From the NCBI RefSeq assembly GCF_024296665.1, contig NZ_CP100762.1:1488001-1552000 (forward strand): a stretch of DNA of 64,000 bases, read 5' to 3'. The notes below the pieces were generated by a model, which was not told the origin of the DNA, made no database searches, and was given only the letters and a program-made list of their open reading frames with translations. This DNA comes from Salinilacihabitans rarus. Lineage in GTDB: Archaea > Halobacteriota > Halobacteria > Halobacteriales > Natrialbaceae. A program made the translations under genes and the position numbers. Shown piece by piece: positions 1 to 64,000 of this stretch. Within the stretch, counting starts at the first letter, position 1. Each line of letters opens with the position of its first letter.

Positions 1-693
1 CACCTCCGTTAGCTCTTCGAACGCATCTATCCTGTGGTCGGGTTCACGGGCCCCTTCCAGCCCGTCGTCGACGTCGGCGTTGAACAGCACGGTTTCGAGC
101 CCGACGGCGTTCGCGCCCACGACGTCGGCCGTGACGTCGTCGCCGACCATCGCGGCCTCGGACGCCCGGCAGTCGAGCCGTGCGAGGGGGAGCGTGAACA
201 TGACCGATCCCGGCTTCTCCCGGCCCGTCTCCTCGGAGGTCAACAGGAGGTCGACGTGGGGTTCCAGCCCCAGTTCGTCGAGTTTGCGGAGCTGAATCCG
301 GGTCGTCAGGTTGGTCACGACGGCGACGGCGACGCCCGCCTCGCGGAGCGTCGCGAGGGTCCCTTCGACGCCCGGGAACGGCTCCATCGCGTCGACGTAC
401 CCCTCCCAGTAGGCCTCGCCGAGCGCGAAGGCGTCGCCGATCCGGGGCTCGCCCTCGCGGCGTTCGAGGGCGCGCTTGAAGTAGAGGAACCGCTCGTGGG
501 AGGCGGCCGTACCGCCGAGTTCGCGCTTGACCTCCCGCCGACCCGCCCGGTAGAAGTCCTCGAACCCCTCGCGGTCGAAGTCGTAGCCCCGGTCGCGGGC
601 GGTCCGCAGGGCGGCTTCCTTCCCCGCCTCGTTACAGGGCGGGTACGGGTAGAGCGTGTCGTCGAGGTCGAAGAGGACTGCGTCGACGGACAT
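1..693 (-). CDS. HAD-superfamily hydrolase (3' part outside window)
   Basis: The gene reads leftward from an ATG at 693 and stays open to base 1, so at least 231 codons are present and the C-terminus is missing. The N-terminus begins MSVDAVLFDLDDTLYPYPP, which carries the HAD motif I (DxDDT) with the nucleophile Asp and the second catalytic Asp. The following Arg/Glu-rich stretch looks like the helical cap of a phosphoglycolate-phosphatase-like or YjjG-like enzyme. Such proteins hydrolyse phosphomonoesters of small metabolites in the cytoplasm; the substrate cannot be read from sequence. It is head-to-head with the helicase gene, with about 90 bp between the starts. The family assignment is firm and the substrate is unknown. 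Confidence 0.85.
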   Translation of the reverse strand, partial: MSVDAVLFDLDDTLYPYPPCNEAGKEAALRTARDRGYDFDREGFEDFYRAGRREVKRELGGTAASHERFLYFKRALERREGEPRIGDAFALGEAYWEGYVDAMEPFPGVEGTLATLREAGVAVAVVTNLTTRIQLRKLDELGLEPHVDLLLTSEETGREKPGSVMFTLPLARLDCRASEAAMVGDDVTADVVGANAVGLETVLFNADVDDGLEGAREPDHRIDAFEELTEV

Positions 694-786
694 AGGCTGT
701 CGTGTGCGGGGGAGCGCAAAACGCGTGTCGGTCGCGGAGCGGGCGACGTCGGTTGGTTTATGCCGGGCGGCTTCCTGACGTCGACC

Positions 787-2928
787 GTGAAATTCGTCTC
801 AGCCGAGTACGACGCGGCCGCCGCCGGCGTCGACGCCGAGTTGACCGTCTGGGACCGGCTCAAAGGGTGTTTCACGCCCGAGGACGTCGGCGTGTGCTAC
901 TACCGGTATCCCATCGTCGACCAGCAAAACGACGACCTCGACCGGGAGGCGGATTTCGTGGTTCTACACAGGCGGTACGGGCTCGTCGTGATCGAGTGCA
1001 AGGGGTACCGGATCGACCACATCGAGTCGATAGAGGGGTCACGGTGGTCGCTGCGGGGGACGACACAGGAGTACGCGGCGCCGTACTCGCAGGCGCGCGA
1101 CCACGGGTTCCGACTCCGGTCGCCGATGATGCGCGAGCCGACGCTGGTCGACGAGCGCGGCAACTGTCACATCACGATGACGCCGCTGGTCGCGTTACCG
1201 AACGTCGGCCGCGAGGAGTGGGTCGAACGCGGGTTCGACGACCTGCCGTCCGCGCCGCGGGTGCTCCTGCGGGACGACCTCACGAAGTCGTCGCTCCGGG
1301 AGGCGTTCGAGTCGCTCCCCGGGGACACCGAACTGACCGCCGAGCAGTACGTCGACGCCCGCGCGGTGCTCGGCGGCGGTCAGGCGATCAGCGGCGAGCG
1401 CGGGCCCGTGCTGGCCGACGGCGACACGAAGGCGGGGCTCTACGAGACCGTCGAGAAGGGGCTGAAACGCCTCGACGAGCGACAGGAGGAGATCGGGGTC
1501 CAGATCCCCGACGGGCCCCAGCAGATCCGGGGGATCGCCGGTTCGGGAAAGACCGCCCTCGTCGCCCGGAAGGCGGCGGCGATGCACGCCAAACACCCCG
1601 ACTGGAAGATCGCGATCACGTTCAACACCCGGAGCCTCTACCAGACGATTCGCGACTCGGTCAGGCGGTTCTACGCCGACTTCGGCGGCGACGAGCCCGA
1701 CTGGGAGCGCCTCGAGGTGCTACACGGCTGGGGCGGAAAGAGCGAACACGGGATGTACTACCGGATCGCCCAGGACGCGGGGGTCTCCCCGCACCACGTC
1801 GGGTCGGCGAAGGACGCGTTCGACGCCGACGGCCCCGGGGAGTTGCTCGAGGCGTGCTGTCGGGAACTGGTCGCGGAGGCGCCGATCCAGGAGCGCTACG
1901 ACGCGATCCTCATCGACGAGGCACAGGACATGGAGCCCGCCTTCTACGAGATGTGTTACCGGGCGTTGAAGCCGCCGAAACGCCTCATCTGGGCCTACGA
2001 CGAGGCCCAGAACCTCACGAGCCTCTCGGCGCCGAGCCCGAAACGCATCTTCGGGACGGACGACGACGGCGAACCGGCGGTCGACCTGAGCGGGTCGTAT
2101 CCCGGCGGCATCCAGAAGAGCCAGATCATGCGGAAGTCCTACCGGACCCCCCGGTCCGTCCTGATGCTCGCGCACGTCTTCGGGATGGGGCTCACGAGCG
2201 ACCGCGGCGCCGTCCAGGCGATCACGACTCAGGAGGGCTGGGAGGACATCGGCTACGAGGTCCTCGAGGGCGACTTCCGACGAGTCGGCGAACCGGTCTC
2301 GATCCGTCGACCGGCGGAACACTCGCCACACCCCCTCTCGGAGAACCCCGAGGCGAAGCCGTTCGTCACCTTCGACGCGTTCGACGGGAAAGACGCCGAG
2401 TTGCGCGCGGTCGCAGACGCGGTCGCCGAGGACGTCCTCGAACACGGTATCGCGGCCGACAACGTCCTCGTGATCCCGCTGGGATCGCCCCGCGAGGCGC
2501 GGTCGACCGGCGCCGAACTCGCGGGCCTGCTCGCCGACCGCGGACTGGAGGCCAACCTCGTCTGGAAGGGCAACAAGAGCGTCTTCGCGAAGCCCGGGGA
2601 AGTGACCGTCTCCGGGATCAACCGGGCGAAGGGGAACGAGGCCGCCTCGGTCTACCTGTCGAACCTCGAGTACCTCGACGACCCGTACTGGCACGATACG
2701 CGCGTCCGGCCGCGAAACGAGGCCTTCGTCGGGATCACCCGGACCCGCGCGTGGTGTCGGATCACCGGCACCGGCGACCACCCGGCGCTGTTCGAGGAGA
2801 TCGACCGCCTCGTCGCGGACGTGACGGCGGCGGACCCGACGGTGACGTTTCCGGCCCCCGACCCGACCGAACTCGAAAACGAGATCGGCGACGACGAGAC
2901 GATCGCGACGACGATCGACCAGTTCTGA
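787..2928 (+). CDS. NERD-domain superfamily I helicase (UvrD-like)
   Basis: A 713-residue protein. The N-terminal part (about residues 1-120) resembles the NERD nuclease-related domain, with an E70-C-K72 pair in a PD-(D/E)XK-like setting. The rest is a superfamily I helicase: Walker A GIAGSGKT (249-256), Walker B DEAQD (377-381), an SYRTPRSV motif, a motif-V-like INRAKGNEA segment and a C-terminal VGITRTRAWC motif VI. It probably unwinds and perhaps cuts DNA in repair or defence against foreign DNA. The start is inferred: a TTTA-type box at about 757 lies 25-30 bp before the GTG at 787, fitting a leaderless transcript. An in-frame ATG at 760 is the alternative. No neighbour suggests a multi-gene defence system. 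Confidence 0.85.
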   Translation: MKFVSAEYDAAAAGVDAELTVWDRLKGCFTPEDVGVCYYRYPIVDQQNDDLDREADFVVLHRRYGLVVIECKGYRIDHIESIEGSRWSLRGTTQEYAAPYSQARDHGFRLRSPMMREPTLVDERGNCHITMTPLVALPNVGREEWVERGFDDLPSAPRVLLRDDLTKSSLREAFESLPGDTELTAEQYVDARAVLGGGQAISGERGPVLADGDTKAGLYETVEKGLKRLDERQEEIGVQIPDGPQQIRGIAGSGKTALVARKAAAMHAKHPDWKIAITFNTRSLYQTIRDSVRRFYADFGGDEPDWERLEVLHGWGGKSEHGMYYRIAQDAGVSPHHVGSAKDAFDADGPGELLEACCRELVAEAPIQERYDAILIDEAQDMEPAFYEMCYRALKPPKRLIWAYDEAQNLTSLSAPSPKRIFGTDDDGEPAVDLSGSYPGGIQKSQIMRKSYRTPRSVLMLAHVFGMGLTSDRGAVQAITTQEGWEDIGYEVLEGDFRRVGEPVSIRRPAEHSPHPLSENPEAKPFVTFDAFDGKDAELRAVADAVAEDVLEHGIAADNVLVIPLGSPREARSTGAELAGLLADRGLEANLVWKGNKSVFAKPGEVTVSGINRAKGNEAASVYLSNLEYLDDPYWHDTRVRPRNEAFVGITRTRAWCRITGTGDHPALFEEIDRLVADVTAADPTVTFPAPDPTELENEIGDDETIATTIDQF

Positions 2929-2950
2929 CGCGGCGCCACACCATCACAAC

Positions 2951-2984
2951 GTTTTTAACCTGTTCGGGACTACGCGTATCCACG
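2951..2984 (+). promoter_or_regulatory. thrS promoter with TATA-like box
   Basis: An AT-rich core GTTTTTAA at 2951-2958 stands out in GC-rich DNA. It lies about 25-30 bp before an ATG at 2985, the usual haloarchaeal spacing from TATA box to transcript start. The transcript would therefore begin at or just before the leader ORF, well upstream of thrS. Confidence 0.55.
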
Positions 2985-3077
2985 ATGGTAGGTGTCCGCT
3001 TTACACGGGCGTTCGCCCGCTTCTAACCCACACCTACCGTGCGCTGTGTCTCGGAGTTCGAATCCCGACCAGCGGAC
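2985..3077 (+). promoter_or_regulatory. structured leader of thrS with 13-codon ORF
   Basis: The sequence shows a leader ORF at 2985-3026 ([13 protein letters not shown], stop TAA). Its DNA takes part in several helices. GGTAGGTGT (2987-2995) pairs perfectly with ACACCTACC (3030-3038). A nested hairpin CGGGC-GTTC-GCCCG lies at 3006-3019. GTCCGCT (2994-3000) pairs with AGCGGAC (3071-3077) and would enclose a T-arm-like hairpin with the loop TTCGAAT (3057-3063). The 9-bp and 7-bp helices share bases and cross topologically, so they should exclude each other. A leader under translational or aminoacylation control, ending 52 nt before the thrS ATG, is an inference. It is not a canonical tRNA gene: there is no D-arm and the T-stem has a bulged A. 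Confidence 0.45.
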
Positions 3078-3129
3078 GGTCTCCGTGTCGACGGCACGCC
3101 TCGCGGACGCCGCCGGAATCCTCACACCC

Positions 3130-5082
3130 ATGTCAGAACCAGAGTCAGAATCACAGGAGTCGATAGCGGTCGTACTGCCCGACGGATCGGAACTCGATGT
3201 CGACGCCGGCGCGACGGTCGAGGACTGCGCCTACGAGATCGGCCCCGGCCTCGGCCGGGACACGGTCGCGGGCAAACTCGACGGCGACCTCGTCGCCAGG
3301 GAGGAACCCGTCTACGACGGCGCGGAACTCGAGATCGTCACCGACCAGTCGGAGGCGTACCTGCGGGTGATGCGCCACTCCGCGGCCCACTGTCTCGCGC
3401 AGGCCGTCGAGCGACAGTTCGACGACGTGAAACTCGCCATCGGCCCGCCGACCGACGAGGGCTTCTACTACGACTTCGACGACCTCGACGTCGACGAGGA
3501 CGACCTCGAAACCCTCGAAGACGAGATCGAGGAGATCGTCGAAGCCGACTACGACATCGAGCGCGAGGAGGTCTCGATCGAGGAGGCCCGCGACCGCCTC
3601 GAACAGCGGGACGAACCGTACAAACTCGAACTCCTTGAGGAGTTCGCCGCGGAGGGCGAGACGGTCACCTTCTACAGTCAGGGCGAGTGGGAGGACCTCT
3701 GTGCCGGCCCGCACGTCGACTCGACGGGCGAGATCGGCGCCGTCGAACTGCTGGAGATCGCCGGCGCCTACTGGCGCGGCGACGAGACCAATCCGATGCA
3801 GACCCGGATCTACGGCACCGCGTTCGAGGACGAGAGCGACCTCGAGGCGTTCCTCGAACGGCGCCGCGAGGCCGCACAGCGTGACCACCGCAAGATCGGC
3901 CGCGAGATGGACCTCTTCTCGATTCAGGACGTCACCGGCCCCGGCCTCCCGCTGTATCACCCGCCGGGGAAGACGGTCCTGAACGAACTCTCCGAGTTCG
4001 TCCGCGAACTGAACGGGGAGGCGGGCTACGACTACGTCGAGACGCCCCACGTCTTCAAGACGGACCTCTGGCACCGGTCGGGCCACTACGAGAACTACAA
4101 GGACGACATGTTCGTCTTCGACGTCGGCGACGACGAGTTCGGCCTGAAGCCGATGAACTGCCCCGGCCACGCCGCCATCTTCCAGGACCACTCCTGGAGC
4201 TACCGCGACCTGCCGATCCGGTACGCCGAGGACGGGAAGGTCTACCGCCGCGAGCAGCGCGGCGAACTCTCGGGTCTCTCGCGGGTGTGGGCGTTCACCA
4301 TCGACGACGGCCACCTGTTCGTCCGCCCCGACCAGATCGAACAGGAGGTCGAGCAGATCCTCGAGATGATCTTCACGGTACTCGAGACGTTCGACCTCGA
4401 TTACGAGGTGTCGCTTGCGACCCGCCCCGAGAAGTCCGTCGGGTCGGACGAGATCTGGGAGCGCGCCGAGTCGATCCTCGAATCGGTCCTCGAGGAGTCG
4501 AAGATGGACTACGAGGTAGAGGAGGGCGACGGCGCCTTCTACGGGCCGAAGATCGACTTCGGCTTCGAGGACGCCATCGGCCGGGTCTGGGACGGCCCGA
4601 CGGTCCAACTCGACTTCAACATGCCCGAGCGGTTCGACCTCACCTACGTCGGCGAGGACAACGAGGAGCACCGCCCGGTGATGATCCACCGCGGCATCTA
4701 CGGCAGCTACGAGCGGTTCTTCATGGTGCTCATCGAGCACTTCGAGGGGAACTTCCCGCTCTGGCTCGCCCCCGAGCAGGTGCGCGTCCTGCCCATCTCC
4801 GACGACAACCTCGACTACGCCCGCGAGGTCGCAAGCGAGTTCGAGGGCTTCCGGATCGAGGTCGGCGACCGCGACGCCACCCTCGAACGGAAGATCCGCG
4901 CGGCCCACGACGACCGCGTCCCCTACCAGATCATCGTCGGCGACGACGAGGAGGAGGCGGGTACCATCTCCGTGCGCGACCGGTTCGAACGGCAGGAGTA
5001 CGACGTCGACATCGACGCGTTCCGCGCCCACCTCGAAGCCGAACGCGACGAGAAGCGGACGGAACCGAACTTCCTGCAGTAG
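3130..5082 (+). CDS. thrS: threonyl-tRNA synthetase
   Basis: A 650-residue class II synthetase that charges tRNA-Thr in the cytosol. It has an N-terminal TGS domain (about 10-72), an editing/SAD domain with the zinc-type HxxxH pair (H83, H87), a catalytic core with the MNCPGH segment (Cys344, a zinc ligand that selects threonine), a motif 2 region ([11 protein letters not shown]) and motif 3 ([12 protein letters not shown]), and a C-terminal anticodon-binding domain. Having TGS and editing domains, it is the full-length bacterial-like form found in haloarchaea. The ATG at 3130 is chosen because the TGS fold begins soon after it; the frame stays open upstream to 2992 but that part is low-complexity leader sequence. 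A structured leader with a short ORF precedes it. Confidence 0.97.
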
Positions 5083-5222
5083 TCGCGTCGGCCCCCGGGC
5101 GGTACGGCCGTTCGGACGTGACGTCCGGCACTCGCTGCGGGAGGCGATAGCACGCACGTGGACATCCGCTCGCGGAATCGACATCGACGTGTTCATAGTC
5201 GCACATGCGTGAGTATTCCTGC

Positions 5223-5933
5223 ATGAACAGAGCCGAGAAGGCCGCCTTGCAGCTTCGCGCCGTCGACGTGTTGCGGATGCTCAAGGAGACCCGGACGTAC
5301 GACGAACTGGCCGCCGAGACGGGTCTGCCCGCGGGCGACCTCAACCGCTACGTCAACGGCCACGTCCTGCCGAGCGCGGACCGCGCCCGCGAGGTCGTCG
5401 CCGAGGTCGGCCGGGCCGCCCTCGCCGCGGAACTCGACGCCCGCATCCGCGTCGACGCGGACGGCTACGTCGACAACTCCGGGGTCGTCTTCGACCAGCA
5501 ACTGCTCGACCTCGTCGCGCCGGTCGCCGCCGAGGCGTTCGCGTTCGACCGTCCGGACGTCGTCCTCACCGCGGCCACCGACGGCATCACTCTCGCCGCG
5601 TCGCTCGCGAGCTTCTACGGCACCCGGTGTGCGTACGCGAAAAAGCGCAAGGAGACCGCCGTCGAGGAGTTCATCGAGGCCCGCGAGCGTCTCGAATCGG
5701 GGATCGAACTCACCTACTACCTGCCGGCGTCGGCCATCGACGCGGGCGAGTCCGTGCTCGTCGTCGACGACCTCATCCGCTCGGGCGAGACCCAGGAACT
5801 CCTGTTGGACATCGTCGAGACCGCCGACGCCGACGTCGCGGGCGTCTTCGCGCTGATCGCCGCCGGCGACGACGGGATCGAACGCGCCCGCGAGCACACG
5901 GACGCCCCCGTCGGTGCGCTCGTCGACGTCTGA
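5223..5933 (+). CDS. HTH plus phosphoribosyltransferase-like regulator
   Basis: A 236-residue protein with an N-terminal helix-turn-helix-like segment (about 25-55, around TYDELAAETGLPAGDLNRYV) followed by a type I phosphoribosyltransferase fold. The PRPP-binding signature VVDDLIRSGET is intact (D182, D183). Archaeal proteins of this build, relatives of orotate or purine phosphoribosyltransferases, are thought to act as transcription regulators that sense PRPP or nucleotides; a comparable haloarchaeal protein, GfcR, controls sugar breakdown. I do not assign it to GfcR. The ATG at 5223 is preferred over the ATG at 5205 because a TTCATA box at about 5189 is 29-34 bp upstream. It ends base-to-base with the convergent phosphatase gene. 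Confidence 0.75.
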   Translation: MNRAEKAALQLRAVDVLRMLKETRTYDELAAETGLPAGDLNRYVNGHVLPSADRAREVVAEVGRAALAAELDARIRVDADGYVDNSGVVFDQQLLDLVAPVAAEAFAFDRPDVVLTAATDGITLAASLASFYGTRCAYAKKRKETAVEEFIEARERLESGIELTYYLPASAIDAGESVLVVDDLIRSGETQELLLDIVETADADVAGVFALIAAGDDGIERAREHTDAPVGALVDV

Positions 5934-6350
5934 TCAGACCCCTTCGATCTCGTCGAACAGTGCCGTCACGCGCCCTTTCACGTCCTCGCGGATCTCGTGA
6001 ACTTCGTCGAGGTCCCGCCCGTGTGGGTCGGACAGGTCCCAGTCGCGGACCTCGGCGTCGGCGTCGAGGTCGAGCGTCGAACAGCCCATCGTCGCGACGT
6101 AGTCACAGGATTCCAGTTCCGCCTCGGTGACCTTCCGCGGCGTGCGACCTGAGAGGTCGAACCCCTCCTCGGCCATCGCTTCGACGACGACGTCGTGGAC
6201 CTCGTCGGCGGGGTGGGTGCCGCCGGTGAGTATCTCGACCGTCTCTTCGAGGCCGCGGGCCGCCCGCTCTCGCTCGGCGTAGGCCGTCGCCATCTGGCTG
6301 CGGCCGGCGTTCTGGACGCACATCAGCGCGATCCGGGTCGTCTCGGTCAT
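5934..6350 (-). CDS. ArsC/low-molecular-weight phosphatase family protein
   Basis: A 138-residue cytoplasmic protein with a P-loop CVQNAGRSQ (Cys11 to Arg17, the CX5R phosphate loop) and a C-terminal WDLSDPHG segment holding the general-acid Asp. These mark the low-molecular-weight protein tyrosine phosphatase fold. The Asn inside the loop and the following SQMA are typical of the thioredoxin-coupled arsenate reductase branch, so arsenate reduction is possible. No arsenite pump or ArsR regulator is nearby, which weakens an arsenic role. Its stop codon directly abuts that of the convergent phosphoribosyltransferase-like gene. Confidence 0.8.
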   Translation of the reverse strand: MTETTRIALMCVQNAGRSQMATAYAERERAARGLEETVEILTGGTHPADEVHDVVVEAMAEEGFDLSGRTPRKVTEAELESCDYVATMGCSTLDLDADAEVRDWDLSDPHGRDLDEVHEIREDVKGRVTALFDEIEGV

Positions 6351-6434
6351 ACACCGATGGAGCGTCCGCGACCACCTAACCGTTCGTATGTGGGCTACTG
6401 TGGGTTCCGTAGACGAGGGAAGTCGCGGCCGCGC

Positions 6435-6869
6435 TCACCTGACGATCGTCACCGGCACCGGCGACCGGCGGGCGACCGTCTCCGCGACGCTGCCCAGCAG
6501 GATCCGGCTCGCGCCCGTCCGGCCGTGGCTCCCGACGATCACGTGGTCGACGTCCTCCTCTTTGGCGTACTCGACGATCGTCCGCGAGACGCCGCCGACG
6601 ACGGTCTCGATGTCGAGGTCGACGTCGCGGTCGGCCGCCAGGCTCCGCGCGCGTTCGAGGAGGTCCTCGGCGCGGCTCTCGTGGCTCTCCCGGAGCTGTT
6701 CGAAGTTCGGTATCGCGCCGCCTTCCATCCCCGTCGCCGCGTAGAAGTCCGCCGGGTCGAGGACGTGCAGCGCCGTCAGCCGCGCGTCGGGATACTCCTC
6801 GAGGGCGAACTCGAGGGCGGTCATCGCGCAGTCGGAGTCGTCGATAGGAATCAGCACGTGATCGGGCAT
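6435..6869 (-). CDS. universal stress protein, UspA family
   Basis: A 144-residue single-domain Usp protein beginning MPDHVLIPIDDS. The C-terminal ATP-binding signature (GSHGRTGASRILLGSVAETV) with its G-x2-G-x9-G-S pattern is complete, so ATP binding is likely. These proteins are small cytoplasmic stress factors with poorly defined targets. The frame is open upstream to 7049, but the fold starts at the ATG at 6869, so I start there. It is transcribed in the same direction as the E1 fusion gene upstream, with about 195 bp between, and is probably a separate unit. Confidence 0.9.
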   Translation of the reverse strand: MPDHVLIPIDDSDCAMTALEFALEEYPDARLTALHVLDPADFYAATGMEGGAIPNFEQLRESHESRAEDLLERARSLAADRDVDLDIETVVGGVSRTIVEYAKEEDVDHVIVGSHGRTGASRILLGSVAETVARRSPVPVTIVR

Positions 6870-7064
6870 ACCCGACGGTTGTACCCCGGACGTGTTAAGT
6901 CCCCCCTGCCGTAACCGGCCGCCGGGAGCTACCCGGTGGGCGTTTACGAGGGACGGGGCGGCCGACCCGACCGTCTCCTGACCGGCCGACGGGCGGCGGT
7001 CTCGCGGTCGCGCGGTGTGCCGCCGCCCGATCCACCGCCCGCTCGCCACCGCGGCCGCCGGCGG

Positions 7065-9203
7065 TCACGCCGTCGCCACCCGTTCGATCGCGGCGCCGAT
7101 CCGGCCCGCGTCGGGCCGGTAGGAGTCCTCCCTCGCCGGCAGCGGGACGGGTACGTCGTAGCCCGTCACGCGCTCGATCGGCGCTTCGAGGTGCCACGTC
7201 GCCTCGTCGACGATTCTGGCCGTCACCTCGCCGGCGAAGCCGCCCGTCCGGGGCGCCTCGTGGACGACGACACACCGGCCGGTCTCCCGCACCGAGTCGA
7301 CCACCGTCCCCGTGTCCAGCGGCGAGATCGACTGCAGGTCGATCAGTTCGACGCTCGCGTCGACCGCTTCGAGGGCGCGCTCGGCCTCGCGGACCATCGC
7401 GCCCCACGCGACGACCGTCACGTCGGTCCCCTCCTCGACGACGCGGGCCTCGCCCAGCGGGACGACGGACTCCTCGGGGACGGGCCGGCGAATCGCCCGG
7501 TACAGCGGCATCGGCTCGAAGAAGAGCACGGGGTCCGGATCGCGGATCGCCGCTCGCAACAGCCCGGCGGCGTTCCTCGGCGTCGACGGAATCGCCACTT
7601 TCAACCCCGGCACGTGGGCGTACCCCGCCTCGTAGCTCTCGGAGTGGTGTTCGAGCGCCTTCACCCCCAGACCGTACGGCGCCCGGACGACCATCGGACA
7701 GGTCACTCGGCCGCGCGAGCGGCTGCGGATCCGCGAGACGTGCTGGTGGAGCTGGGCGAACGCCTGGAAGGTAAAGCCGGAGAACTGGATCTCGGCGACC
7801 GGCCGGTAGCCCGCGGCCGCGAGGCCGACACCGAGGCCGACGATGCCGGCCTCCGCCACGGGGGCGTCGTGGACCCGCCCGGGGAACGCGTCGAGCAGCC
7901 CCTGCGTCGCCCGGAAGACGCCGCCGTCGACGCCGACGTCCTGACCGTAGACCAGCACGTCCTCGTCGCGCTCCAGTTCCGCGCGCAGCGTCGTCCGGAT
8001 CGCCTCGACCACGTTCAGGCGGTCGGCGTCCGCGAAGGCGTCCGCCGAGGCGGCGGTCGGATCGTCGCCCGCCGCGTCCGCGGGCGTGCCGGCGCCGTCG
8101 CCCCGGGCGACGCTCTCGGCGGGCGCGACCTCGCGGTCGTCGCCCGCGGCGAACGCCTCGCGCTGGCGGTCGAGGTACCGCGGCGGCTCGCCGTAGGCGT
8201 ACTCGAACATCTCCTCGGGGTCGGCCCCCTCGGCGAGGTCGCGGGCCGCTTCGATCCCCGCGGCGAGGTCGTCCTCGATCCCCGCCTCGATCGACGCGAC
8301 CGCCTCGTCGTCCAGCACGCCGCGGTCGCGGAGGTACCGCTCGAACCGCAGGATCGGGTCGAGGGCTTCCCACTCGGCCTCCTCGTCGGTCGTCCGGTAC
8401 ACCGACGGGTCGTCGGCGGTCGTGTGCATCCCCCGGCGGTAGGTGAGCGCCTCGATCAGCGTCGGGACGCCCCGCCGGGCGCGCTCGATCGCCTCGTTCG
8501 TGGCGGCGTAGACCCCGAGGACGTCGTTGCCGTCGACCTGAATCCCCTCGATCCCCGCGGCGATCGCCTTCTGGGCGAGGGTGCCCGCCCGGGTCTGTTT
8601 CGCCAGCGGCGTCGAGATGGCGTAGCGGTTGTTCTGACAGCAAAAGACCGTCTGGGAGCCGTAGACGCCCGCGAGGTTCAGCGCCTCGTACACCTCGCCC
8701 TCGCTGGTGGCGCCGTCCCCGAAGTAGGTGAGCGCGACCGACTCGGTCCCGCGCATGGCCTCGGCCCAGCCGATCCCCGCGGCGTGCAGCGGCTGGGTAC
8801 CCACCGCGATCGACGGCGGGAGCACGCGCGATCCCTCGGGGGGCGCGCCGCCCTCCTCGAGCCCCATCGCGTAGGCGAAGACCGCCCGCGGCGACCCCCC
8901 GCGTGCCAGCGCGGCGGGGTGTTCCCTGAACGCCGGCACGAGCCAGTCGTCGTCCCCGAGCGCGCCCGCGCTGCCGACCTGGGCGGCCTCCTGACCGATC
9001 GCCGGCGCGAACGTCCCGAGTTCGCCGCGCCGCTGGAGGGCGATGGCCCGCTCGTCGAGCCGTCGGGAGAGCTTCATCGTCCGGTACCACTCCCGGAGGC
9101 GCTCCTCGTCGAGGTCGGGTTCGAGGGACTCGTCTACGGCTCCGTCCTGATCGAGGACCTGGAGGCGCTCGATGGAGAACTCGGCGATCCGCGAGCGTGG
9201 CAT
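7065..9203 (-). CDS. fused E1-alpha/E1-beta 2-oxoacid dehydrogenase
   Basis: A 712-residue single chain joining both E1 subunits of a pyruvate or branched-chain 2-oxoacid dehydrogenase type enzyme. Residues 1 to about 355 are E1-alpha: the thiamine-diphosphate motif starts at GDG (162-164) and ends at NN (191-192). A linker rich in Ala, Asp and Gly (about 355-393) leads to E1-beta (about 394-712), which has the VYGQDVG segment and a transketolase C-terminal domain ending in a usual SYRPDAGRI tail. E1 decarboxylates a 2-oxoacid and passes the acyl group to lipoyl-E2. The two subunits are normally separate genes. No E2 or E3 lies in the window; a lipoate ligase sits about 18 kb away. The substrate is unknown. 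Confidence 0.9.
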   Translation of the reverse strand: MPRSRIAEFSIERLQVLDQDGAVDESLEPDLDEERLREWYRTMKLSRRLDERAIALQRRGELGTFAPAIGQEAAQVGSAGALGDDDWLVPAFREHPAALARGGSPRAVFAYAMGLEEGGAPPEGSRVLPPSIAVGTQPLHAAGIGWAEAMRGTESVALTYFGDGATSEGEVYEALNLAGVYGSQTVFCCQNNRYAISTPLAKQTRAGTLAQKAIAAGIEGIQVDGNDVLGVYAATNEAIERARRGVPTLIEALTYRRGMHTTADDPSVYRTTDEEAEWEALDPILRFERYLRDRGVLDDEAVASIEAGIEDDLAAGIEAARDLAEGADPEEMFEYAYGEPPRYLDRQREAFAAGDDREVAPAESVARGDGAGTPADAAGDDPTAASADAFADADRLNVVEAIRTTLRAELERDEDVLVYGQDVGVDGGVFRATQGLLDAFPGRVHDAPVAEAGIVGLGVGLAAAGYRPVAEIQFSGFTFQAFAQLHQHVSRIRSRSRGRVTCPMVVRAPYGLGVKALEHHSESYEAGYAHVPGLKVAIPSTPRNAAGLLRAAIRDPDPVLFFEPMPLYRAIRRPVPEESVVPLGEARVVEEGTDVTVVAWGAMVREAERALEAVDASVELIDLQSISPLDTGTVVDSVRETGRCVVVHEAPRTGGFAGEVTARIVDEATWHLEAPIERVTGYDVPVPLPAREDSYRPDAGRIGAAIERVATA

Positions 9204-9625
9204 AGACCCCCTACGACAGCTATCGACTTAGTGGCCCCACGCGGTCGTGCCGGCTTCGAAGACGACGGGCGGAGGCAACAGCGGGCAGCGACGACCCAAC
9301 TGTTCAGATTTAAAATCAATAGGAAGACATAATTACCCCTCCGTTGTTATCGGTGATTACCAAATGCCAGCGAAACAATCGGCGCGTTTCCTCGCACACT
9401 CCGACGCGCGACCGGAGTTGCCGTGGCTTCTCCGGGATGAACCGCGCCGCGTCTGCGAACTGACCGAGCACGTGGATCTTGGGGTGCTGGTCCGTCGAGG
9501 ATAGCAGTCTCGGTGGCTGCTGACGCCGTTTCCCGGGCCAACTCCCGACCGTTGGCTTTGGGTCGATAAGGATCAATATTTCAACCAGTAGCCGTAGTCG
9601 TTAGCATACCTACTCACTGATCACA
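9204..9625. other. intergenic region with two AT-rich promoter-like segments
   Basis: This 422-bp gap is unusually AT-rich at 9305-9365 and again at 9565-9625. The first segment precedes the regulator remnant at 9364 and the second precedes the ABC permease start at 9626. Apart from the remnant, I see no credible gene. Confidence 0.5.
9364..9504 (+). pseudogene. truncated winged-helix regulator remnant
   Basis: A 46-codon ORF from the ATG at 9364 to a TAG at 9504. It reads like the first helices of a haloarchaeal winged-helix regulator: a start similar to SARFLAHSDAR, then LLRDEPRRVCELTEHVDLGV, where the recognition helix should follow. The recognition helix and wing are absent. In-frame reading past the stop gives SRWLLT, which may be what is left of the next segment. 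A promoter-like AT-rich stretch precedes it. It most likely represents a decayed regulator of the ABC exporter downstream, but a real 46-residue protein cannot be excluded. Confidence 0.45.
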
Positions 9626-10501
9626 ATGTGGACTGCCCTGGCAACACACGAACTCCGTCGCTTTCGGTACGCTCGAGGAACGTGGCTGTACGTCGGCCTT
9701 TGTGCGGCGTACACCGTCGTCTGGCTCCTCGAACCGCGGAGCGAGCCCGAAGCGATCGCCGCGATCGGATCGAGCGTCGCGGTCGGGAGCCTCCAGGCGT
9801 CCCTCGGCGTCCTCGCGATGCTCGGCGGGCTCGTCGTGGGCTTCAGAGCCGTCGTCGGGGACCGCGAGTCCGGAACGATGACGCTCGTCGCCGGCATGCC
9901 CCACACGCGCCGGGACGTCGTCGTCGGCAAACTCGCCGGTCGAACGGCCGTCGTCGGGGCTGGAATCGCGGTCGCCGTCGGCTGTGCGATCCTGGGCGAA
10001 CTCCTGCTCTACGGCTCGGTTTCGGTCGTACAGCTCGCCGCCGTCGCCGCGGTGACCGGCTGGTACGCGCTCTGCTGGGTCGCGATCGGGGTCGCCATCT
10101 CGACGCTCGCCCGGAGTAGCACCGAAGCGCTCGCCGGCGCGATCGGGACCGCGCTGCTCGCGTTGCAGTGGGGGTCGGTCACCTGGATCGCCTACGAGCG
10201 GCTCGGGTCGGCCGGGTCGATTTCGGAGACGTACCTCTTCGTTCGCCGGCTCGCACCGCGGGAAGCGTACCACGTCGTCACAAACTGGATCCTGGGAGTC
10301 GGAAACGGCGACGACGTCTTCCTGCCGATGCTCACCCAGCGGGAGACCGACGTGGACGTCATCGGCGTCTTCGTCGTCGACGCGAGCGGGTCGGCTCCGG
10401 CGTACCTCTCGGAGTGGCTCTCGCTGCTCGTCCTCGGACTGTGGACGATCGTCCCGCTCGCAGTCACGATACTGCGCGTGCGAACGACCGATCTCGTCTG
10501 A
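9626..10501 (+). CDS. ABC-2 type transporter permease
   Basis: A 291-residue integral membrane protein with about six hydrophobic segments: an N-terminal helix near 20-35, then helices near 50-75, 105-130, 135-155, 165-185 and a last one near 262-285. Between the second and third lies a cytoplasmic segment (RAVVGDRESGTMTLVAGMP), the typical ABC-2/NosY-like loop that meets the ATPase. It forms the membrane channel of an exporter whose ATPase is the next gene, 4 bp downstream. The substrate is not evident. The start ATG follows an AT-rich promoter region. Confidence 0.85.
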   Translation: MWTALATHELRRFRYARGTWLYVGLCAAYTVVWLLEPRSEPEAIAAIGSSVAVGSLQASLGVLAMLGGLVVGFRAVVGDRESGTMTLVAGMPHTRRDVVVGKLAGRTAVVGAGIAVAVGCAILGELLLYGSVSVVQLAAVAAVTGWYALCWVAIGVAISTLARSSTEALAGAIGTALLALQWGSVTWIAYERLGSAGSISETYLFVRRLAPREAYHVVTNWILGVGNGDDVFLPMLTQRETDVDVIGVFVVDASGSAPAYLSEWLSLLVLGLWTIVPLAVTILRVRTTDLV

Positions 10502-10505
10502 TACC

Positions 10506-11492
10506 ATGACACGACCCGATATCACGACGCGCCCCCGAACCCGGTCGACCGAGCGTCCGATCGTCGTCGACGGACTCGAGAAGCGCTACGGCGAGACGGT
10601 GGCCGTCTCGGCGCTCGACCTCGAGGTCCGCGAGAACGAGATCTACGGCCTGCTCGGCCCGAACGGCGCGGGGAAGTCGACCCTGTTGAACGTGCTCGCC
10701 GGATCGGTCCGGCCGGACGCGGGCGAGGCTCGACTGTTCGGTGCCGATCCGATCGCGGACACCGCCGACGTGCACCGACGCGTCGGGACCCTCCCCGACC
10801 GGTACGGCGTCTACGAGACGCTCTCGGCTGTCGATCACGTTCGCTACGCGCTCGAGGCCAGAGGTGCCGACGGGGAGCCGCTCGCTCTCCTCGAACGCGT
10901 CGGGCTCGGTTCGGTCGGGTCGAAGCCCGCAGGCTCCTTCTCGAAAGGGATGCAACAGCGACTCGTCCTCGCGATCGCCCTCGCCGGTTCACCCGACGTG
11001 CTCTTGCTAGACGAACCCTTCAGCGGACTCGATCCCGTCGGCGTTCGACGCGTCTTCGACGTCGTTCACGAGCGACGCCGCGAGGGGGCGACCGTCCTCC
11101 TCTCGAGTCACGACGTGGCGCGCGTCAAGCGGTTGTGCGATCGAATCGGCATCGTCGTCGGGGGACGGGTTCGGGTGGAAGGCACGCCGATGCAGGTGCT
11201 AGAACGGTGTCCTATCGACGCCGTCCTCGAGATCTGCCTCGAAGCACCCGTAACGAACGCGACCGTCAGCTCCCTCTCGCGGATCGACGGCGTCGACGTC
11301 ACCGGTTCCGATCGTCGCCTCTCGGTCCAGGTTCGATCGGCTGGCGCCCGGGAGGCAGTCGAGAGGCGGCTGGCGTCGCTCGACGTCGGCGTCGACTCCG
11401 TCGTCGCGTCGGAGCCGACGCTGGAGGACGCCTTCGTCCAGTACGTCGCCGGTACGACTGCGACCGAGACCCGTTCGACTGGTGGTGGATAG
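10506..11492 (+). CDS. ABC transporter ATP-binding protein
   Basis: A 328-residue ATPase. Walker A GPNGAGKST (51-59), an ABC signature SFSKGMQQR and Walker B VLLLDEPFSGLD are all intact, and a switch histidine (LLSSHD) follows. The C-terminal 90 residues form an accessory domain like that of the CcmA/DrrA/NatA group. It powers the ABC-2 permease encoded just upstream, the two genes being 4 bp apart and certainly co-transcribed. Drug, lipid or copper-site (NosF-like) export are all possible; no nos genes are present. Confidence 0.92.
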   Translation: MTRPDITTRPRTRSTERPIVVDGLEKRYGETVAVSALDLEVRENEIYGLLGPNGAGKSTLLNVLAGSVRPDAGEARLFGADPIADTADVHRRVGTLPDRYGVYETLSAVDHVRYALEARGADGEPLALLERVGLGSVGSKPAGSFSKGMQQRLVLAIALAGSPDVLLLDEPFSGLDPVGVRRVFDVVHERRREGATVLLSSHDVARVKRLCDRIGIVVGGRVRVEGTPMQVLERCPIDAVLEICLEAPVTNATVSSLSRIDGVDVTGSDRRLSVQVRSAGAREAVERRLASLDVGVDSVVASEPTLEDAFVQYVAGTTATETRSTGGG

Positions 11493-11561
11493 CGGCGTGA
11501 CGGGCCGGACGCCCTCGACCCGCGACGCGAACTCGGCCGAGCGAAAATCGAGCGCGGGCCG

Positions 11562-12152
11562 TTACTTCGCGCGGCCCTGACCGCCGTTGTTCGACGGGCG
11601 GACCTTCTCGGCGCCCTTGCCGCGGGTGTGCAGGCCGCGGTTGGACGTGCCCGCGTTGGTGAGCCCGCGGAAGGCGCGGTTCTCGTGGGCGTCGTCGCAG
11701 ATCCAGTTGAGGTCGTCGTCGTTTTCGATCGCGGGGTGGTTCGGATCGACGAGGATCACTTCGAACCACTTCTGGCTGCCGTCCTCGCCCACCCAGTAGC
11801 TGTTCAGCACCCGCAGGTTGGGGTACTTCCGCGAGACGCGCTCCTCGCCGATGCGCTGGATGTTCTTGCGGCGGCCGATCCGGTTGACGCCCTGGCGCTT
11901 GGTGCGCCGGCCAGCCGTGAAGCGCTGCTTCCGGGCGGTCCCCTTGCGGACGGAGACGCGCGTGACCACGATGCCCTGTTTGGCCTTGTAGCCGAGTTCG
12001 CGCGCCTTGTCGAGGCGGGTCGGGCGCTCGATGCGCTCGATGGCGCCTTGCTTGCGCCACTCCTGTTTGCGTTGCCACTGCAGTTCCCCGAGCTTCCCGT
12101 CGTCGGGGTCCTTCCAGGCCTCCTTGATGTGAGAGTAGAAGCTTCGTGCCAT
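11562..12152 (-). CDS. rpl15e: large-subunit ribosomal protein L15e
   Basis: A 196-residue basic protein, the usual length for archaeal L15e, starting MARSFYSHIKEAWK and rich in Arg and Lys throughout, in contrast to the acidic neighbours. It binds 23S rRNA in the large ribosomal subunit. An AGGTGA Shine-Dalgarno-like sequence lies a few bases before the ATG, and a TATA-like TTATAG element sits about 135 bp upstream (12288-12300), so the mRNA probably has a leader of roughly 110 nt instead of being leaderless. The frame is open upstream to a GTG at 12275, but archaeal L15e starts at MARS. Confidence 0.97.
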   Translation of the reverse strand: MARSFYSHIKEAWKDPDDGKLGELQWQRKQEWRKQGAIERIERPTRLDKARELGYKAKQGIVVTRVSVRKGTARKQRFTAGRRTKRQGVNRIGRRKNIQRIGEERVSRKYPNLRVLNSYWVGEDGSQKWFEVILVDPNHPAIENDDDLNWICDDAHENRAFRGLTNAGTSNRGLHTRGKGAEKVRPSNNGGQGRAK

Positions 12153-12318
12153 GGTTTCACCTGCGGGCGTTTCCTGGTTCAGTCCGCCTCGTCCGAGGCG
12201 TTCCACATCCCGACCTGCGGCGCGAGGCCGTGCAGGTGCCCGCCGTCGCCCGCGGACCAGCGAGTCTGTCGACACGTATCCGACTCCGAACTATAAGGGC
12301 TTCGAACCCGCCCGCATC

Positions 12319-14007
12319 CTAGCGATATCGCGGCGGTCTGCCGGAGAGGCCCCCGTCGTCGGCCCCGTCGAGCAGCCAGAGCAGCGTGGCGACCGGGAGG
12401 CCGAACAGCACCACGACGAACGTCGTCGTCGCGACCCACTCGTGGCGGCGGGCGGCCAGCGCGACCGTCGCGAGGACGGCCGCGCCCGCGAGCGCGAGCC
12501 GGTTCGCGACGATCGCCCGGACGAAATCGACCGCGTCCGACGCCGAGACCGACCGCTCGGCCCCGATGACGGGGAGCGCGAACGCGAGCAGCGCCGCCAG
12601 CGCGAGCGCCACCGGGGCGACCGCCTGCCAGCGCTCGCTCGGCGGCGCGACGGTCCCGAGCCCGTACATCGCGCCCGCGGCGACGCCGACGCCGACGAGG
12701 CCGGCGACGACGCTCCCGGTCGCGTGCACGAGTTCGACCTCCCGGGTGTCGACCGTCGCCCCCACCCGATCGCGCAGCGACCGCACCGTTTCGCCGAGGT
12801 CGACGACGAGGAGCGACGCGGCGACGCCGCCGAAGACGGCGACCGGCTCGGCGCCGCGTTCGGCGCCCGCGAGGGCGGTCGCGAAGAGGGCCACACAGCC
12901 GATCCGGAGGAAGCGTCGTCGCCACCGCCACCCGCCGCCGTCGGGAGCGACCACCCACCTGGAGAACTGGCCGAGGGCGACCGCGGCCGCGAGGACGCCG
13001 ACGACGGCCCACGGGGCGTAACGCGGCGCGACCGGGCCGGCGACGGCGGCGCCGACGGTCGCGCCGGCGGCGACGACCGCGCCGCCGGCGGCGAACGCGA
13101 CGGTCCGGAGCGGGCAGGGGTCCAGCCACGCGAGCGCCACGGGGCCGACGAAACGGCCGAGAGCGGCGACGCCGGCGGCGAGCGCGCCGCCGCCGACGAC
13201 GCCGTGGACGAGCCCGCTCGTCAGCGCGAACGCGACGGCCGTCCCCGGCGGCCCCACCGCGGCGAGCGCGGCGTCGAATGCGGCGCCTGTCGCCGGCGAC
13301 AGCACCGCGAGCGCGACGACGGCGAGGAGGTAGTAGGCCGCGGTCGGCAGGCCGACCGCCCGCTCGTACAGCGTCCGGAGCCGCGGCGGCGTCGCCCGCT
13401 CGGGGAGGAGCGGTTCGAGGGCCGGCGCGGCGACCGCGGCCAGGAGGACGGCGACGCCGGCGAGCAACAGCGCCGAGACGAAGCCGGCGAACGGCGTCAC
13501 GGTCGCGGCGACGAGTCCCGTCCGGGCGGCGGCGAGGACGGCGCCCGCGTGGCCCGCGAGGACGACCGAGACGGCGACGGCGACGACCGCGGCGGCGACG
13601 GCCGAGTCGTCGACCGTCCGGACGACCGACTGGCGGTGGTCGTCGACGCCGTCGCCGGCGTCCGGAACCTGCGAGTAGGTCGTCGCGGCGGTTCCGACCG
13701 CCGCCAGCCCGGCGACGACGGCGTCGGCGGGGCTCGTGGCCGCCGTCGCGGCGACGACGCCGGCCGCGAGGACGGCCCCGGCGACGAGTCCGACGCTCCC
13801 GAGCGCCCGTCGCGACAGCCGCTTCGAGGCCGCGAACGCGACGCTCGCACCCGCGGCGACGCCCGCGAGCACCGCCCCGGCCGTCGGAACCGCCGCGCCG
13901 GCCCGCCAGCCGAGCGCCGCGAACGCGGCCGCCGCGAGCGCGACGACGGCGGGCCCGAGGTCAGTCCCGCGGTCGTCGGCCTCGCGGTCCCCGCCGGCGC
14001 CGGTCAC
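12319..14007 (-). CDS. polytopic membrane protein, last gene of DUF58 operon
   Basis: A 562-residue, very Ala/Val/Leu-rich protein with about twelve or more predicted membrane spans and short acidic or Arg-rich loops. I believe it belongs to the haloarchaeal DUF7519 family; no catalytic motif is visible. The GTG start at 14007 overlaps the DUF58 stop as GTGA, so translation is coupled and the two proteins probably work together in the membrane. The function is unknown. The frame continues upstream to 14349, but that part is antisense-like sequence within the DUF58 gene. Confidence 0.75.
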   Translation of the reverse strand: MTGAGGDREADDRGTDLGPAVVALAAAAFAALGWRAGAAVPTAGAVLAGVAAGASVAFAASKRLSRRALGSVGLVAGAVLAAGVVAATAATSPADAVVAGLAAVGTAATTYSQVPDAGDGVDDHRQSVVRTVDDSAVAAAVVAVAVSVVLAGHAGAVLAAARTGLVAATVTPFAGFVSALLLAGVAVLLAAVAAPALEPLLPERATPPRLRTLYERAVGLPTAAYYLLAVVALAVLSPATGAAFDAALAAVGPPGTAVAFALTSGLVHGVVGGGALAAGVAALGRFVGPVALAWLDPCPLRTVAFAAGGAVVAAGATVGAAVAGPVAPRYAPWAVVGVLAAAVALGQFSRWVVAPDGGGWRWRRRFLRIGCVALFATALAGAERGAEPVAVFGGVAASLLVVDLGETVRSLRDRVGATVDTREVELVHATGSVVAGLVGVGVAAGAMYGLGTVAPPSERWQAVAPVALALAALLAFALPVIGAERSVSASDAVDFVRAIVANRLALAGAAVLATVALAARRHEWVATTTFVVVLFGLPVATLLWLLDGADDGGLSGRPPRYR

Positions 14008-15254
14008 CGCGACCACCTCCGGGTCCCGCGGTCGACGGCGGCGTGGAGCGGTTCGTCCGGCGCCCACTCGACGACGCGGACGCCGCGGTCCCGCAGGCTG
14101 CTGATCCGCCGGGCCCGGTCGAGCCGTTCGACCGTCCCGCCGGCACCGTCGTCGTCGGCGACCGCCGGCGAGACGACCGTCACCTCGTGGCCGTACGCGC
14201 GGAACCGGCGGGCGGAGTCGGCGGGGTCGTCGTCGAGCAGCGGCGTGACGAAGACGAGCTGTTTCTCGTCGGCGAGGTGGCGACAGAAGCGGTCGACGCT
14301 CCGGTGGGCGTCCGCCAGCCACCCCTCGCGGCCGAACGAGCCACACCACTCGCCCGCGAGCAGCCGTTCGACGCGGGCCGTCTGGTCGCGGCCGCTGCGC
14401 GGGAGGAGGTAGTCCCCCCGGCCGCCGTAGAGGGCGACCCCGACCCGGTTGTTCTCGTCCAGCAGGGCCGTCGCGAGCCGCTCGGCGGCGTGGCGCGTCA
14501 GTTCGCGGGCGTCGAGTTCGCCCGGCCGGCGGACGACGGCGGTCGCCTCGCGGCGGTCGACGACGACGGCGACGGCCGCCGCGCGCTCCTCGCGGAACTC
14601 GATCGTCGTCAGTTCGCCCGTCCGGGCCAGCCGGTTCCAGTCGACGCGGCTCATCGGGTCCGACGGCTGGAACGCCCGGATCGAGTGGAACTCGATCCCC
14701 TCGCCGCCGGCGTCGGTCTCGACCCGGCCGGCGTGCTGGATCGTCTCGCCGGCGAGGGGGAGCCGTTCGACGAGGTCGTCACACTCGACGCGGTCGGCGA
14801 GCGGGAACCGTTCCGTCTCCCGCTCGCTCCCGCTGACGTTCCGGACGACGGCCGTCGCGTCGCCGAAGTCGTACTCGCCGCGGCGGGCGCGGACGGCGTA
14901 CTCGACGGTCACCGACTCGCCGGGCGCGAGCGACGCCGCGGCCCGGGGGGTCCCCTCGACCGCGAGGTCCGCCGGGGGCGCGTCGGCGACGCGCACGTCC
15001 GGGACCGGGACGTCGCCGTCGTTCGTGACCGTCAGCCGGACGTCGACGCGCTCGCCCGGTGCCGGCCCGGTCGGGTCGACCGCGCGCTCGGCCGAGAGGG
15101 CCGTCGGCGGCGGCCCCGTCGCGTGGCCGTAGGCGGCGTACGTCAGGCCGACCACCGACGAGAGGAATATCGCGGCGTTCTCGACGAGGACGCCGACGCC
15201 GACCGCGACGAGCGCGACGGCCAGCCCGACCCGCCAGCGGTCCATCGCCGTCAT
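14004..15254 (-). CDS. DUF58 domain protein
   Basis: A 416-residue protein with an N-terminal hydrophobic hairpin (about 8-40), an Ig-like or CARDB-like extracellular part (about 50-130: VRLTVTNDGDVPVPDV), and then the DUF58 core. The core has the RAFQPSDPMSRVDWNRLARTG signature (about 210-230), followed by a vWA-like fold with VAVVVDRR. In bacteria and archaea DUF58 proteins are usually encoded with MoxR ATPases and transglutaminase/DUF4129 proteins and may help assemble cell-envelope complexes. Here it lies third in a four-gene operon; its ATG overlaps the preceding stop as ATGA and its own stop overlaps the next GTG. No MoxR gene is in the operon. Confidence 0.88.
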   Translation of the reverse strand: MTAMDRWRVGLAVALVAVGVGVLVENAAIFLSSVVGLTYAAYGHATGPPPTALSAERAVDPTGPAPGERVDVRLTVTNDGDVPVPDVRVADAPPADLAVEGTPRAAASLAPGESVTVEYAVRARRGEYDFGDATAVVRNVSGSERETERFPLADRVECDDLVERLPLAGETIQHAGRVETDAGGEGIEFHSIRAFQPSDPMSRVDWNRLARTGELTTIEFREERAAAVAVVVDRREATAVVRRPGELDARELTRHAAERLATALLDENNRVGVALYGGRGDYLLPRSGRDQTARVERLLAGEWCGSFGREGWLADAHRSVDRFCRHLADEKQLVFVTPLLDDDPADSARRFRAYGHEVTVVSPAVADDDGAGGTVERLDRARRISSLRDRGVRVVEWAPDEPLHAAVDRGTRRWSR

Positions 15255-15826
15255 CGCCCGCCCTCCGCGTCGTTCGCGAGCGCGTCTATCTCGGCGATCG
15301 CCGCCTCGAACTGGCGGCGGTCGCGGGCCCCGTGGACCCAGTCCTCGACCCTGATCCGCAGTGGCACCTCGACGTCCTCGGCGAGGCAGGCCGCCGCCCG
15401 CGGGTCGTCCGTCCACGTCCCGTCCCGGACGCTGGCCGCGGCCTCCTCGGTGCTCAGGTCGTCCCGGTCCGCGAGGACGTCGATGGCCGTCTCGCGAACC
15501 CGCCTGCGGGCGAGCAGGCTCCGGCGGACCCGGCGGCGCAGCGACGCCCCGTCGAGGCCGGGTCGCTCGACGAGGTAGTCGATCGTCGCGCCGACGCGTC
15601 TCGACTCGGCCGGGGGACCGTCCGACGGTACGGGGAGGCGGTCGTCGGCCGCGCCGCCGGCCGTCCGGAGCGTCGCCGCCCCGACCGCGACGGCCAGCAG
15701 GCCGGTCCCGACGACCAGCGAGTCCCGTCCGAGCGCGGCGAGTGCCGCCGGGAGCGCGCCGAACGCGGCCGCGAGCGCGACGGCCAGCGCGGCCCCGCCG
15801 ACGGCGACGAGGAGCGGGCGCTTCAC
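15251..15826 (-). CDS. small membrane protein of DUF58 operon
   Basis: A 191-residue protein with two N-terminal membrane helices (about 4-25 and 35-55) and a long, charged cytoplasmic or extracellular C-terminal part rich in Arg and Asp. I think it corresponds to the haloarchaeal DUF7269 family, known mainly from its place beside DUF58 genes. There are ATGA overlaps at both ends (15823-15826 and 15251-15254), which ties its expression closely to both neighbours. No enzymatic motif is visible, and a scaffold or accessory role is an inference. Confidence 0.78.
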   Translation of the reverse strand: MKRPLLVAVGGAALAVALAAAFGALPAALAALGRDSLVVGTGLLAVAVGAATLRTAGGAADDRLPVPSDGPPAESRRVGATIDYLVERPGLDGASLRRRVRRSLLARRRVRETAIDVLADRDDLSTEEAAASVRDGTWTDDPRAAACLAEDVEVPLRIRVEDWVHGARDRRQFEAAIAEIDALANDAEGGR

Positions 15827-16956
15827 GCCCGCTCACCCCCGGCTCCGTCGTCCCCGTCGCGGCTCGCCGCGCGCTCGATGCGCTCGTAGGCGTCGCGGGC
15901 GCGCCGCGTCCGGTCCGGCGTCGGCGGGTAGTCGCCGTACCGGACCTCGCGGAACGCCTCGGTGAGCCGCGAGACGGCGTCGGCGGGCAGTCCCCGCTCG
16001 ACGGCGGCGCGGGCGTACTCGCCGGGCGTACGCGAGCGACGGCGACGCACGGGGACGAGCGAGCGCAACTCTTCCCACATCTCCTCGATCGTCTCCGGTT
16101 CGGGCTCGGGTTCGGGGTCCGGATCGGCGGCCGGCCCCGACGCCCTCGCGTCCCGCGACGGCCGCGACCGGCGCCGGCGCCGCGAGCGGATGCCCGCGAA
16201 CAGCGACGACAGGCCCGTCGACAGCGAGAGGCCGCGTCCGAGCCCGCCGACAGCGAACGCGAGCCCGGAGGGGACGGCGGCGAGCGCCGCGACGACCCCG
16301 CCGCCGACGTCGCGGCTCAGGGCGCCCAGACCGGCCCCGACGCCGCGGGCGACGCGCGAGAGGCCGTCGACGGCCGCGGGCAGCGCCCGGGAGGCGCCGA
16401 TGGTCGCCAGCATGGTCGCCTGCGGGATGCGCCGGAGCCGCAGTCGGAGCCGGGGGAGGCGCCCGTCCGGGAGGTCCGCGAGGTCCTCGTCCGAGACGCC
16501 GGGGTCGCGGGTCGGGTCGGCGAACCGCCACAGGGTCGAGACGACGGCGCCGACCGCGACGAGGAGGGTCCCGAGGACGAGGATCGACCCGACCGCGGGC
16601 GAGTCGCTCGCGGTGCTCTCGGGTCCGTCGGCGGGGTCGTCGCTGGCGTTCTCGTCGCCGTCGTCGGCTCGCGCGTCGTCGTCTCCGTCGCTGACGTTCT
16701 CGTCGTCTTGCGTATCGTCCCCGTCGGCGGCGCTCTCGTCGTCCCCTTCGTCGGCGCTTCCCTCGTCGTCCGCGTCGGGGAGGTCGCCCCCGCTCGTCCC
16801 GCCGGGGCCCGTCGCGCCGTCGACGTAGTACCCCTCGTCGACGGCCTCCCGGTCGGGGTAGTCGCCGTAGCCGGCCGCGGGGAAGAAGGCGGCGCCGACG
16901 ACGACCGCGAGGATGCACGAGGCGATCAGGGCGGCGTTTCGGCGGTCGTGTGGCAC
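15823..16956 (-). CDS. DUF4129 domain membrane protein, first gene of operon
   Basis: About 377 residues. The order is an N-terminal membrane helix (ALIASCILAVVVGAAF), a long acidic Asp/Glu/Ser/Gly-rich exterior segment, a second helix (about 125-145), a basic and helical middle part, and a C-terminal DUF4129-like domain with EMWEELRSLV and TPGEYARAAVERGLP near the end. DUF4129 often forms the C-terminal part of transglutaminase-like proteins; here the transglutaminase part is absent. I prefer the GTG at 16956, because a weak TATA-like stretch lies 25-30 bp upstream; a TTG at 16983 is the upstream alternative. It heads a four-gene coupled operon. Confidence 0.78.
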   Translation of the reverse strand: MPHDRRNAALIASCILAVVVGAAFFPAAGYGDYPDREAVDEGYYVDGATGPGGTSGGDLPDADDEGSADEGDDESAADGDDTQDDENVSDGDDDARADDGDENASDDPADGPESTASDSPAVGSILVLGTLLVAVGAVVSTLWRFADPTRDPGVSDEDLADLPDGRLPRLRLRLRRIPQATMLATIGASRALPAAVDGLSRVARGVGAGLGALSRDVGGGVVAALAAVPSGLAFAVGGLGRGLSLSTGLSSLFAGIRSRRRRRSRPSRDARASGPAADPDPEPEPEPETIEEMWEELRSLVPVRRRRSRTPGEYARAAVERGLPADAVSRLTEAFREVRYGDYPPTPDRTRRARDAYERIERAASRDGDDGAGGERA

Positions 16957-17075
16957 ACGGTGTGCACGTCCGTCGGGGATCAAATCTGTTACTGTTCGGT
17001 CACTACCCGACCCGCCGGCCCCGGCCGGTCCGGGACGAAACTGTTTTCGTCCGACACGTTCCAGCGGGCGTACGG

Positions 17076-18122
17076 ATGGCCGACGACCTGTCCCGCCGGA
17101 TGGCCGCGACGCTCGCCCTGGTCCTCGCGATCGACGCCGCGCTCGCGCTCCTCGCGGCCGCGCTGCTCGACCCGTGGCTGGGGTCGCTCCTCGCGGCCGC
17201 CGGCGTCGCCTCGTCGCTCGCCCGCCACGTCGCCCTCTCGGTCGCGGTCCTCGCGGTCCTCGTGGCGGCCCAGTTGCGGTACGCGCGGCGGGAACTGCTC
17301 GCCGAGGCCGACGCCGCGCCGACCACCGCGGAGGCCCACCCCGACCTCCACGCCCGCGTCACCCGCCTCGCCGCGCTGGCCGACGCGCCCGTCCCGGCGG
17401 TGGCCGTCGCCGACGCGGACGTCCCGAACAGCTTCGCCGTCGGCGGCCTGCGCTCGGGCACCGTCGTCGTCAGCCGGGGGCTGCTCGACCGCCTCGATCC
17501 GGCGGAACTCGACGCCGTCCTCGCCCACGAACTCGCCCACCTCACGAACCGGGACGCGCTCGTGATGACGCTCGCGTCGTTTCTCCCCGCGCTGGTCTCG
17601 GACGAGTACGCCCTCCTCGAAGACGACCTGCCGGACGGGGCGCGACCGCTCGTCCTCGGCGGCCTGTTCGTCGCCGGCTACGTCCTCGCGTCGTCGTTCG
17701 TCGAGGCGCCGCTGCTCAGCGCGACGGCCGTCGTCCAGTACCTCGTCGCCGCCGGTGTCACCGTCCTCGTCGGCGGCGTCGCCCTCGGCCTGCTGGCGAC
17801 GCCGGTGGTCTACCTCGCCCGCTCGCTCTCGCGCCAGCGCGAGTTCGTCGCCGACCGGGGCAGCGCCCGGTTGACCGGCGACCCCGCCGCGCTGGCGAGC
17901 GCCCTGTCGACGCTCGACGACGCCGTCTCGCCGCCGACGGCCGACGCTCGCGGCCGGTACGAGTACGCCGGCCTCGACGGGATGTGCCTGCTGCCCCACG
18001 GGTTCGACGAGGGCGGCGACGCCGACGACGCCTTCCGCGTCGAGACGCGAGCCCACCCGCCGACCGCCGAGCGGATCGATCGGCTGCGCGAACTGGCCGC
18101 CGAAATCGCGACGGGCGGGTGA
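17076..18122 (+). CDS. M48-family membrane metalloprotease (HtpX-like)
   Basis: A 348-residue membrane protease. Two N-terminal helices (about 10-60) precede the zinc motif HELAH (151-155), then two further helices (about 185-255) and a third zinc-ligand region around SRQREFVADRG (about 255). This order fits HtpX, a membrane quality-control endopeptidase that cuts misfolded membrane proteins on the cytoplasmic side. The ATG at 17076 is chosen because the first membrane helix follows directly; the frame is open upstream to 16950. It is divergent from the DUF4129 operon with about 120 bp between, so the two may share a control region. Confidence 0.9.
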   Translation: MADDLSRRMAATLALVLAIDAALALLAAALLDPWLGSLLAAAGVASSLARHVALSVAVLAVLVAAQLRYARRELLAEADAAPTTAEAHPDLHARVTRLAALADAPVPAVAVADADVPNSFAVGGLRSGTVVVSRGLLDRLDPAELDAVLAHELAHLTNRDALVMTLASFLPALVSDEYALLEDDLPDGARPLVLGGLFVAGYVLASSFVEAPLLSATAVVQYLVAAGVTVLVGGVALGLLATPVVYLARSLSRQREFVADRGSARLTGDPAALASALSTLDDAVSPPTADARGRYEYAGLDGMCLLPHGFDEGGDADDAFRVETRAHPPTAERIDRLRELAAEIATGG

Positions 18123-18219
18123 GTCGGCCGCCGGCCGATTCGCGACGGCTCTCTCGAACGTTCATCACGGAGTGATTGTCACGGAAAATTTCATTAATTC
18201 GCGGTCCGCGGGCCTGCAC

Positions 18220-20157
18220 ATGGTGGACGAACCCGAACGATCCGCCGACGAACCGACGTCGATCGGCCGCCGACGACTGCTCTCAGCGACCGCCGGCGGA
18301 CTCGCGGCCGGGGCGCTGGGCCTCCCCGCCGGGACGGTCGCGGCGGAGACGGGGGAGACGGTGACCATCCTCCACGACACCCACCTCCACGGCCGCTTCG
18401 GCGACCCCGACGACGCGGGCGCGATGGACCTCGCCCGGTACCACGCGCTCGTGGCCCAGCGGCGGGCGGCCCGCGAGGACGCCCTGTTCCTCGGGATCGG
18501 CGACGACATCGCCCCCTCGATCATGGGGCTTGCCTACCAGGGCGAGCACATGATCGAGGCGCTGAACGACGTGCGACCGGACGTCGTCGGCGTCGGCAAC
18601 CACGAGTTCGACTTCGGGATCGACGTCGCGACCGACCGGTTCGCCGAGAGCGAGTTCCCGTGGGTCGTCGCCAACCTGCTCACGCCCGAGGGCGACCCGA
18701 TCCCCGGCACCCAGCGGTGGACCACCCGCGAGGTCGGCGACCTCACCGTCGGAATCTTCGGCTGTGGCGTGGGCAACTTCCACTCGATCACGGACTACCC
18801 CGACGACTACCGCGTCCTCGACCCCGTCGAGGCCAGCGCGGAGGCGACCGCCGCGCTGGAAGCCGAGGGTGCGGACGTCGTCGTCCTCGCCTCGCACGCC
18901 AACCACCGCACCCACTACGAGATCGCCGAGGCCGTCGACGGACTGGACGCCATCGTCGGCTCGCACTCCGAGGTCGTCTTCGACGAACCCGAGGTCCACC
19001 ACGGGACGATCATCAGCGAGTTCGGCGACGAGTTCGACCACCTCGGCGAACTCACGCTCGACGCCGACGGGACCCTCGTCCGGTGGGAGCGCCACGACCC
19101 CGACCCGCGCGCGATCGACCCGGACGCGGGGATGGCCGACATCGTGAGCCGGTGGCGAGACTCCCTCGTCGCGGACTACGGCCGCGAGTACTTCCGGAGC
19201 GAGGTCGAACTCGACGCCCGCTTCGACACGAACTACGCCCGCGAGAGCCGACTGGGCAACCTGATCTGTGACCTGCTGGTCGAGTACGCCGAGGCGGAAG
19301 CGGGCGTCGGCGAGGTCGACGTCGCGCTCACGAACGCCGGCGGCATCCGCTCGAACTCGGTCTACGGGCCGGGCGGTATCACCGGCCTCGAGTGGCTCGA
19401 CGTGTTCCCGTTCCCCAACACCATCGTCACGCTGGCGATCGACGGCGCGACCCTCGAAACGCTGCTGGAGAGTCAGGTGGCCGCGCTGCCGTGGTCGGCG
19501 TTCGGCGCCCAGCAGTCGGTACAGGTCGCCGGCGTCCAGTACGAGTGGTCGGGCCACTTCGGCGACCCCGCCGTCGACACCGTCTTCGTCGGGGGCGACC
19601 CCCTCGACCGCGAGGCGACGTACACCTTCGTCACGAACGACTACGTCGCCGGCTGGGACCTGTTCGAGGACGCCGCGGTGCTCCACGAGTCCGACGAGTT
19701 CGTGGGCTTTATCACGCTCGACATGCTCGAAGGCCGGACCGTCGCGCCCGAAATCGAGGGCCGAATCCTGCGCGTCGACGCCGACGCCGGCGCCCCGACC
19801 GAGGTCGTCCGCCGCCGCGGGGAGACGCGCCTGCGGTACGACGCGCCCGGAGCGATCGACGCGCTCGCCGAGGACACCGTCTACGGCCTCACCCGGGCGG
19901 GCGAGCGCCTCGACCCCGAGCGCGTGACCCTCGACGGCGACGCTCTCCGGGTCGTCTTCCGGACCGGCGACCTCCAGTCGTTCCTGCGGGGCGACCCCGA
20001 CCGCGACCTGCGGGTCTTCGGCGCGTTCGACCCCGACGAGTCGTACTACGGCTACGAGGACGGCGACGGCAACCTCCTCGACCTGCCGGTCGCCGCGGCG
20101 TGGGACCGCTTCGTGGCGAAGGCGAGCGTCCCCGGCGACGCCGTCCGCGGCGGGTAG
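18220..20157 (+). CDS. Tat-exported 5'-nucleotidase-like metallophosphoesterase
   Basis: A 645-residue protein. A twin-arginine signal (GRRRLLSATAGG at about 15-27) indicates folded export. The metallophosphatase domain follows, with DTHLHG, GNHEFDFG, SHAN and GSHSE metal-binding segments, although the second metal motif reads GIGDD in place of the usual GGD. The 5'-nucleotidase C-terminal substrate domain contains the hallmark LTNAGGIRSN and a WLDVFPFPN segment. It would release phosphate from extracellular nucleotides or related sugars at the cell surface. The ATG at 18220 is chosen because a TTCATTAATT box lies 21-30 bp upstream; the ATT-rich element is very clear. Two lipoprotein genes follow. 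Confidence 0.88.
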   Translation: MVDEPERSADEPTSIGRRRLLSATAGGLAAGALGLPAGTVAAETGETVTILHDTHLHGRFGDPDDAGAMDLARYHALVAQRRAAREDALFLGIGDDIAPSIMGLAYQGEHMIEALNDVRPDVVGVGNHEFDFGIDVATDRFAESEFPWVVANLLTPEGDPIPGTQRWTTREVGDLTVGIFGCGVGNFHSITDYPDDYRVLDPVEASAEATAALEAEGADVVVLASHANHRTHYEIAEAVDGLDAIVGSHSEVVFDEPEVHHGTIISEFGDEFDHLGELTLDADGTLVRWERHDPDPRAIDPDAGMADIVSRWRDSLVADYGREYFRSEVELDARFDTNYARESRLGNLICDLLVEYAEAEAGVGEVDVALTNAGGIRSNSVYGPGGITGLEWLDVFPFPNTIVTLAIDGATLETLLESQVAALPWSAFGAQQSVQVAGVQYEWSGHFGDPAVDTVFVGGDPLDREATYTFVTNDYVAGWDLFEDAAVLHESDEFVGFITLDMLEGRTVAPEIEGRILRVDADAGAPTEVVRRRGETRLRYDAPGAIDALAEDTVYGLTRAGERLDPERVTLDGDALRVVFRTGDLQSFLRGDPDRDLRVFGAFDPDESYYGYEDGDGNLLDLPVAAAWDRFVAKASVPGDAVRGG

Positions 20158-20225
20158 CGGCCGGCCGCCCGACGGGATCGGCCACGAGACTGAAAGTATA
20201 TACGTTCCCGCCGACACGTCGCGGT

Positions 20226-20825
20226 ATGAACGCCCTCCGCCAGCCCCGCCGTCGCGTACTCGGCGCGGGCGCCGCGGCCGTCGCCGCCCTCCTCGCCGGC
20301 TGTTCGGACGTCTCGACCCGCGACCCGCCCGAGGACGAGGGGCGGGGGCCGCCCGACGACGCGATCACCGATCCGGCGATCGAGACCCTCCGCGCGGACG
20401 GCGACGAGCCCATCGTCCGCCCGCCAGACGAGGAGGCCCCGCGGAGTCCGTTCTTTCTCACCGACGCGGAGTCCGCCGCGGCCGTCGAGTTCGACCGCGA
20501 ACCCGCGGGGACCGACGACGCCCGCGCGTTCCTCGAAGAAGCCGACTACGACGACGAGACGGTCGTCGTCTACCAGGGTCCCGTCGACGAGTGCTTCGAG
20601 CGCCGCGTCGACTATCTGGTGGCGACGGAGGACGACTTCGACCTCGAGTTCTGTTGGGTGATGCGCCCGGCGACCGTCGCGTGCGAGGCCGGCCGCCAAG
20701 AGACGCAGTCGACGTTCGTTCGGGTGCCGTACCCCTACGACCAGCCGCCGACCACGGCGTCCGTCGGCGAGGGCTCGTCCTGTCGGAGCGCCGTCCCCGA
20801 CGAGGACGCGGAGGGGCGCGAATGA
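20226..20825 (+). CDS. Tat lipoprotein of unknown function
   Basis: A 199-residue protein with RRRVLGAG followed by a hydrophobic stretch and a lipobox ending in LLAGC (Cys about 27), typical of haloarchaeal Tat-exported lipoproteins anchored outside the membrane. The mature part is acidic, with a central segment of FFLTDAES type and four later Cys residues that may form disulfides. I do not recognise the family. A GTATATAC TATA box (about 20197-20204) lies about 25 bp upstream. Its stop overlaps the next lipoprotein start as ATGA, so the pair forms an operon. Confidence 0.75.
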   Translation: MNALRQPRRRVLGAGAAAVAALLAGCSDVSTRDPPEDEGRGPPDDAITDPAIETLRADGDEPIVRPPDEEAPRSPFFLTDAESAAAVEFDREPAGTDDARAFLEEADYDDETVVVYQGPVDECFERRVDYLVATEDDFDLEFCWVMRPATVACEAGRQETQSTFVRVPYPYDQPPTTASVGEGSSCRSAVPDEDAEGRE

Positions 20826-22123
20826 GCCGCTTCGAACGCCGCTCGCTGCTCGTGTCGCTGGGAACGGGCCTCGCGACGGCCGTCGCCGGTTGTAGCGAGA
20901 TCATCGGCTCGGACGACTCGCGCCCCAGCTTCGATCCCGACGAGTTGGCGGCGATCGTCGCGACCGACGCCCCCGACGTCGAGCGGCCCGCGCCCGTCCA
21001 GCCGAGCGAGGCGGCCGTCGAAGCTTCCCTCGACCGCCTCGACGACCTGATAGCGTCCGTCCCGGACCCTCTAACGGCCGAGCACGTCCCGAACGAAGCC
21101 GCCCGACGCGAGATCGCACGCACCCGCGAGCGCGCGGCCGACAGACGCGACGACCTCGACGACGCGCCCGACCGCTTCCGCGCCGCCCGCGGGACGGCCT
21201 CGGCCCGGCGGTACGCCGGCGAGGCCGCCGGCGCCTACCGCGCGGTGGAAGGCGCGTTGAGCCGCGAGGACGTCGAGCGCGAGCGCGAGGAAATCGGGTC
21301 CCGCGTCGAGGAGCGAGCCGCGTCGATCGAGTACGTCGGCGAGGACCGACAGCGGACGCTCCTGTTGACCCACCACTTCGAGAGCGACCTCGCCGCCGCG
21401 GGGCGGTGGCTCTCGAACCGGCCGCGGGAGGAGACGGCGCCCGAACTCGAAGTCGGGGAAGTCGTCGGCGGCGTCGAGCACGCCGACGCGACGGTCGCGC
21501 TCGTCGACGACCTCGCGGCGCGACACGCGGCCCGAGTCGACGACGGGCGATCGTTCGCCCCGGCCTTCGACGCCGCGTTCGCCCGGTCGCTGGAGGCGAT
21601 CGAGGACGCCGACGTCCCCGACTGGGAGGCCGATCCGTCGACCCACGTCGACGCCGACATCGCGGACACGCCGGCGGCGCGTCTCGTCGTCGAGGGCAAG
21701 GCGTCGATCCACCGTACGAGGAACCGGGCGACGGACGCCGCGGCGGACGACTGGACGGCGACCGCCCTGCGGGCCGCCTGCGAGTTCGAGCGCGACCTGC
21801 GCGCCTTCGAGGCGGTCCGCGCGGCGGTCGAGGACGGCGCTCACCGACGCATCGAGGCGGTCGACGACGTCCGGGAGGTCAGGAAGACCGCGCTCGACCG
21901 GGCGGCCGACGCACCGTTCGACCCCGGCGCGCCGTCGCTCGGCGGCGACCTGCTCGCGGACGCGTACGATCGAATCGAACGCGAGGACGGGGGGATCGAG
22001 CGCGAGATCGAACACGGATACGGCTTGAACGTACAGAGTGTGTACGTCGAGTACGCCTGGATCGCCGCGCGGGTCGAGGCGTTACCCGACGCGGTGGCCG
22101 TCCTCGAGGAGCGACTGGAGTGA
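20822..22123 (+). CDS. lipoprotein with helical repeats, unknown function
   Basis: A 433-residue protein. The start ATG overlaps the previous stop. The N-terminus (RRSLLVSLGTG then AVAGC, Cys about 24) is a Tat-type lipoprotein signal. The mature protein is almost wholly alpha-helical and highly charged, with long Arg/Glu/Asp stretches that look like a helical bundle or coiled coil. No enzyme motif is seen. Co-translation with the smaller lipoprotein suggests the two act together at the outer face of the membrane, possibly with the nearby 5'-nucleotidase, though that is only positional inference. Confidence 0.75.
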   Translation: MSRFERRSLLVSLGTGLATAVAGCSEIIGSDDSRPSFDPDELAAIVATDAPDVERPAPVQPSEAAVEASLDRLDDLIASVPDPLTAEHVPNEAARREIARTRERAADRRDDLDDAPDRFRAARGTASARRYAGEAAGAYRAVEGALSREDVEREREEIGSRVEERAASIEYVGEDRQRTLLLTHHFESDLAAAGRWLSNRPREETAPELEVGEVVGGVEHADATVALVDDLAARHAARVDDGRSFAPAFDAAFARSLEAIEDADVPDWEADPSTHVDADIADTPAARLVVEGKASIHRTRNRATDAAADDWTATALRAACEFERDLRAFEAVRAAVEDGAHRRIEAVDDVREVRKTALDRAADAPFDPGAPSLGGDLLADAYDRIEREDGGIEREIEHGYGLNVQSVYVEYAWIAARVEALPDAVAVLEERLE

Positions 22124-22204
22124 GCCACACGGTCGGCCCGGCCCCGCGACCCGAGATGTAGATATCGTTACAGTCGTTGCCCTCCCAGCCACGGACGGAC
22201 GCTC

Positions 22205-22954
22205 ATGCGCGAGTTCACCGAGGACCAACGCGAGCAGGTTCGCACCCTCCTGGGCCGCAACGAGAGACGGATCGAACGGAAGAAAGAGCTCCAGCGGGAG
22301 GGTCAGGTGGCAGACGAGAAGATTTCGACGTTCTACTCCGGTCTCGCACGAAAATACCGGACGGTCGGTATCCTCTCGATCCCCGAGGGGCGTGTCTCCG
22401 ACGCCCGGCGCAACTTCTCGGCAGCGGCGGCGGCGTACCTGCGGAGTGCGCGAGAAAGCAGCGTCGACGTCTTCGCCTCGTTGTCGCTCGCACGCGGCAT
22501 CTACGCTGCGGCGCTGGCCGGCGACGACGCGACGTTGCGGGCGTGTGCCGAGCGCGTTCGCGAGTTACACCGCGAGTACGATCCGGACGCGACCGACCCG
22601 CACGCCGATCGGTTCTACTTCGCCGGGTGTCTTGCGGGTGCGGTCGTCGACGAGGTGACGGACGACGAACTCGCGACCCTCGAGGAAGTCAACGAGCGCA
22701 AGCCGGAGACCGAGGCGCTCTACGGCCGGGCGATCATCGACTTCACGACGGGCGTTCGTGACGACGATCGGGACCTGATCGAGACGGCCGTTCGAACGAT
22801 GCTCGAGTATCACGAGCGGCGATGCGACGACGTCGTCGACCTGATTATGGCGCCGGAAGCGACGGCGCTACTGCTCGTCGCTCGCAGCGGGGGCTACGAC
22901 GTCGACGTCACCGCCGAGTTCCTCCCGGCGGAGTTGATCGATCCGCCGGAATGA
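22205..22954 (+). CDS. hypothetical protein, C-terminus resembling Imm49
   Basis: A 249-residue, mostly helical cytoplasmic protein without signal or membrane segments. The last 40 residues (PEATALLLVARSGGYDVDV then FLPAELI) resemble the conserved end of Imm49-type immunity proteins, which typically end in an Ala-Leu rich helix, a Gly, and then LP-x-LI/L. The middle has tetratricopeptide-like Ala-rich helices. Imm49 proteins protect against polymorphic toxins; no toxin gene is next to it. The assignment is from memory of the family pattern and is tentative. The base composition (more A and T in the first third) differs slightly from that of its neighbours. Confidence 0.5.
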   Translation: MREFTEDQREQVRTLLGRNERRIERKKELQREGQVADEKISTFYSGLARKYRTVGILSIPEGRVSDARRNFSAAAAAYLRSARESSVDVFASLSLARGIYAAALAGDDATLRACAERVRELHREYDPDATDPHADRFYFAGCLAGAVVDEVTDDELATLEEVNERKPETEALYGRAIIDFTTGVRDDDRDLIETAVRTMLEYHERRCDDVVDLIMAPEATALLLVARSGGYDVDVTAEFLPAELIDPPE

Positions 22955-23195
22955 CGTCCGACGGGTGCTAAACCGGGACCTCGACGCGACGTCCGGCGCC
23001 GGCGTCGTGGAGCGACTGCAACACAACTCCGAGAGACACTGCCGCGGGTCGTCCCGGCCCCCTCGACGTCGACGGACCACGGGATTTCGTATACCGAAAT
23101 GCGGTTTACTAGTGCGACGCGCGACCGACGACACAGGACGAAATCGGGCTCGACGACGGCCAAAAGCGTCGAAAACGACCGCTCGGGCCGCGAGG

Positions 23196-24107
23196 TCAGT
23201 CCGCGTGCGCCTCGACCGACTCGAACGTCCCCGCCTCGATCGACGCCGCGACCGCGTCGGCGTCGAGGTCGTCGGGCACCGCGCGGGGGTACTTCCGCCG
23301 GAAGTAGCCAAGCAGGTTCCGCACGTCGCGCCGGAGGAACTCCGCGGCGTTGGCGTGGTCGGTCGGGACCGCCTGGGGCCAGTCGAAGATCGTCACGCCC
23401 TCCTCGGCGACGAAGACGTTGTACTCGCTCATGTCCGCGTGGACGTACCCCGCCTCGCGGGCGCGAGCGATCTCGCCCAACAGCAGTTCGAGGACCCCGA
23501 CCACCTGCTCGTCTTCGAGTTTCGCCCGCGAGAGTTCGACGCCGGGCATCTTCTCCATGACGATGGCGTGGCGGTTCTGGTCGATCGGCCGCGGGACGGA
23601 GACGTCGGGGTAGAGCGCCTCGAGGGTCTCGTACTCGCGCTCGGCGGCCTTCCGGGCGGTGTACATCCACGAGACGTGGCGGTTCTCGGAGGTGTAGTCG
23701 CGCTCGCGGTTGACCTCGCGGAAGTTGGTGTACCCCTCGCGGTGGTACTTCAACGCGAGGGGCTTGTAGGATTTCACCTCGTAGACGTCGCTCTCCTTGC
23801 CGACGCCCAGCGGCGAGCCGAACCCGGAAATCGTGTCGCGCTCGACGAGCGCCCGCAGCGCCAGGACGTCGTACCCCTCGAACTGGAGAGTATACCCCTC
23901 GTACTGGATCGTCTTCTTCTCGACCAGCCCCCGCTTGAGACAGCGTTCGAGCCGGTAGTCGACCTCCTCTTCGGTGAGCCCGGAGAACTTCGGGAGCTTC
24001 TCGCGTTGGACCCACTCGGAGAAGCGCATCCCCTGTTCGACCCCCGAGAGGAGGTAGAAGTCCTCTGGCTCGAGTTCCGGCAGGAGGCCGGCGACGTTCC
24101 GCACCAT
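23196..24107 (-). CDS. rio2: Rio2-type serine/threonine protein kinase
   Basis: A 303-residue atypical kinase. The N-terminal winged-helix domain (about 1-90) is specific to Rio2. The kinase domain follows, with the flexible ATP loop GSPLGVGKESDVYEV, the Lys in ALKYHREG, the hinge VMEKMPGVEL, the catalytic HADMSEYNV segment and the metal-binding IFDWPQAV. In archaea and eukaryotes Rio2 is needed for late maturation of the small ribosomal subunit. A TTTTTAC box (about 24135-24143) lies 28 bp upstream of the ATG, so the transcript is probably leaderless. All catalytic residues appear intact. Confidence 0.95.
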   Translation of the reverse strand: MVRNVAGLLPELEPEDFYLLSGVEQGMRFSEWVQREKLPKFSGLTEEEVDYRLERCLKRGLVEKKTIQYEGYTLQFEGYDVLALRALVERDTISGFGSPLGVGKESDVYEVKSYKPLALKYHREGYTNFREVNRERDYTSENRHVSWMYTARKAAEREYETLEALYPDVSVPRPIDQNRHAIVMEKMPGVELSRAKLEDEQVVGVLELLLGEIARAREAGYVHADMSEYNVFVAEEGVTIFDWPQAVPTDHANAAEFLRRDVRNLLGYFRRKYPRAVPDDLDADAVAASIEAGTFESVEAHAD

Positions 24108-24191
24108 AGCACGGAGTAACCGGCGGGTGCGTAAAAACGTCGTGACCCGCGAGAAGCCGCGAACGGCGCTCGGAAATCGGGTCCAGTGGGC

Positions 24192-25424
24192 TCAGCTCTC
24201 GAAGATTTCCGCGAGTTGCTCCCGCATGAACTCCCGTCGGTACTGCCGGCGTTCTTCCTCCGAGAGGTAGTTCTTCAGGACGACCGAGGAGTCGGAACTG
24301 CCCTGTTCGGCGGCGATCACGTCCAGGTTCTCACGGAGGTTCTTGATCGCCTGGTTGTAGGTGGTATACCAGAACCGCCGGCCCATTTTCGAGGTCGGCA
24401 CCTCGCCCCGGACGTGGACGTCGGCCTTCTCGGCGAGACGCTGGAACCGGGCCTGGACCGTCTCGCCCGTAATGTGGCCGCTCGAGGAGCGACTCGACGG
24501 GAACAGGTACCCCGACCACCCGGGGTCGTCGTCCCCGAGCCGATCGATCCGCTCGCCTAGATCCGGTACGCCGTAGATCAGCGCGACCGTCCCCGGTCCG
24601 TTCTTTCGCTCGTCGCCGAAGGCGATGTGTGGATCGTCGCCTTCGAGAACGAGTTGCGAGGTGTGCAACGCCGCGACCTCGTTGCGCCGCAGGCCCCACG
24701 CACAGAGCGCGAGGACGACCAGTTCCTCGCTTTGAGATTCCGCGGCGTCGTAGAGCCGACTCACCTGTCGGCCGGTGAGTGCGGCGTTGTCCGGCTCTTC
24801 GCGGGACCAGTTGTACTCCTCGTCGATGTGTTCGACGGGGTTGAACGCGGCCTTGGCGCGCCGTCCGAGGTGCTCGTAGAACTGGCTGACGTCGCTCAAG
24901 TACCGGAGTTTCGAGGCGTCGGTCCCCAGTTCGTAGTTGAGTTCGTCGAACACCACCAGGGAACGTCGAATCTCGTCGCTCTCGTCGGCGGCGTCGGCCA
25001 CGCGGTCGACGAGGTCGGCCTGCCCGTGAACCTCTCGGTAGATCCGAGCGTAGGTCGCGAGTCGCGACTGCTTGGTCCGGACCGTCGACGTGGCGAGTTG
25101 TCGTCGGCGCTCGAGGGTCTCCAGGTACGACTCGAGTTCGTCGACGGTGGTTTCGTCGTCGATCCCCCACTGGTAGGCCCCCGACGAATCGGATTCCTCG
25201 TAGCCGACCGTCGCCAGGAAGTCGGTCAACGTCATCTCGTGGTGTTCCCGCAGGGCGTAGGCGATCCCGGAGTAGCCCGCGTCGGCGACCTGCTGGTAGG
25301 ACGGCCGTTCCTCGAGGTCGACGCCGGCACGTTCGAGCGCGGGTTCGATCTCGTCGCTCCAGAACGACTGGAGTTCCTCGAGGGACATCCGCGACCAGCG
25401 GACCTGCGTCTCGCCGCTGCTCAT
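24192..25424 (-). CDS. tyrosine recombinase/integrase
   Basis: A 410-residue site-specific recombinase. The N-terminal half is a helical core-binding domain (SAM-like, about 140-215). The catalytic half shows the first Arg in GLRRNEVAALH, a later basic SKMGRRFWYTTYNQA region where the HxxR box sits in a degenerate form, and the nucleophile Tyr near the end in VVLKNYLS. It would cut and rejoin DNA at specific sites. No complete mobile element is attached, and no tRNA or att-like duplication is obvious next to it, so it may be a resident chromosomal recombinase or the remnant of an integrated element. Its ATG overlaps the stop of a small upstream ORF. Confidence 0.85.
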   Translation of the reverse strand: MSSGETQVRWSRMSLEELQSFWSDEIEPALERAGVDLEERPSYQQVADAGYSGIAYALREHHEMTLTDFLATVGYEESDSSGAYQWGIDDETTVDELESYLETLERRRQLATSTVRTKQSRLATYARIYREVHGQADLVDRVADAADESDEIRRSLVVFDELNYELGTDASKLRYLSDVSQFYEHLGRRAKAAFNPVEHIDEEYNWSREEPDNAALTGRQVSRLYDAAESQSEELVVLALCAWGLRRNEVAALHTSQLVLEGDDPHIAFGDERKNGPGTVALIYGVPDLGERIDRLGDDDPGWSGYLFPSSRSSSGHITGETVQARFQRLAEKADVHVRGEVPTSKMGRRFWYTTYNQAIKNLRENLDVIAAEQGSSDSSVVLKNYLSEEERRQYRREFMREQLAEIFES

Positions 25425-25657
25425 CGGTCCCCCTTGCCGTCGCTCTCGACGTGCCCGTTCGTCGGTCGTCGCTGGTCGGACGTTCGATCACCGTTCGCCC
25501 GCTCGCTCGCTCGCCCGGACTCGATCCTGTCGGCTACGAAGAACGTTCGCCCCGGGAACGGAGCCCCGTCTTCATCGGTTCGACCCCGGGGGTCGCGTCC
25601 GCATTCGCCGGTTCCCGATGCAGGTCTTCCGACCCCGACTGACTCGATGATCGTCAT
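25421..25657 (-). CDS. small protein coupled to the integrase
   Basis: A 78-codon ORF (MTIIESVGVGRPASG...), hydrophilic and rich in Gly, Arg and Asp. Two things argue that it is real: its stop overlaps the integrase start as ATGA, and a purine-rich AGAGGAG sequence directly precedes its ATG. An operator-like palindrome lies 19-31 bp upstream. No domain is recognisable; an accessory or regulatory protein for the recombinase is possible. Its composition could also arise by chance in GC-rich DNA, so the confidence is moderate. Confidence 0.4.
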   Translation of the reverse strand: MTIIESVGVGRPASGTGECGRDPRGRTDEDGAPFPGRTFFVADRIESGRASERANGDRTSDQRRPTNGHVESDGKGDR

Positions 25658-25675
25658 CTCCTCTCTTCACGTTCC

Positions 25676-25688
25676 CGTGACAGTCACG
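25676..25688. promoter_or_regulatory. palindromic operator-like site
   Basis: CGTGAC-A-GTCACG is a perfect 6+1+6 inverted repeat. It lies 19-31 bp upstream of the small ORF that is coupled to the integrase, which is the place of the TATA box and transcript start, and next to GTTTTAC on the same strand. It probably binds a dimeric repressor or activator that controls the recombinase operon. Confidence 0.5.
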
Positions 25689-25781
25689 TAAAACTACTGC
25701 TTAATCGGTTGTCGTGTAGTGGACAAACGACTTTAGCAACTGTGACGGCGGCCCCACGATAAATTTTGCCGCCGAAATAAC

Positions 25782-25798
25782 AGAAACATATTGTTTCT
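25782..25798. promoter_or_regulatory. AT-rich inverted repeat, possible operator
   Basis: AGAAACA-TAT-TGTTTCT is a perfect inverted repeat with 7-bp arms in an AT-rich stretch. No gene starts within 100 bp on the right. It could be a regulator site for the recombinase operon (about 125 bp upstream of its first ATG) or part of a former mobile element. Confidence 0.4.
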
Positions 25799-26559
25799 AT
25801 AACGGGGCGGAATATACGCACCGGCGGGCGCGAAACGGTGGAGTCGTGGACGGAATTCCACCGCGACCTCGCCCGTCCTGCGCCGGTCGAGTGCGAGCGG
25901 TGGTCGAGGACAGGGACGGCGGCGTTCCGAGGGGGGACCGATCACGGCTGTCACCAAACTACTGATTCGAGGCGTGGGTAGTACTCAGGCGGCGTACGGG
26001 GGACCGGACCAGCGCTCTCGTCGTCGCGCGTTCGGTCGTCCCCCAACCACCTCGGGAAGTATCGCTCTCCGTTCGCCGACGGCGTGCCACCGAACGGATC
26101 GAACCCCCCTCGAAACGAGGGATCGATCAGTTTCGAGTCCCGTAGCACTCGGTGCGTCCGTCGCCGTGGGGCCACTCGCCGTGACCTCCCGTGTGTCGAC
26201 GTCTCCGCGAGGACCTCGGGAGAACGTCGTCACGTCGTCCGGGACGCGACCTCGGAACGGACTTCTCGCACTCTACTTCCGGATTTCGGCTGTTTCGGGC
26301 GGTCGATCTGCAGAACCCGTTCGTGGACTCGTGCCAGCAAATAAACCGAATAACGCTATATCTTTTCGAGGTGGTACGGACACGAGTTCGGAGGGCGGAG
26401 ACCGACGAACCCGCGTGCTATTTCACCCTGTCAGGGGAGCTAGCGCCACTTCTGGCCACTCTACGAAGAAACGGCCTCGTTGAAGCCTCTGCGGTCGATA
26501 CAGACTGCGTGCTGCATAGAGAGGGTGAGTGCAGCAGTTCGCACAGGACAGATAGCCGT

Positions 26560-27030
26560 CTACCTGACGTGCTTCTCCATAGTGATCTCGTCGTAATCGC
26601 GGTATTCGAGCGGGTAGTGCCCGGTCGTTTCGTAGCCGCGGTCGCGATAGAACCCGGGGAGATGGGGGTGATCCTCAGGCGTAGTCAACCATACGATCGC
26701 GTAGCCGGCGTCCCGTGCCCACTCCTCAGCGAAGTCCATTAATTCGCTCCCGATGCCCTGGCTTTTCCACTCCTCGTGAACGCCGAGTCGGCTGAGTTTG
26801 ACCGTGTCCGAATCGGTCGCTTGGAGGCGCACTCCGCCGACGATCTCTCCTCTAACAGTGGCGACGAGCACGTGAGCGGTTCGAATCCATTCGGCAACCG
26901 TCCCCGCCGTGACGGATTCCGCTTTGGCCGGAAATCCGAGGCGGCGGTTTTCTCGATACGCGTTCCGGTAAACCGCGGCGAGTCGTTCAGCATCCTCGAC
27001 AGACGCCTGTCGGATGCTCGGCTTCGACAT
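26560..27030 (-). CDS. GNAT-family N-acetyltransferase
   Basis: A 156-residue protein beginning MSKPSIRQASVEDAERLA. It has the GNAT fold: VATVRGEIVGGVRLQ in the central strands, the acetyl-CoA pyrophosphate loop near HEEWKSQGIGSELM (Q/R-x-x-G-x-G/A pattern), and PGFYRDRGYETTGHYPLEY near the C-terminus. It transfers an acetyl group to a small amine, peptide or protein. Its codon choice is less GC-biased than that of the surroundings, and it lies next to a gene-poor stretch, which hints at recent acquisition. The frame is open upstream to 27879, but that part is antisense to the lipoate ligase. Confidence 0.88.
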   Translation of the reverse strand: MSKPSIRQASVEDAERLAAVYRNAYRENRRLGFPAKAESVTAGTVAEWIRTAHVLVATVRGEIVGGVRLQATDSDTVKLSRLGVHEEWKSQGIGSELMDFAEEWARDAGYAIVWLTTPEDHPHLPGFYRDRGYETTGHYPLEYRDYDEITMEKHVR

Positions 27031-27294
27031 GCATTCAATACTACCAATGTCGGTATTCAACGCTGTGATTGTGTGGATCCTGTGTGCTACTCTCCGGGAC
27101 AGACAACGCTGGGTTCGGCGGGGGCAGCGTGCAATATACGCGCCCTCTATTCTTCGACCGGGGTCGCCGCTGTGGTGCGATCGCGTCTCGGAGAAACCAT
27201 CGAAAAGGCAACTCGATCGCGCTCCCGATCGATGGAGGGGTCCGTCCCGAGCCCCATCGGAATCGATTTGCACGTTGCTCGCGTGCACCGTACT

Positions 27295-28131
27295 ATGACC
27301 GACCTCGCCGACCGGAAGTGGCGGTTGATCCGGGACGACCCCCGCGAGGGGCCCCTCCAGATGGCCCTCGAGGAGGTGGCCGCGCGGACGGCGCTCGAAG
27401 ACGACCTCCGGACGGTCCGGGTCTACTCGTGGGAGCCGAGCACGCTGTCGCTGGGCTACCGACAGGACGCCGAGACGGTCGACTGGGCGTACTGCGAGCG
27501 GGAGGGAATCGACGTCACCCGCCGCCAGACCGGCGGCGGCGGAATCTACCACGACCGGTACGCGGACATCTCCTACACGATCGTCGCCCCGACGGCCGAG
27601 GTCCCGGGCGACCTGATGGACTGTTACGACCTGTTCTGCGAACCGGTGCTCGGGGGGCTGGGGCGGATGGGCGTCGACGCCGACTTCGCGGCCGCCGAAC
27701 GGGACGCGATCTACCAGCCCGCCTGTTACCTGCGCGACATCAATCCGGCCCACGACGTGGTCGCGCCGGCGAGCGCCGGCGCGGACGCGCGGAAGGTCAG
27801 CGGCAACGCCCAGTACCGCCGGCGCGACGTCGTCATCCAGCACGGTTCGATCAGCTACGACCTCGAACCCGAGCGCCACGTCGGCGTCTTCGAGACCGAC
27901 GTCTCGGCCGAGACGTTCGCCGACCGGGTGACGAGCGTCCGCGAGCAGGCCGGCATCGACCGCGCGGCGGCGGTCGACGCGCTCGCCGACGTGTTAGGCG
28001 AGTGGTGCGACGCCGACGAGGGCGACTGGCGGCCCGAGGAGGTCGCGGCCGCCCGCGAACTGGCCGAGCGCAAGTTCGGCAACGAGGCGTGGATCCGCGA
28101 GCGGGAGGTCCCCGCGGCCGCCGGCGACTGA
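27295..28131 (+). CDS. lipoate-protein ligase family protein
   Basis: A 278-residue LplA/LipB-like enzyme: an LSLGYRQDAE segment, the substrate-binding loop TRRQTGGGGIYHD (RRxTGGG) and the KVSGNAQYR segment with the catalytic Lys. It attaches lipoate, or an octanoyl or biotin-like acyl group, to a carrier protein such as the E2 of oxoacid dehydrogenases or GcvH. A C-terminal accessory region (about 205-278) is present. The ATG at 27295 is chosen because the family fold begins right after it; the frame is open upstream to 26776. It is single and about 18 kb from the fused E1 gene. Confidence 0.88.
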   Translation: MTDLADRKWRLIRDDPREGPLQMALEEVAARTALEDDLRTVRVYSWEPSTLSLGYRQDAETVDWAYCEREGIDVTRRQTGGGGIYHDRYADISYTIVAPTAEVPGDLMDCYDLFCEPVLGGLGRMGVDADFAAAERDAIYQPACYLRDINPAHDVVAPASAGADARKVSGNAQYRRRDVVIQHGSISYDLEPERHVGVFETDVSAETFADRVTSVREQAGIDRAAAVDALADVLGEWCDADEGDWRPEEVAAARELAERKFGNEAWIREREVPAAAGD

Positions 28132-28205
28132 ACCGTCGTTTGCGAAACCCGGCCGCGGCGGTCGTCTCCGTTATACCTATCACGAACCGGTACTGACGGG
28201 GTTCC

Positions 28206-29081
28206 ATGACCATGCACGTCGGCGCGCACGTGTCGATCTCCGGGTCGCGGGTCTCCTCGGACGAGGAGACGCCGCCGTACGACGACGTCCGCAACGCCGT
28301 CCACCGGCAGGTCGCCTTCGGCGGCAACTGCGGACAGATCTTCACCACCTCGCCGCAGGTCTGGGCCCAGCCCGAAATCGACGACGAGGCCGCCGCGGGC
28401 TTTCGCGAGGCGACCGCGGAGAAACTCGACGGCCCGTGGGTGATCCACTCGGCGTACCTCGTCAACCTCTGTACGCCCAAGGAGGACCTCCGCCGGAAGT
28501 CCCGTGAGAGCCTGCAGGCGGAACTCGACGCCGCCGAGAAGCTCGGCGTGCCGTACGTCAACGTCCACCTCGGCGCCCACACGGGCGCCGGCGTCGAGGG
28601 TGGTCTCGACAACGCCGCCGAAGTCATCGACTCGCTCGCGATCCCCGACGGCGTCCAGTTGCTCGTCGAGTCCGACGCGGGCAGCGGCACCAAACTCGGC
28701 GGCGAGTTCGAACACCTCGCGGGGATCATCGACCGCACCGAGACCGACGTCGGCATCTGCATCGACACGGCTCACACCCTCGTGGCGGGCAACGACCTCA
28801 CCACTCCCGGGGCGGTCGACGAGACGATCGGCCGGTTCGACGACGTCGTCGGCCTCGAACACCTCGAGTACATCCACCTCAACGACTCGAAACACGACGT
28901 CGGCACCCACAAGGACGAACACGCCCACATCGGCGAGGGCTACATCGGCGAGGACGGGATGCGCGCGATCGTCAACCACCCCGACCTGCGCGACCTGCCG
29001 TTCGCGCTCGAAACGCCCACCGAGGACGGCCGCGGCTTCGAGTGGAATATCGAGAAGACGAGGGAACTGCGGGACGCGTAG
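28206..29081 (+). CDS. nfo: endonuclease IV (AP endonuclease)
   Basis: A 291-residue TIM-barrel enzyme of the Nfo family. It starts with [10 protein letters not shown]. The metal ligands are visible in order: [54 protein letters not shown] and FALETP near the end, forming the three-zinc centre. It cuts DNA 5' of abasic sites in base-excision repair. A TTATAC box (about 28171-28176) lies about 30 bp before the ATG at 28206. Another ATG follows at 28212 and could be the true start. Confidence 0.96.
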
Positions 29082-29113
29082 CCTCGCGGGACGGAACGGC
29101 GAAACCGGAAGCT

Positions 29114-29132
29114 GCGGGACACCGCGTCCCGC
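29114..29132. other. hairpin between convergent genes
   Basis: GCGGGAC (29114-29120) pairs with GTCCCGC (29126-29132) across a 5-base loop. A second copy of the left arm, CGCGGGACG at 29085-29093, can pair with CGTCCCGCG at 29125-29133. It lies between the ends of nfo and the convergent PAS regulator. It may affect 3' ends, but archaeal termination depends more on T-runs, which are not present here. Confidence 0.3.
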
Positions 29133-29220
29133 GGTCGCGACCGAGGAGAAACGACCCGCGAGCCACGCGACCCGTCGGGTATCGGCACCGCGAACGACGA
29201 ACGCGGATCGCCGGACGCCC

Positions 29221-31206
29221 CTAATCCGCTTCGGCGGGAACGCCGCCGCGGCGCACCCCCATCGAGGCGTCGTCGGCGTCGAAGAACGCCTCGAAGACCT
29301 TCCGCTGGCCGGCCCGGAGGTGCTGGAGGAACGTCGACTGGCAGACGCCCATGCGGTCGGCGAGTTCCTCGCCGCTCGTCTCGCGGGGCCACTCGTAGAA
29401 GCCGCTGAAGTGGGCCATCTCGACGGCTTCGAGTTGGCGGTCGGTGAACCGATCCTCGACGGTCGCCCGGAAGCGCCCGCGGGTCTCCGGCGCCCGGTCG
29501 CGCTCGCGCCGGCCGACGAGGTCCGCGCCCGGGTGGTTGGCGGAGACGGCCTCGACGACGCTGCGGACGTCGGTCGTCTCCGGGAGTTCGGCGCTCAGCC
29601 GGCTCTCGGCGCCGTCGGCCGACAGCGACCGGACGACGGCGCCGTACTCCGCCAGAGTGGTGACGATCGACGGCTCCCGGACGTCGAACCGGAACAGCGC
29701 GCCGTCGTCGGACTCACAGACGAGGCGCGCGGCGTCGATGACGTCGGCGCCGGCCGCGTACTCCAGCACGGCGTCGGCGTCGACCCCCTCGACGTCGACG
29801 AACTCGACGGGCGTCCCGTCGTCGCTGGCGGAGACGCGCTTCAGGTCGAGCGAGCAGTCGAGCGCCGCCGCGAGCGCCGGCAGCGGGTCGTCCTCGGGGG
29901 TCAGCCGGAAGGTCAGCGCCGTGACGCGGTCGGTCACCAGCGAGCGCTTGCTCTCGGCGGCGTTGATCGCGTAGGCGATGGTCTCGCCGAGTTCGTCGAG
30001 CACCTCGACGTCCAGCGCGTCGGTGGCGTCGGCGTCGTTCGCGTGGAGGACGAGCGCGCCGTAGTGGGCGTCCCGGTACGACAGCGGGATGGCGACCGTC
30101 GCGGCGGCGTCGGCGTGGACGTAACACGTACAGTCGCCGTCGCCGGCGCAGCTCCCGTCGGGGCGTGCGATCTGGGTCGCGTCGGTTTCGAGCGCGAGGT
30201 CGACGACGGTCTCCCGGCCGGCGTCGTTGACGGTCGCGACGATTTCGTCCATCGCCGCGTCGTCGATGCCGGTGTGGGCTCTCGCCCGGACGGTGTCGTT
30301 GACCGCGTTCCGGGTGGCGAGCCACGCCGACTCGTAGGGGGAGGCGGCGGCGAACCGCTCGCAGGCCGCGGCCTCGACCTCCTCGCGCGAGTCGGCCCGG
30401 ACGAGTTCGCGGTTGACGTCGCGGACGACCTCGTTCGTCGTGTTGAGCAGGTCGAGCCGCGCGTGCTGCTCGCGGATGCGCAGTTCCCGCTCCTTGCGCT
30501 CGGTGACGTCGGTGTCGACGGCGACGAACTGCTCGACGGCGCCGTCCTCGTCGGTGATCGGCGCGATGGTCATGTCGACCCAGCAGAGGTCGCCGTCCTT
30601 CCGCCGGTTGACGATCTCGCCGTCCCAGATCTCGCCGTCGGTGATCGTCTCCCAGAGCTCCGCGTAGAACGCCTCGTCGTGCTCGCCGGACTTCCAGAGA
30701 CGCGGCGTCTCCCCGACGACCTCCACCGGCTCGTACCCCGTGACGTCCGCCGTCGCCGGGTTGGCGTACTCGATCCGGCCGTCCGGGTCGGTGAGGAAGA
30801 TCGCGTGCCCGGCGTGTTCGACGGCCTTGCGGAAACTGCGCAGCCGGTCGTTGGCGGCGGCCAACTCGTCTTTGATCCGGTTTTCCTCCTCGACGTACTG
30901 CGCGAGGTAGTGGACCGTCGCGACGGCGAGGACGCTCACGACGAAACCGGGGAGTTCGTCGAAGTTGGTGCCGACGCTCGTCCGGGCCGTCCAGAGCTGT
31001 CGCGACGCCATCAGCCCGAGCATCACGGTCAGGAAGGCAAACCGGCGGTCCCGGCTGTAGTACAGCAACAGGACCGAGTACACGATGCCGACGAGCCGAA
31101 GCAGGATGGAGGCCCCGAGGATGCTCACCAGCCCCACCCCCCGCGTGGACCCGGCCGCGGGGACCGTACCCGGGACCCGAGCGCGTTCATACCCGTATCT
31201 TGGCAC
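29221..31206 (-). CDS. PAS/GAF/Bat-type HTH regulator with membrane segments
   Basis: Up to 661 residues. Two or three N-terminal membrane helices (about 28-105) are followed by a linking coiled coil, a PAS domain (about 125-240, with DPDGRIEYANPA), a GAF domain (about 270-430) with a Cys-rich CAGDGDCTCYVH insert, a bacterio-opsin-activator-like domain and a C-terminal HTH_10 (FTDRQLEAVEMAHFSGFYEWP, then STFLQHLRAGQRK). Such regulators sense redox, light or ligands and activate transcription; DmsR of Halobacterium, a Bat homologue, controls the adjacent DMSO/TMAO reductase operon. Divergent placement from the molybdoenzyme operon suggests the same role here. The start is uncertain: GTG at 31206, 31137 or 31128, the last directly before the first helix. 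Confidence 0.85.
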   Translation of the reverse strand: MPRYGYERARVPGTVPAAGSTRGVGLVSILGASILLRLVGIVYSVLLLYYSRDRRFAFLTVMLGLMASRQLWTARTSVGTNFDELPGFVVSVLAVATVHYLAQYVEEENRIKDELAAANDRLRSFRKAVEHAGHAIFLTDPDGRIEYANPATADVTGYEPVEVVGETPRLWKSGEHDEAFYAELWETITDGEIWDGEIVNRRKDGDLCWVDMTIAPITDEDGAVEQFVAVDTDVTERKERELRIREQHARLDLLNTTNEVVRDVNRELVRADSREEVEAAACERFAAASPYESAWLATRNAVNDTVRARAHTGIDDAAMDEIVATVNDAGRETVVDLALETDATQIARPDGSCAGDGDCTCYVHADAAATVAIPLSYRDAHYGALVLHANDADATDALDVEVLDELGETIAYAINAAESKRSLVTDRVTALTFRLTPEDDPLPALAAALDCSLDLKRVSASDDGTPVEFVDVEGVDADAVLEYAAGADVIDAARLVCESDDGALFRFDVREPSIVTTLAEYGAVVRSLSADGAESRLSAELPETTDVRSVVEAVSANHPGADLVGRRERDRAPETRGRFRATVEDRFTDRQLEAVEMAHFSGFYEWPRETSGEELADRMGVCQSTFLQHLRAGQRKVFEAFFDADDASMGVRRGGVPAEAD

Positions 31207-31408
31207 GTTCGGGACATATACTCCCGCGCCGGTTCCAACATTTCAGGAATTCCCCCCTCGCTCCGCCCGCGCGGCCGGCGCTCGACGGCGAATTCGGCCC
31301 GCCCCAACAGTATCGGTACCGGCTAGAAGGGGGGTCCGCGCCGGTCGCGGCCACACCCAAGAGTATCGGAAGAACGCTCAGCCCCCTGTAGCCCCTTTGT
31401 TTACTCGT

Positions 31409-31462
31409 ATGGCACAGAGACAGACGCGATCGTCCCGGCGGTCGGCCGGTGGTTCGTCGTGA
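31409..31462 (+). CDS. 17-residue leader ORF coupled to Fe-S subunit gene
   Basis: An ATG at 31409 opens a short ORF ([17 protein letters not shown]) whose TGA overlaps the GTG start of the next gene as GTGA. The short coupled ORF may serve to set translation of the operon, or it may be a vestige of a longer N-terminus. A GTTTAC box at 31399-31404 is too close to the ATG to be its TATA box, so whether the ORF is transcribed depends on a promoter further upstream. Weak evidence overall. Confidence 0.3.
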
Positions 31463-32484
31463 GCCGCTCGGACGAGCCGCTGCCGACCGTGCCGGAGCCG
31501 TCCGACGGGGGATCGACCGACGCCGCGATGGACGTCGAAGCGACGGACCCGCGGGAGGAACTCGCGAAGACGACCTACTCGACCGACCTCGGCCTCGCGA
31601 TGGCCGAGGACGCGCGCCGCGTGGGTCGCGGCGAACTCTCGAGCGACGCGTACTGGGAGAAGTACGACCGCGACGCGACCGCGGAGTTCGGCGAGGCCTA
31701 CCGCGAGACGCCGAACCCCGCGGTCGACTACGACGACGGAACGATCGACGACGAGACGGCCGAGTCGCTCGCCTGTTCGGTGGGGCCGATGGCGAGCGTC
31801 GCCGCGGCCCTCGGCGACGCCGACGAGGCCGCCGACGGCGAGGGCGACGGCGAGACGACGTGGGGCATGGTCATCGACCTGCAGAAGTGCGTCGGCTGTG
31901 AGTCCTGTACGGTCGCGTGCAAGGCCGAGAACCGGACGCCGCCGGGCGTCTCGTACAACGTCGTTCTGGAACGGGAGACGGGGACGTACCCGAACGTCAC
32001 CCGGACGAACGTCCCCCGGCCGTGCATGCAGTGTGAGAATCCGCCCTGCGTGCAGGTGTGTCCGGTCAGCGCGACCTACAAGATGGACAACGGCGTCGTG
32101 AACATCGACTACGACCGCTGTATCGGCTGCCGGTACTGCATGGTCGCGTGCCCGTACGACGCGCGCTACTTCGACTTCGGGGAGAACTACGACGACGAGG
32201 TCGAGGGCAGCGGCGAGATCACGAGCCCCGAGTACGGGGTCGACCGGGGGCCACGCGAGGACGGCGAGTCCCCGATCGGGAACGTCCGCAAGTGTACCTT
32301 CTGTCACCACCGCCTCGAACGCGGCGAGGAGCCGGCCTGCGTCGAGACCTGCGTCGGCGACGCCCGCTACATGGGGAACCTCGACGACCCCGACAGCGAG
32401 GTGTCCGAACTCGCCTCGTCCTCGCGTGCGACCCAGCTAAAAGAGAAGGAGGGCACCGACCCGAACGTCTACTACCTCAAGTGA
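31459..32484 (+). CDS. 4Fe-4S electron-transfer subunit of molybdoenzyme
   Basis: A 341-residue DmsB/PsrB/TtrB-like protein. The first 130 residues are an acidic extension not usual in the family. Four ferredoxin-type cysteine clusters follow: [12 protein letters not shown] (Cys144 onward), [14 protein letters not shown] (from about 189), [12 protein letters not shown] (about 221) and [20 protein letters not shown] (about 280-300), enough for four [4Fe-4S] clusters. It passes electrons between the membrane anchor and the catalytic subunit. It has no Tat signal of its own and would be exported with the catalytic subunit or in a complex. It starts with GTG overlapping a short ORF; the next gene begins 2 bp after its stop. 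Confidence 0.93.
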
Positions 32485-32486
32485 CC

Positions 32487-33746
32487 ATGGCAACCGAAAC
32501 ACGCACACGGACGGTCGGGCTGGCGGGGAATCGACTCCGGATCGGCTGGTACGCGCTGCTGGTCGTGGCGCTCGCGATCGGCGCGTACGGCGGCTACCTG
32601 CGGCTCACCGAGGGACTCGCCGCGACCAACCTCACGAGCACGGTGCCGTGGGGCGCGTGGGTCGCCTTCTACATCTACTTCGTCGGCCTCTCGGCGGGGG
32701 CGTTCCTCGTGAGCACGCTCTCGAACGTCTTCGACGTCGAGGGGATGCACGAGATCGAACGCGAGGCGCTGTTCGTCGCCATCGTCTCGATGGTGGTCGC
32801 GCTGACGTTCGTCCTCGTCGACCTCGGCCGGATGGACCGGCTCTGGCACCCGTTCGCGTGGCGCCAGCCGCTGTCGGTCCTCTCGTGGGAGGTCCACGCC
32901 TACGTCCTCTACGTGGCGGTCCTGATGGGCGAACTGTACTTCTCGATGCGCCGCGACCTCGTCGCGACGAGCGAGGACGACGACGGCATTCGGGGACGGC
33001 TCGCCGGCCTGCTCACGCTCGGCCGGACGGACACGAGCGCCGACGCGCTCGAAACCGACCGGACGTGGCTGAAACGGCTCGGCATCGTCGGCATCCCGCT
33101 GGCGATCGTCTTCGTCCACGGCGGCACCGGCAACCTGTTCGCCGTCGCCGCCGCGCGCAGCTACTGGTTCAGCGCGCTGTTCCCGGTGATCTTCATCACC
33201 TCGGCGGTCGTCAGCGGCATGGCGCTCGTCGCCCTGCTGTACGTCCTCCGGGGCGCGCTCGGGGGGCGGTCGATCGATACGCCCCTGCTCGAACGGATGG
33301 CCGCGCTGCTGGCGGGCTTTATCCTCGTCGACGCGTCGCTGAAGGTCCTCGAGGCGTTCGTCGGACTCTACAGCCTCCACCCCGGCCACGTGGAGTCGTG
33401 GCTGACGATCATGACCGGCGAGATGTGGTGGTCGTTCTGGATCGTGATGGTCGGGATGGGATGGATTCTCCCGCTCGTACTGTTGTCCCGGCGCGACTGG
33501 CGCCGCCGGCCGGGGGTCGTCGCCGCCGCGGGGGCGAGCGTCGTCCTCGGCGTGATCGGCACGCGCTTCAACATCGTCGTGCCGGCCCAGATCGAACCCG
33601 CGCTGTACGGCCTCCCGACGGGCTACTACGTCCCGTCGACGCCGGAGTGGCTGCTCTCGCTCGGCGTCGTCGCGCTCGGCGTGCTCGTCTACACGGTCGG
33701 CGCGGAACTGCTGCCCCTCGTCCCGCGGGGTGAGACACATGACTGA
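32487..33746 (+). CDS. NrfD/PsrC-type membrane anchor subunit
   Basis: A 419-residue polytopic protein with about ten membrane helices, of the NrfD/PolyS-reductase family. It has the TSTVPWGAWVAFYIYFVGLSAG signature near the start (only part of this is given by the conserved PWG), then WHPFAWRQPLS, and conserved acidic residues inside helices. It binds menaquinol and feeds electrons to the Fe-S subunit. Its N-terminus follows the Fe-S gene by 2 bp, and its stop overlaps the catalytic-subunit start by 8 bp, so the operon is tightly coupled. DmsC-like anchors are different proteins, so a Psr/Ttr/Phs-like or related architecture is more likely. Confidence 0.9.
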   Translation: MATETRTRTVGLAGNRLRIGWYALLVVALAIGAYGGYLRLTEGLAATNLTSTVPWGAWVAFYIYFVGLSAGAFLVSTLSNVFDVEGMHEIEREALFVAIVSMVVALTFVLVDLGRMDRLWHPFAWRQPLSVLSWEVHAYVLYVAVLMGELYFSMRRDLVATSEDDDGIRGRLAGLLTLGRTDTSADALETDRTWLKRLGIVGIPLAIVFVHGGTGNLFAVAAARSYWFSALFPVIFITSAVVSGMALVALLYVLRGALGGRSIDTPLLERMAALLAGFILVDASLKVLEAFVGLYSLHPGHVESWLTIMTGEMWWSFWIVMVGMGWILPLVLLSRRDWRRRPGVVAAAGASVVLGVIGTRFNIVVPAQIEPALYGLPTGYYVPSTPEWLLSLGVVALGVLVYTVGAELLPLVPRGETHD

Positions 33747-36700
33747 CTCGAACACGATGGATACGGACACGAACGCGGACACGACTGACGGCGGAATCGA
33801 ACGCCGCGACTTCGTCAAGGCGGTCGGCGGCCTCGGCGCGCTCTCGATCGGCGGCGGCCTCGCGAGCGCGGGCGCGCCGGTCGACCTCGACGAGGCCTTC
33901 GGCGACGACCCACACGGCGTCGGCACCGACTACGGCGACTACGAGGCATCGGACGTCCTCTACACGACCTGCGGGCAGTGTAACACGTTCTGCCCGATCA
34001 AGGTTCGGCTGGCCGACGAGAGCGGCACCGGCGAGTACAGTTCGCTCGTACGCAAACTCGCGGGCAACCCGTACTCGTTTCTCAACACCCAGCCGTTCTC
34101 CCAGGTGCCGTACGCCAGCGACCCCGAAGCCGTCGCCACCGGCGATCTGGAGGGCACCGGCGACGTGGACACGTCGCGGTGGTCGCTGTCGGGCGGCCGG
34201 ATGTGCCTGAAAGGGCAGGCCGGCATCCAGACGGCCTTCGACAGCTACCGGGTGCGCAAGCCCATGAAGCGCGTCGGCCCGCGCGGGAGCGGCGAGTGGA
34301 AGACCATCTCCTGGGAGCAGGCGATCGAGGAGATCGTCGAGGGCGACGACGAACTCGGCCACCCCGGCATCCGCGACCTGTGGGCCTACGCCCCCGAAGA
34401 CGAGGTCATGGCCGACTGGGAGGCCGTCCAGAACGGCGACCTGTCCAGATCCGAGTTCGACGCGAAGTACGAGGACGTCCTCATCGACACCGACTACCCC
34501 GAACTGGGTCCGGAGGCAAACCGGATCGTCGACGTCGGCGGGTTCCGCCGCAACTTCATCCGGGCGCGGCTCTGGTCGCAGGGGCTCGGCTCGATCAACA
34601 GCATGCACCACGCCGGGACCTGTGGCTTCTCCAGCGTGCTCGGCAACGTCCGCTCGTACGACGCCACCAAGAAGCGCCAGTACCCCGACGTCGAGAACTG
34701 CGAGTACCTCCTCGTGTGGGGGACCAACCCGATGGTCGCGAACAAGGGGCCGACGTGGCTCGCCCCGAAGCTGACGAACGCGATCGAGGACGGGATGCGG
34801 ATGGACGTCGTCGACCCGCGGCTGTCGAAGACCGCCGAGAAGGCCGACAAGTGGGTGCCGGTCGATCCCGGCGCCGACGCCGCGCTCGCGATGGGCATGG
34901 CCCGGTGGATCGTCGAGCACAACCGCCACGACCTGGAGTACCTCCGGAACCCCTCGGAGGCGGCCGCCGGCGACGACGACGAGCCGACGTGGACCGACGC
35001 AACCCACCTCGTCCTGGTCGACGAGGAGGCCGGTCCGAAGGCCCGCGCCGCGGACCTCGGCCTCGCGGAGGGCGAAGACGGCGACGAGTTCGCCGTGATC
35101 GACGCGGCCACGGGCGAGCCCGCCCTCGCCAGCGAGACCGACGAGGCCGTCCTCGACGTCGACACGACGGTCGACGGGAGCCGGGTCAAGAGCGCGTGGG
35201 CGCTGTACAGAGAGCGGGTGTTCGAGTACAGCCTCGAGGAGTACGCCGACATGGCCGGCGTCGAGGTCGACCACGTCGTCGACCTCGCCGACGAGTTCAC
35301 CAGCCACGGCAAGCGGGCGGCGATCATGCAGTACCGCGGCCCGTCGAAGCACTCGAACGGCTTCTACAACACCCGCGCGATCGCCACCCTCCAGCACCTG
35401 ATCGGCAACTACGACTGGAAGGGCGGCCAGATCACCCCCTACGCCGGCTTCGCGACGATGAGCGGGCGCTACGAACTGGGCGCCGTCCCCGACGGCTACC
35501 AGCCGTGGGGGCTGCCGCTGGTCCGGGCGGGCACCAACTACGAGGACACCCCGCTGTTCGAGCGCGACGACGGGTACCCCGCCAAGCGGCCGTGGTTCCC
35601 CGTCGCGCCGCCGTACGCGGTCCAGGAGATCTACGCCAGCGCGCAAGACGAGTACCCCTACTCGATCGGCGCGCTGTTCATCCGGCCGTACTCGGAGAAC
35701 CACGTCATGGCGGCTTCGGGCGGCGACAAGATCCCGGAGGCGCTGACCGACGAGGACGCAATCGAGCTGCTGGTCGCCTCCGACACCGTCATCGGGGAGA
35801 CGAGCAAGTACGCCGACTACCTCCTGCCCGAGCCGACGTACCTCGAACGCTGGGAGAACTTCGGCACCTACCCGAACAAGCGGCTGGCCGACGAGAAGGT
35901 CAGCCAGCCGACGGTGAAGGTGGTGCCCGACGCCAGGCCGTTCGAGGACGTGCTGATCGACATGTGGAAGCGCATGGACCTGCCCGGCGTCGGCGAGGAC
36001 GCCATCGTGGACGCGGAGGGGGAGACCTGGCCGCTGCACGCCGCCGAGGACTTCTACCTCAAGCTGGTGGCGAACATCGCCTACGACCGCGATCCGGTGC
36101 CCGACGCCGACGACGAGGAACTGGCGGTGTTCCGGCAGGCCCACGAGAAGGGGCTGGGCGAGCACTTCGACCTCGATCGCTGGAGGTCCGCCGTCGGAGA
36201 CGAGGAGTGGCCGAAGGTGGTCACCGTGCTCAACCGCGGCGGGCGCTTCGAGGAGCCGGTCGCGGACTACGAGGAGGCGTTCGCCGAGCACGGCCACGAC
36301 TACGACTACGCCGAGCGGTACGGTGAGCGCTCGAACGCCTACGACGGCGAGCACATGCGGTACAAGCTGGGTTCGCGGGTCGACTTCTACAGCGAGGTCG
36401 TTCCCAAGGGGAAACACTCCTACACGGGCGAGCGGTTCGATCCGCTGCCGAAGGTCGACGACGTGCGCCACTACGACGACTCCGTGCAGGTGCCCGTCGT
36501 CTCCGACGAGGAGCCCGAGCGGCCGCTCCAGCTCATAAACTGGAAGCCGCGCACTCAGGGGATGACCCGGACGCACAACAGCCCGTGGCTGCGCGAGACC
36601 CGCCCCCAGAACCCGCTGTGGATCAACCCGGCGGACGCCGAACCGCGGGGCATCGAGAACGGCGACGCGATAGCGATCGACGCCGGCCGCCGCACCGTCG

Positions 36701-37029
36701 AGGCGACCGCGATGGTGACCCAGGGCATCCGCCCGGGCGTCGTCGGCACCATGTGGGGCTGGGGTCGTGCCGGTGACGGCGCGACGACCGAGACGATCGA
36801 CGGGTCGACCCGCGAGCCGGCGGACCGCGACGGCCACACCCCGTACGAGTTCGACACGCCGATGCGCGAGAAGGCCGGCTACGCGAAGGGACGCGACGCC
36901 GGGTTCGCCGTCAACCACCTCCAGCCGCTCGACGCGGCGCTGGGCGACATCGGCATGAGCGACCTCGTGGGCGGCAGCAACGCCCAGTACGACGCCTACG
37001 TCGAGGTCGAACCGGTGAGCGAGCGATGA
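33739..37029 (+). CDS. Tat-exported molybdopterin oxidoreductase, catalytic subunit
   Basis: A 1096-residue protein of the DMSO-reductase superfamily. A Tat signal (ERRDFVKAVGGLGAL, about 21-35) is followed by a [4Fe-4S] motif C78-x2-C81-x3-C85 with a distant Cys156, and by a likely molybdenum ligand Cys295 in HHAGTCGFSS. A cysteine ligand points to the polysulfide, thiosulfate, tetrathionate or arsenate group; DMSO reductases use Ser. The C-terminal molybdopterin-dinucleotide domain contains INWKPRTQGMTRTHNSPWL and NPADAEPRGIENGD. It reduces a sulfur oxyanion or similar acceptor outside the membrane in anaerobic respiration. The ATG at 33739 is preferred over GTG 33730. The exact substrate cannot be read from sequence. 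Confidence 0.9.
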   Translation: MTDSNTMDTDTNADTTDGGIERRDFVKAVGGLGALSIGGGLASAGAPVDLDEAFGDDPHGVGTDYGDYEASDVLYTTCGQCNTFCPIKVRLADESGTGEYSSLVRKLAGNPYSFLNTQPFSQVPYASDPEAVATGDLEGTGDVDTSRWSLSGGRMCLKGQAGIQTAFDSYRVRKPMKRVGPRGSGEWKTISWEQAIEEIVEGDDELGHPGIRDLWAYAPEDEVMADWEAVQNGDLSRSEFDAKYEDVLIDTDYPELGPEANRIVDVGGFRRNFIRARLWSQGLGSINSMHHAGTCGFSSVLGNVRSYDATKKRQYPDVENCEYLLVWGTNPMVANKGPTWLAPKLTNAIEDGMRMDVVDPRLSKTAEKADKWVPVDPGADAALAMGMARWIVEHNRHDLEYLRNPSEAAAGDDDEPTWTDATHLVLVDEEAGPKARAADLGLAEGEDGDEFAVIDAATGEPALASETDEAVLDVDTTVDGSRVKSAWALYRERVFEYSLEEYADMAGVEVDHVVDLADEFTSHGKRAAIMQYRGPSKHSNGFYNTRAIATLQHLIGNYDWKGGQITPYAGFATMSGRYELGAVPDGYQPWGLPLVRAGTNYEDTPLFERDDGYPAKRPWFPVAPPYAVQEIYASAQDEYPYSIGALFIRPYSENHVMAASGGDKIPEALTDEDAIELLVASDTVIGETSKYADYLLPEPTYLERWENFGTYPNKRLADEKVSQPTVKVVPDARPFEDVLIDMWKRMDLPGVGEDAIVDAEGETWPLHAAEDFYLKLVANIAYDRDPVPDADDEELAVFRQAHEKGLGEHFDLDRWRSAVGDEEWPKVVTVLNRGGRFEEPVADYEEAFAEHGHDYDYAERYGERSNAYDGEHMRYKLGSRVDFYSEVVPKGKHSYTGERFDPLPKVDDVRHYDDSVQVPVVSDEEPERPLQLINWKPRTQGMTRTHNSPWLRETRPQNPLWINPADAEPRGIENGDAIAIDAGRRTVEATAMVTQGIRPGVVGTMWGWGRAGDGATTETIDGSTREPADRDGHTPYEFDTPMREKAGYAKGRDAGFAVNHLQPLDAALGDIGMSDLVGGSNAQYDAYVEVEPVSER

Positions 37030-37715
37030 GCGCGACCGGGCGGAACTCGGCGGAACCCGCGGACGGCGACGTCGCCCGCGCCCGCTCGGACCTGTACGGA
37101 CTGCTCGCGGCCGCGTTCGACGGCGATATCGACGTGCTCGCGGCCGCGCTACGGGACGGTTCGCTCGTCGACGTCGCGGCGGCGCTGCCGGTCGACCTCG
37201 ACGCGAGCGCGCTCGACTGCGAGGACGTCGACGAGGAGGCCCTGTCGATCGCCTACGACAACCGCTTCGTCGTCCCGGGGTCGCGGTACGTCCCGCCGTT
37301 CGCGTCCGCCCACCGCGGGGCGCCGTCGGCGTCGTTCGAGTCCGACTCCCGGTTCCGCGACGGGAACGAGGCCGGCGAGTTGCTCGGCGACCCCGCCGCG
37401 AGGATGTCCGCCCTGTACGAGCGGGCGGGCTTTCGCCCGGAGCACGGCGACTTCCCCGACCACGTCGCCGCCCAGTTCGAGTTCCTCGCGGCGACCGCGG
37501 CCGAGGAGGCGCGACGGGCCGCACGCGGCGACGAGGAGGGCGCCGCGACCCTCCGGGACCTCCAGCGCGAGACGCTGTCACAGCTCGGCTGGCTCGACGC
37601 GTTCCACGAGGCCGTCGAAGACGTCGACGACGAGGGCGTCTTCGCCGCGCTGGTCGCCCTCGCGCGCACCGCGGCGGCCTGGCACGCCCGCGACGTCGGG
37701 GCGTCCACGCGGTAG
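37026..37715 (+). CDS. TorD/DmsD-family molybdoenzyme chaperone
   Basis: A 229-residue, mainly helical protein whose start overlaps the catalytic-subunit stop as ATGA. It has a DLYGLLAAAF start, a central segment YDNRFVVPGSRYVPPFASAHRG containing the family's conserved proline-rich loop, and GDFPDHVAAQFEFLA followed by an acidic helix, all typical of the TorD/NarJ redox-enzyme maturation proteins. It would bind the Tat signal and apo-enzyme, helping cofactor insertion before export. Placement as the last gene of the operon fits the enzyme-plus-chaperone layout of dms and ttr-type operons. Confidence 0.85.
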   Translation: MSATGRNSAEPADGDVARARSDLYGLLAAAFDGDIDVLAAALRDGSLVDVAAALPVDLDASALDCEDVDEEALSIAYDNRFVVPGSRYVPPFASAHRGAPSASFESDSRFRDGNEAGELLGDPAARMSALYERAGFRPEHGDFPDHVAAQFEFLAATAAEEARRAARGDEEGAATLRDLQRETLSQLGWLDAFHEAVEDVDDEGVFAALVALARTAAAWHARDVGASTR

Positions 37716-37768
37716 CCGTCGGCGACCGAACCGACCCGTTTTTACGCGGGATGGCCGTAGACCGGCCC

Positions 37769-38569
37769 GTGCGCCGGTTCTCCGCCGACTACCTGACGCG
37801 AACCCGCGAGGGGATGTGGGCCGACTCCCGCGAGGCGCTGGCCCCGCTCGCGCTCGACTCCCGCGAGCGGGTGCTCGACGTCGGCTGCGGGACGGGCGAG
37901 TTGAGCCGCGTGCTCGCCGCGGAGTCGCCGGGCGAGGTCGTCGGCTGCGACGCCGACCCGGCCCTGCTCGCCAGCGCCCGCGAGGCCGTCCCGGTCGTCG
38001 CGGGCGACGCGACGCGCCTGCCGTTCGCCGACGACGCGTTCGACCTCGTCGTCTGTCAGGCGCTGCTGATCAACCTGCCCGACCCGGCCGCCGCGGTCCG
38101 GGAGTTCGCCCGCGTCTCCGCGGACCTCGTCGCGGCGATCGAACCGGACAACGGCGCCGTCCGGGTCGATTCGACCGTCGCCCGCGAGGCCGCCCTCGAA
38201 CGGCGGGCGCGGCGGGCCTACCTCGACGGCGTCGAGACGGACGTCACCCTCGGCGCCGACGCCCGCGAGGCGTTCGCCGCGGCGGGCGTCGACCTCGTCG
38301 GGACGCGACGGTACGACCACGACCGGACGGTCGAACCGCCGTACGACGAGCGCGCGCTGGCGGCCGCCCGCCGGAAGGCGACGGGCGCGGGGCTTGCCGA
38401 CGACCGCGAGACGATGCTCCGGGGCGAGTTGACCGAGGATGGGTACGACGACCTCCGGAGTGCCTGGCGCGAGATGGGCCGGGCGGTGATCGACCAGATG
38501 GGCGACCGCGAGTACCGCCGCCGGGAGGTGGTGCCGTTCTACGTGACGGCCGGGCGCGTTCCGGAGTGA
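37769..38569 (+). CDS. class I SAM-dependent methyltransferase
   Basis: A 266-residue enzyme with the SAM-binding motif I VLDVGCGTGE, a motif II acidic residue in VVGCDADP, GDATRLPFADDAFDLVVC (motif III/IV region of ubiquinone/menaquinone methyltransferase-like proteins) and a helical C-terminus. The substrate is unknown. The GTG at 37769 is chosen because a TTTTTA box at 37738-37743 lies 25-30 bp upstream, fitting a leaderless mRNA; an ATG at 37751 in the same frame is only 10 bp after that box. It follows the molybdoenzyme operon with its own promoter, so a link with the operon is not implied. Confidence 0.85.
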   Translation: MRRFSADYLTRTREGMWADSREALAPLALDSRERVLDVGCGTGELSRVLAAESPGEVVGCDADPALLASAREAVPVVAGDATRLPFADDAFDLVVCQALLINLPDPAAAVREFARVSADLVAAIEPDNGAVRVDSTVAREAALERRARRAYLDGVETDVTLGADAREAFAAAGVDLVGTRRYDHDRTVEPPYDERALAAARRKATGAGLADDRETMLRGELTEDGYDDLRSAWREMGRAVIDQMGDREYRRREVVPFYVTAGRVPE

Positions 38570-38571
38570 AC

Positions 38572-39225
38572 TCAGACCACGTCCCCGCGGACCGTCGTGC
38601 CCTCCCGGCCGTCGCGCCAGGCGCGGAACTCCTCGGCGGCGGTCTCGGCCTCGTCGGCGTCCATCCCGAGCATCTCGAGGGCCGCCGGCAGCGTCGGCAG
38701 GGCGAACGCGCCCTCGCGGAGCTTTCGGAACGCCTCGTCGCTGCGGGTGCCGTCGACCCAGAGACAGACGCCCCGGGGGTCGAGCAGTCGGGTGTAGTCC
38801 TCGCGCAGTCGCGCGCCGCGCAGGCGCTGGCCGACGTTGTCCTCGAAGGAGGCGTTGCAGACCTCGAGGTGGACCGGCTCGTCCCCTTCGAGGAGGTGGG
38901 CGGCCAGACACCGCTCGGGGGCGGCGTGGCCGTTCGCGTTCGCGCGCAGGTACTCGGGGTGTTCGTCGGCCCAGTCGGCCCGGACGGACTTGCCGACGCC
39001 TTTCACGCCGTGGGAGTCGACGAACTCCGCCTCGCGGTCGGGCGCGTCGCGCAACAGCACGTCCTTGGTGAGGTAGACGTCGAGGCGCTCGACGGGGTCG
39101 AGTCCGAGGGCGACGTCGCCGTAGGTCCACACCTCGCGGACGGGGACGGGAAGCTGCTCTGCCGCGACCGTCTCGACGATCGCTTCGAGCCGGTCGACGG
39201 CCGCCTCGCGGTCGAATCCGCTCAT
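38572..39225 (-). CDS. conserved haloarchaeal protein (DUF7095-like)
   Basis: A 217-residue acidic cytoplasmic protein with WTYGDVALGLDPVERLDVYLTKD near residues 33-55. A G-D-V-ALGLDP-x-x-R-x-DVYL pattern like this recalls nucleotidyltransferase-like folds, but catalytic Asp pairs are not clear. I believe it is the widely conserved haloarchaeal DUF7095 family, of unknown function. It is convergent with the methyltransferase, with 2 bp between the stops, and begins at an ATG directly followed by SGFDREAAVD. Confidence 0.75.
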   Translation of the reverse strand: MSGFDREAAVDRLEAIVETVAAEQLPVPVREVWTYGDVALGLDPVERLDVYLTKDVLLRDAPDREAEFVDSHGVKGVGKSVRADWADEHPEYLRANANGHAAPERCLAAHLLEGDEPVHLEVCNASFEDNVGQRLRGARLREDYTRLLDPRGVCLWVDGTRSDEAFRKLREGAFALPTLPAALEMLGMDADEAETAAEEFRAWRDGREGTTVRGDVV

Positions 39226-39637
39226 CGCCGTCGTTTGGGCCGGCGGGCGGAAAACGGTTTCTCGTCGGCTGGCCCGGCGCGCTCGCGTAGGCGGCGTATA
39301 CGTGGGCGTACGTGGGCATCGGTCGGTCTTCGGGTCCCGTTCGACCGCTTCTTCCTCGGGTCCGTCCTCCTCTGTTCCCTCTCGCCGTTTACGCTCGTGG
39401 ACGGCACCGTCACGGTCGACGCGGACGGTTCGCCGCGCTCGCCGGGCGCCTCTCGGAGCGCGTTTACGGCGGCTTCCCGGTCGTAACCGTGCTCGGCCCG
39501 GCGAGCCACGGGGTCGCCGAACTCGTCCCCGCGACGCGAGTCGGTGACGCCGTGTACCGGCCGCCCCCCGCGGTTGACATTCTCCGGAATCGGGAACTAC
39601 CTGCTGCGGATATACTCTCGGCCGACGTAGAGACTGC
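39226..39637. other. intergenic region, possible decayed gene
   Basis: No intact gene is convincing here. On the + strand, two adjacent frames read protein-like: VDGTVTVDADGS in one frame (about 39390-39430) and GGFPVVTVLGPASHGVAELVPATRVGDAVY in another (about 39465-39560, of which the first 20 residues suffice to recognise it). This could be a small gene broken by a frameshift. A GATATACT box at 39609-39616 serves the next gene. Confidence 0.35.
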
Positions 39638-40081
39638 GTGAACACCGTACTCAAGATCGTCGGGAGTCTGTTCGTCGGCGTCCTCGGCTTCGTCGTGGCC
39701 GCGGTCGCCGTGACCGAAGCGCTCGCCCCGCACGTCTGGCCGTCCGCGATGGTGGGACTCCCCGTCGGCCTCGTGATCGGGGTCGCCCTGATCCCGCTTA
39801 CGTACCTGGGGCTCACCTACCGGGCGGAGCGCGCCGCCGGCGGGCCCACCGAGCGGACGGCGCGTCGCTTCCGGGCGACGGCGGCGGCGTTCGTCGGGTT
39901 CGTCGTCGGCGGCGGACTCGCGACGGCCGTCCTCGCGACGCAGGCGGTCGGTCTCGCCACGGCGATGCTCTTCGGCGGTTTCCCCGTCGGAGTCGTCGCG
40001 GCGGCGGTGGCCGCGTACCTCGTCTCCCGTCGCCGGCCGAGCGACGGATCGTCCGGCTCACCCCCGGCCAACGCGTCGTGA
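39638..40081 (+). CDS. small membrane protein, four helices
   Basis: A 147-residue hydrophobic protein with four predicted helices (about 5-28, 35-58, 80-103, 108-132) and a short hydrophilic Ser/Pro-rich tail. The GTG start is supported by a GATATAC TATA box 22-30 bp upstream, so the mRNA would be leaderless. I do not recognise a family; haloarchaeal genomes carry many such proteins. It is the first of a run of membrane proteins and proteases up to about 48 kb. Confidence 0.7.
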   Translation: MNTVLKIVGSLFVGVLGFVVAAVAVTEALAPHVWPSAMVGLPVGLVIGVALIPLTYLGLTYRAERAAGGPTERTARRFRATAAAFVGFVVGGGLATAVLATQAVGLATAMLFGGFPVGVVAAAVAAYLVSRRRPSDGSSGSPPANAS

Positions 40082-40229
40082 CTCCGCTTTCTCGTCCTCG
40101 TTCTTCCGGCGCCGATTCCCGTCACGAAGCGAGAGCCCACAGCCGAATCCAGCGGCCGCTTCGCGGGGAACGACGATCGGTCGATCGAAACCGCCGACAG
40201 TTATCACGGCCGCGCGCCCACCGTCAGCC

Positions 40230-41159
40230 ATGACGACGGCCGTCGACGGTCGGAAGGTGGGGCTGTTTCTCGCTCTCGCGTTCGGCATCTCGTGGACGAG
40301 CGCGGTCGGACTGTATCTCTCCGGGACGGCCCTCGCGTCGATTCGGGGGACCGTCCTCGTCGTCCTCGCGTTCATGTGGGCGCCGGCGATCGCCGCGATC
40401 GTCGTCCAGCGGGGGTACGGGGACGGGGGGTCCGTCCGCGCCGGGTGCGGCCTCGCGCGCGGCCGCCTCCGGTGGGTCGCCCTCGCGTGGGTGGCCCCCG
40501 TGGGACTGCTCGCGGCGACGATCGGCGTCGGCCTCGCCGTCCCCGGCGTCTCGCTGACGACCGATTACGCGGGGTTCCTCGTCGACCTCGGCCTCCCGCC
40601 CGAGCAGATCGAGGAGTCGATGGCCCTCCTCGACTCGCTGCCGGTTCCGCCGGTCGTCCTCTTCGTCGCGCAAGGGCTCGTGGCGGGGCTGACGATCAAC
40701 GCGCTTGCGGCCCTCGGGGAGGAACTCGGCTGGCGGGGGCTGTTGCTGACGGAACTCGCTCCCCTCGGATTCTGGCGGCTCTCGGGGCTTACGGGCCTCG
40801 TCTGGGGCATCTGGCACGCGCCGATCATCCTCCAGGGGCACAACTTCCCCGAGGCGCCTGTCGCCGGCGTCGTCGCCATGACCGTCTGGACCGTCGCCGC
40901 CTCGCCCGTCTTCACCTACCTGACCGTCCGCGCCCGGTCGGTCCTCGCGGCGACGTTCTTCCACGGGACGTTCAACGCCGTCGGCTGGTTCTCGCTGCTC
41001 TACCTCGCCGGCGCCGGCAGCCTCCTGGTCGCGCCCGTCGGCGCCGCCGGCGTCGGCGCCGCGGTCCTCGCGACCGCCGTCTGCGTCGCCCACGACAGGT
41101 ACGTCGCCGCCGACCCGATCACGACCGGCGAACCGCTCTCGCCGTGGGCGCGGGACTGA
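40230..41159 (+). CDS. CPBP intramembrane metalloprotease (first of three)
   Basis: A 309-residue membrane protein with about eight helices. The CPBP/Abi (PF02517) motifs are present: EELGWRG (glutamate pair plus Arg, about residue 171), GIWHAP (about 193, His) and FFHGTFNAVGW (about 250). These residues bind the metal in the membrane. CPBP proteases relate to CAAX prenyl proteases and act on membrane proteins or peptides; in bacteria some serve bacteriocin immunity. Two more copies lie within 4 kb. Confidence 0.9.
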   Translation: MTTAVDGRKVGLFLALAFGISWTSAVGLYLSGTALASIRGTVLVVLAFMWAPAIAAIVVQRGYGDGGSVRAGCGLARGRLRWVALAWVAPVGLLAATIGVGLAVPGVSLTTDYAGFLVDLGLPPEQIEESMALLDSLPVPPVVLFVAQGLVAGLTINALAALGEELGWRGLLLTELAPLGFWRLSGLTGLVWGIWHAPIILQGHNFPEAPVAGVVAMTVWTVAASPVFTYLTVRARSVLAATFFHGTFNAVGWFSLLYLAGAGSLLVAPVGAAGVGAAVLATAVCVAHDRYVAADPITTGEPLSPWARD

Positions 41160-41235
41160 TCGGGGCGCGACCCGACGCGGGGCCTCTCGGCGGCCGGGAA
41201 CCGCACTCGTCGTTTATCCTGACTCACGACCTACA

Positions 41236-42204
41236 GTGAGCGATGACGACGATTTCAGTAGCATCTCGACCGATCGCGACCGCCATCCCGACCGCCGCCG
41301 GCGCCCCGCGGAGGCGTCCGTGACCCCAACCGCGGGCTCGCTCCCGCGTCCGTACGTGCTCGCTTCCCTCGCGACGCTCGTCCTCGCGACGATCGCGACG
41401 ACCGTCGGCCTGTTCGTCCCCGGGTTCTACCGCGACGCGCCGGTGCTCCTGCCGCAGGTCTACGGTCAGGACCTGCTGACGCTGGTCGTCGCGCTCCCGG
41501 TCTTCGCCGTCGCGCTGTATTACGCCGCCCGCGGGTCGCTTCGGGGGTACGTCGTCTGGCTCGGCGTCGACGGCTACCTGCTGTACACCTACGCCTCCTA
41601 CGCGTTCATGACGGCGTTCAACGAGCTGTACCTGGTCTACACGACGCTGCTGTGGCTCACGCTGGCCGCGTTCGTCGGCGGGATGGTCGGGCTCGACGCC
41701 GCCGAGGTGAAACGGGCCGCCGGCAGGCTGTCCGTCCGGCCGTACGTCGTCTTCCAGGCGGCGCTCGCTGTCCTCGTCACGTTCCTCTGGCTGTCGGAGG
41801 TCGTCCCGGCGATCGTCGCCGGGACGGTGCCGCCGAGCGTCGCCGCGGCGGACCTCCCGACGTCGGTCATCTTCTCGCTCGACCTCGGGATCGTCGTCCC
41901 GGCGTTCCTGCTCTCGGCGTACTGGCTTCGAAAGCGCCGGGCGTGGGGCTACGCGTTTACGGCCGTCCTCCTCGTGAAGGCGGCGACCCTCAGCCTCGCC
42001 GTGCTGGCGATGGCCGCGTTCCAACTGCGCGACGGGCAGATCGTCCCCGTCCCGGCTCTCGCCATCTTCGGCTTCCTGTCGCTGTCGAGCCTCGCGTTGC
42101 TGGCCCGCCTCCTGCGCTCGATGGGGTCGGCAGACGGACTGCGACGGTCCGCGGCCGACGACGTCCCGGTCGCCGCGGATCGCCGGCCGAGGCGGGGCGC
42201 GTGA
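41236..42204 (+). CDS. polytopic membrane protein, unknown
   Basis: A 322-residue protein with a hydrophilic N-terminus of about 30 residues (Asp and Arg rich), then roughly eight helices, including a Tyr-rich one (GYLLYTYASYAFMTAFNELY). I do not recognise the family with certainty. The GTG at 41236 is preferred because a TTTATC box lies about 24 bp upstream; the ATG at 41243 is in another frame and soon hits a stop. It sits between a CPBP protease and an alpha/beta hydrolase, all transcribed rightward. Confidence 0.75.
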   Translation: MSDDDDFSSISTDRDRHPDRRRRPAEASVTPTAGSLPRPYVLASLATLVLATIATTVGLFVPGFYRDAPVLLPQVYGQDLLTLVVALPVFAVALYYAARGSLRGYVVWLGVDGYLLYTYASYAFMTAFNELYLVYTTLLWLTLAAFVGGMVGLDAAEVKRAAGRLSVRPYVVFQAALAVLVTFLWLSEVVPAIVAGTVPPSVAAADLPTSVIFSLDLGIVVPAFLLSAYWLRKRRAWGYAFTAVLLVKAATLSLAVLAMAAFQLRDGQIVPVPALAIFGFLSLSSLALLARLLRSMGSADGLRRSAADDVPVAADRRPRRGA

Positions 42205-42272
42205 CGTCCGGCCCCGTTCGGGATCGAGACGGAACGGCGCAGGTTAACGGTGCCGCGGTCCTACGTCCGCCG

Positions 42273-43193
42273 ATGAACGTTCACGAAACCGTCGACGTAG
42301 CGACGGTCGAACTCGGTAGCCTGCTCCTCCGGGACGCGAAACTCTTCGCGCGAAGCGCCGAGTCGCCGCCGCTCGTCGAAGTCGCCGCCGACGCCACCGC
42401 CGCCGGGGTCGGCCGCGTCGACCGCGCCGGCCGTCACGACGTGACCGTCGAGACTCCGGTCGGGGAGTTCGAGGCCGCCTACATGCCGTGGGAGTGGCGC
42501 GGCCCGGAGTACCCGACGCTCGTCTACCACCACGGGAGCGGCGAGCGGCCGTTCGACGTCGGGCGGTTCAGTTCGAACTCCTTCCGGCGGCTGTTCGTCG
42601 GGCACGAGGCGGCGGTGCCGGCGAACCTCGTCGCCGTCCGGGCGCCGTTTCACGACCGGTCGAGCCGGGCGTACGCCCGGGCGATGGGTGACCTCGAAAA
42701 CTTCGTCGGGATGGTCGCCGCCTCGGCGGCGCTCGTCGAGGCCGTCGCGGCCGACGCCCGGGAGCGAACCGACGCCCCCGTCGTGGCGTCGGGGATCAGC
42801 CTCGGCGGCTGGGCCGTGAACCTCCACCGCGTCTGCTTCGACTCGGTCGACCGGTACGTACCGATCTTCGCCGGCGCCGCGCTCGGCGACCTGTTCGTCT
42901 CGTCGATCTACCGGAAGATGGCCGCCGAACGGGTCCGGGAACGGCCGGAACGGCTGCGGGAAGTGCTCGACTTCGCGGAACCGTTCCGGGCCGTCGACGC
43001 GGCCGACTGCGAGCCGCTGCTGGCCCGTTACGACCGCATCATCGAGTTCGACCGCCAGCGGCCGAGCTACGCGGGGCTGGCGCTGTCGGTCCTCGAGAAG
43101 GGCCACGTGACGGGGTCGCTCGCGTCGGGGGCGCTGCGCGAGCACGTCGTCGACGCGCTTCCGGCGCCCGACGTCGACCCGGCGACCCGGTGA
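42273..43193 (+). CDS. alpha/beta-hydrolase family protein
   Basis: A 306-residue cytoplasmic protein. LVYHHGSGE (about 85-93) resembles the oxyanion loop, and SGISLGGWAVN (about 170) is a GxSxGG nucleophile elbow. Conserved acid and His residues are expected near the C-terminus (EKGHVTGS) but are less certain. It could be an esterase, lipase or peptidase. The ATG at 42273 follows a GGTTAAC box by about 26 bp, suggesting leaderless transcription. It is part of the hydrolase and protease cluster. Confidence 0.78.
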   Translation: MNVHETVDVATVELGSLLLRDAKLFARSAESPPLVEVAADATAAGVGRVDRAGRHDVTVETPVGEFEAAYMPWEWRGPEYPTLVYHHGSGERPFDVGRFSSNSFRRLFVGHEAAVPANLVAVRAPFHDRSSRAYARAMGDLENFVGMVAASAALVEAVAADARERTDAPVVASGISLGGWAVNLHRVCFDSVDRYVPIFAGAALGDLFVSSIYRKMAAERVRERPERLREVLDFAEPFRAVDAADCEPLLARYDRIIEFDRQRPSYAGLALSVLEKGHVTGSLASGALREHVVDALPAPDVDPATR

Positions 43194-43228
43194 CTGTCGA
43201 CGGGGAGACGGAGCGCCGTCGACGACGA

Positions 43229-44134
43229 TCAGTACGGCGGCAGCGGGCGCTCCTCCCCCCGACGGAGGTTCGCCGGCCCCCACCAGAGCAGGACGACGAG
43301 GACGAGCACGGTCGTGACCGCCGTCTGGTAGCGGTCCGCCGCCGGCGAGAGTTCGAGGAGCTGGCCGGTGGCGTTGCCGAGGAAGTGAAACAGGATCGCC
43401 GCGAGGACGCTCCGGTTCGTGTTGTTGAACAGCCACGTGTAGAGGACCGCGCCGACGAGGACGTTGAAGGCGAACCACGCCGGGTCCGGCGCGAAGTCCC
43501 AGCTGCTGTAGTAGCCGACCATCAGGAACAGCGGCGCGTGCCAGGCCGCCCACGCGACGCCGAGGATCAGGCTCGCGGTCAGCGCGCTCCACCGTCGCTG
43601 GAGCCGATCGAGCCAGTAGCCCCGCCAGCCGATCTCCTCGTGGAACGGGCCGAGCAGGAAGATCGCAAGCAGCGTCCCGAGGAGCGCGACCGGCTCGCCG
43701 AGCAGTTCCAGCAGGGGCGCCGCGCTCAGCGGCCGGCTCGCGCCGTCGACGACGACCGCGACGCCGGCGCCGGCCAGCGCGAGCGCCGGCCAGAGCGCCA
43801 GCATCACCGCGGCCCAGCGGCCCGGGATCAACCGCACGTCGACGAGTCGCCGTTTCAGGTCCGCGAGACCGGCCCGGCCGCCGACCCGCCAGGCCATGAC
43901 CACGCCGCCGATCGTGACGCCGAGACCGCCGACCAGCAGGAAGACGATTCCCGGAAACCGGAAGACGTGCCAGCCGGCGGCGATCGGGACGCTCCACCAG
44001 AGCCACGTCCAGCCGTGGGAGAACAGGAGGTACCCCCAGACGTCGAATCCCCGGCGGTTCTCGAGCGCAGTTCCCACGCCCGTCTCGCTCCCGCGTCCGG
44101 CCGCCGACCGCGAGGCGTCGCTCCGTTCCGTCAT
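43229..44134 (-). CDS. CPBP intramembrane metalloprotease (second of three)
   Basis: A 301-residue protein on the minus strand, with about eight helices. Its motifs are HEEIGWRGYW (about residue 175), AAWHAPLF (about 200) and LFHFLGNATGQ (about 250). The Trp-rich N-terminal helix (GWTWLWWSVP) is unusual. The gene is convergent with the alpha/beta hydrolase and divergent from the third CPBP gene. An ATATAC element (about 44153-44158) lies about 20-26 bp before the start, so the mRNA is probably leaderless. Confidence 0.9.
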   Translation of the reverse strand: MTERSDASRSAAGRGSETGVGTALENRRGFDVWGYLLFSHGWTWLWWSVPIAAGWHVFRFPGIVFLLVGGLGVTIGGVVMAWRVGGRAGLADLKRRLVDVRLIPGRWAAVMLALWPALALAGAGVAVVVDGASRPLSAAPLLELLGEPVALLGTLLAIFLLGPFHEEIGWRGYWLDRLQRRWSALTASLILGVAWAAWHAPLFLMVGYYSSWDFAPDPAWFAFNVLVGAVLYTWLFNNTNRSVLAAILFHFLGNATGQLLELSPAADRYQTAVTTVLVLVVLLWWGPANLRRGEERPLPPY

Positions 44135-44149
44135 GCTAGATGCATTCTC

Positions 44150-44163
44150 CTCCTCGTATATCG
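44150..44163 (-). promoter_or_regulatory. TATA element for CPBP gene 2
   Basis: CTCGTATATCGAG on the + strand, itself nearly palindromic, contains the only AT-rich core in this GC-rich 87-bp gap. On the minus strand it reads as a TATA box at the right distance from the ATG at 44134. The divergent CPBP gene 3 has no comparable box. Confidence 0.45.
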
Positions 44164-44245
44164 AGATATCGGCCCGCGAGGGGATCCGCGGCGGCCGCTC
44201 CGGGGCTGACCGTCACTCCGCGTGGCGGGAATCACCGACGAGGCT

Positions 44246-45175
44246 ATGTCCGGCCGTCGCCCCGGAGAGGGCGTGAGCCGACTCGCCGTCCGTGAACGGG
44301 CCGTCCGCCGTCCGATCGTCGCGTTCTTCGTCCTGGCCTACGCCATCTCGTGGCTCGGGTTCCTCCCGTCCGTGCTGGGAGTCGACGGGGGTCTCGGGGG
44401 GATGAACCTGCTTGTCGCCCAGTTCGGCCCCGCGCTCGCCGCGCTGATCGTTCTGCGGTACACCGGCGGCTCCGTCCGGGAGTGGGCCGGCCGCGTCGTC
44501 CGCTGGCGCGTCCCGCTGCGGTGGTGGGCCGCGACGCTCGCGATCCCGGTCGCCGTCTTCGGCGCGACGGGCGTCGGCTTCGCGCTGCTGGGCTACGAAC
44601 CCGACCTCTCGCGGCTGCCCGACCCCCTGACGACGTTCCTCCCTACCCTCGTCGGCCTCTCGCTGCTCGCCGGTCTCGGCGAGGAACCCGGGTGGCGCGG
44701 CTTCGCCCTGCCCGGCCTGCAGGAGCGACACGGCCCCCTCGGCGCGACGCTCCTGCTGGGGACCGTCTGGGCGTTCTGGCACCTCCCGGTGTTCTTCGTC
44801 GATCCCCGGTCCGCCCACGGGATCACCGACCCGGTCGTCCTCTTCGGACTCGTGTCGCTGACGGCGCTGGGGATCGTCCTCTACTCGTTCTACTACACCT
44901 GGATCTACAACCGGACCGGGAGCGTCCTCGTGATGATGCTGCTCCACGGCGGGTTCAACGCCGGCACGGTCCACCTGATCCCGTTCGCCGACGAGATCGT
45001 CTTCGGCCCGACGTACGCGACGCTCCTGACGGTGCAGGTGACCGTCCTCCTCGTCGGCGCGCTCGCCCTCGTGGCCCTCACCGGGGGACGGCTCGGGTAC
45101 GACGGCGACCGGCGGGTGGCGGCGCCCGCGGCTCCGACGCGATCCGCCCCCCGGAGAGGTGAGCCGGGCCGATGA
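44246..45175 (+). CDS. CPBP intramembrane metalloprotease (third of three)
   Basis: A 309-residue membrane protein with about eight helices and the CPBP motifs GEEPGWRGFA (about residue 147), FWHLPVF (about 175) and LLHGGFNAGT (about 238). The Glu pair is followed by Pro in place of Leu or Ile, a known variation in the family. Its stop overlaps the next gene start as ATGA, so it is translated with the serine hydrolase. A GTG at 44222 is an alternative start. Confidence 0.88.
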   Translation: MSGRRPGEGVSRLAVRERAVRRPIVAFFVLAYAISWLGFLPSVLGVDGGLGGMNLLVAQFGPALAALIVLRYTGGSVREWAGRVVRWRVPLRWWAATLAIPVAVFGATGVGFALLGYEPDLSRLPDPLTTFLPTLVGLSLLAGLGEEPGWRGFALPGLQERHGPLGATLLLGTVWAFWHLPVFFVDPRSAHGITDPVVLFGLVSLTALGIVLYSFYYTWIYNRTGSVLVMMLLHGGFNAGTVHLIPFADEIVFGPTYATLLTVQVTVLLVGALALVALTGGRLGYDGDRRVAAPAAPTRSAPRRGEPGR

Positions 45176-47109
45176 CGCCGCTCTCGCGCCGGGAGGTCCT
45201 CGCCGGCCTCGCGGTCGGCGCCGCCGTCGCCTCGGCTCCCGCGGTCGTCGGCGGTACGAGCGACCCGCTCGCCCGGACCGACGACGCCGAGCGGCCGCTC
45301 GCCGACCCGGCCGCGTTCGAGGCGTTCCTCGACGACCTCGTCCGGGCGCAACTGGATGCACACGGGATTCCGGGGGCGACGGTGGCCGTCGTCGACGGCG
45401 AGTCGACGTTCACGAAGGGGTACGGCGTCGCCGACGTCGAGGCGGGAGCGCCCGTCAGCGCGGACAGGACGCTCTTTCGCGTCGGCTCCGTCTCGAAGCT
45501 GTTCGCGTGGACAGCCGTGATGCAGGGCGTCGAACGCGGGGCGCTCGACCTCGACGCGGACGTAAACCGGTACCTCGACGGGCTCGCGATTCCCGAGACG
45601 TACGACGACCCGATCACGCTGGAGCACCTCGCGACGCACGCGGCCGGCTTCGAGGACCGAGTTCGGGGCACCTACGTCACCGACGCCGACGCCGTGCGGC
45701 CGCTGGCGCAAACCCTGGCCGCGGAGCGGCCCGAACGCGTCCGCCCGCCGGGGCAGTTCACCGCGTACTCGAACTTCGGCGCCGCGCTCGCGGCCCACGT
45801 TGCGGCGACGGCGGGTGGGACGTCGTTCGAGCGGCTCGTGGCCGACGAGATATTCGATCCGCTCGCGATGGACCGGAGCACGTTCGCCCAGCCGGTTCCG
45901 GCGGCGCTCCGGGACGACCTCGCGACCGGCTACGCGGTCGAAGACGGCGAGTTCCGGGCGGGGGAGTTCGAGTACGTCGGCCTGCCGCCGACGGGCGCGA
46001 TGAGCGCCACCGCGACCGACGTGGCGTCGTTCCTCCGGGCGCACCTCCGGGGCGGCGCGGTCGACGGGAACCGGATCCTCGACCCGGGGACGATCACCGA
46101 GATGCACCGCCGGCGGTTCGCGAACGACGAGCGGCTCAACGGGATGGCCTTCGGCTTCTACGAGTTGAGCCGCCGCGGCGTCCGCGTGATCGGTCACGAG
46201 GGGGACACGCCGCTGTTTCACAGCCTCCTCTGTCTCCTGCCCGACCGCGACGCCGGCGTCTTCGTCTCGTACAACGCTCCGGGCGGCGTGGCCGCCCGCG
46301 AGGAGTTCCTCGACGCGTTCGTCGACCGGTACTTCGCCGCGGGGGAGCCGCCCGTCTCGGCTCCCGACGGGAGGCCGACGCGCGCGGCCGACGTCGAGGG
46401 GACCTACCGGGCGCTCCGGGTCCCGTACACCACCGCCGAGAAGTTCGTCGGCGTCGCGGAGACGGTGTCGGTCTCGGTCGACGACCGCGGACGGCTGGTG
46501 ACGACGAGCGGCGGCGAGACGCGGCGGTGGGTCGAGGCGGAACCGCTCCTCTTCGCGGAGGTCGGCGGAACCGACCGCCTCGCGTTTCGCGACGGCGGCG
46601 GGGAGATCACCCACCTGTTCCTCGGGAGCCGTCCGGCCTCGGCGTACGAACGGCTCTCGGTGTTGGAGCAGCCCCGGGTCCACGCGGTGCTCCTCGCGCT
46701 CTCGCTGCTGGTCTTCGCGACCGCCCTCGTCGGCTGGCCGGCCGAGGTGGCGTGGCGGCGGTACCGCGGCGCGACGCGCCCCCGGCCCGACGCCCTCCCT
46801 CGACTGCCGCTGCTGGTGGGCGGGACGGCCGCGACGTGTTTCCTCCTGTTCGCCGTCGGCTTCGCCGCCGCCCTCGTGCTCGATCCGTTCGGCTTCCTGT
46901 ACGGGGACCGGTTCGGGTTGCGACTCCTCTCGCTGCTGGCGGCGGTCGGGGCCGTCGCGACCGTCCTCGCGCTGGTCGTCGCCGGCCGCGCCGTCCGCGA
47001 CCGGGCGTGGAGCCGCCGACTGCGAGCCCACTACGCGCTGGTCGCGGTCGCCGGGGTCGTCTTCGCGGCCCTCCTCTGGTACTGGAACTTCCTCCCGTAC
47101 CACACGTAA
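45172..47109 (+). CDS. Tat-exported serine hydrolase (beta-lactamase/PBP class C fold)
   Basis: A 645-residue protein. The N-terminal SRREVLAGLAVGAA is a Tat-like signal. The penicillin-binding-type catalytic domain has S106-x-x-K109 (in GSVSKL), a tyrosine motif Y199-S-N201 and H342-E-G344 in place of KTG, the class C beta-lactamase/esterase pattern. C-terminal to this are a beta-rich domain (about 400-490) and four membrane helices (about 505-640), so the enzyme is tethered on the outer face. Archaea have no peptidoglycan, so the substrate is likely an ester or D-peptide. The start overlaps the CPBP gene's stop (ATGA). Confidence 0.85.
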   Translation: MTPLSRREVLAGLAVGAAVASAPAVVGGTSDPLARTDDAERPLADPAAFEAFLDDLVRAQLDAHGIPGATVAVVDGESTFTKGYGVADVEAGAPVSADRTLFRVGSVSKLFAWTAVMQGVERGALDLDADVNRYLDGLAIPETYDDPITLEHLATHAAGFEDRVRGTYVTDADAVRPLAQTLAAERPERVRPPGQFTAYSNFGAALAAHVAATAGGTSFERLVADEIFDPLAMDRSTFAQPVPAALRDDLATGYAVEDGEFRAGEFEYVGLPPTGAMSATATDVASFLRAHLRGGAVDGNRILDPGTITEMHRRRFANDERLNGMAFGFYELSRRGVRVIGHEGDTPLFHSLLCLLPDRDAGVFVSYNAPGGVAAREEFLDAFVDRYFAAGEPPVSAPDGRPTRAADVEGTYRALRVPYTTAEKFVGVAETVSVSVDDRGRLVTTSGGETRRWVEAEPLLFAEVGGTDRLAFRDGGGEITHLFLGSRPASAYERLSVLEQPRVHAVLLALSLLVFATALVGWPAEVAWRRYRGATRPRPDALPRLPLLVGGTAATCFLLFAVGFAAALVLDPFGFLYGDRFGLRLLSLLAAVGAVATVLALVVAGRAVRDRAWSRRLRAHYALVAVAGVVFAALLWYWNFLPYHT

Positions 47110-47189
47110 ACGCGCACCTCGATGGCTCTCGGTCCCGATTTCCGGGAATAACGGCGAACGGTTATGTCGTCGTCTCGCGTATCGGTATC

Positions 47190-47660
47190 ATGATCACTAC
47201 CCACGAGAGCCGTCCGGCGGCCGCGCGGTCGCCGCCGCTCGCGCTCCGGGCGTACGTCCTCGGCGCGGTCGCACTCGGACTGAGCGCGCTCTACGGCGGT
47301 CTCGCGTTGATGCTCCGCCGCGCGAGCGACCCGCTCGGGATGCCCCTTGAGTGGCTCGACCGGACGCCGTTTCGCGATTACTTCGTGCCCGGACTCACCC
47401 TGTTTACCGTCTTCGGCGTCGGGTCGGCCGCGGTCCTGTTCGGAATCGCCCGCCGGCGGCCGTGGGCGTGGCCCGCCGCCGTCGGCCTCGGTCTCGCACA
47501 GGTGTGCTGGATCGCCGTCGAGGTGACGCTCCTCCGGCTGTTCCAGCCGCTGCACCTGGCCTACGGCGGCCTCGGCGCGGCGCTGGTCGCGCTCGCGACG
47601 CGTCCGTCCGTCCGGGAGTTCCTGACCGACGACGGCGAGGGGGCGGGTCGCCGTGCTTAG
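47190..47660 (+). CDS. small membrane protein
   Basis: A 156-residue protein with four predicted helices (about 22-42, 65-88, 92-115, 118-135) and a short hydrophilic end. The family is unknown to me. An ATG at 47190 follows a TTATG-type box at about 47161. Its stop lies 8 bp inside the next small membrane gene, so the two are translationally linked and may form a complex. Confidence 0.65.
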   Translation: MITTHESRPAAARSPPLALRAYVLGAVALGLSALYGGLALMLRRASDPLGMPLEWLDRTPFRDYFVPGLTLFTVFGVGSAAVLFGIARRRPWAWPAAVGLGLAQVCWIAVEVTLLRLFQPLHLAYGGLGAALVALATRPSVREFLTDDGEGAGRRA

Positions 47661-48042
47661 GCTCCTCTTCGGGGTCTTCCTCGTCCTCCACGGCGTCGTC
47701 CACGTCTGGTACGTGGTGCTGAGTCAGGGGTGGATCGAAGTCGAGGAGGGGATGGGCTGGAACGGCCACTCCTGGCTCCTCTCGTCGCTTCTCCCGGAGG
47801 GGACGATCCTGTCGCTGGCCAGCGTCCTCTACGTCGTCGTCACGCTGGGGTTCGTCCTCGGCGGTCTCGGCTACGTCCTCCGGCAGGGCTGGTGGGGGCC
47901 GGCCGTCGCCGGGGCCGCGCTCCTCTCGACTGTCGTCCTCGTCGCGATGTGGGACGGCAGGTTCGACCTGCTGGTGGAGAAGGGCGTAGTCGGCGTGCTC
48001 ATCAACGCCGTCCTGCTTGCGTCCGTCCTCTCGCTCGAGTAG
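47653..48042 (+). CDS. small membrane protein overlapping the previous gene
   Basis: A 129-residue protein with four helices and a GTG start that overlaps the previous gene by 8 bp. The first helix has HGVVHVWYVVLSQGW, with a His/Trp pair in the membrane, a pattern seen in some haem-related or quinone-related membrane proteins; here it proves nothing. Function unknown. The overlap argues that both genes are real. Confidence 0.65.
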   Translation: MLRLLFGVFLVLHGVVHVWYVVLSQGWIEVEEGMGWNGHSWLLSSLLPEGTILSLASVLYVVVTLGFVLGGLGYVLRQGWWGPAVAGAALLSTVVLVAMWDGRFDLLVEKGVVGVLINAVLLASVLSLE

Positions 48043-48092
48043 GGGCACGCCCGGCGGGCACGTTTTTGTCGTCTCGCGGTGAACGTACGCGC

Positions 48093-48812
48093 ATGAGACA
48101 CCGGGTATTCAACCCCGACGGCGACGCGGAACTCGTCTTCGTGATGGGCTGGGGCAACCGCTGGACCCACGAGAATATCGGCTGGCTGATCGGTCAGCTC
48201 ACCGACGCCGGCTACCGCGTCCACGCGTTCGAGATCCCGACGAACGTCGACGACTTCAAAGCCGACTGGCTGGAGCCGATCGCCGAGTACGTCGTCGACC
48301 TCGATGGCTACCAGTTGCTCGCCCACAGCGCCGGCGCGCTGATCGCGCCGGCGCTAGACGGCGCCGAGAACCACGTCTACCTCAGCCCGTGGTGGGGCTA
48401 CAGCGAGCGCCTGCCGCGGCCCCTCCTCGACCTCGTCGCGGAAATTCCGACGGCGTTCCCGTTCGTCCCGACCGGCGGGATGGACCGGGCGGACCTCGGC
48501 GAACTGGCGACCGACCACCAGCTGGCGACGGGGCCGAAGTGGGTCTCGCCGGCGTTCGTCCGCGAGACGCGCCACGCCCAGCAGGAACTGCTCGCCATCG
48601 ACCACGACGCGGTCGTCTTCTGCTCGCTGCGCGACCCCGTGGTCAGCCTGCGACCGATCGGCGAGCGCGTCCCGCCCGAGCACGTCGTGCTGTACGACGG
48701 CGGCCACGAACTGTTCTCCTCGGCGGTCCGCGAGGAGTACGTCGACCCCCTGCTCGCGGCCCTCGAAGAGGGCGCCGCCGCCGTCGAGGACCGGCCGACG
48801 GTCACCGTCTGA
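48093..48812 (+). CDS. alpha/beta-hydrolase family protein (YdeN/RBBP9-like)
   Basis: A 239-residue protein with the opening LVFVMGWGNRWTHENIGWL (Gly-rich oxyanion loop), LLAHSAGALIAPAL with the H-S-A-G nucleophile, and YDGGHELF (His with a preceding Gly-Gly), a good triad set. It is a cytoplasmic hydrolase of unknown substrate. A GTTTTTG box at about 48062-48068 lies some 25-30 bp before the ATG. It is upstream of ncsA in the same direction, with 54 bp between. Confidence 0.82.
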   Translation: MRHRVFNPDGDAELVFVMGWGNRWTHENIGWLIGQLTDAGYRVHAFEIPTNVDDFKADWLEPIAEYVVDLDGYQLLAHSAGALIAPALDGAENHVYLSPWWGYSERLPRPLLDLVAEIPTAFPFVPTGGMDRADLGELATDHQLATGPKWVSPAFVRETRHAQQELLAIDHDAVVFCSLRDPVVSLRPIGERVPPEHVVLYDGGHELFSSAVREEYVDPLLAALEEGAAAVEDRPTVTV

Positions 48813-48866
48813 CGGCCGCCGGCCGGAGCGAAACCGGTTTCCCCGCGAGGGCGTTACCCCGAATCG

Positions 48867-49829
48867 ATGGAGTGCAACCGGTGTGACGCGGAGGCGGTGA
48901 TGCACGCCGCCTACTCGGGGGCGCACCTCTGTGAGACTCACTTCCGTGAGTCCGTCGAGAAGCGGGTCCGGCGCCGGGTCCGCCGGGACGACCTCGTCCC
49001 CCGGGAGGCGAGCCCCGAGAACCCCCGGACGTGGGTGATCGGCCTCTCGGGCGGCAAGGACAGCGTCGTCCTCACGAAGATCCTCCACGAGACGTTCGCC
49101 GAGGACCCCCGCATCGAACTCGTCGGCCTGACGATCCACGAGGGGATCGCGGGCTACCGCGACGAGAGCCTCGACGCCTGCGTCGACCTCACCGCGGACC
49201 TCGGGATCCGCCACGAGGTCGTCAGCTACGAGGAGGAGTTCGGCGTCCGGATGGACGAGGTCGTCGAGGACGACCCCGAGAACATGGCCGCCTGCGCCTA
49301 CTGCGGGGTCTTCCGCCGGGACGTCCTCTCGCGGTACGCCGAGGAACTCGACGCCGACCTCCTGCTGACGGGCCACAATCTGGACGACGAGGCCCAGACT
49401 GCCCTGATGAACGTCCTCGAGGGCGACGTCTCACAGATCGCCAAGCACTTCGACGCCAGCCTCGGGCCGCTCTCCGAGCGCGAGGAGCAAGCCGAGTTCG
49501 TCCCGCGGGCGAAACCCCTCCGGGACGTCCCCGAGAAGGAGGTCGCCCTCTACGCCCACCTGCGGGAGTTGCCGGCGCACATCGCCGAGTGTCCCCACTC
49601 CAGCGAGGCCTACCGCGGCGAGATCCAGCAGTTGCTGTACGGCCTCGAGGAGAACCACCCCGGCACGCGCCACTCGATCCTCTCGGGGTACGAGGAACTC
49701 GCGAGCATCGTCGCCGAGCGCTACCGCGACGACGGCGACGGCGCCGACCTCCGGGAGTGCGTCGAGTGTGGATCGACGACGACGCGCGAGCGCTGCCGAA
49801 AGTGCTCGCTGCTGGAGGCGCTGGCCTAG
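48867..49829 (+). CDS. ncsA: tRNA 2-thiolation protein NcsA/Ctu1
   Basis: A 320-residue PP-loop protein of the TtcA/Ctu1/NcsA group. Zinc-binding cysteines lie at both ends: CNRCDAEA then HLCETHF at the N-terminus, and CVECGSTTTRERCRKC at the C-terminus. The ATP-binding PP-loop SGGKDSV is intact, and CAYCGVFRRDVL holds the catalytic and Fe-S or zinc cysteines. It thiolates wobble uridine of tRNA-Lys, Glu and Gln with sulfur delivered by SAMP2/UbaA in haloarchaea. In Haloferax volcanii ncsA also neighbours ftsZ2 (HVO_0580/0581), a synteny that supports both calls. Confidence 0.93.
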   Translation: MECNRCDAEAVMHAAYSGAHLCETHFRESVEKRVRRRVRRDDLVPREASPENPRTWVIGLSGGKDSVVLTKILHETFAEDPRIELVGLTIHEGIAGYRDESLDACVDLTADLGIRHEVVSYEEEFGVRMDEVVEDDPENMAACAYCGVFRRDVLSRYAEELDADLLLTGHNLDDEAQTALMNVLEGDVSQIAKHFDASLGPLSEREEQAEFVPRAKPLRDVPEKEVALYAHLRELPAHIAECPHSSEAYRGEIQQLLYGLEENHPGTRHSILSGYEELASIVAERYRDDGDGADLRECVECGSTTTRERCRKCSLLEALA

Positions 49830-49994
49830 GGCGTACTCCGCTGTCGTCCGTTTACGGCGTTTCAGGCCCCACCTCGTGACGGTCGGTGCGGCGTACGACG
49901 CGAAGAGAACGGGACCGACGAGGCGACCGAGCGGGTCGGGTTGGGGGAGACGGGTGCCGGTCGCTTCGTCGCGAATCGCCGCGACGCCGAGCGC

Positions 49995-51170
49995 TTACCG
50001 GATGACGTCCACGCCGTTGTTCTTCTCGAGGCGGTTGCGGCCGCCGTCGCTCTGGGCGCCGACGCTCTCGACGTTCTGGCTGGCGTCGAATTCGCCCTCC
50101 GAGACGCCCTCGATGCTGGCGCGGGACCTGTCGGCCTGCTTCTGGGTCGTCGGGCCGAGCACCTGCGCGCTCTGGACGCCGGTCATGATCGCCATGACGC
50201 GGACCTTCCCCTTGTAGTTCTCCTGGATGCGTGCGCCCCAGATGACGTTCGCCGAGGCGTCGAGGCGTTCGGTGATGTTGTCCGCGATGCCCTCGGCCTC
50301 CTTCAGCGTGAGGTCGGGGCCGCCCGTGATGTGGACGAGGCCGCCCGACGCACCGCGGTAGTCGACGTCGAGCAGCGGGTGGTTCATCGCGTCGTGTACC
50401 ACCTCCTCGGTCTTGTTCTTGTCCTGGGTTTCGCCGACGAGCATCACCGCGACGCCACCCTGATTCATGATCGTGGACATGTCGGCGTAGTCCAGATTGA
50501 TCAGCGAGGGCTGGGTGATCGTCTCGGAGATGCCCTTGACGGTCTCGGCGATGATCTGGTCCATCACCGAGAACGCCTTGCCGATCGGGAGGTTCGGGAC
50601 GTAGTCGAGCAGGCGGTTGTTGTCGAGGACGATGATCGAGTCGGCCTGTTCGCGAAGCTTCTCCAGACCCTCCTCGGCTTTCACCGTCCGCGCGCGCTCG
50701 ACGTTGAACGGCGTCGAGACCATGCCGACGACGATGGCACCCTGCTCTTTGGCGATCTTCGCGGCGATGGGGGCGGCACCGGTGCCGGTGCCACCGCCCA
50801 TCCCCGCGGTCACGAACACGAGGTCCGCATCCCCGAGGACTTCCTTGATCGTGCTCTGGGCCATCTCGGTCGCGCGTTCGCCCATCGACGGATCACCGCC
50901 CGCACCCAGTCCGTTCGTGAGCGACTTGCCGACGAGGATCTTCGTGTCGGCCTCGATCATCTTGAGGTGCTGTTTGTCCGTGTTGATCGCGACCGTGTCG
51001 GCGCCTTCGACGCCGATGTTGTACAGCCGGTTGATGGTGTTGTTGCCCGCGCCGCCACAGCCGATGATGACGATCCGCGGGTCGCCGAACTCGTCGTCGT
51101 CGAACGACGCGTCCATCTCGCGGGACTCCTCCTCGGCGTTGTCGAGGGCGTCCTGAACGATGTCCTGCAT
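49995..51170 (-). CDS. ftsZ2: tubulin-like cell-division GTPase FtsZ2
   Basis: A 391-residue FtsZ with the GTP-binding signature [12 protein letters not shown] (about 125-136), the nucleotide-binding [12 protein letters not shown] at the start of the fold and the T7 catalytic loop [10 protein letters not shown] (about 240). A variable acidic tail of about 45 residues ends the protein. It polymerises at midcell and, in haloarchaea, drives constriction together with FtsZ1. The adjacent RHH gene cdrS, 2 bp upstream, and ncsA identify it as FtsZ2 by synteny with Haloferax and Halobacterium. Its expression there is controlled by CdrS. Confidence 0.95.
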
Positions 51171-51172
51171 GG

Positions 51173-51358
51173 TTACACCTTCGCCCAGCTGCGCTTGCCG
51201 GTGCTGGCGCTCTCGCGGCGGCCGTCCTGCTGTTCGTTGATCATCTCGCGGACGGCCGACCGGATCGCCTCGCTCCGGTTCGGGAACTCGCCCGTCTCGA
51301 CCAGCTGTTCGACCTCCTCGATCTGCTGTTTCGGAATCCGCAGTGTCACACGCTCCAT
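51173..51358 (-). CDS. cdrS: ribbon-helix-helix regulator CdrS
   Basis: A 61-residue RHH protein: [19 protein letters not shown] begins with the beta-strand, followed by [14 protein letters not shown] in the second helix. It dimerises to bind DNA. CdrS (cell division regulator short) of Halobacterium salinarum regulates ftsZ2 and is co-transcribed with it; here the gap is 2 bp. The ribbon-helix-helix residues T5, R7 and P9 fit DNA contacts. The control region upstream carries GTAAGAC/GTCTTAC half-sites. Confidence 0.92.
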
Positions 51359-51376
51359 GGTTGTATTCCCCGTGGG

Positions 51377-51548
51377 GTAAGACGGCGCGCGCCCCTGTCA
51401 GACACGCGGTGTCTTACACTCGTTATCGCCCGATGTCGGGCAGTTTTCCGGTGTAACCCGGCCGTGTAAGACAACCGTCTTACGCGACTGTAGCCAACTT
51501 TGTCACGAGTAATAAAACTTCCGGCGAGAACGACGTTCTCTGTCTTAC
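51377..51548. repeat. GTAAGAC/GTCTTAC half-site array in cdrS control region
   Basis: Five copies of a 7-bp element lie in 172 bp: GTAAGAC at 51377-51383, GTCTTAC at 51411-51417, the pair GTAAGAC (51466-51472)-AACC-GTCTTAC (51477-51483), and GTCTTAC at 51542-51548, the last overlapping the cdrL stop codon. The tight pair is an inverted repeat with 4-bp spacing, as expected for an RHH dimer or tetramer site. It sits about 25-35 bp downstream of the TTTTATTA box, at the likely transcript start of cdrS-ftsZ2. Confidence 0.7.
51507..51524 (-). promoter_or_regulatory. probable cdrS-ftsZ2 promoter (TATA box)
   Basis: On the minus strand AAGTTTTATTACTCG contains a TATA-like TTTTATTA (+ strand AGTAATAAAACTT). 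Transcription would start about 25-30 bp further left, at the inverted repeat near 51480, giving a leader of about 120 nt before cdrS. A shorter, leaderless start closer to 51358 cannot be ruled out. Confidence 0.5.
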
Positions 51549-52147
51549 GACGGTTCCGGCCGGTTCGAGTCGAGAACGTCCGCTGCGGGCGTCCTGCGGC
51601 CACAGCCTGGGCAGAACGACCAGTCAGAGCGGATCTCGTCGCCGCACTCGCAGAAGAGCCGCCGCGAGGCCTTCTCGCCGCAGTTCGGGCAGTATACGTG
51701 GTCGTCGTCGACGCGTTCGCCGCACTGTTTACACTGTCGTCCTCCCTCGTTCGGCGCTCTCGCGGTCGATTCCGGGGCGGAACGGCCCGCCGTCCGCTCG
51801 GCGCGGTCGGCGCGTGTCTTACGCTGGCGGTCGTCGACGCCGTCGAGGGCGACGGTCACGTTGACCTCCCCCCGGTCCCCGCGGCGCTCGGCGAGTCGCG
51901 ACTCCAGCAGCGCGTCGACGCGCTCGCGGAGCAACTCGTCGATGCTCTCCACGAGCGCGTCGGTCGACGACTCGGCGGCCCCGGACTCGGCGGCCGTCTC
52001 ACGCGCGCCTCGGCGGCGCGCGCTGGCGCCGTCGGACACGTCGAGGTACGCGCGCAGCGCCTCGCGCATGACCTCGCTCTTCGAGGCGTCGAAGGCCTCG
52101 AGTTCGTCCACGAGGTCGTCGTCCGCGCGAAACGTGATCTTTCCCAT
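51545..52147 (-). CDS. cdrL: ribbon-helix-helix/zinc-ribbon regulator CdrL
   Basis: A 200-residue protein: an N-terminal RHH domain (MGKITFRADDDLVDELEAF, then SKSEVMREALRAYL), a charged middle region with Ser and Arg, and two C-terminal zinc-ribbon-like modules, CKQCGERVDDDHVYCPNCG and CECGDEIRSDWSFCPGCG. It corresponds to CdrL, which in Halobacterium regulates the cdrS-ftsZ2 operon and its own gene. The ATG at 52147 is chosen because the RHH strand starts there, although the frame is open to 52183. A TGATATGG element about 30 bp upstream could be its TATA box. Confidence 0.9.
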   Translation of the reverse strand: MGKITFRADDDLVDELEAFDASKSEVMREALRAYLDVSDGASARRRGARETAAESGAAESSTDALVESIDELLRERVDALLESRLAERRGDRGEVNVTVALDGVDDRQRKTRADRAERTAGRSAPESTARAPNEGGRQCKQCGERVDDDHVYCPNCGEKASRRLFCECGDEIRSDWSFCPGCGRRTPAADVLDSNRPEPS

Positions 52148-52272
52148 GACGGATACCGTGTCTTTCACACCCAACCATATCAATCATTCTCCCGCGTCCG
52201 ACAGTCGTCACACGCGAACCGTCGAACGGAATAATAACCCTTATGTCTCCCTCGTCTGCTACGTAGGAGTGA

Positions 52273-52346
52273 CCGCCCTTAGCTCAGACTGGTAGAGCAG
52301 CCGACTGTAGATCGGCTTGCCCCCCGTTCAAATCGGGGAGGGCGGA
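52273..52346 (+). tRNA. tRNA-Tyr (anticodon GTA)
   Basis: A complete cloverleaf. The acceptor stem CCGCCCT pairs with AGGGCGG, the D-arm is GCTC...GAGC, the anticodon arm is GCCGA-CTGTAGA-TCGGC with GTA at 52307-52309, and the T-arm is CCCCG-TTCAAAT-CGGGG, followed by discriminator A at 52346. No intron is present and CCA is not encoded. It lies upstream of cdrL on the opposite strand. A TAATAACC box (about 52231-52238) lies 35-42 bp upstream. Confidence 0.96.
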
Positions 52347-52474
52347 CTCCGCGACCAACCCCGTGAGCGGAAAGCAGGTCCTGCCGAGCCGGTTCGAACG
52401 CGGAAGTCACACGCCCACGCAGCCGAGCGACCGCCCCGGGCCGCTGTCCCCACGTGGCATCCGAATAGGGGCCG

Positions 52475-53011
52475 CTATCGCTCACGTCCGGGCCGTGGGA
52501 CGTAGAACGGCGTCCGCTCCCGGTACTCCCGATAGGCCCCGCCGAAGCGGTCTTCGAGCTCCCGTTCCTCGACGCGCTTGATATACGCTACCTGAGAAGC
52601 CGTGAAGAGGCCGGTCAGACACACCGCCGAGGGCGAACCGGCCCGGAGGCTCACGCCCAGGTAGTAGAGGGTCGTCCCGAACGACATCGGGTTCCGCGAG
52701 TAGCGGTACGGCCCGTCAGCGACTAGCTCCTGTGTCGGTATCCTGGGGACCGGCGTCCCCTCGCCGCGGACGAACTGGACCGCGATGGACCACGTCGCGA
52801 ACGTCAACCCGAGGGCGGCGACCGGCGAGCCGAGGGCTCCGACCGGCCCGCGGTCGAATCGGGGGAGTCCGAGCGCCTCGTCGGCGCGTCGCCCGCCGGT
52901 AACGAGAGCCACGGGGACGGCGAGCGCGAAGAAGAGCGTCTGGGGAACCAGCGCGAAGAGCCGAACCGCCGCCGTGTACTCCTGGTCGGCCCACCGGTCG
53001 AACGGCTCCAT
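52475..53011 (-). CDS. ICMT/PEMT-like membrane methyltransferase
   Basis: A 178-residue membrane protein. Helices lie at about 15-40, 60-80 and 105-130. The C-terminal core has VADGPYRYSRNPMSFGT (RxxxHP/RNP type signature), VEERELEDRFGGAYREYRERTP and a closing FYVPR motif, typical of the isoprenylcysteine carboxyl methyltransferase and phospholipid methyltransferase superfamily. It probably methylates a lipid or prenylated substrate in the membrane using SAM. The ATG at 53011 is chosen because MEPFDRW begins a hydrophilic N-terminus before the first helix. Confidence 0.82.
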   Translation of the reverse strand: MEPFDRWADQEYTAAVRLFALVPQTLFFALAVPVALVTGGRRADEALGLPRFDRGPVGALGSPVAALGLTFATWSIAVQFVRGEGTPVPRIPTQELVADGPYRYSRNPMSFGTTLYYLGVSLRAGSPSAVCLTGLFTASQVAYIKRVEERELEDRFGGAYREYRERTPFYVPRPGRER

Positions 53012-53103
53012 GTGGGCGGCTACGTCGGCCCCGGTAATAGCTCCTGCAGGGTGACGGCGGCCGGCCGCGCCCGACAACGACGGCTCCGTCCGCGACGAGC
53101 AGT

Positions 53104-53508
53104 TCACAGGGGAACGTACCGACGGCGGCGGTAGAGGTAGTACGCGATGGCGGGAACCGACACCGCGTAGAGGAACGGAAGGTCCGCCCCGGCGGCGACG
53201 TAAACGACCCCGACGCCGCCCGCCAGAAACCGACTCGGCGCGTCCCGCTCGTGTCGGGCGATCGCCCGGGCGTCGAGGTACAGCGACGCGGCGACGGCCG
53301 CCGACAGAACGACCGCGGACCACGAACCGAGTACGATCAGCGCGAAGGCGACGATGCCGACGAGGACGCCCCCCTCCGATCCCGTGGTCGAGGTGAAATC
53401 GACCGAGGCGAACGTCGTCAGGCCGGCGCTGGCGACGAGTTGCAAAAGCGGCGGGAGAGGAAAGAGGGCGACGCCGTACCGCCAGCGGGGATCGGACGAT
53501 TCTGGCAC
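53104..53508 (-). CDS. small membrane protein
   Basis: A 134-residue protein with about four predicted helices (about 12-32, 48-68, 70-85, 100-125) and a positively charged C-terminus (YRRRRY). No recognisable family. It precedes the ICMT-like gene on the same strand with about 90 bp between, so the two may be co-transcribed. Confidence 0.6.
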   Translation of the reverse strand: MPESSDPRWRYGVALFPLPPLLQLVASAGLTTFASVDFTSTTGSEGGVLVGIVAFALIVLGSWSAVVLSAAVAASLYLDARAIARHERDAPSRFLAGGVGVVYVAAGADLPFLYAVSVPAIAYYLYRRRRYVPL

Positions 53509-53687
53509 GGCCCGACGTTCACAACCGGTAGTGATAAGCGTTCGTTACCACGTCGCCGGCTGGCGTGTCCCGCCGACACGAGACGACGTTTCGGGCGGCC
53601 GGTCTTCCGAGCGACGGCCACGCCCTCCCGACGCGTACTTACGTACTGTCGTATCGCATTCGGAAACTACTTCGTCTCGAACGATAT

Positions 53688-54002
53688 ATGATCTGTCGTA
53701 TGCCGTTGAAATTACCGCCGGGGAAAGTGATTGATCCGGAACAGCGGGTCGGAATTACGCCGGACGGGGACCGCTTTCACGCCATGCGAACGGCCGACGT
53801 CTCGTACTGTGGCATCCCGCACGAGGCGGATCGGGGGAGTCGCCGCGGCCGCGAGCGGGTGATCCACGACGTGGTCCCCCTGATCCGCCTGTTCGGGAGC
53901 CACCGGTGGGACTGCGAGCGCTGTCGGGAACGGGACGGCTTTCGGATCGTCGACGCGGACGCGGTCGACTACGATCGGATCTTCGACGAGTACGACCTCT
54001 GA
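53688..54002 (+). CDS. hypothetical small protein with CxxC
   Basis: A 104-residue protein with a hydrophilic N-terminus (LPPGKVIDPEQRVGITPDGDRFH) and a CERC pair near residue 78 that could bind zinc or form a disulfide. Acidic and soluble; I do not recognise the family. The ATG at 53688 or the ATG at 53700 may be the start; an ATATATG box overlaps the first. No operon partner. Confidence 0.55.
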   Translation: MICRMPLKLPPGKVIDPEQRVGITPDGDRFHAMRTADVSYCGIPHEADRGSRRGRERVIHDVVPLIRLFGSHRWDCERCRERDGFRIVDADAVDYDRIFDEYDL

Positions 54003-54251
54003 CCGGGGAGCGACTCGTCCCGCCGGTCGTCACGGCCCGCCGGAGCGCGTAGGCGAGACAGACGAGGCCGGTGAACTGGATCGCGTGGGCCGCGGTCCAG
54101 AAGCGTCCTGCTGGGGGAGCGAGAGCACGTCGCCGGGGGACTCCCCCGGCGGTCCGTATCTTCTCACGTCCGACGCGACGGACCCGCGTACGAAGCATCG
54201 TGAATACGGTCTGGGGAGCCGACAGGTCGACGAAACAGGTATCTCCCGTCG

Positions 54252-55325
54252 TCAGTCCACGACGACGTCCGCGCCCTTCTCGACCGCCCGCGCCTGCCGC
54301 TCCACCGCTTCGAGGTCCACCGCGACCTCTTCGTCGATCTCGCCGACGATCTCGGCGATGTCGTCGAGGCCGATCAGTTCGCGGGTCTCGGCGTCGAACG
54401 ACCGGCTCTCCAGACGCGCACCGTCCTCCTTGACGTCGCTGCCGGTGAGGTGCTTGCCGTAGCGGCCGACCAGCGACGACAGTTCCTGCGGGAGGACGAA
54501 CGTCGTCGACTCGCTCCGGCCGATCTCCGCGAGCGCGTCCAGTCCCCTGTCGATGACCGCGCGCTCGCCCATCGACTCGGCCGACCGCGCCCGGAGGACC
54601 GTCGAGATGGCGTCACCCTGCGCTTCGAGGATCTGGCTCTGCTTCTCGCCTTGCGCGCGGATGATGTTCGACTGCTTGTCACCCTGGGCCTTCTCGACGG
54701 CGCTGCGGCGTTCGCCCTGCGCTTCGAGGATCATCGCGCGGCGCCGGCGTTCGGCGGAGGTCTGTTGCTCCATCGCCCCCTTGACGTCCCGCGAGGGCGT
54801 GACCTCGCGGACCTCGACGGCCTCGATGCGAATCCCCCACTCGTCGGTGGGTTCGTCGAGTTCCTCGCGGATGCGCACGTTGATCCGGTCGCGCCTGCTG
54901 AGCGTGTCGTCGAGTTCCATGTCGCCGAGCACCGCCCGCAGCGTCGTCTGCGCGAGGTTCGAGACCGCGCGCCGGTAGTCGTCGACTTCGAGGAACGCCC
55001 GTTTGGCGTCCATGATCCGGATGTAGACGACGGCGTCGGCCGTGACCGGCGAGTTGTCGCGCGTGATCGCCTCCTGGCTCGGGACGTCGAGCGTCTGCGT
55101 CCGGACGTCGAACCGGTGGACCCGGGAGACGAACGGCGGCACGACGTTCAGCCCGGGCTGGAGGAGCGTGCGGTACTCGCCGAAGACGGTGAGCGCGCCC
55201 CGGTCGTAGGCGTCGACGAACGTCACCGACTGCCAGAGGACGACGACGGCGACGACGAGCACGAGCGCCCCGACCGCGAGGGTCGCGTCGGCGACCTGCA
55301 GTGGCTGCGTGAAAATCTCACTCAT
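54252..55325 (-). CDS. SPFH/Band 7 (stomatin-like) protein
   Basis: A 357-residue protein with one N-terminal membrane helix (about 15-32), then the SPFH domain (about 38-200, with RGALTVFGEYRTLLQPGLN and DVPSQEAITRDNSPVTADAVV), a long Gln/Glu/Ala/Arg-rich helical part with repeated A-Q-G-E/D-K/R-Q units (about 195-250: LEAQGERRS, EKAQGDKQSN, RAQGEKQSQ, LEAQGD), and an acidic C-terminus. Stomatins form ring-like oligomers on membranes and scaffold proteases and channels. No NfeD-like or protease partner gene is next to it here. Confidence 0.92.
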   Translation of the reverse strand: MSEIFTQPLQVADATLAVGALVLVVAVVVLWQSVTFVDAYDRGALTVFGEYRTLLQPGLNVVPPFVSRVHRFDVRTQTLDVPSQEAITRDNSPVTADAVVYIRIMDAKRAFLEVDDYRRAVSNLAQTTLRAVLGDMELDDTLSRRDRINVRIREELDEPTDEWGIRIEAVEVREVTPSRDVKGAMEQQTSAERRRRAMILEAQGERRSAVEKAQGDKQSNIIRAQGEKQSQILEAQGDAISTVLRARSAESMGERAVIDRGLDALAEIGRSESTTFVLPQELSSLVGRYGKHLTGSDVKEDGARLESRSFDAETRELIGLDDIAEIVGEIDEEVAVDLEAVERQARAVEKGADVVVD

Positions 55326-55424
55326 GCGTACGCTCGGGGCCCCGCCCGAATAACGTGTTCGGTGCCGGTGGTCGCGATTCGCGGCGAAAGAAACCCGTCG
55401 GTCGCTCCGCCGCTCCCGGGCGCG

Positions 55425-55680
55425 CTAGTCGCTCACCGCGGCCAGCGTGTCGAGGTAGCCGCCTTTCCCGTAGTACTCGTCCGGGTACTCGTCGGGTACC
55501 TCGGCAACGCGCGTGAGCGCGTTGGCCACCTGATTCGCGTTGTAGCCGGGGTTCGCGCTCGCGACGAGCGCGGCGGCCCCCGCGACCTGCGGCGCGGCCA
55601 TCGACGTACCGGCCAGGCACGCGTACCCGTACTCGGCGCCACGAACGTTCGACGGCTCGAAAACATGGGTCGATGGTCGC
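55425..55680 (-). pseudogene. C-terminal remnant of a subtilase (S8) protease
   Basis: Reading leftward, this ends EYYGKGGYLDTLAAVSD and stops at a TAG (55425-55427). It contains the subtilase serine motif GTSMAAPQVAGAAAL and the helix NANQVANALTRVA, but nothing upstream provides the Asp and His catalytic segments; instead the frame runs into the 3' end of the M14 gene. About 85 residues remain of what would be a 400-residue halolysin-like protease. A deletion removed the rest. It follows the M14 gene directly, so the two may once have been co-transcribed. Confidence 0.72.
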
Positions 55681-55688
55681 AGCGGTCG

Positions 55689-56996
55689 TCAGCGGTACGG
55701 TGCGGTCGACGCGCCGTACAGCGGCGTGTCGAAGTAGGTCTCGACGTCGTACTCGCCGAGATCGGGGTCCTCGGCGAGCGCGTCGAACGATTCGAGGAAG
55801 CTGACGCGGGTCAGTTCCAGCATCCGGCCGAACGCCTTCTGGCCGAGGTGGTCGGTCTGGTAGGCCACCTCGTAGAGCATCCCCGCGACGGGGTCGCCGC
55901 CGTTTGCGACGTTCGGACACAGCCCGTCGAGGTACGACCCCCACAGGGGGTAGTAGCCGTAGCGGGTGACGCTGTCGAAGACGCTGTTCCCGCGCTCCCC
56001 GAGCGCGTCGATCACCAGCGAGTTCAGCTTGATCGAGCGGTCGCTGGTCTCGGCGTCGATGAACGGGTTGACCGCCTCCGAGACGGGTTCGTGACCGGCC
56101 GGGAAGAACGGCGAGCGGTCGAGGTACGCCTCGCCGTACTGGGCCATCACGCTCAGCAGAGTCTGTTTCGGCGGCTGGTTGCCGTCGCCGGAGCCCGGGT
56201 AGAGGTTGCCGCCCTTGTGGTGGTGGGTGATCGCGTAGTCGGGGTCGGCCTCGACGAACGACTCCGTGACGGCCCGTACCTCCGGCGTCAGCCGGAGGCC
56301 GCTCGAGTAGAGCGTGTGGCCCTCGTAGGGCATGTCGAGGTAGTCGTCGGTCCACCACGCCTCCTCGTCGTCGGTCCGCGGGTCGAACTCCGCGGACGGC
56401 CGGACGTTGAAGTCCCGGTTCATGTCGTAGCCGCCGTCGTAGTGGTAGTACGGGCGGTACCGGGACTCGCCGTCCCACGGCTGGGTGTTCTGTCGGCGGG
56501 CGACCCACTCCTCGTCGCCGTCGCCGTCGAAGTCGTAGCGGTACATCGCGCCGTCGGGGTTGACCCGCGGCACGATGGTAAACGAGAGGTTGTCGAGGAT
56601 GCGGTCGACCTGCCGCGAGTTGCTCTGTGCGAGTTTCTTGATCACTTCGAGGGCCACTTCGGTGCCGATCGGTTCGTCGCCGTGGATCTGCGTGATCAGG
56701 TGGATCTTCGTGTCGCCGCCGCCGACCTCGACCTCCCAGATGGGGTCGTTACGGCCGGCGGAGCGGCCGATCTCGCGCAGGTCGATCCGCCCGCTCCGGT
56801 CTTCGATCTTCGCGAGTTCCGTCGCGAGTTCCTCGTTGGTGTGGAAGGCGTTCAGGTTGATCGATCGCTCGTTGCCGAGTCGCGGGCCGCCCGGGCGATA
56901 CCGCTGGTCGTCGTCGTATCTCGCGCTGGCCGTACCGGTCGCGGCCAGCCCGAGCGTCGTCACACCGGCAGCTTTCACGAACGTTCTTCGTCTCAT
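55689..56996 (-). CDS. Tat-exported M14 zinc carboxypeptidase
   Basis: A 435-residue protein with a Tat signal (RRRTFVKAAGVT) and an M14 (carboxypeptidase A/zinc) domain: THGDEP-type motif in IHGDEPIGTE supplies the zinc His and Glu, NPDGAMYRYD and GGYDMNRDFN hold Arg and Asn substrate residues, and HHHKGGNLYPG includes a third His. The catalytic Glu is likely in the later LTRVSFLESFDA region but is not certain. The enzyme would trim peptides outside the cell. The ATG at 56996 is chosen for the signal. It lies upstream of a truncated subtilase. Confidence 0.87.
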   Translation of the reverse strand: MRRRTFVKAAGVTTLGLAATGTASARYDDDQRYRPGGPRLGNERSINLNAFHTNEELATELAKIEDRSGRIDLREIGRSAGRNDPIWEVEVGGGDTKIHLITQIHGDEPIGTEVALEVIKKLAQSNSRQVDRILDNLSFTIVPRVNPDGAMYRYDFDGDGDEEWVARRQNTQPWDGESRYRPYYHYDGGYDMNRDFNVRPSAEFDPRTDDEEAWWTDDYLDMPYEGHTLYSSGLRLTPEVRAVTESFVEADPDYAITHHHKGGNLYPGSGDGNQPPKQTLLSVMAQYGEAYLDRSPFFPAGHEPVSEAVNPFIDAETSDRSIKLNSLVIDALGERGNSVFDSVTRYGYYPLWGSYLDGLCPNVANGGDPVAGMLYEVAYQTDHLGQKAFGRMLELTRVSFLESFDALAEDPDLGEYDVETYFDTPLYGASTAPYR

Positions 56997-57204
56997 GAGT
57001 TCTCTCCCCCGGGGGCGAAGCGGCGTTGGGACTCGTCGTCGTCCGGTCCGTACCGCTCCGTCCCACGAGTAACACACTCTTTCGTCACAGAAAAAGCGTT
57101 CTCCTGAATAGTTTGGTTACCTAAGTAAGTCGCTCGTGGCCGACTGTCCGGAGTACCTGAAGACATACGAAGTGTCCGTCGGGCGACTATCGACCGAACG
57201 TCCG

Positions 57205-57489
57205 ATGACCGAGCGACCCGACCCCGCGCCCCTCTGTGAGTACGACCCCGATCCGGAGACGCCGGTCAGCGTCGCCGTCCTCGAAGCCGTCGCCGCCGCG
57301 AGGGGGCTTGACTCCACGGAACTCCTGCCGACGTACGGCTACACCCTCTTCGACCGCGTCGATCCGGGCGCGCTCGACTCGCTCGTCGCCGACCGCGACG
57401 CCGTCGACTTCGCGGTCGAGTTCGAACTCTACGGCTCGCGCGTCCGGATCGAGGGGGCAAACCGGATCCTCGTCTACGAGGCCGACTGA
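57205..57489 (+). CDS. HalOD1 output-domain protein
   Basis: A 94-residue protein that is nearly all one haloarchaeal output domain 1: PVSVAVLEAVAAARGLDSTELLPTYG, then DRVDPGALDSLVADRD, a beta hairpin VEFELYGSRVRIEG and a last strand. In this family it usually serves as a small stand-alone signalling or regulatory module. The ATG at 57205 is chosen because the domain starts soon after; the frame is open to a GTG at 57136. Its role here is unknown. Confidence 0.75.
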   Translation: MTERPDPAPLCEYDPDPETPVSVAVLEAVAAARGLDSTELLPTYGYTLFDRVDPGALDSLVADRDAVDFAVEFELYGSRVRIEGANRILVYEAD

Positions 57490-57557
57490 GCGCACCTCTG
57501 GAGCCGCGGCTCGTCGTCTCGGTCGTCGGGAGAACTCGCCGTTTCGCCCGTCGCGTA

Positions 57558-57842
57558 TCAGTCGATGTGGCCTTCGCGCCGGAGCTGGTCCGCGTCCTGA
57601 CCGGTGTAGCGCCACTCGATGGTGGCCTTCTCGTCCTGCCAGTCCCACGGCTCGGCGAGGACGACGTCGTCCTCGTTGATCCAGGTGCGGTACTTCATGC
57701 GGCCGGGGATGCGGCCGAGTCGGGTCTTGCCGTCCTGGCAGTGCAGTCGAACGTGGTTGCCACCGAGGTGCTCGGTGACGACGGCGAACAGCTCGTTGTC
57801 GTTGGGCATTCGGAGATTCCGGCGCCCGGTTTCTTCGCTCAC
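57558..57842 (-). CDS. eif1a: translation initiation factor aIF1A
   Basis: A 94-residue protein with the S1/OB-like fold: [40 protein letters not shown] contains the conserved initiation-factor 1A segment (only partly quoted here as the [16 protein letters not shown] stretch), then a helical C-terminus ([11 protein letters not shown]). It binds the small ribosomal subunit and helps initiator tRNA binding. The GTG start at 57842 is supported by a GGTTAAGT box at about 57868-57875, some 26-30 bp upstream, fitting leaderless transcription. The length is normal for the family. Confidence 0.96.
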
Positions 57843-58334
57843 ACCCCCACTACGACGGGCACACGGTTAAGTGGTCGGAGAGACACGCTAACTCATCACA
57901 CGGCACGGCCCGCGAGCGATCCGGTAGGCTCTCGCGGCGACAGCGCCAGGAGGGATGGTACACCCGTGCGGTAGCGCCGGCAGGTGGTGGTGGTGGTCTC
58001 TCACTACCGCAGGGTAGCGGGAGTACGACACGAATCCCCCTAAGGGCCACCGGCAGAGGCAAAGCGTACGCGAGCGGGTTCGAAGTCGAAGGTTCCCGCC
58101 GACCGACGGCCCCCGTCGACCGGGGAAGACGCGTCGGCGGGGCGAGGCGTCGCCCTCTCGACAGCGGGGAACGGTGGATGGCACGGAACTGTCGCGGACG
58201 CGCCGTCGAGGCGTCGATTCGGGGCCGTAAAAATGCTGTATATGTGTGCGATAGAGGGCTATAGAGCGCTCTGGCCCGCCGGACACGCGGTAGCCGGCCG
58301 GCCGCTTTTGTGCGGGGTCGGCGTACCGCGGCGC
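57843..58334. other. gene-free region with alternative hairpins, possible ncRNA
   Basis: This 490-bp gap between two divergent starts contains no credible protein gene. It contains a (GGT)n microsatellite at 57982-57997 and mutually exclusive hairpins. TGCGGTAG (57967-57974) pairs with CTACCGCA (58004-58011), and the same CTACC (58004-58008) can instead pair with GGTAG (58013-58017) around a GCAG loop. Such competition is typical of attenuators or structured RNAs. It does not match the conserved features of SRP RNA or RNase P RNA as I know them. Near 58220-58260 an AT-rich segment follows. Confidence 0.4.
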
Positions 58335-58718
58335 ATGAGCGAGGAACCAGACCCCGAGCGAGTACAGCGCGGCGCGCGGGAGCGCCAGTCGGCCCGGGCG
58401 GACCACTCCGAGTCGATCCTCGAGGCGGTCGGCCGGCACCTCGGCGAGATCGAGTACCCCGTCACGGGCGAGGAGCTGTCGGCGCAGTACTCGATCGACG
58501 AGATGGACCTGCCGAACGAGACGGAGTCGCTGGGCGACGTCTTCGACCGCCTGACGAACGAGGAGTTCGCCTCCGAGGCGGAGGCCCGCGAGCGCATCTA
58601 CGGCGAACTCACCGGGGAGGCCGGCGGCCCGAGCGAGGCGAACCCCGAGCGCGCCGTCCAGGACCTCGACGAGGAGGCCCAGAGCGGGCCGACCGAGAGC
58701 GGCGCCGAGGACCGCTGA
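58335..58718 (+). CDS. DUF5789 family protein
   Basis: A 127-residue acidic soluble protein with the central block HSESILEAVGRHLGEIEYPVTGEEL, then LGDVFDRLTNEEF, the typical DUF5789 fold (helix-strand-helix). This haloarchaeal family has no known function. The ATG at 58335 is chosen because it precedes the conserved block by about 25 residues; a GCTTTTGT box (about 58303-58310) lies roughly 25-30 bp upstream. It is followed by the aIF2-beta gene in the same direction. Confidence 0.75.
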   Translation: MSEEPDPERVQRGARERQSARADHSESILEAVGRHLGEIEYPVTGEELSAQYSIDEMDLPNETESLGDVFDRLTNEEFASEAEARERIYGELTGEAGGPSEANPERAVQDLDEEAQSGPTESGAEDR

Positions 58719-58785
58719 ACCCCCGCGTGGGGCCCCGGAACCCGATAGCAGAACGGCTTTACGTCGCGGCGCACTTCCCACGCGT

Positions 58786-59397
58786 ATGGATTACGAGTCG
58801 AGTCTCGACCGGGCGATGGAGAACGTCCCGGACATCGGTGGCGACGAACAGCGACTGCAGATCCCCGACGCCGAGGCCCAGAAGGACGGCGCGTTCACCC
58901 GCTTTACGAACCTCGGGGAGATCGCGGACGTCCTCTCGCGGGAGGACGAGCACCTCCACCGGTTCGTCCAGCGCGAACTGGGGACCAGCGGCAAACTCGC
59001 GGACGGCCGCGGACGGTACAACGGCTCGTTCTCCGGGCAGGACTTCGACGCGGCGATCGACGCCTACGTCGACGAGTACGTCCTCTGTTCGGAGTGTGGC
59101 CTGCCGGACACCCGTCTCGTCCGCGAGGACCGCACGCCGATGCTGCGCTGTGACGCCTGTGGCGCGTTCCGGCCCGTCACGAAGCGCTCCTCGGGCGGCC
59201 AGCAGCAACAGCAGCGCGAGGCCGTCGAGGAGGGCGAGACCTACACCGTCGAGATCACCGGCACCGGCCGCAAGGGCGACGGCGTCGCCGAGAAAGGCGA
59301 GTACACGATCTTCGTCCCGGGCGCCAGCGAGGGCGACGTCGTCGAGGTCTACATCAAGAACATCTCCGGCAACCTCGCGTTCGCGCGACTGGCCTGA
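58786..59397 (+). CDS. eif2b: translation initiation factor aIF2 beta with TRAM domain
   Basis: A 203-residue protein. Residues 1-130 form the aIF2-beta core: an alpha/beta domain (FTRFTNLGEIADVLSREDEHL) and a zinc ribbon of two C-x2-C pairs (CSECG and CDACG). A Gln-rich linker (QQQQQ) leads to a C-terminal TRAM domain (about 145-203: EEGETYTVEITGTGRKGDGVA to EVYIKNISGNLAFARLA), which binds RNA. Other archaeal aIF2-beta usually end at the zinc ribbon, but haloarchaea often carry this extension. It works with aIF2-alpha and gamma to deliver initiator tRNA. A TTTACG-type box (about 58758) precedes the ATG by about 25 bp. Confidence 0.95.
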   Translation: MDYESSLDRAMENVPDIGGDEQRLQIPDAEAQKDGAFTRFTNLGEIADVLSREDEHLHRFVQRELGTSGKLADGRGRYNGSFSGQDFDAAIDAYVDEYVLCSECGLPDTRLVREDRTPMLRCDACGAFRPVTKRSSGGQQQQQREAVEEGETYTVEITGTGRKGDGVAEKGEYTIFVPGASEGDVVEVYIKNISGNLAFARLA

Positions 59398-59492
59398 ACG
59401 CTCTCTCCTTCGATTTCTCGCGGCGCGAGCGACGGCCGGTCGATTTCGCGCCAACCTCAACGTCTTTCATGACGGTTGGCGTACGCCCGCTC

Positions 59493-61118
59493 ATGGAACG
59501 GCCGCTGCTGGTGACCGACTTCCTGGACCGCGCGCGGACCCACTACGGGGACTGTGAAGCCATCGTCGCGACGACGGGCGAGCGCTACACCTACGAGGAG
59601 TTCGGCGAACGCGTCGACCGACTCTCGCGGGCCCTGCGCGAGCGGGGGATCGAGAAGGGCGACCGCGTCGCCGTCCTCGACCCGAACACCCACTACCACC
59701 TCGAGGCCGCCTACGCGGCGATGCAACTCGGGGCGATCCACACGCCGCTGAACTACCGGCTGACGCCCGACGACTTCGCGTACATCCTCGAAGACGCGGG
59801 CGTCTCCGCCGTCGTCGCCGACTACGAGTACGGCGAGAAGATCGACGCGATCCGCGACTCGGTGCCGACGGAGACCTTCCTCGCGAACGACCCCGAGGCG
59901 CTGGACGGCGAGTGGGAGGGCGTCGACGCGGCCATCGAGGCCGCCGACCCGCTCACGAAAGCGGAGCGCCCCGAACTCGCGGAGGACGAGACGATCACGA
60001 TCAACTACACCTCGGGGACGACCGGCGACCCGAAGGGGGTCTGTCGGACCCACCGGACGGAGACGATCCACGCCTACCTCGTGTCGATCCACCAGGAACT
60101 GCGCGACGACGACGTCTACCTGTGGACGCTGCCGATGTTCCACGTCAACGGCTGGGGACACATCTACGCGGTCACGGGGATGGGCGCGAAACACGTCTGC
60201 ACCCGCGGGATCGACGCCGACGGGATCTTCGAGGCGATCCGCGAGGAGGACGTCTCGTACTTCTGTGCGGCGCCGACGGTGCTCAACATGCTCGGCGACT
60301 ACTACGACGAGCACGCCCCCGAGACGACCGGGGCGCGGCCGGTCCGGGTCGCCACCGCGGGGGCGGCCCCGCCGGAGGCGACCATCCGCCTCGTCGAGGA
60401 CGAGTTCGGCTGGTACCTCAAGCACGTCTACGGCGCGACCGAGACGGGGCCGCTGATCACCACCTCGGACGCGCGCCGCCACCTCGATGCCGCCGACGAC
60501 GAAGGGACCCGGTTCGCGATCAAGAAGCGCCAGGGTCTGGGCTACCTCGGCACCGAGGTCAGGGTCGTCGACGAGGACGGCGAGGACGTCCCGGCCGACG
60601 ACGAGACCCTCGGCGAGGTGGTCGTCCGCGGCAACCAGGTGATGGACCGCTACTGGAACCAGCCCGAAGCCACCGAGGAGGCCTTCTCCGACCGGATCGA
60701 GGGCTACTACCACACGGGCGACCTCGCGACGGTCGACGAGCGCGGGATGATCTCGATCCAGGACCGCAAGAAGGACATCATCGTCTCCGGCGGCGAGAAC
60801 ATCTCCAGCATCGAACTCGAGGACGCCCTGTTCGAGCACCCCGAGGTGGCCGACGTCGCGGTGATCCCGGCGCCCAGCGATGAGTGGGGCGAGACCCCGC
60901 AGGCGTTCGTCGTCCCCGCCAGCGGCGACCCCGACGACCCCGGCGTCACGAGCGACGAACTGACCGCGTTCACCCGCGAGCACCTCGCGGGCTACAAGGC
61001 GGTTCGCCGGATCGAGTTCGTCGCGGAACTGCCGACGACCGCGACCGGGAAGGTCCAGAAGTACGAACTCCGCGAGAAGGTCTGGTCCGACGAGGAGCGG
61101 ATGATCGGCGAGGGATAG
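59493..61118 (+). CDS. acyl-CoA synthetase (AMP-forming)
   Basis: A 541-residue adenylate-forming enzyme. The ATP-binding P-loop YTSGTTGDPKGV (about 177-188) and the adenine-binding region YGATETGPL are intact, GYYHTGDLATVDE holds the conserved Asp, and RKKDIIVSGGENISSIELED contains the hinge Arg/Lys. The C-terminal Lys that activates the acyl adenylate is in TATGKVQKYELR. It activates a fatty or aromatic acid to acyl-CoA. The ATG at 59493 is chosen because a TTTCAT-type box lies about 27 bp upstream; the frame is open upstream to 59469. The substrate is not predictable. Confidence 0.9.
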   Translation: MERPLLVTDFLDRARTHYGDCEAIVATTGERYTYEEFGERVDRLSRALRERGIEKGDRVAVLDPNTHYHLEAAYAAMQLGAIHTPLNYRLTPDDFAYILEDAGVSAVVADYEYGEKIDAIRDSVPTETFLANDPEALDGEWEGVDAAIEAADPLTKAERPELAEDETITINYTSGTTGDPKGVCRTHRTETIHAYLVSIHQELRDDDVYLWTLPMFHVNGWGHIYAVTGMGAKHVCTRGIDADGIFEAIREEDVSYFCAAPTVLNMLGDYYDEHAPETTGARPVRVATAGAAPPEATIRLVEDEFGWYLKHVYGATETGPLITTSDARRHLDAADDEGTRFAIKKRQGLGYLGTEVRVVDEDGEDVPADDETLGEVVVRGNQVMDRYWNQPEATEEAFSDRIEGYYHTGDLATVDERGMISIQDRKKDIIVSGGENISSIELEDALFEHPEVADVAVIPAPSDEWGETPQAFVVPASGDPDDPGVTSDELTAFTREHLAGYKAVRRIEFVAELPTTATGKVQKYELREKVWSDEERMIGEG

Positions 61119-61170
61119 TCGGCGCGACCGCGGCCTGAACCCTTTTGTCCCCGTCCGGCGAGGGTCGGGT

Positions 61171-62376
61171 ATGGCGACGCGACTGCCCGACGGCGAGTTC
61201 GAGGCCCGCCTCGAACGCGTCCGCGACCGGATCGCCGAGACCGACGCCGACGCGGGCGTCTGGTTCGGCGCGACGAGTATCGAGTACCTGACCGGCTTCG
61301 ACCACATCCGGACCGAGCGGCCGGTCGCGCTCGCGGTCACCGACGAGCGGGTCGAACTGACGGTGCCGCGTCTCGAAGTCGAGCGCGCGAGCGAGATCCC
61401 GCGGATCGACGCGTTCCACCACTACGCCGACTATCCCGGCGGCGACCCGATGGCAACCGTCGCCGAGATGCTCGACGGCCTCGGCGCCGACGCCGTCGCG
61501 GCCGACGCCGAGAGTGCGCCGGGGACGATGGGCTACCAGGGGCCGCCGCTCTCCGTGTTCGTCGACGTCGAGACGCAGGCCTGGGTGCGCCGGATGCGCT
61601 GGGAGAAGTCCGACGCGGAGGTGGACCTGATCCGCGAGTCCGCCCGCTGGGCCAACCTCGGCCACCGCTACCTCGCCGACTACACCGCGGTCGGCGCCCA
61701 CCCCGCGACCGCGAGCCAGCGCGCTTCGACGGACGCCTCGCGGGCGATGCTCGACGCGCTCGGCGACCGGTACGCCACCCGCACCCGGGGGACGGGCCCG
61801 GTCACGGCGGGGTACATCACCGGCGAGCAGACCAGACTGCCACACGGTCACACGGCCAACCGCCGCCTCGAAGCGGGCGACGTGCTGATCACGGGCGCGA
61901 CGGCGAACGTCGACGGCTACCACTCCGAACTCGAACGGACGATGTTCCTCGGGGAACCGACCGACGAGCAGGTCCACTACTTCGAACTCGTGCTCGAAGC
62001 GCAGACCATCGCCATCGACGCGCTCGGCCCGGGCGTTCCGATCGCCGCCGTCGACGAGGCGGTGTGGTCGTACTTCGAGGAGCAGGGCGTGACCGACCTC
62101 GCCCAGCACCACGTCGGCCACAACATCGGGATGGAGGGCCACGAACCGCCGTACATCGACCGCGGCTGGGGCGACCACTGCGAGTCCGACCACACGAACT
62201 ACGACGCCGACGACGCCGCGATGCGCCCGGGCCACGTCTACACGATCGAACCCGGCATCTACACCGACGCGTACGGCTACCGCCACTCGGATACGGTCGC
62301 GATCACCGAGGACGGCACCGAGCGGCTCACCTACTTCCCGCGGGACCTCGACGGGAACGTGATCCCGGTCGAGTAG
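61171..62376 (+). CDS. creatinase-like M24-fold hydrolase
   Basis: A 401-residue protein with the pita-bread fold of the M24 family, N-terminal domain (1-150) plus catalytic domain. It looks at first like an Xaa-Pro peptidase, but the metal centre is broken: the first metal Asp position reads Gly242, the second Glu253, and the last Glu position reads Ser in GYRHSD. Aligned without gaps to creatinase through this block, H225 matches His232 and E255 (in ELERT) matches Glu262; Glu360 in IEPG matches Glu358. This is the creatinase catalytic set. So a metal-independent amidinohydrolase-like or ectoine-hydrolase-like activity is more likely than a peptidase. The substrate is unknown. Confidence 0.8.
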   Translation: MATRLPDGEFEARLERVRDRIAETDADAGVWFGATSIEYLTGFDHIRTERPVALAVTDERVELTVPRLEVERASEIPRIDAFHHYADYPGGDPMATVAEMLDGLGADAVAADAESAPGTMGYQGPPLSVFVDVETQAWVRRMRWEKSDAEVDLIRESARWANLGHRYLADYTAVGAHPATASQRASTDASRAMLDALGDRYATRTRGTGPVTAGYITGEQTRLPHGHTANRRLEAGDVLITGATANVDGYHSELERTMFLGEPTDEQVHYFELVLEAQTIAIDALGPGVPIAAVDEAVWSYFEEQGVTDLAQHHVGHNIGMEGHEPPYIDRGWGDHCESDHTNYDADDAAMRPGHVYTIEPGIYTDAYGYRHSDTVAITEDGTERLTYFPRDLDGNVIPVE

Positions 62377-62784
62377 TCAGCGGTCGGTCGCCGGTTCGCG
62401 CTCCCGCGGCCGTTCCCGCTCTCGCCGCCCGCCAGCCCGCTCCGGCACCCCGTCTTCCGTCTCCAGCAGGCGCTCGAGACCGCGCTCGAACTCCGCCTCG
62501 CCGATCTCGCCCCGGGCGTAGCGCTCGCGCAGGGTCTCCAGCGGGTCCGCGGTCCGCTTCCCGTCGCCGTCCTCGATGCCGAGCATCTCCTCGGTCACGA
62601 CCCCGGCGAGGGGCAACAGCCCGATCCAGCAGAACGCGAGGGCGAAGGCCGCGGCGCCCGCGGCCGCGGCGGGCCCGAACGTGAGCCAGACGACGGCGCC
62701 GACCAGCATCGCGAGCGGGAGCGCCCCGACGGCGATGAGCGCGAGAACCGTCGATCGAAACCGACGACGACCGTTCCTATCCAT
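62377..62784 (-). CDS. SHOCT-domain membrane protein
   Basis: A 135-residue protein with two N-terminal membrane helices (about 12-35 and 38-60), a loop, and a SHOCT motif (DPLETLRERYARGEIGEAEF, about 78-97), the short C-terminal domain found on many membrane and secreted proteins. An Arg/Glu-rich tail follows. Function unknown. Its stop directly abuts that of the convergent creatinase-like gene. Confidence 0.85.
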   Translation of the reverse strand: MDRNGRRRFRSTVLALIAVGALPLAMLVGAVVWLTFGPAAAAGAAAFALAFCWIGLLPLAGVVTEEMLGIEDGDGKRTADPLETLRERYARGEIGEAEFERGLERLLETEDGVPERAGGRRERERPREREPATDR

Positions 62785-62877
62785 GCGCCGAGATGTTCGA
62801 CGAACCGAAAAAGCGTTACGGGGGACGGCGCCCGCGCGACCGCGGGAGTAAAGTAAACTTGTGCTAGTCACACGAAC

Positions 62878-63504
62878 GTGGCAGTATCGTTCGACCTCTT
62901 CGGCACGCTCGTCGACGTCGACCGGCCGGTAGAGCCCGCGGCGGCGGTCGCCGACGAACTCGCGGCCCGCGGCGTCGCGGTCCCGGACGGCTGGGCGGAC
63001 CTGTACGCGTCCGCCCACGTCGACGCCCCCGCGGGCGCCGAGGTGCCGCTCCCCGCACACGTCGGCCGGGCGCTCGCGAGCGCCGGCGTCGACTACGAGG
63101 CCAACGCCGTCAGGCGCGCGGTCGTCGCGGCGTTCGACCCCGACGTCGGGACCCGGGACGGCGCGCCCGCGGCGGTCGCCGCCGCCCGCGAGCGCGGCCC
63201 CGTCGCCGTCTGTTCGAACTGCAGCGTTCCGGAACTCGTCTCGCGGACGCTGATCCGCTCGGCCCTCGACCGCGACGCGTTCGACGCCGTCGTCACGAGC
63301 GTCGCCTGCGGCTGGCGCAAGCCCGCGCCCGAGATATTCGAGACGACGGCGGACCGACTCGGCGTCGACCCCGCCGACCTCGTCCACGTCGGCGACGACC
63401 CGGAGACCGACGGCGGGGTCGAGGCGGTCGGCGGGACCGCGGTGCTCCTCGACGAGACGCCGCTGGCCGACGTGCCCGCCGCACTCGAGGTGATCTCGGC
63501 GTGA
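62878..63504 (+). CDS. HAD-superfamily hydrolase in the cbi cluster
   Basis: A 208-residue HAD hydrolase: FDLFGTLV (motif I with both Asp/Thr residues, Asp6 nucleophile), CSNCSVPE (motif II Ser), GWRKPAPEIF (motif III Lys) and HVGDDPETD (motif IV, acidic pair). It probably dephosphorylates a small molecule. It lies just upstream of cbiB, and in several haloarchaea a HAD gene sits in the cobalamin cluster, so a role in alpha-ribazole phosphate removal or a related step is possible but unproven. It starts at a GTG after an AAGTAAACTTG TATA-like box about 25 bp upstream. Confidence 0.82.
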   Translation: MAVSFDLFGTLVDVDRPVEPAAAVADELAARGVAVPDGWADLYASAHVDAPAGAEVPLPAHVGRALASAGVDYEANAVRRAVVAAFDPDVGTRDGAPAAVAAARERGPVAVCSNCSVPELVSRTLIRSALDRDAFDAVVTSVACGWRKPAPEIFETTADRLGVDPADLVHVGDDPETDGGVEAVGGTAVLLDETPLADVPAALEVISA

Positions 63505-63538
63505 GACGGACCCCTTCCGGGCCGGGACGGAGGGCCCC

Positions 63539-64000
63539 GTGACGGCGACGACGCTCGCGGTCCTCGGGCTGGCGTTCAGCCTCGACCTCCTGCTCGGGGA
63601 ACCGCCGAACGCCCTCCACCCGGTCGCGTGGTTCGGACGGCTCGTCGCCGCCGTCGACCGCGAGCGGCCCGCCGGCGGGCGGCGACGGCGGCTGGCCGGC
63701 GTCGCGGTCGCCGCGGTCCTCCCGCTGGTCGCCGCGGCGGTCGCCGGTGGATTCGTCCTCGCGGCCGGCCTCGTCGGCCCGCTGGCCGGCTCGGCCGCCG
63801 CCGCGCTCGTGCTCTTTTCGACGACCAGCCTGCGGCTGCTGCTCGACCTGACGGGCGAGGTGGTCGACGCGAGCGACGCGGACCCGGCGTCGGCCCGCGA
63901 GGCGGTCCGCGGGCTCGTCGGCCGCGACGCCGCGACGCTCTCGCCCGCCGAGATCCGGAGCGCGGCGGTCGAGAGCGCGGCCGAGAACCTCGCCGACGGG
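63539..64000 (+). CDS. cbiB: adenosylcobinamide-phosphate synthase CbiB (truncated by window edge)
   Basis: The first 154 codons of CbiB/CobD: a GTG at 63539 starts VTATTLAVLGLAFSLDLLLG, then EPPNALHPVAWFGRL, a family signature near the start. Further membrane helices (about 55-80, 85-105) and AAVESAAENLADG near the edge are equally diagnostic. The enzyme attaches the aminopropanol arm to adenosylcobyric acid in the late steps of cobalamin synthesis. The remainder of the gene is beyond the window. It is 34 bp after the HAD gene, probably co-transcribed. Confidence 0.93.
   Translation, partial: MTATTLAVLGLAFSLDLLLGEPPNALHPVAWFGRLVAAVDRERPAGGRRRRLAGVAVAAVLPLVAAAVAGGFVLAAGLVGPLAGSAAAALVLFSTTSLRLLLDLTGEVVDASDADPASAREAVRGLVGRDAATLSPAEIRSAAVESAAENLADG

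Follow-up and report, generated by a model that had tools for sequence, protein, structure and literature searches.

Does the DNA ahead of the threonyl-tRNA synthetase gene of Salinilacihabitans rarus hold a leader that controls this gene, and if so, what does the leader sense? The window analysed here is a stretch of 64,000 nt (contig NZ_CP100762.1, 1,488,001–1,552,000); coordinates below count from its start and all features lie on the plus strand. thrS (3130–5082, start ATG at 3130) encodes a bacterial-type enzyme of 650 amino acids with the Pfam domains TGS, tRNA_SAD, tRNA-synt_2b and HGTP_anticodon. A previous sequence-only reading had described, in front of this gene, a 13-codon ORF, a perfect 9-bp helix with a nested GTTC-loop hairpin, and a crossing 7-bp helix enclosing a tRNA-like end; the ORF, the 9-bp helix and the nested hairpin were all found where it had placed them. 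We consider it reasonably probable that this region is a cis-acting leader in which translation of a leaderless upstream ORF (uORF) makes the expression of thrS depend on how much Thr-tRNA(UGU) is available.

When the comparison set of 293 genomes from the order was searched at the DNA level, 2940–3050 proved to be conserved across the whole of the window's family. A 21-nt core gave 75 matches in genome contigs, and every one of the 75 lies upstream of thrS, with the gene 90–503 nt downstream; the genera include Natrialba, Natrinema, Natronorubrum, Natronococcus, Halovivax, Haloarchaeobius, Halorubellus, Halovenus, Halostella, Salinarchaeum and Halosimplex. A covariance model built from the two helices H1 and H2 described below matched 97 of the 293 genomes at E ≤ 0.01 (two of these by chance): 62 of the 63 genomes in the window's family, all nine of family f7, three of f10 and some genomes of f3, f4, f5 and f17. 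Twenty outlier matches were fetched, of which 18 precede a ThrRS gene and two (G020 and G025) are the chance matches; two further outlier leaders from f17 were inspected beyond these 20. The sole unmatched genome of the window's family, G197, has no bacterial-type thrS, and its archaeal-type thrS is without the leader. A search of the S. rarus genome itself gave one strong match and one at E 5.4, and no second copy of the element was found there. As judged by these comparisons, the leader element is linked exclusively to thrS and recurs ahead of it in several haloarchaeal families.

Most leaders were gathered with a motif or model containing TTTACA, which in part builds in the invariance of that hexamer; the sets free of this bias are those reached via ThrRS homology. 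A ThrRS search located thrS in 275 of the 293 genomes, and upstream DNA was inspected for 100 of these 275 loci. The motif was present in 72 of the 100 regions. No such uORF was found within ~500 nt in 25 of the 28 motif-free regions (f4, f5, f6, f12 and f17), most of which carry a TATA-like element ~30 nt ahead of thrS; thrS itself thus appears to be leaderless in most of them. In two of the remaining three, G229 and G036, the uORF is present in a longer form; the third, G246, was left out of the ThrRS set because its locus fell within the thrS gene, and its leader appears in the covariance-model search. Locus L344 was left out for the same reason, and G229 and G036, owing to their long insertion, were left out of the H1 pair counts and of the alignment of the crossing helix (AH); sequence duplicates were removed before uORF, codon, H1 and AH counts.

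Some genomes harbour two bacterial-type ThrRS genes (loci L331–L335 and L383–L391, from f17, G192 and G242). In those of f17 for which both sides were inspected one copy is leaderless and the other has the leader, and likewise in G192 and G242, an arrangement reminiscent of the thrS/thrZ pair in Bacillus. In G283 (loci L291 and L294) the bacterial-type thrS is leaderless and the leader precedes an extra, archaeal-type ThrRS gene with the archaea-specific editing domain (tRNA-Thr_ED); this additional enzyme may serve under particular conditions or for resistance. Since the leader stands before two types of ThrRS, the element tracks thrS function rather than one type of protein.

The uORF of S. 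rarus (2985–3026) opens with ATG at 2985 and closes with TAA at 3024–3026. It is preceded by a T-rich, TATA-like element (gtttttaa, 2951–2958), and a run of this kind begins 32–33 nt ahead of the uORF ATG in 120 of 136 leaders; this element would serve as the TATA box, with transcription starting near 2980–2985. As the TATA–ATG spacing is fixed and most Haloferax transcripts begin at the start codon or no more than 5 nt from it (PMC4983044), the uORF is probably a leaderless first cistron. The frame that begins at the ATG is 13–18 codons long in all 72 motif-bearing leaders; Halovenus-type leaders have shorter uORFs of 10–11 codons. The distance from the ATG to a TTT codon discussed below is 15, 18 (G074, G176, G192 and G283) or 66 nt, each a multiple of three; the longest results from an in-frame insertion of ~50 nt in G229 and G036, which retain the uORF ends ...RFTRAFARF and ...RFTRAVARF. 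Of the 135 leaders with a clear H1, 131 have a frame-0 stop between the conserved ACA codon and the 3' arm of this helix; a stop lies there in frame +1 in one leader and in frame +2 in three. This is a count rather than a probability, as related sequences are not independent. The stop lies 1–9 nt before the H1 3' arm in most leaders and is TAA in 117 of 135 distinct uORFs, compared with 3 of 40 ORFs in the window. By this comparison the start, frame and stop of the uORF are conserved. In one leader (L090, genome G086) an insertion with a near-palindrome, CACACGTCGAACGGCACC...GGTGCCGTTCGAGTGTG, lies between the uORF and the H1 3' arm; it stretches the uORF to 18 codons and parts the arms of H1, and is perhaps a small mobile element.

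The 5' arm of H1 (2985–2995) lies within uORF codons 1–4 and its 3' arm (3030–3040) just beyond the uORF stop. The core of 9 perfect base pairs (2987–2995 with 3030–3038) extends to 11 bp in the predicted fold of 2985–3045 (−26.0 kcal/mol; z −3.7), which none of 200 shuffles equalled. The fold of the whole leader (2978–3145) scarcely exceeds its shuffles (z −1.5), and the case for structure therefore rests on comparison. Alignment of related thrS leaders, the check that the sequence-only reading had proposed, found both the ORF and the 9-bp helix conserved, the latter with compensatory changes. H1 pairs through quite different sequences (GGTAGGTGT/ACACCTACC, GGCAGGTGTC/GACACCTGTC, GGTGACTG/CAGTCACC, and also TGGCAGAA/TTCTGCCA and ATGGCAGTAGGTG/CACCTACTGTCGT); in 94 distinct arm sets 85–99% of cells are paired at the eight columns −16 to −9, and several columns have changed in both arms. 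Pairing beat shuffles at p ≤ 0.05 in 102 of 127 leaders, single-leader p values being modest. Across the alignment, then, H1 is maintained by compensatory changes. RNAalifold gave almost no consensus for the full-length leader alignment, in which the downstream part and the placement of gaps vary.

Within H1 lies an optional inner hairpin, H2 (CGGGC-GTTC-GCCCG, 3006–3019), which is present in Natrialbaceae, f7, f10 and f17, has a loop that varies among leaders, and is reduced or missing in the shorter uORFs of the Halovenus-type leaders. Adjoining a helix is the strongly conserved and unpaired UUUACA. A third helix after H1 (CGCTG/CAGCG) was considered and dropped, with 9 of 124 leaders at p ≤ 0.05, about what chance would give.

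Read in the frame of the uORF, this hexamer is codon 6, TTT for phenylalanine (3000–3002), and codon 7, ACA for threonine (3003–3005), the proposed sensor codon. Both are rare: in 40 ORFs of the window ACA accounts for 21 of 880 threonine codons (2.4%) and TTT for 24 of 461 phenylalanine codons. Both are also invariant in all 58 distinct 13-codon uORFs, a set found via a TTTACA-containing motif. Two leaders found via ThrRS were informative in this respect: G182 has GTG-ACA, H1 arms GGCAGAA/TTCTGCC and the peptide MAEVSVTGRAL; G353 has TTG-ACA, H1 arms GGCAGGT/ACCTGCC and the peptide MAGIQLTGLAV. What these two have kept, with a different peptide and a different helix sequence, is the start, the frame, the pairing and ACA as codon 7. 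The cognate codon that is looked for in a leader-peptide attenuator is thus found at a fixed site, including in leaders reached by ThrRS homology alone. There is one threonine codon per leader. It is read by tRNA-Thr(UGU), with the anticodon loop CUUGUAA; the other tRNA-Thr species in the genome have the anticodons CGU and GGU. This in-frame rare codon, which the sequence-only reading had not used, is the strongest feature of the leader.

A further helix, AH, crosses H1 and shares two or three bases with it. Its 5' strand TGTCCGC (2993–2999) spans codons 3–5 and its usual partner is GCGGACG at 3103–3109. The crossing 7-bp helix proposed earlier (2994–3000 with 3071–3077) is present in S. rarus, but the conserved partner is usually the counterpart of 3103–3109; the AGCGGAC at 3071–3077 is a second copy of the complement, found also as CAGCGGAC in a few relatives, and is not the commonest site. 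GCGGAC is present in 53 of 58 leaders with GTCCGC. Nine leaders have GTCTGC, with GCAGAC in four and GCGGAC in one; 18 have GTCCGT, with ACGGAC in five and GCGGAC in none, several of these being Halovenus-type leaders without AH; and GTAGAC was found in none of seven leaders with GTCTAC. When 83 leaders were aligned over this block, 90% of cells paired in register, compared with 10–43% when the strands were slid by 1–3 columns, and the 3' site lies a median of 44 nt ahead of thrS. We had initially rejected a crossing helix as codon 5 varies, a decision overturned for Natrialbaceae by this wider test. Comparison thus indicates that AH is real in Natrialbaceae, where the crossing of two helices is borne out; a search for the complement found it absent from most leaders outside this family. 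AH could be an alternative to the top of H1 or could form a pseudoknot with it. Many Natrialbaceae also share a conserved stretch resembling RCSCSRCCGRAMTTYTCAC past GCGGAC and ahead of thrS (3103–3125 in the window).

From this arrangement we infer translation of the uORF, stalling, the direction of the response and an output step. The transcript would begin a few bases ahead of the uORF AUG, as suggested by the fixed TATA–ATG distance. Codons 1–5, directly before ACA, contain the 5' strands of both H1 and AH, and a ribosome whose A site holds ACA would cover approximately the first 31 nt of the uORF, including both strands. With threonine in ample supply, ribosomes would clear ACA and exit at the stop, H1 and AH would close, and thrS expression would drop; with Thr-tRNA scarce, the ribosome would halt with ACA in the A site and occupy the 5' strands, so that neither helix would form and thrS would be expressed. 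The open state is taken as the expressing one because cells that run short of charged tRNA-Thr should make more of the enzyme that produces it.

Early termination at a U-enriched stretch after H1 is our first guess for the output, and weaker initiation at thrS the second. Over the first 10 nt past H1, T makes up 36% of the sequence; from 10 nt on it makes up 11–17%. Archaeal termination relies on U-tracts together with aCPSF1 (PMC8716108), and transcription and translation are reported to be coupled in Haloferax (PMC8576121). Beyond this U-enriched stretch no sign of the output expected of an attenuator was found: no intrinsic terminator was detected in 2900–3200, and control of the accessibility of the thrS start by H1 was rejected, the computed mean unpaired value in 123 leaders being 0.597 free, 0.592 with a ribosome stalled at ACA and 0.579 with one at the stop. 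In f7 masking of the uORF slightly lowers computed accessibility (−0.07). The thrS genes of f7, and some with Halovenus-type leaders, have a Shine–Dalgarno-like GGAGGTG upstream that is complementary to CACCT in the H1 3' arm; none was seen before thrS in Natrialbaceae.

Several observations count against a threonine sensor. Modelling predicts low sensitivity where such codons form a small fraction, and also for an isoacceptor reading little-used codons, which can remain charged (PMC1183508); given this, the single threonine codon is a point against such a reading. The near-invariance of TTT, almost as strong as that of ACA, is not required by a sensor of threonine, and that AH was not found in most leaders outside Natrialbaceae also weighs against the mechanism.

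One alternative is that the uORF, translated simply as a first cistron, sets the basal level of thrS by delivering ribosomes, by re-initiation or by protecting the mRNA, and senses nothing, with H1 only tuning that level. Leader ORFs in bacteria can increase downstream translation (PMC4833913), and one regulatory codon is few for a sensor that has no detected terminator or start-site switch. Such a cistron, however, does not account for a threonine codon in its rarest form, at one place, ahead of the gene for a threonine enzyme alone, nor for an H1 maintained by compensation, and we regard this alternative as unlikely.

The sequence-only reading had favoured a different comparison, likening the tRNA-like end to the way in which E. 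coli ThrRS binds its own mRNA. In that system too control acts in cis in the thrS leader of a bacterial-type ThrRS; the enzyme attaches to a tRNA-like region and keeps ribosomes from binding (PMC6542539). Applied here, a tRNA(Thr)-like fold of the leader would be bound by ThrRS and translation of thrS blocked, the uORF being incidental or a landing site for ribosomes. The gene and the bacterial type of its ThrRS are shared with E. coli, and a strongly conserved unpaired UUUACA beside a helix would suit a binding site. The hairpin that prompted the comparison (3050–3069), however, lies outside the conserved element: it is in the sequence, with its loop TTCGAAT at 3057–3063, but is absent from the other leaders in an alignment of 69, and the heptamer occurs twice in the window where 3.1 occurrences are expected. 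A tRNA gene or relic was also considered and rejected, since ARAGORN found in the window only a tRNA-Tyr at 52273 and the hairpin is private to this genome among the aligned leaders. In addition the H2 loop is variable, the conserved unpaired triplet is the codon ACA and not an NGU anticodon, and the conserved start, frame and stop of the uORF would go unexplained. One leader, in G283, precedes an archaeal-type ThrRS, so that the leader can be explained without invoking recognition by a single kind of ThrRS. With a conserved uORF in place of a conserved tRNA-like fold, the haloarchaeal leader is on present evidence not an operator of the E. coli type, and ThrRS binding appears a rather improbable basis for it.

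In Firmicutes, thrS and thrZ are preceded by T-box riboswitches, which sense charging for a single aminoacyl-tRNA synthetase gene through a codon-like triplet, and T-boxes also precede second synthetase copies. A direct sensor of this kind, working without a ribosome, would have UUUACA pair with the anticodon loop of uncharged tRNA-Thr(UGU); UUACA could indeed pair with CUUGUAA over five bases. A T-box also has a UGGN sequence complementary to the discriminator and CCA end of the tRNA. All three tRNA-Thr genes end in ...GGCT, so that UGGA would be needed, but the leaders carry AUGGU, AUGGC or AUGACGG, which provide UGGU, UGGC or no UGG. Moreover, TTG or GTG at codon 6 in two leaders breaks the longer pairing, Rfam gave no T-box match at E up to 5 within 2600–3400, and conservation of frame and stop is not expected of a T-box. 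We conclude that the leader is not a T-box, and give very little credence to direct tRNA sensing. Equally improbable is a riboswitch or protein-binding site for some other ligand with UUUACA as its recognition element: UUUACA, TTT included, is near-invariant at the RNA level, but the sequence of H1 is free to vary, no further invariant unpaired block is shared across families, frame conservation would go unexplained and no known RNA family was found for the leader (best Rfam matches E 2.3 and 4.7).

The leader most resembles the leader-peptide attenuators of bacteria, such as those of the trp and his operons, of trpS and leuS in Streptomyces and of hisS and hisZ in bacilli, with which it shares a short 5' ORF, a codon for the cognate amino acid and overlapping helices whose formation would depend on the ribosome (PMC1183508, PMC1262725, PMC2965389). 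It differs from these in that it is archaeal, its ORF is leaderless and has only one threonine codon, the coding strand of the uORF is itself one arm of the main helix, and there is no recognisable terminator or sequestered start; as these output features were not found, we do not class it as a member of that group. A paper of 2010 places such attenuators only in Proteobacteria, Actinobacteria and, as was then new, Firmicutes (PMC2965389). In Haloferax volcanii small ORFs occur in 16 of 97 very long 5' UTRs and resemble the present one as uORFs at the start of a transcript, although the account given of them in that genome-wide start-site study describes no amino-acid specificity or conserved RNA structure, and structured leaders are presented there as untypical of haloarchaea (PMC4983044).

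The sequence-only reading knew of no such leader in archaea, and our searches of the open-access literature on archaeal attenuation, leader peptides, thrS leaders and haloarchaeal RNA motifs, a scope beyond which most subscription papers lie, likewise found no report of one. Ribosome-mediated attenuation is textbook bacterial gene control, and we know of no archaeal case. We put at slightly better than even the chance that this leader is the first amino-acid-sensing leader-peptide attenuator in archaea: a leaderless micro-cistron that supplies one arm of the switch with its own coding strand and can serve genes for both bacterial- and archaeal-type ThrRS. If so, the switch would be read by a eukaryote-like ribosome on RNA transcribed by an archaeal RNA polymerase; transcription and translation in archaea would be so closely coupled that a gene could be steered by a ribosome on the nascent RNA; and the leader would offer a genetic handle on this coupling and on factor-dependent termination.
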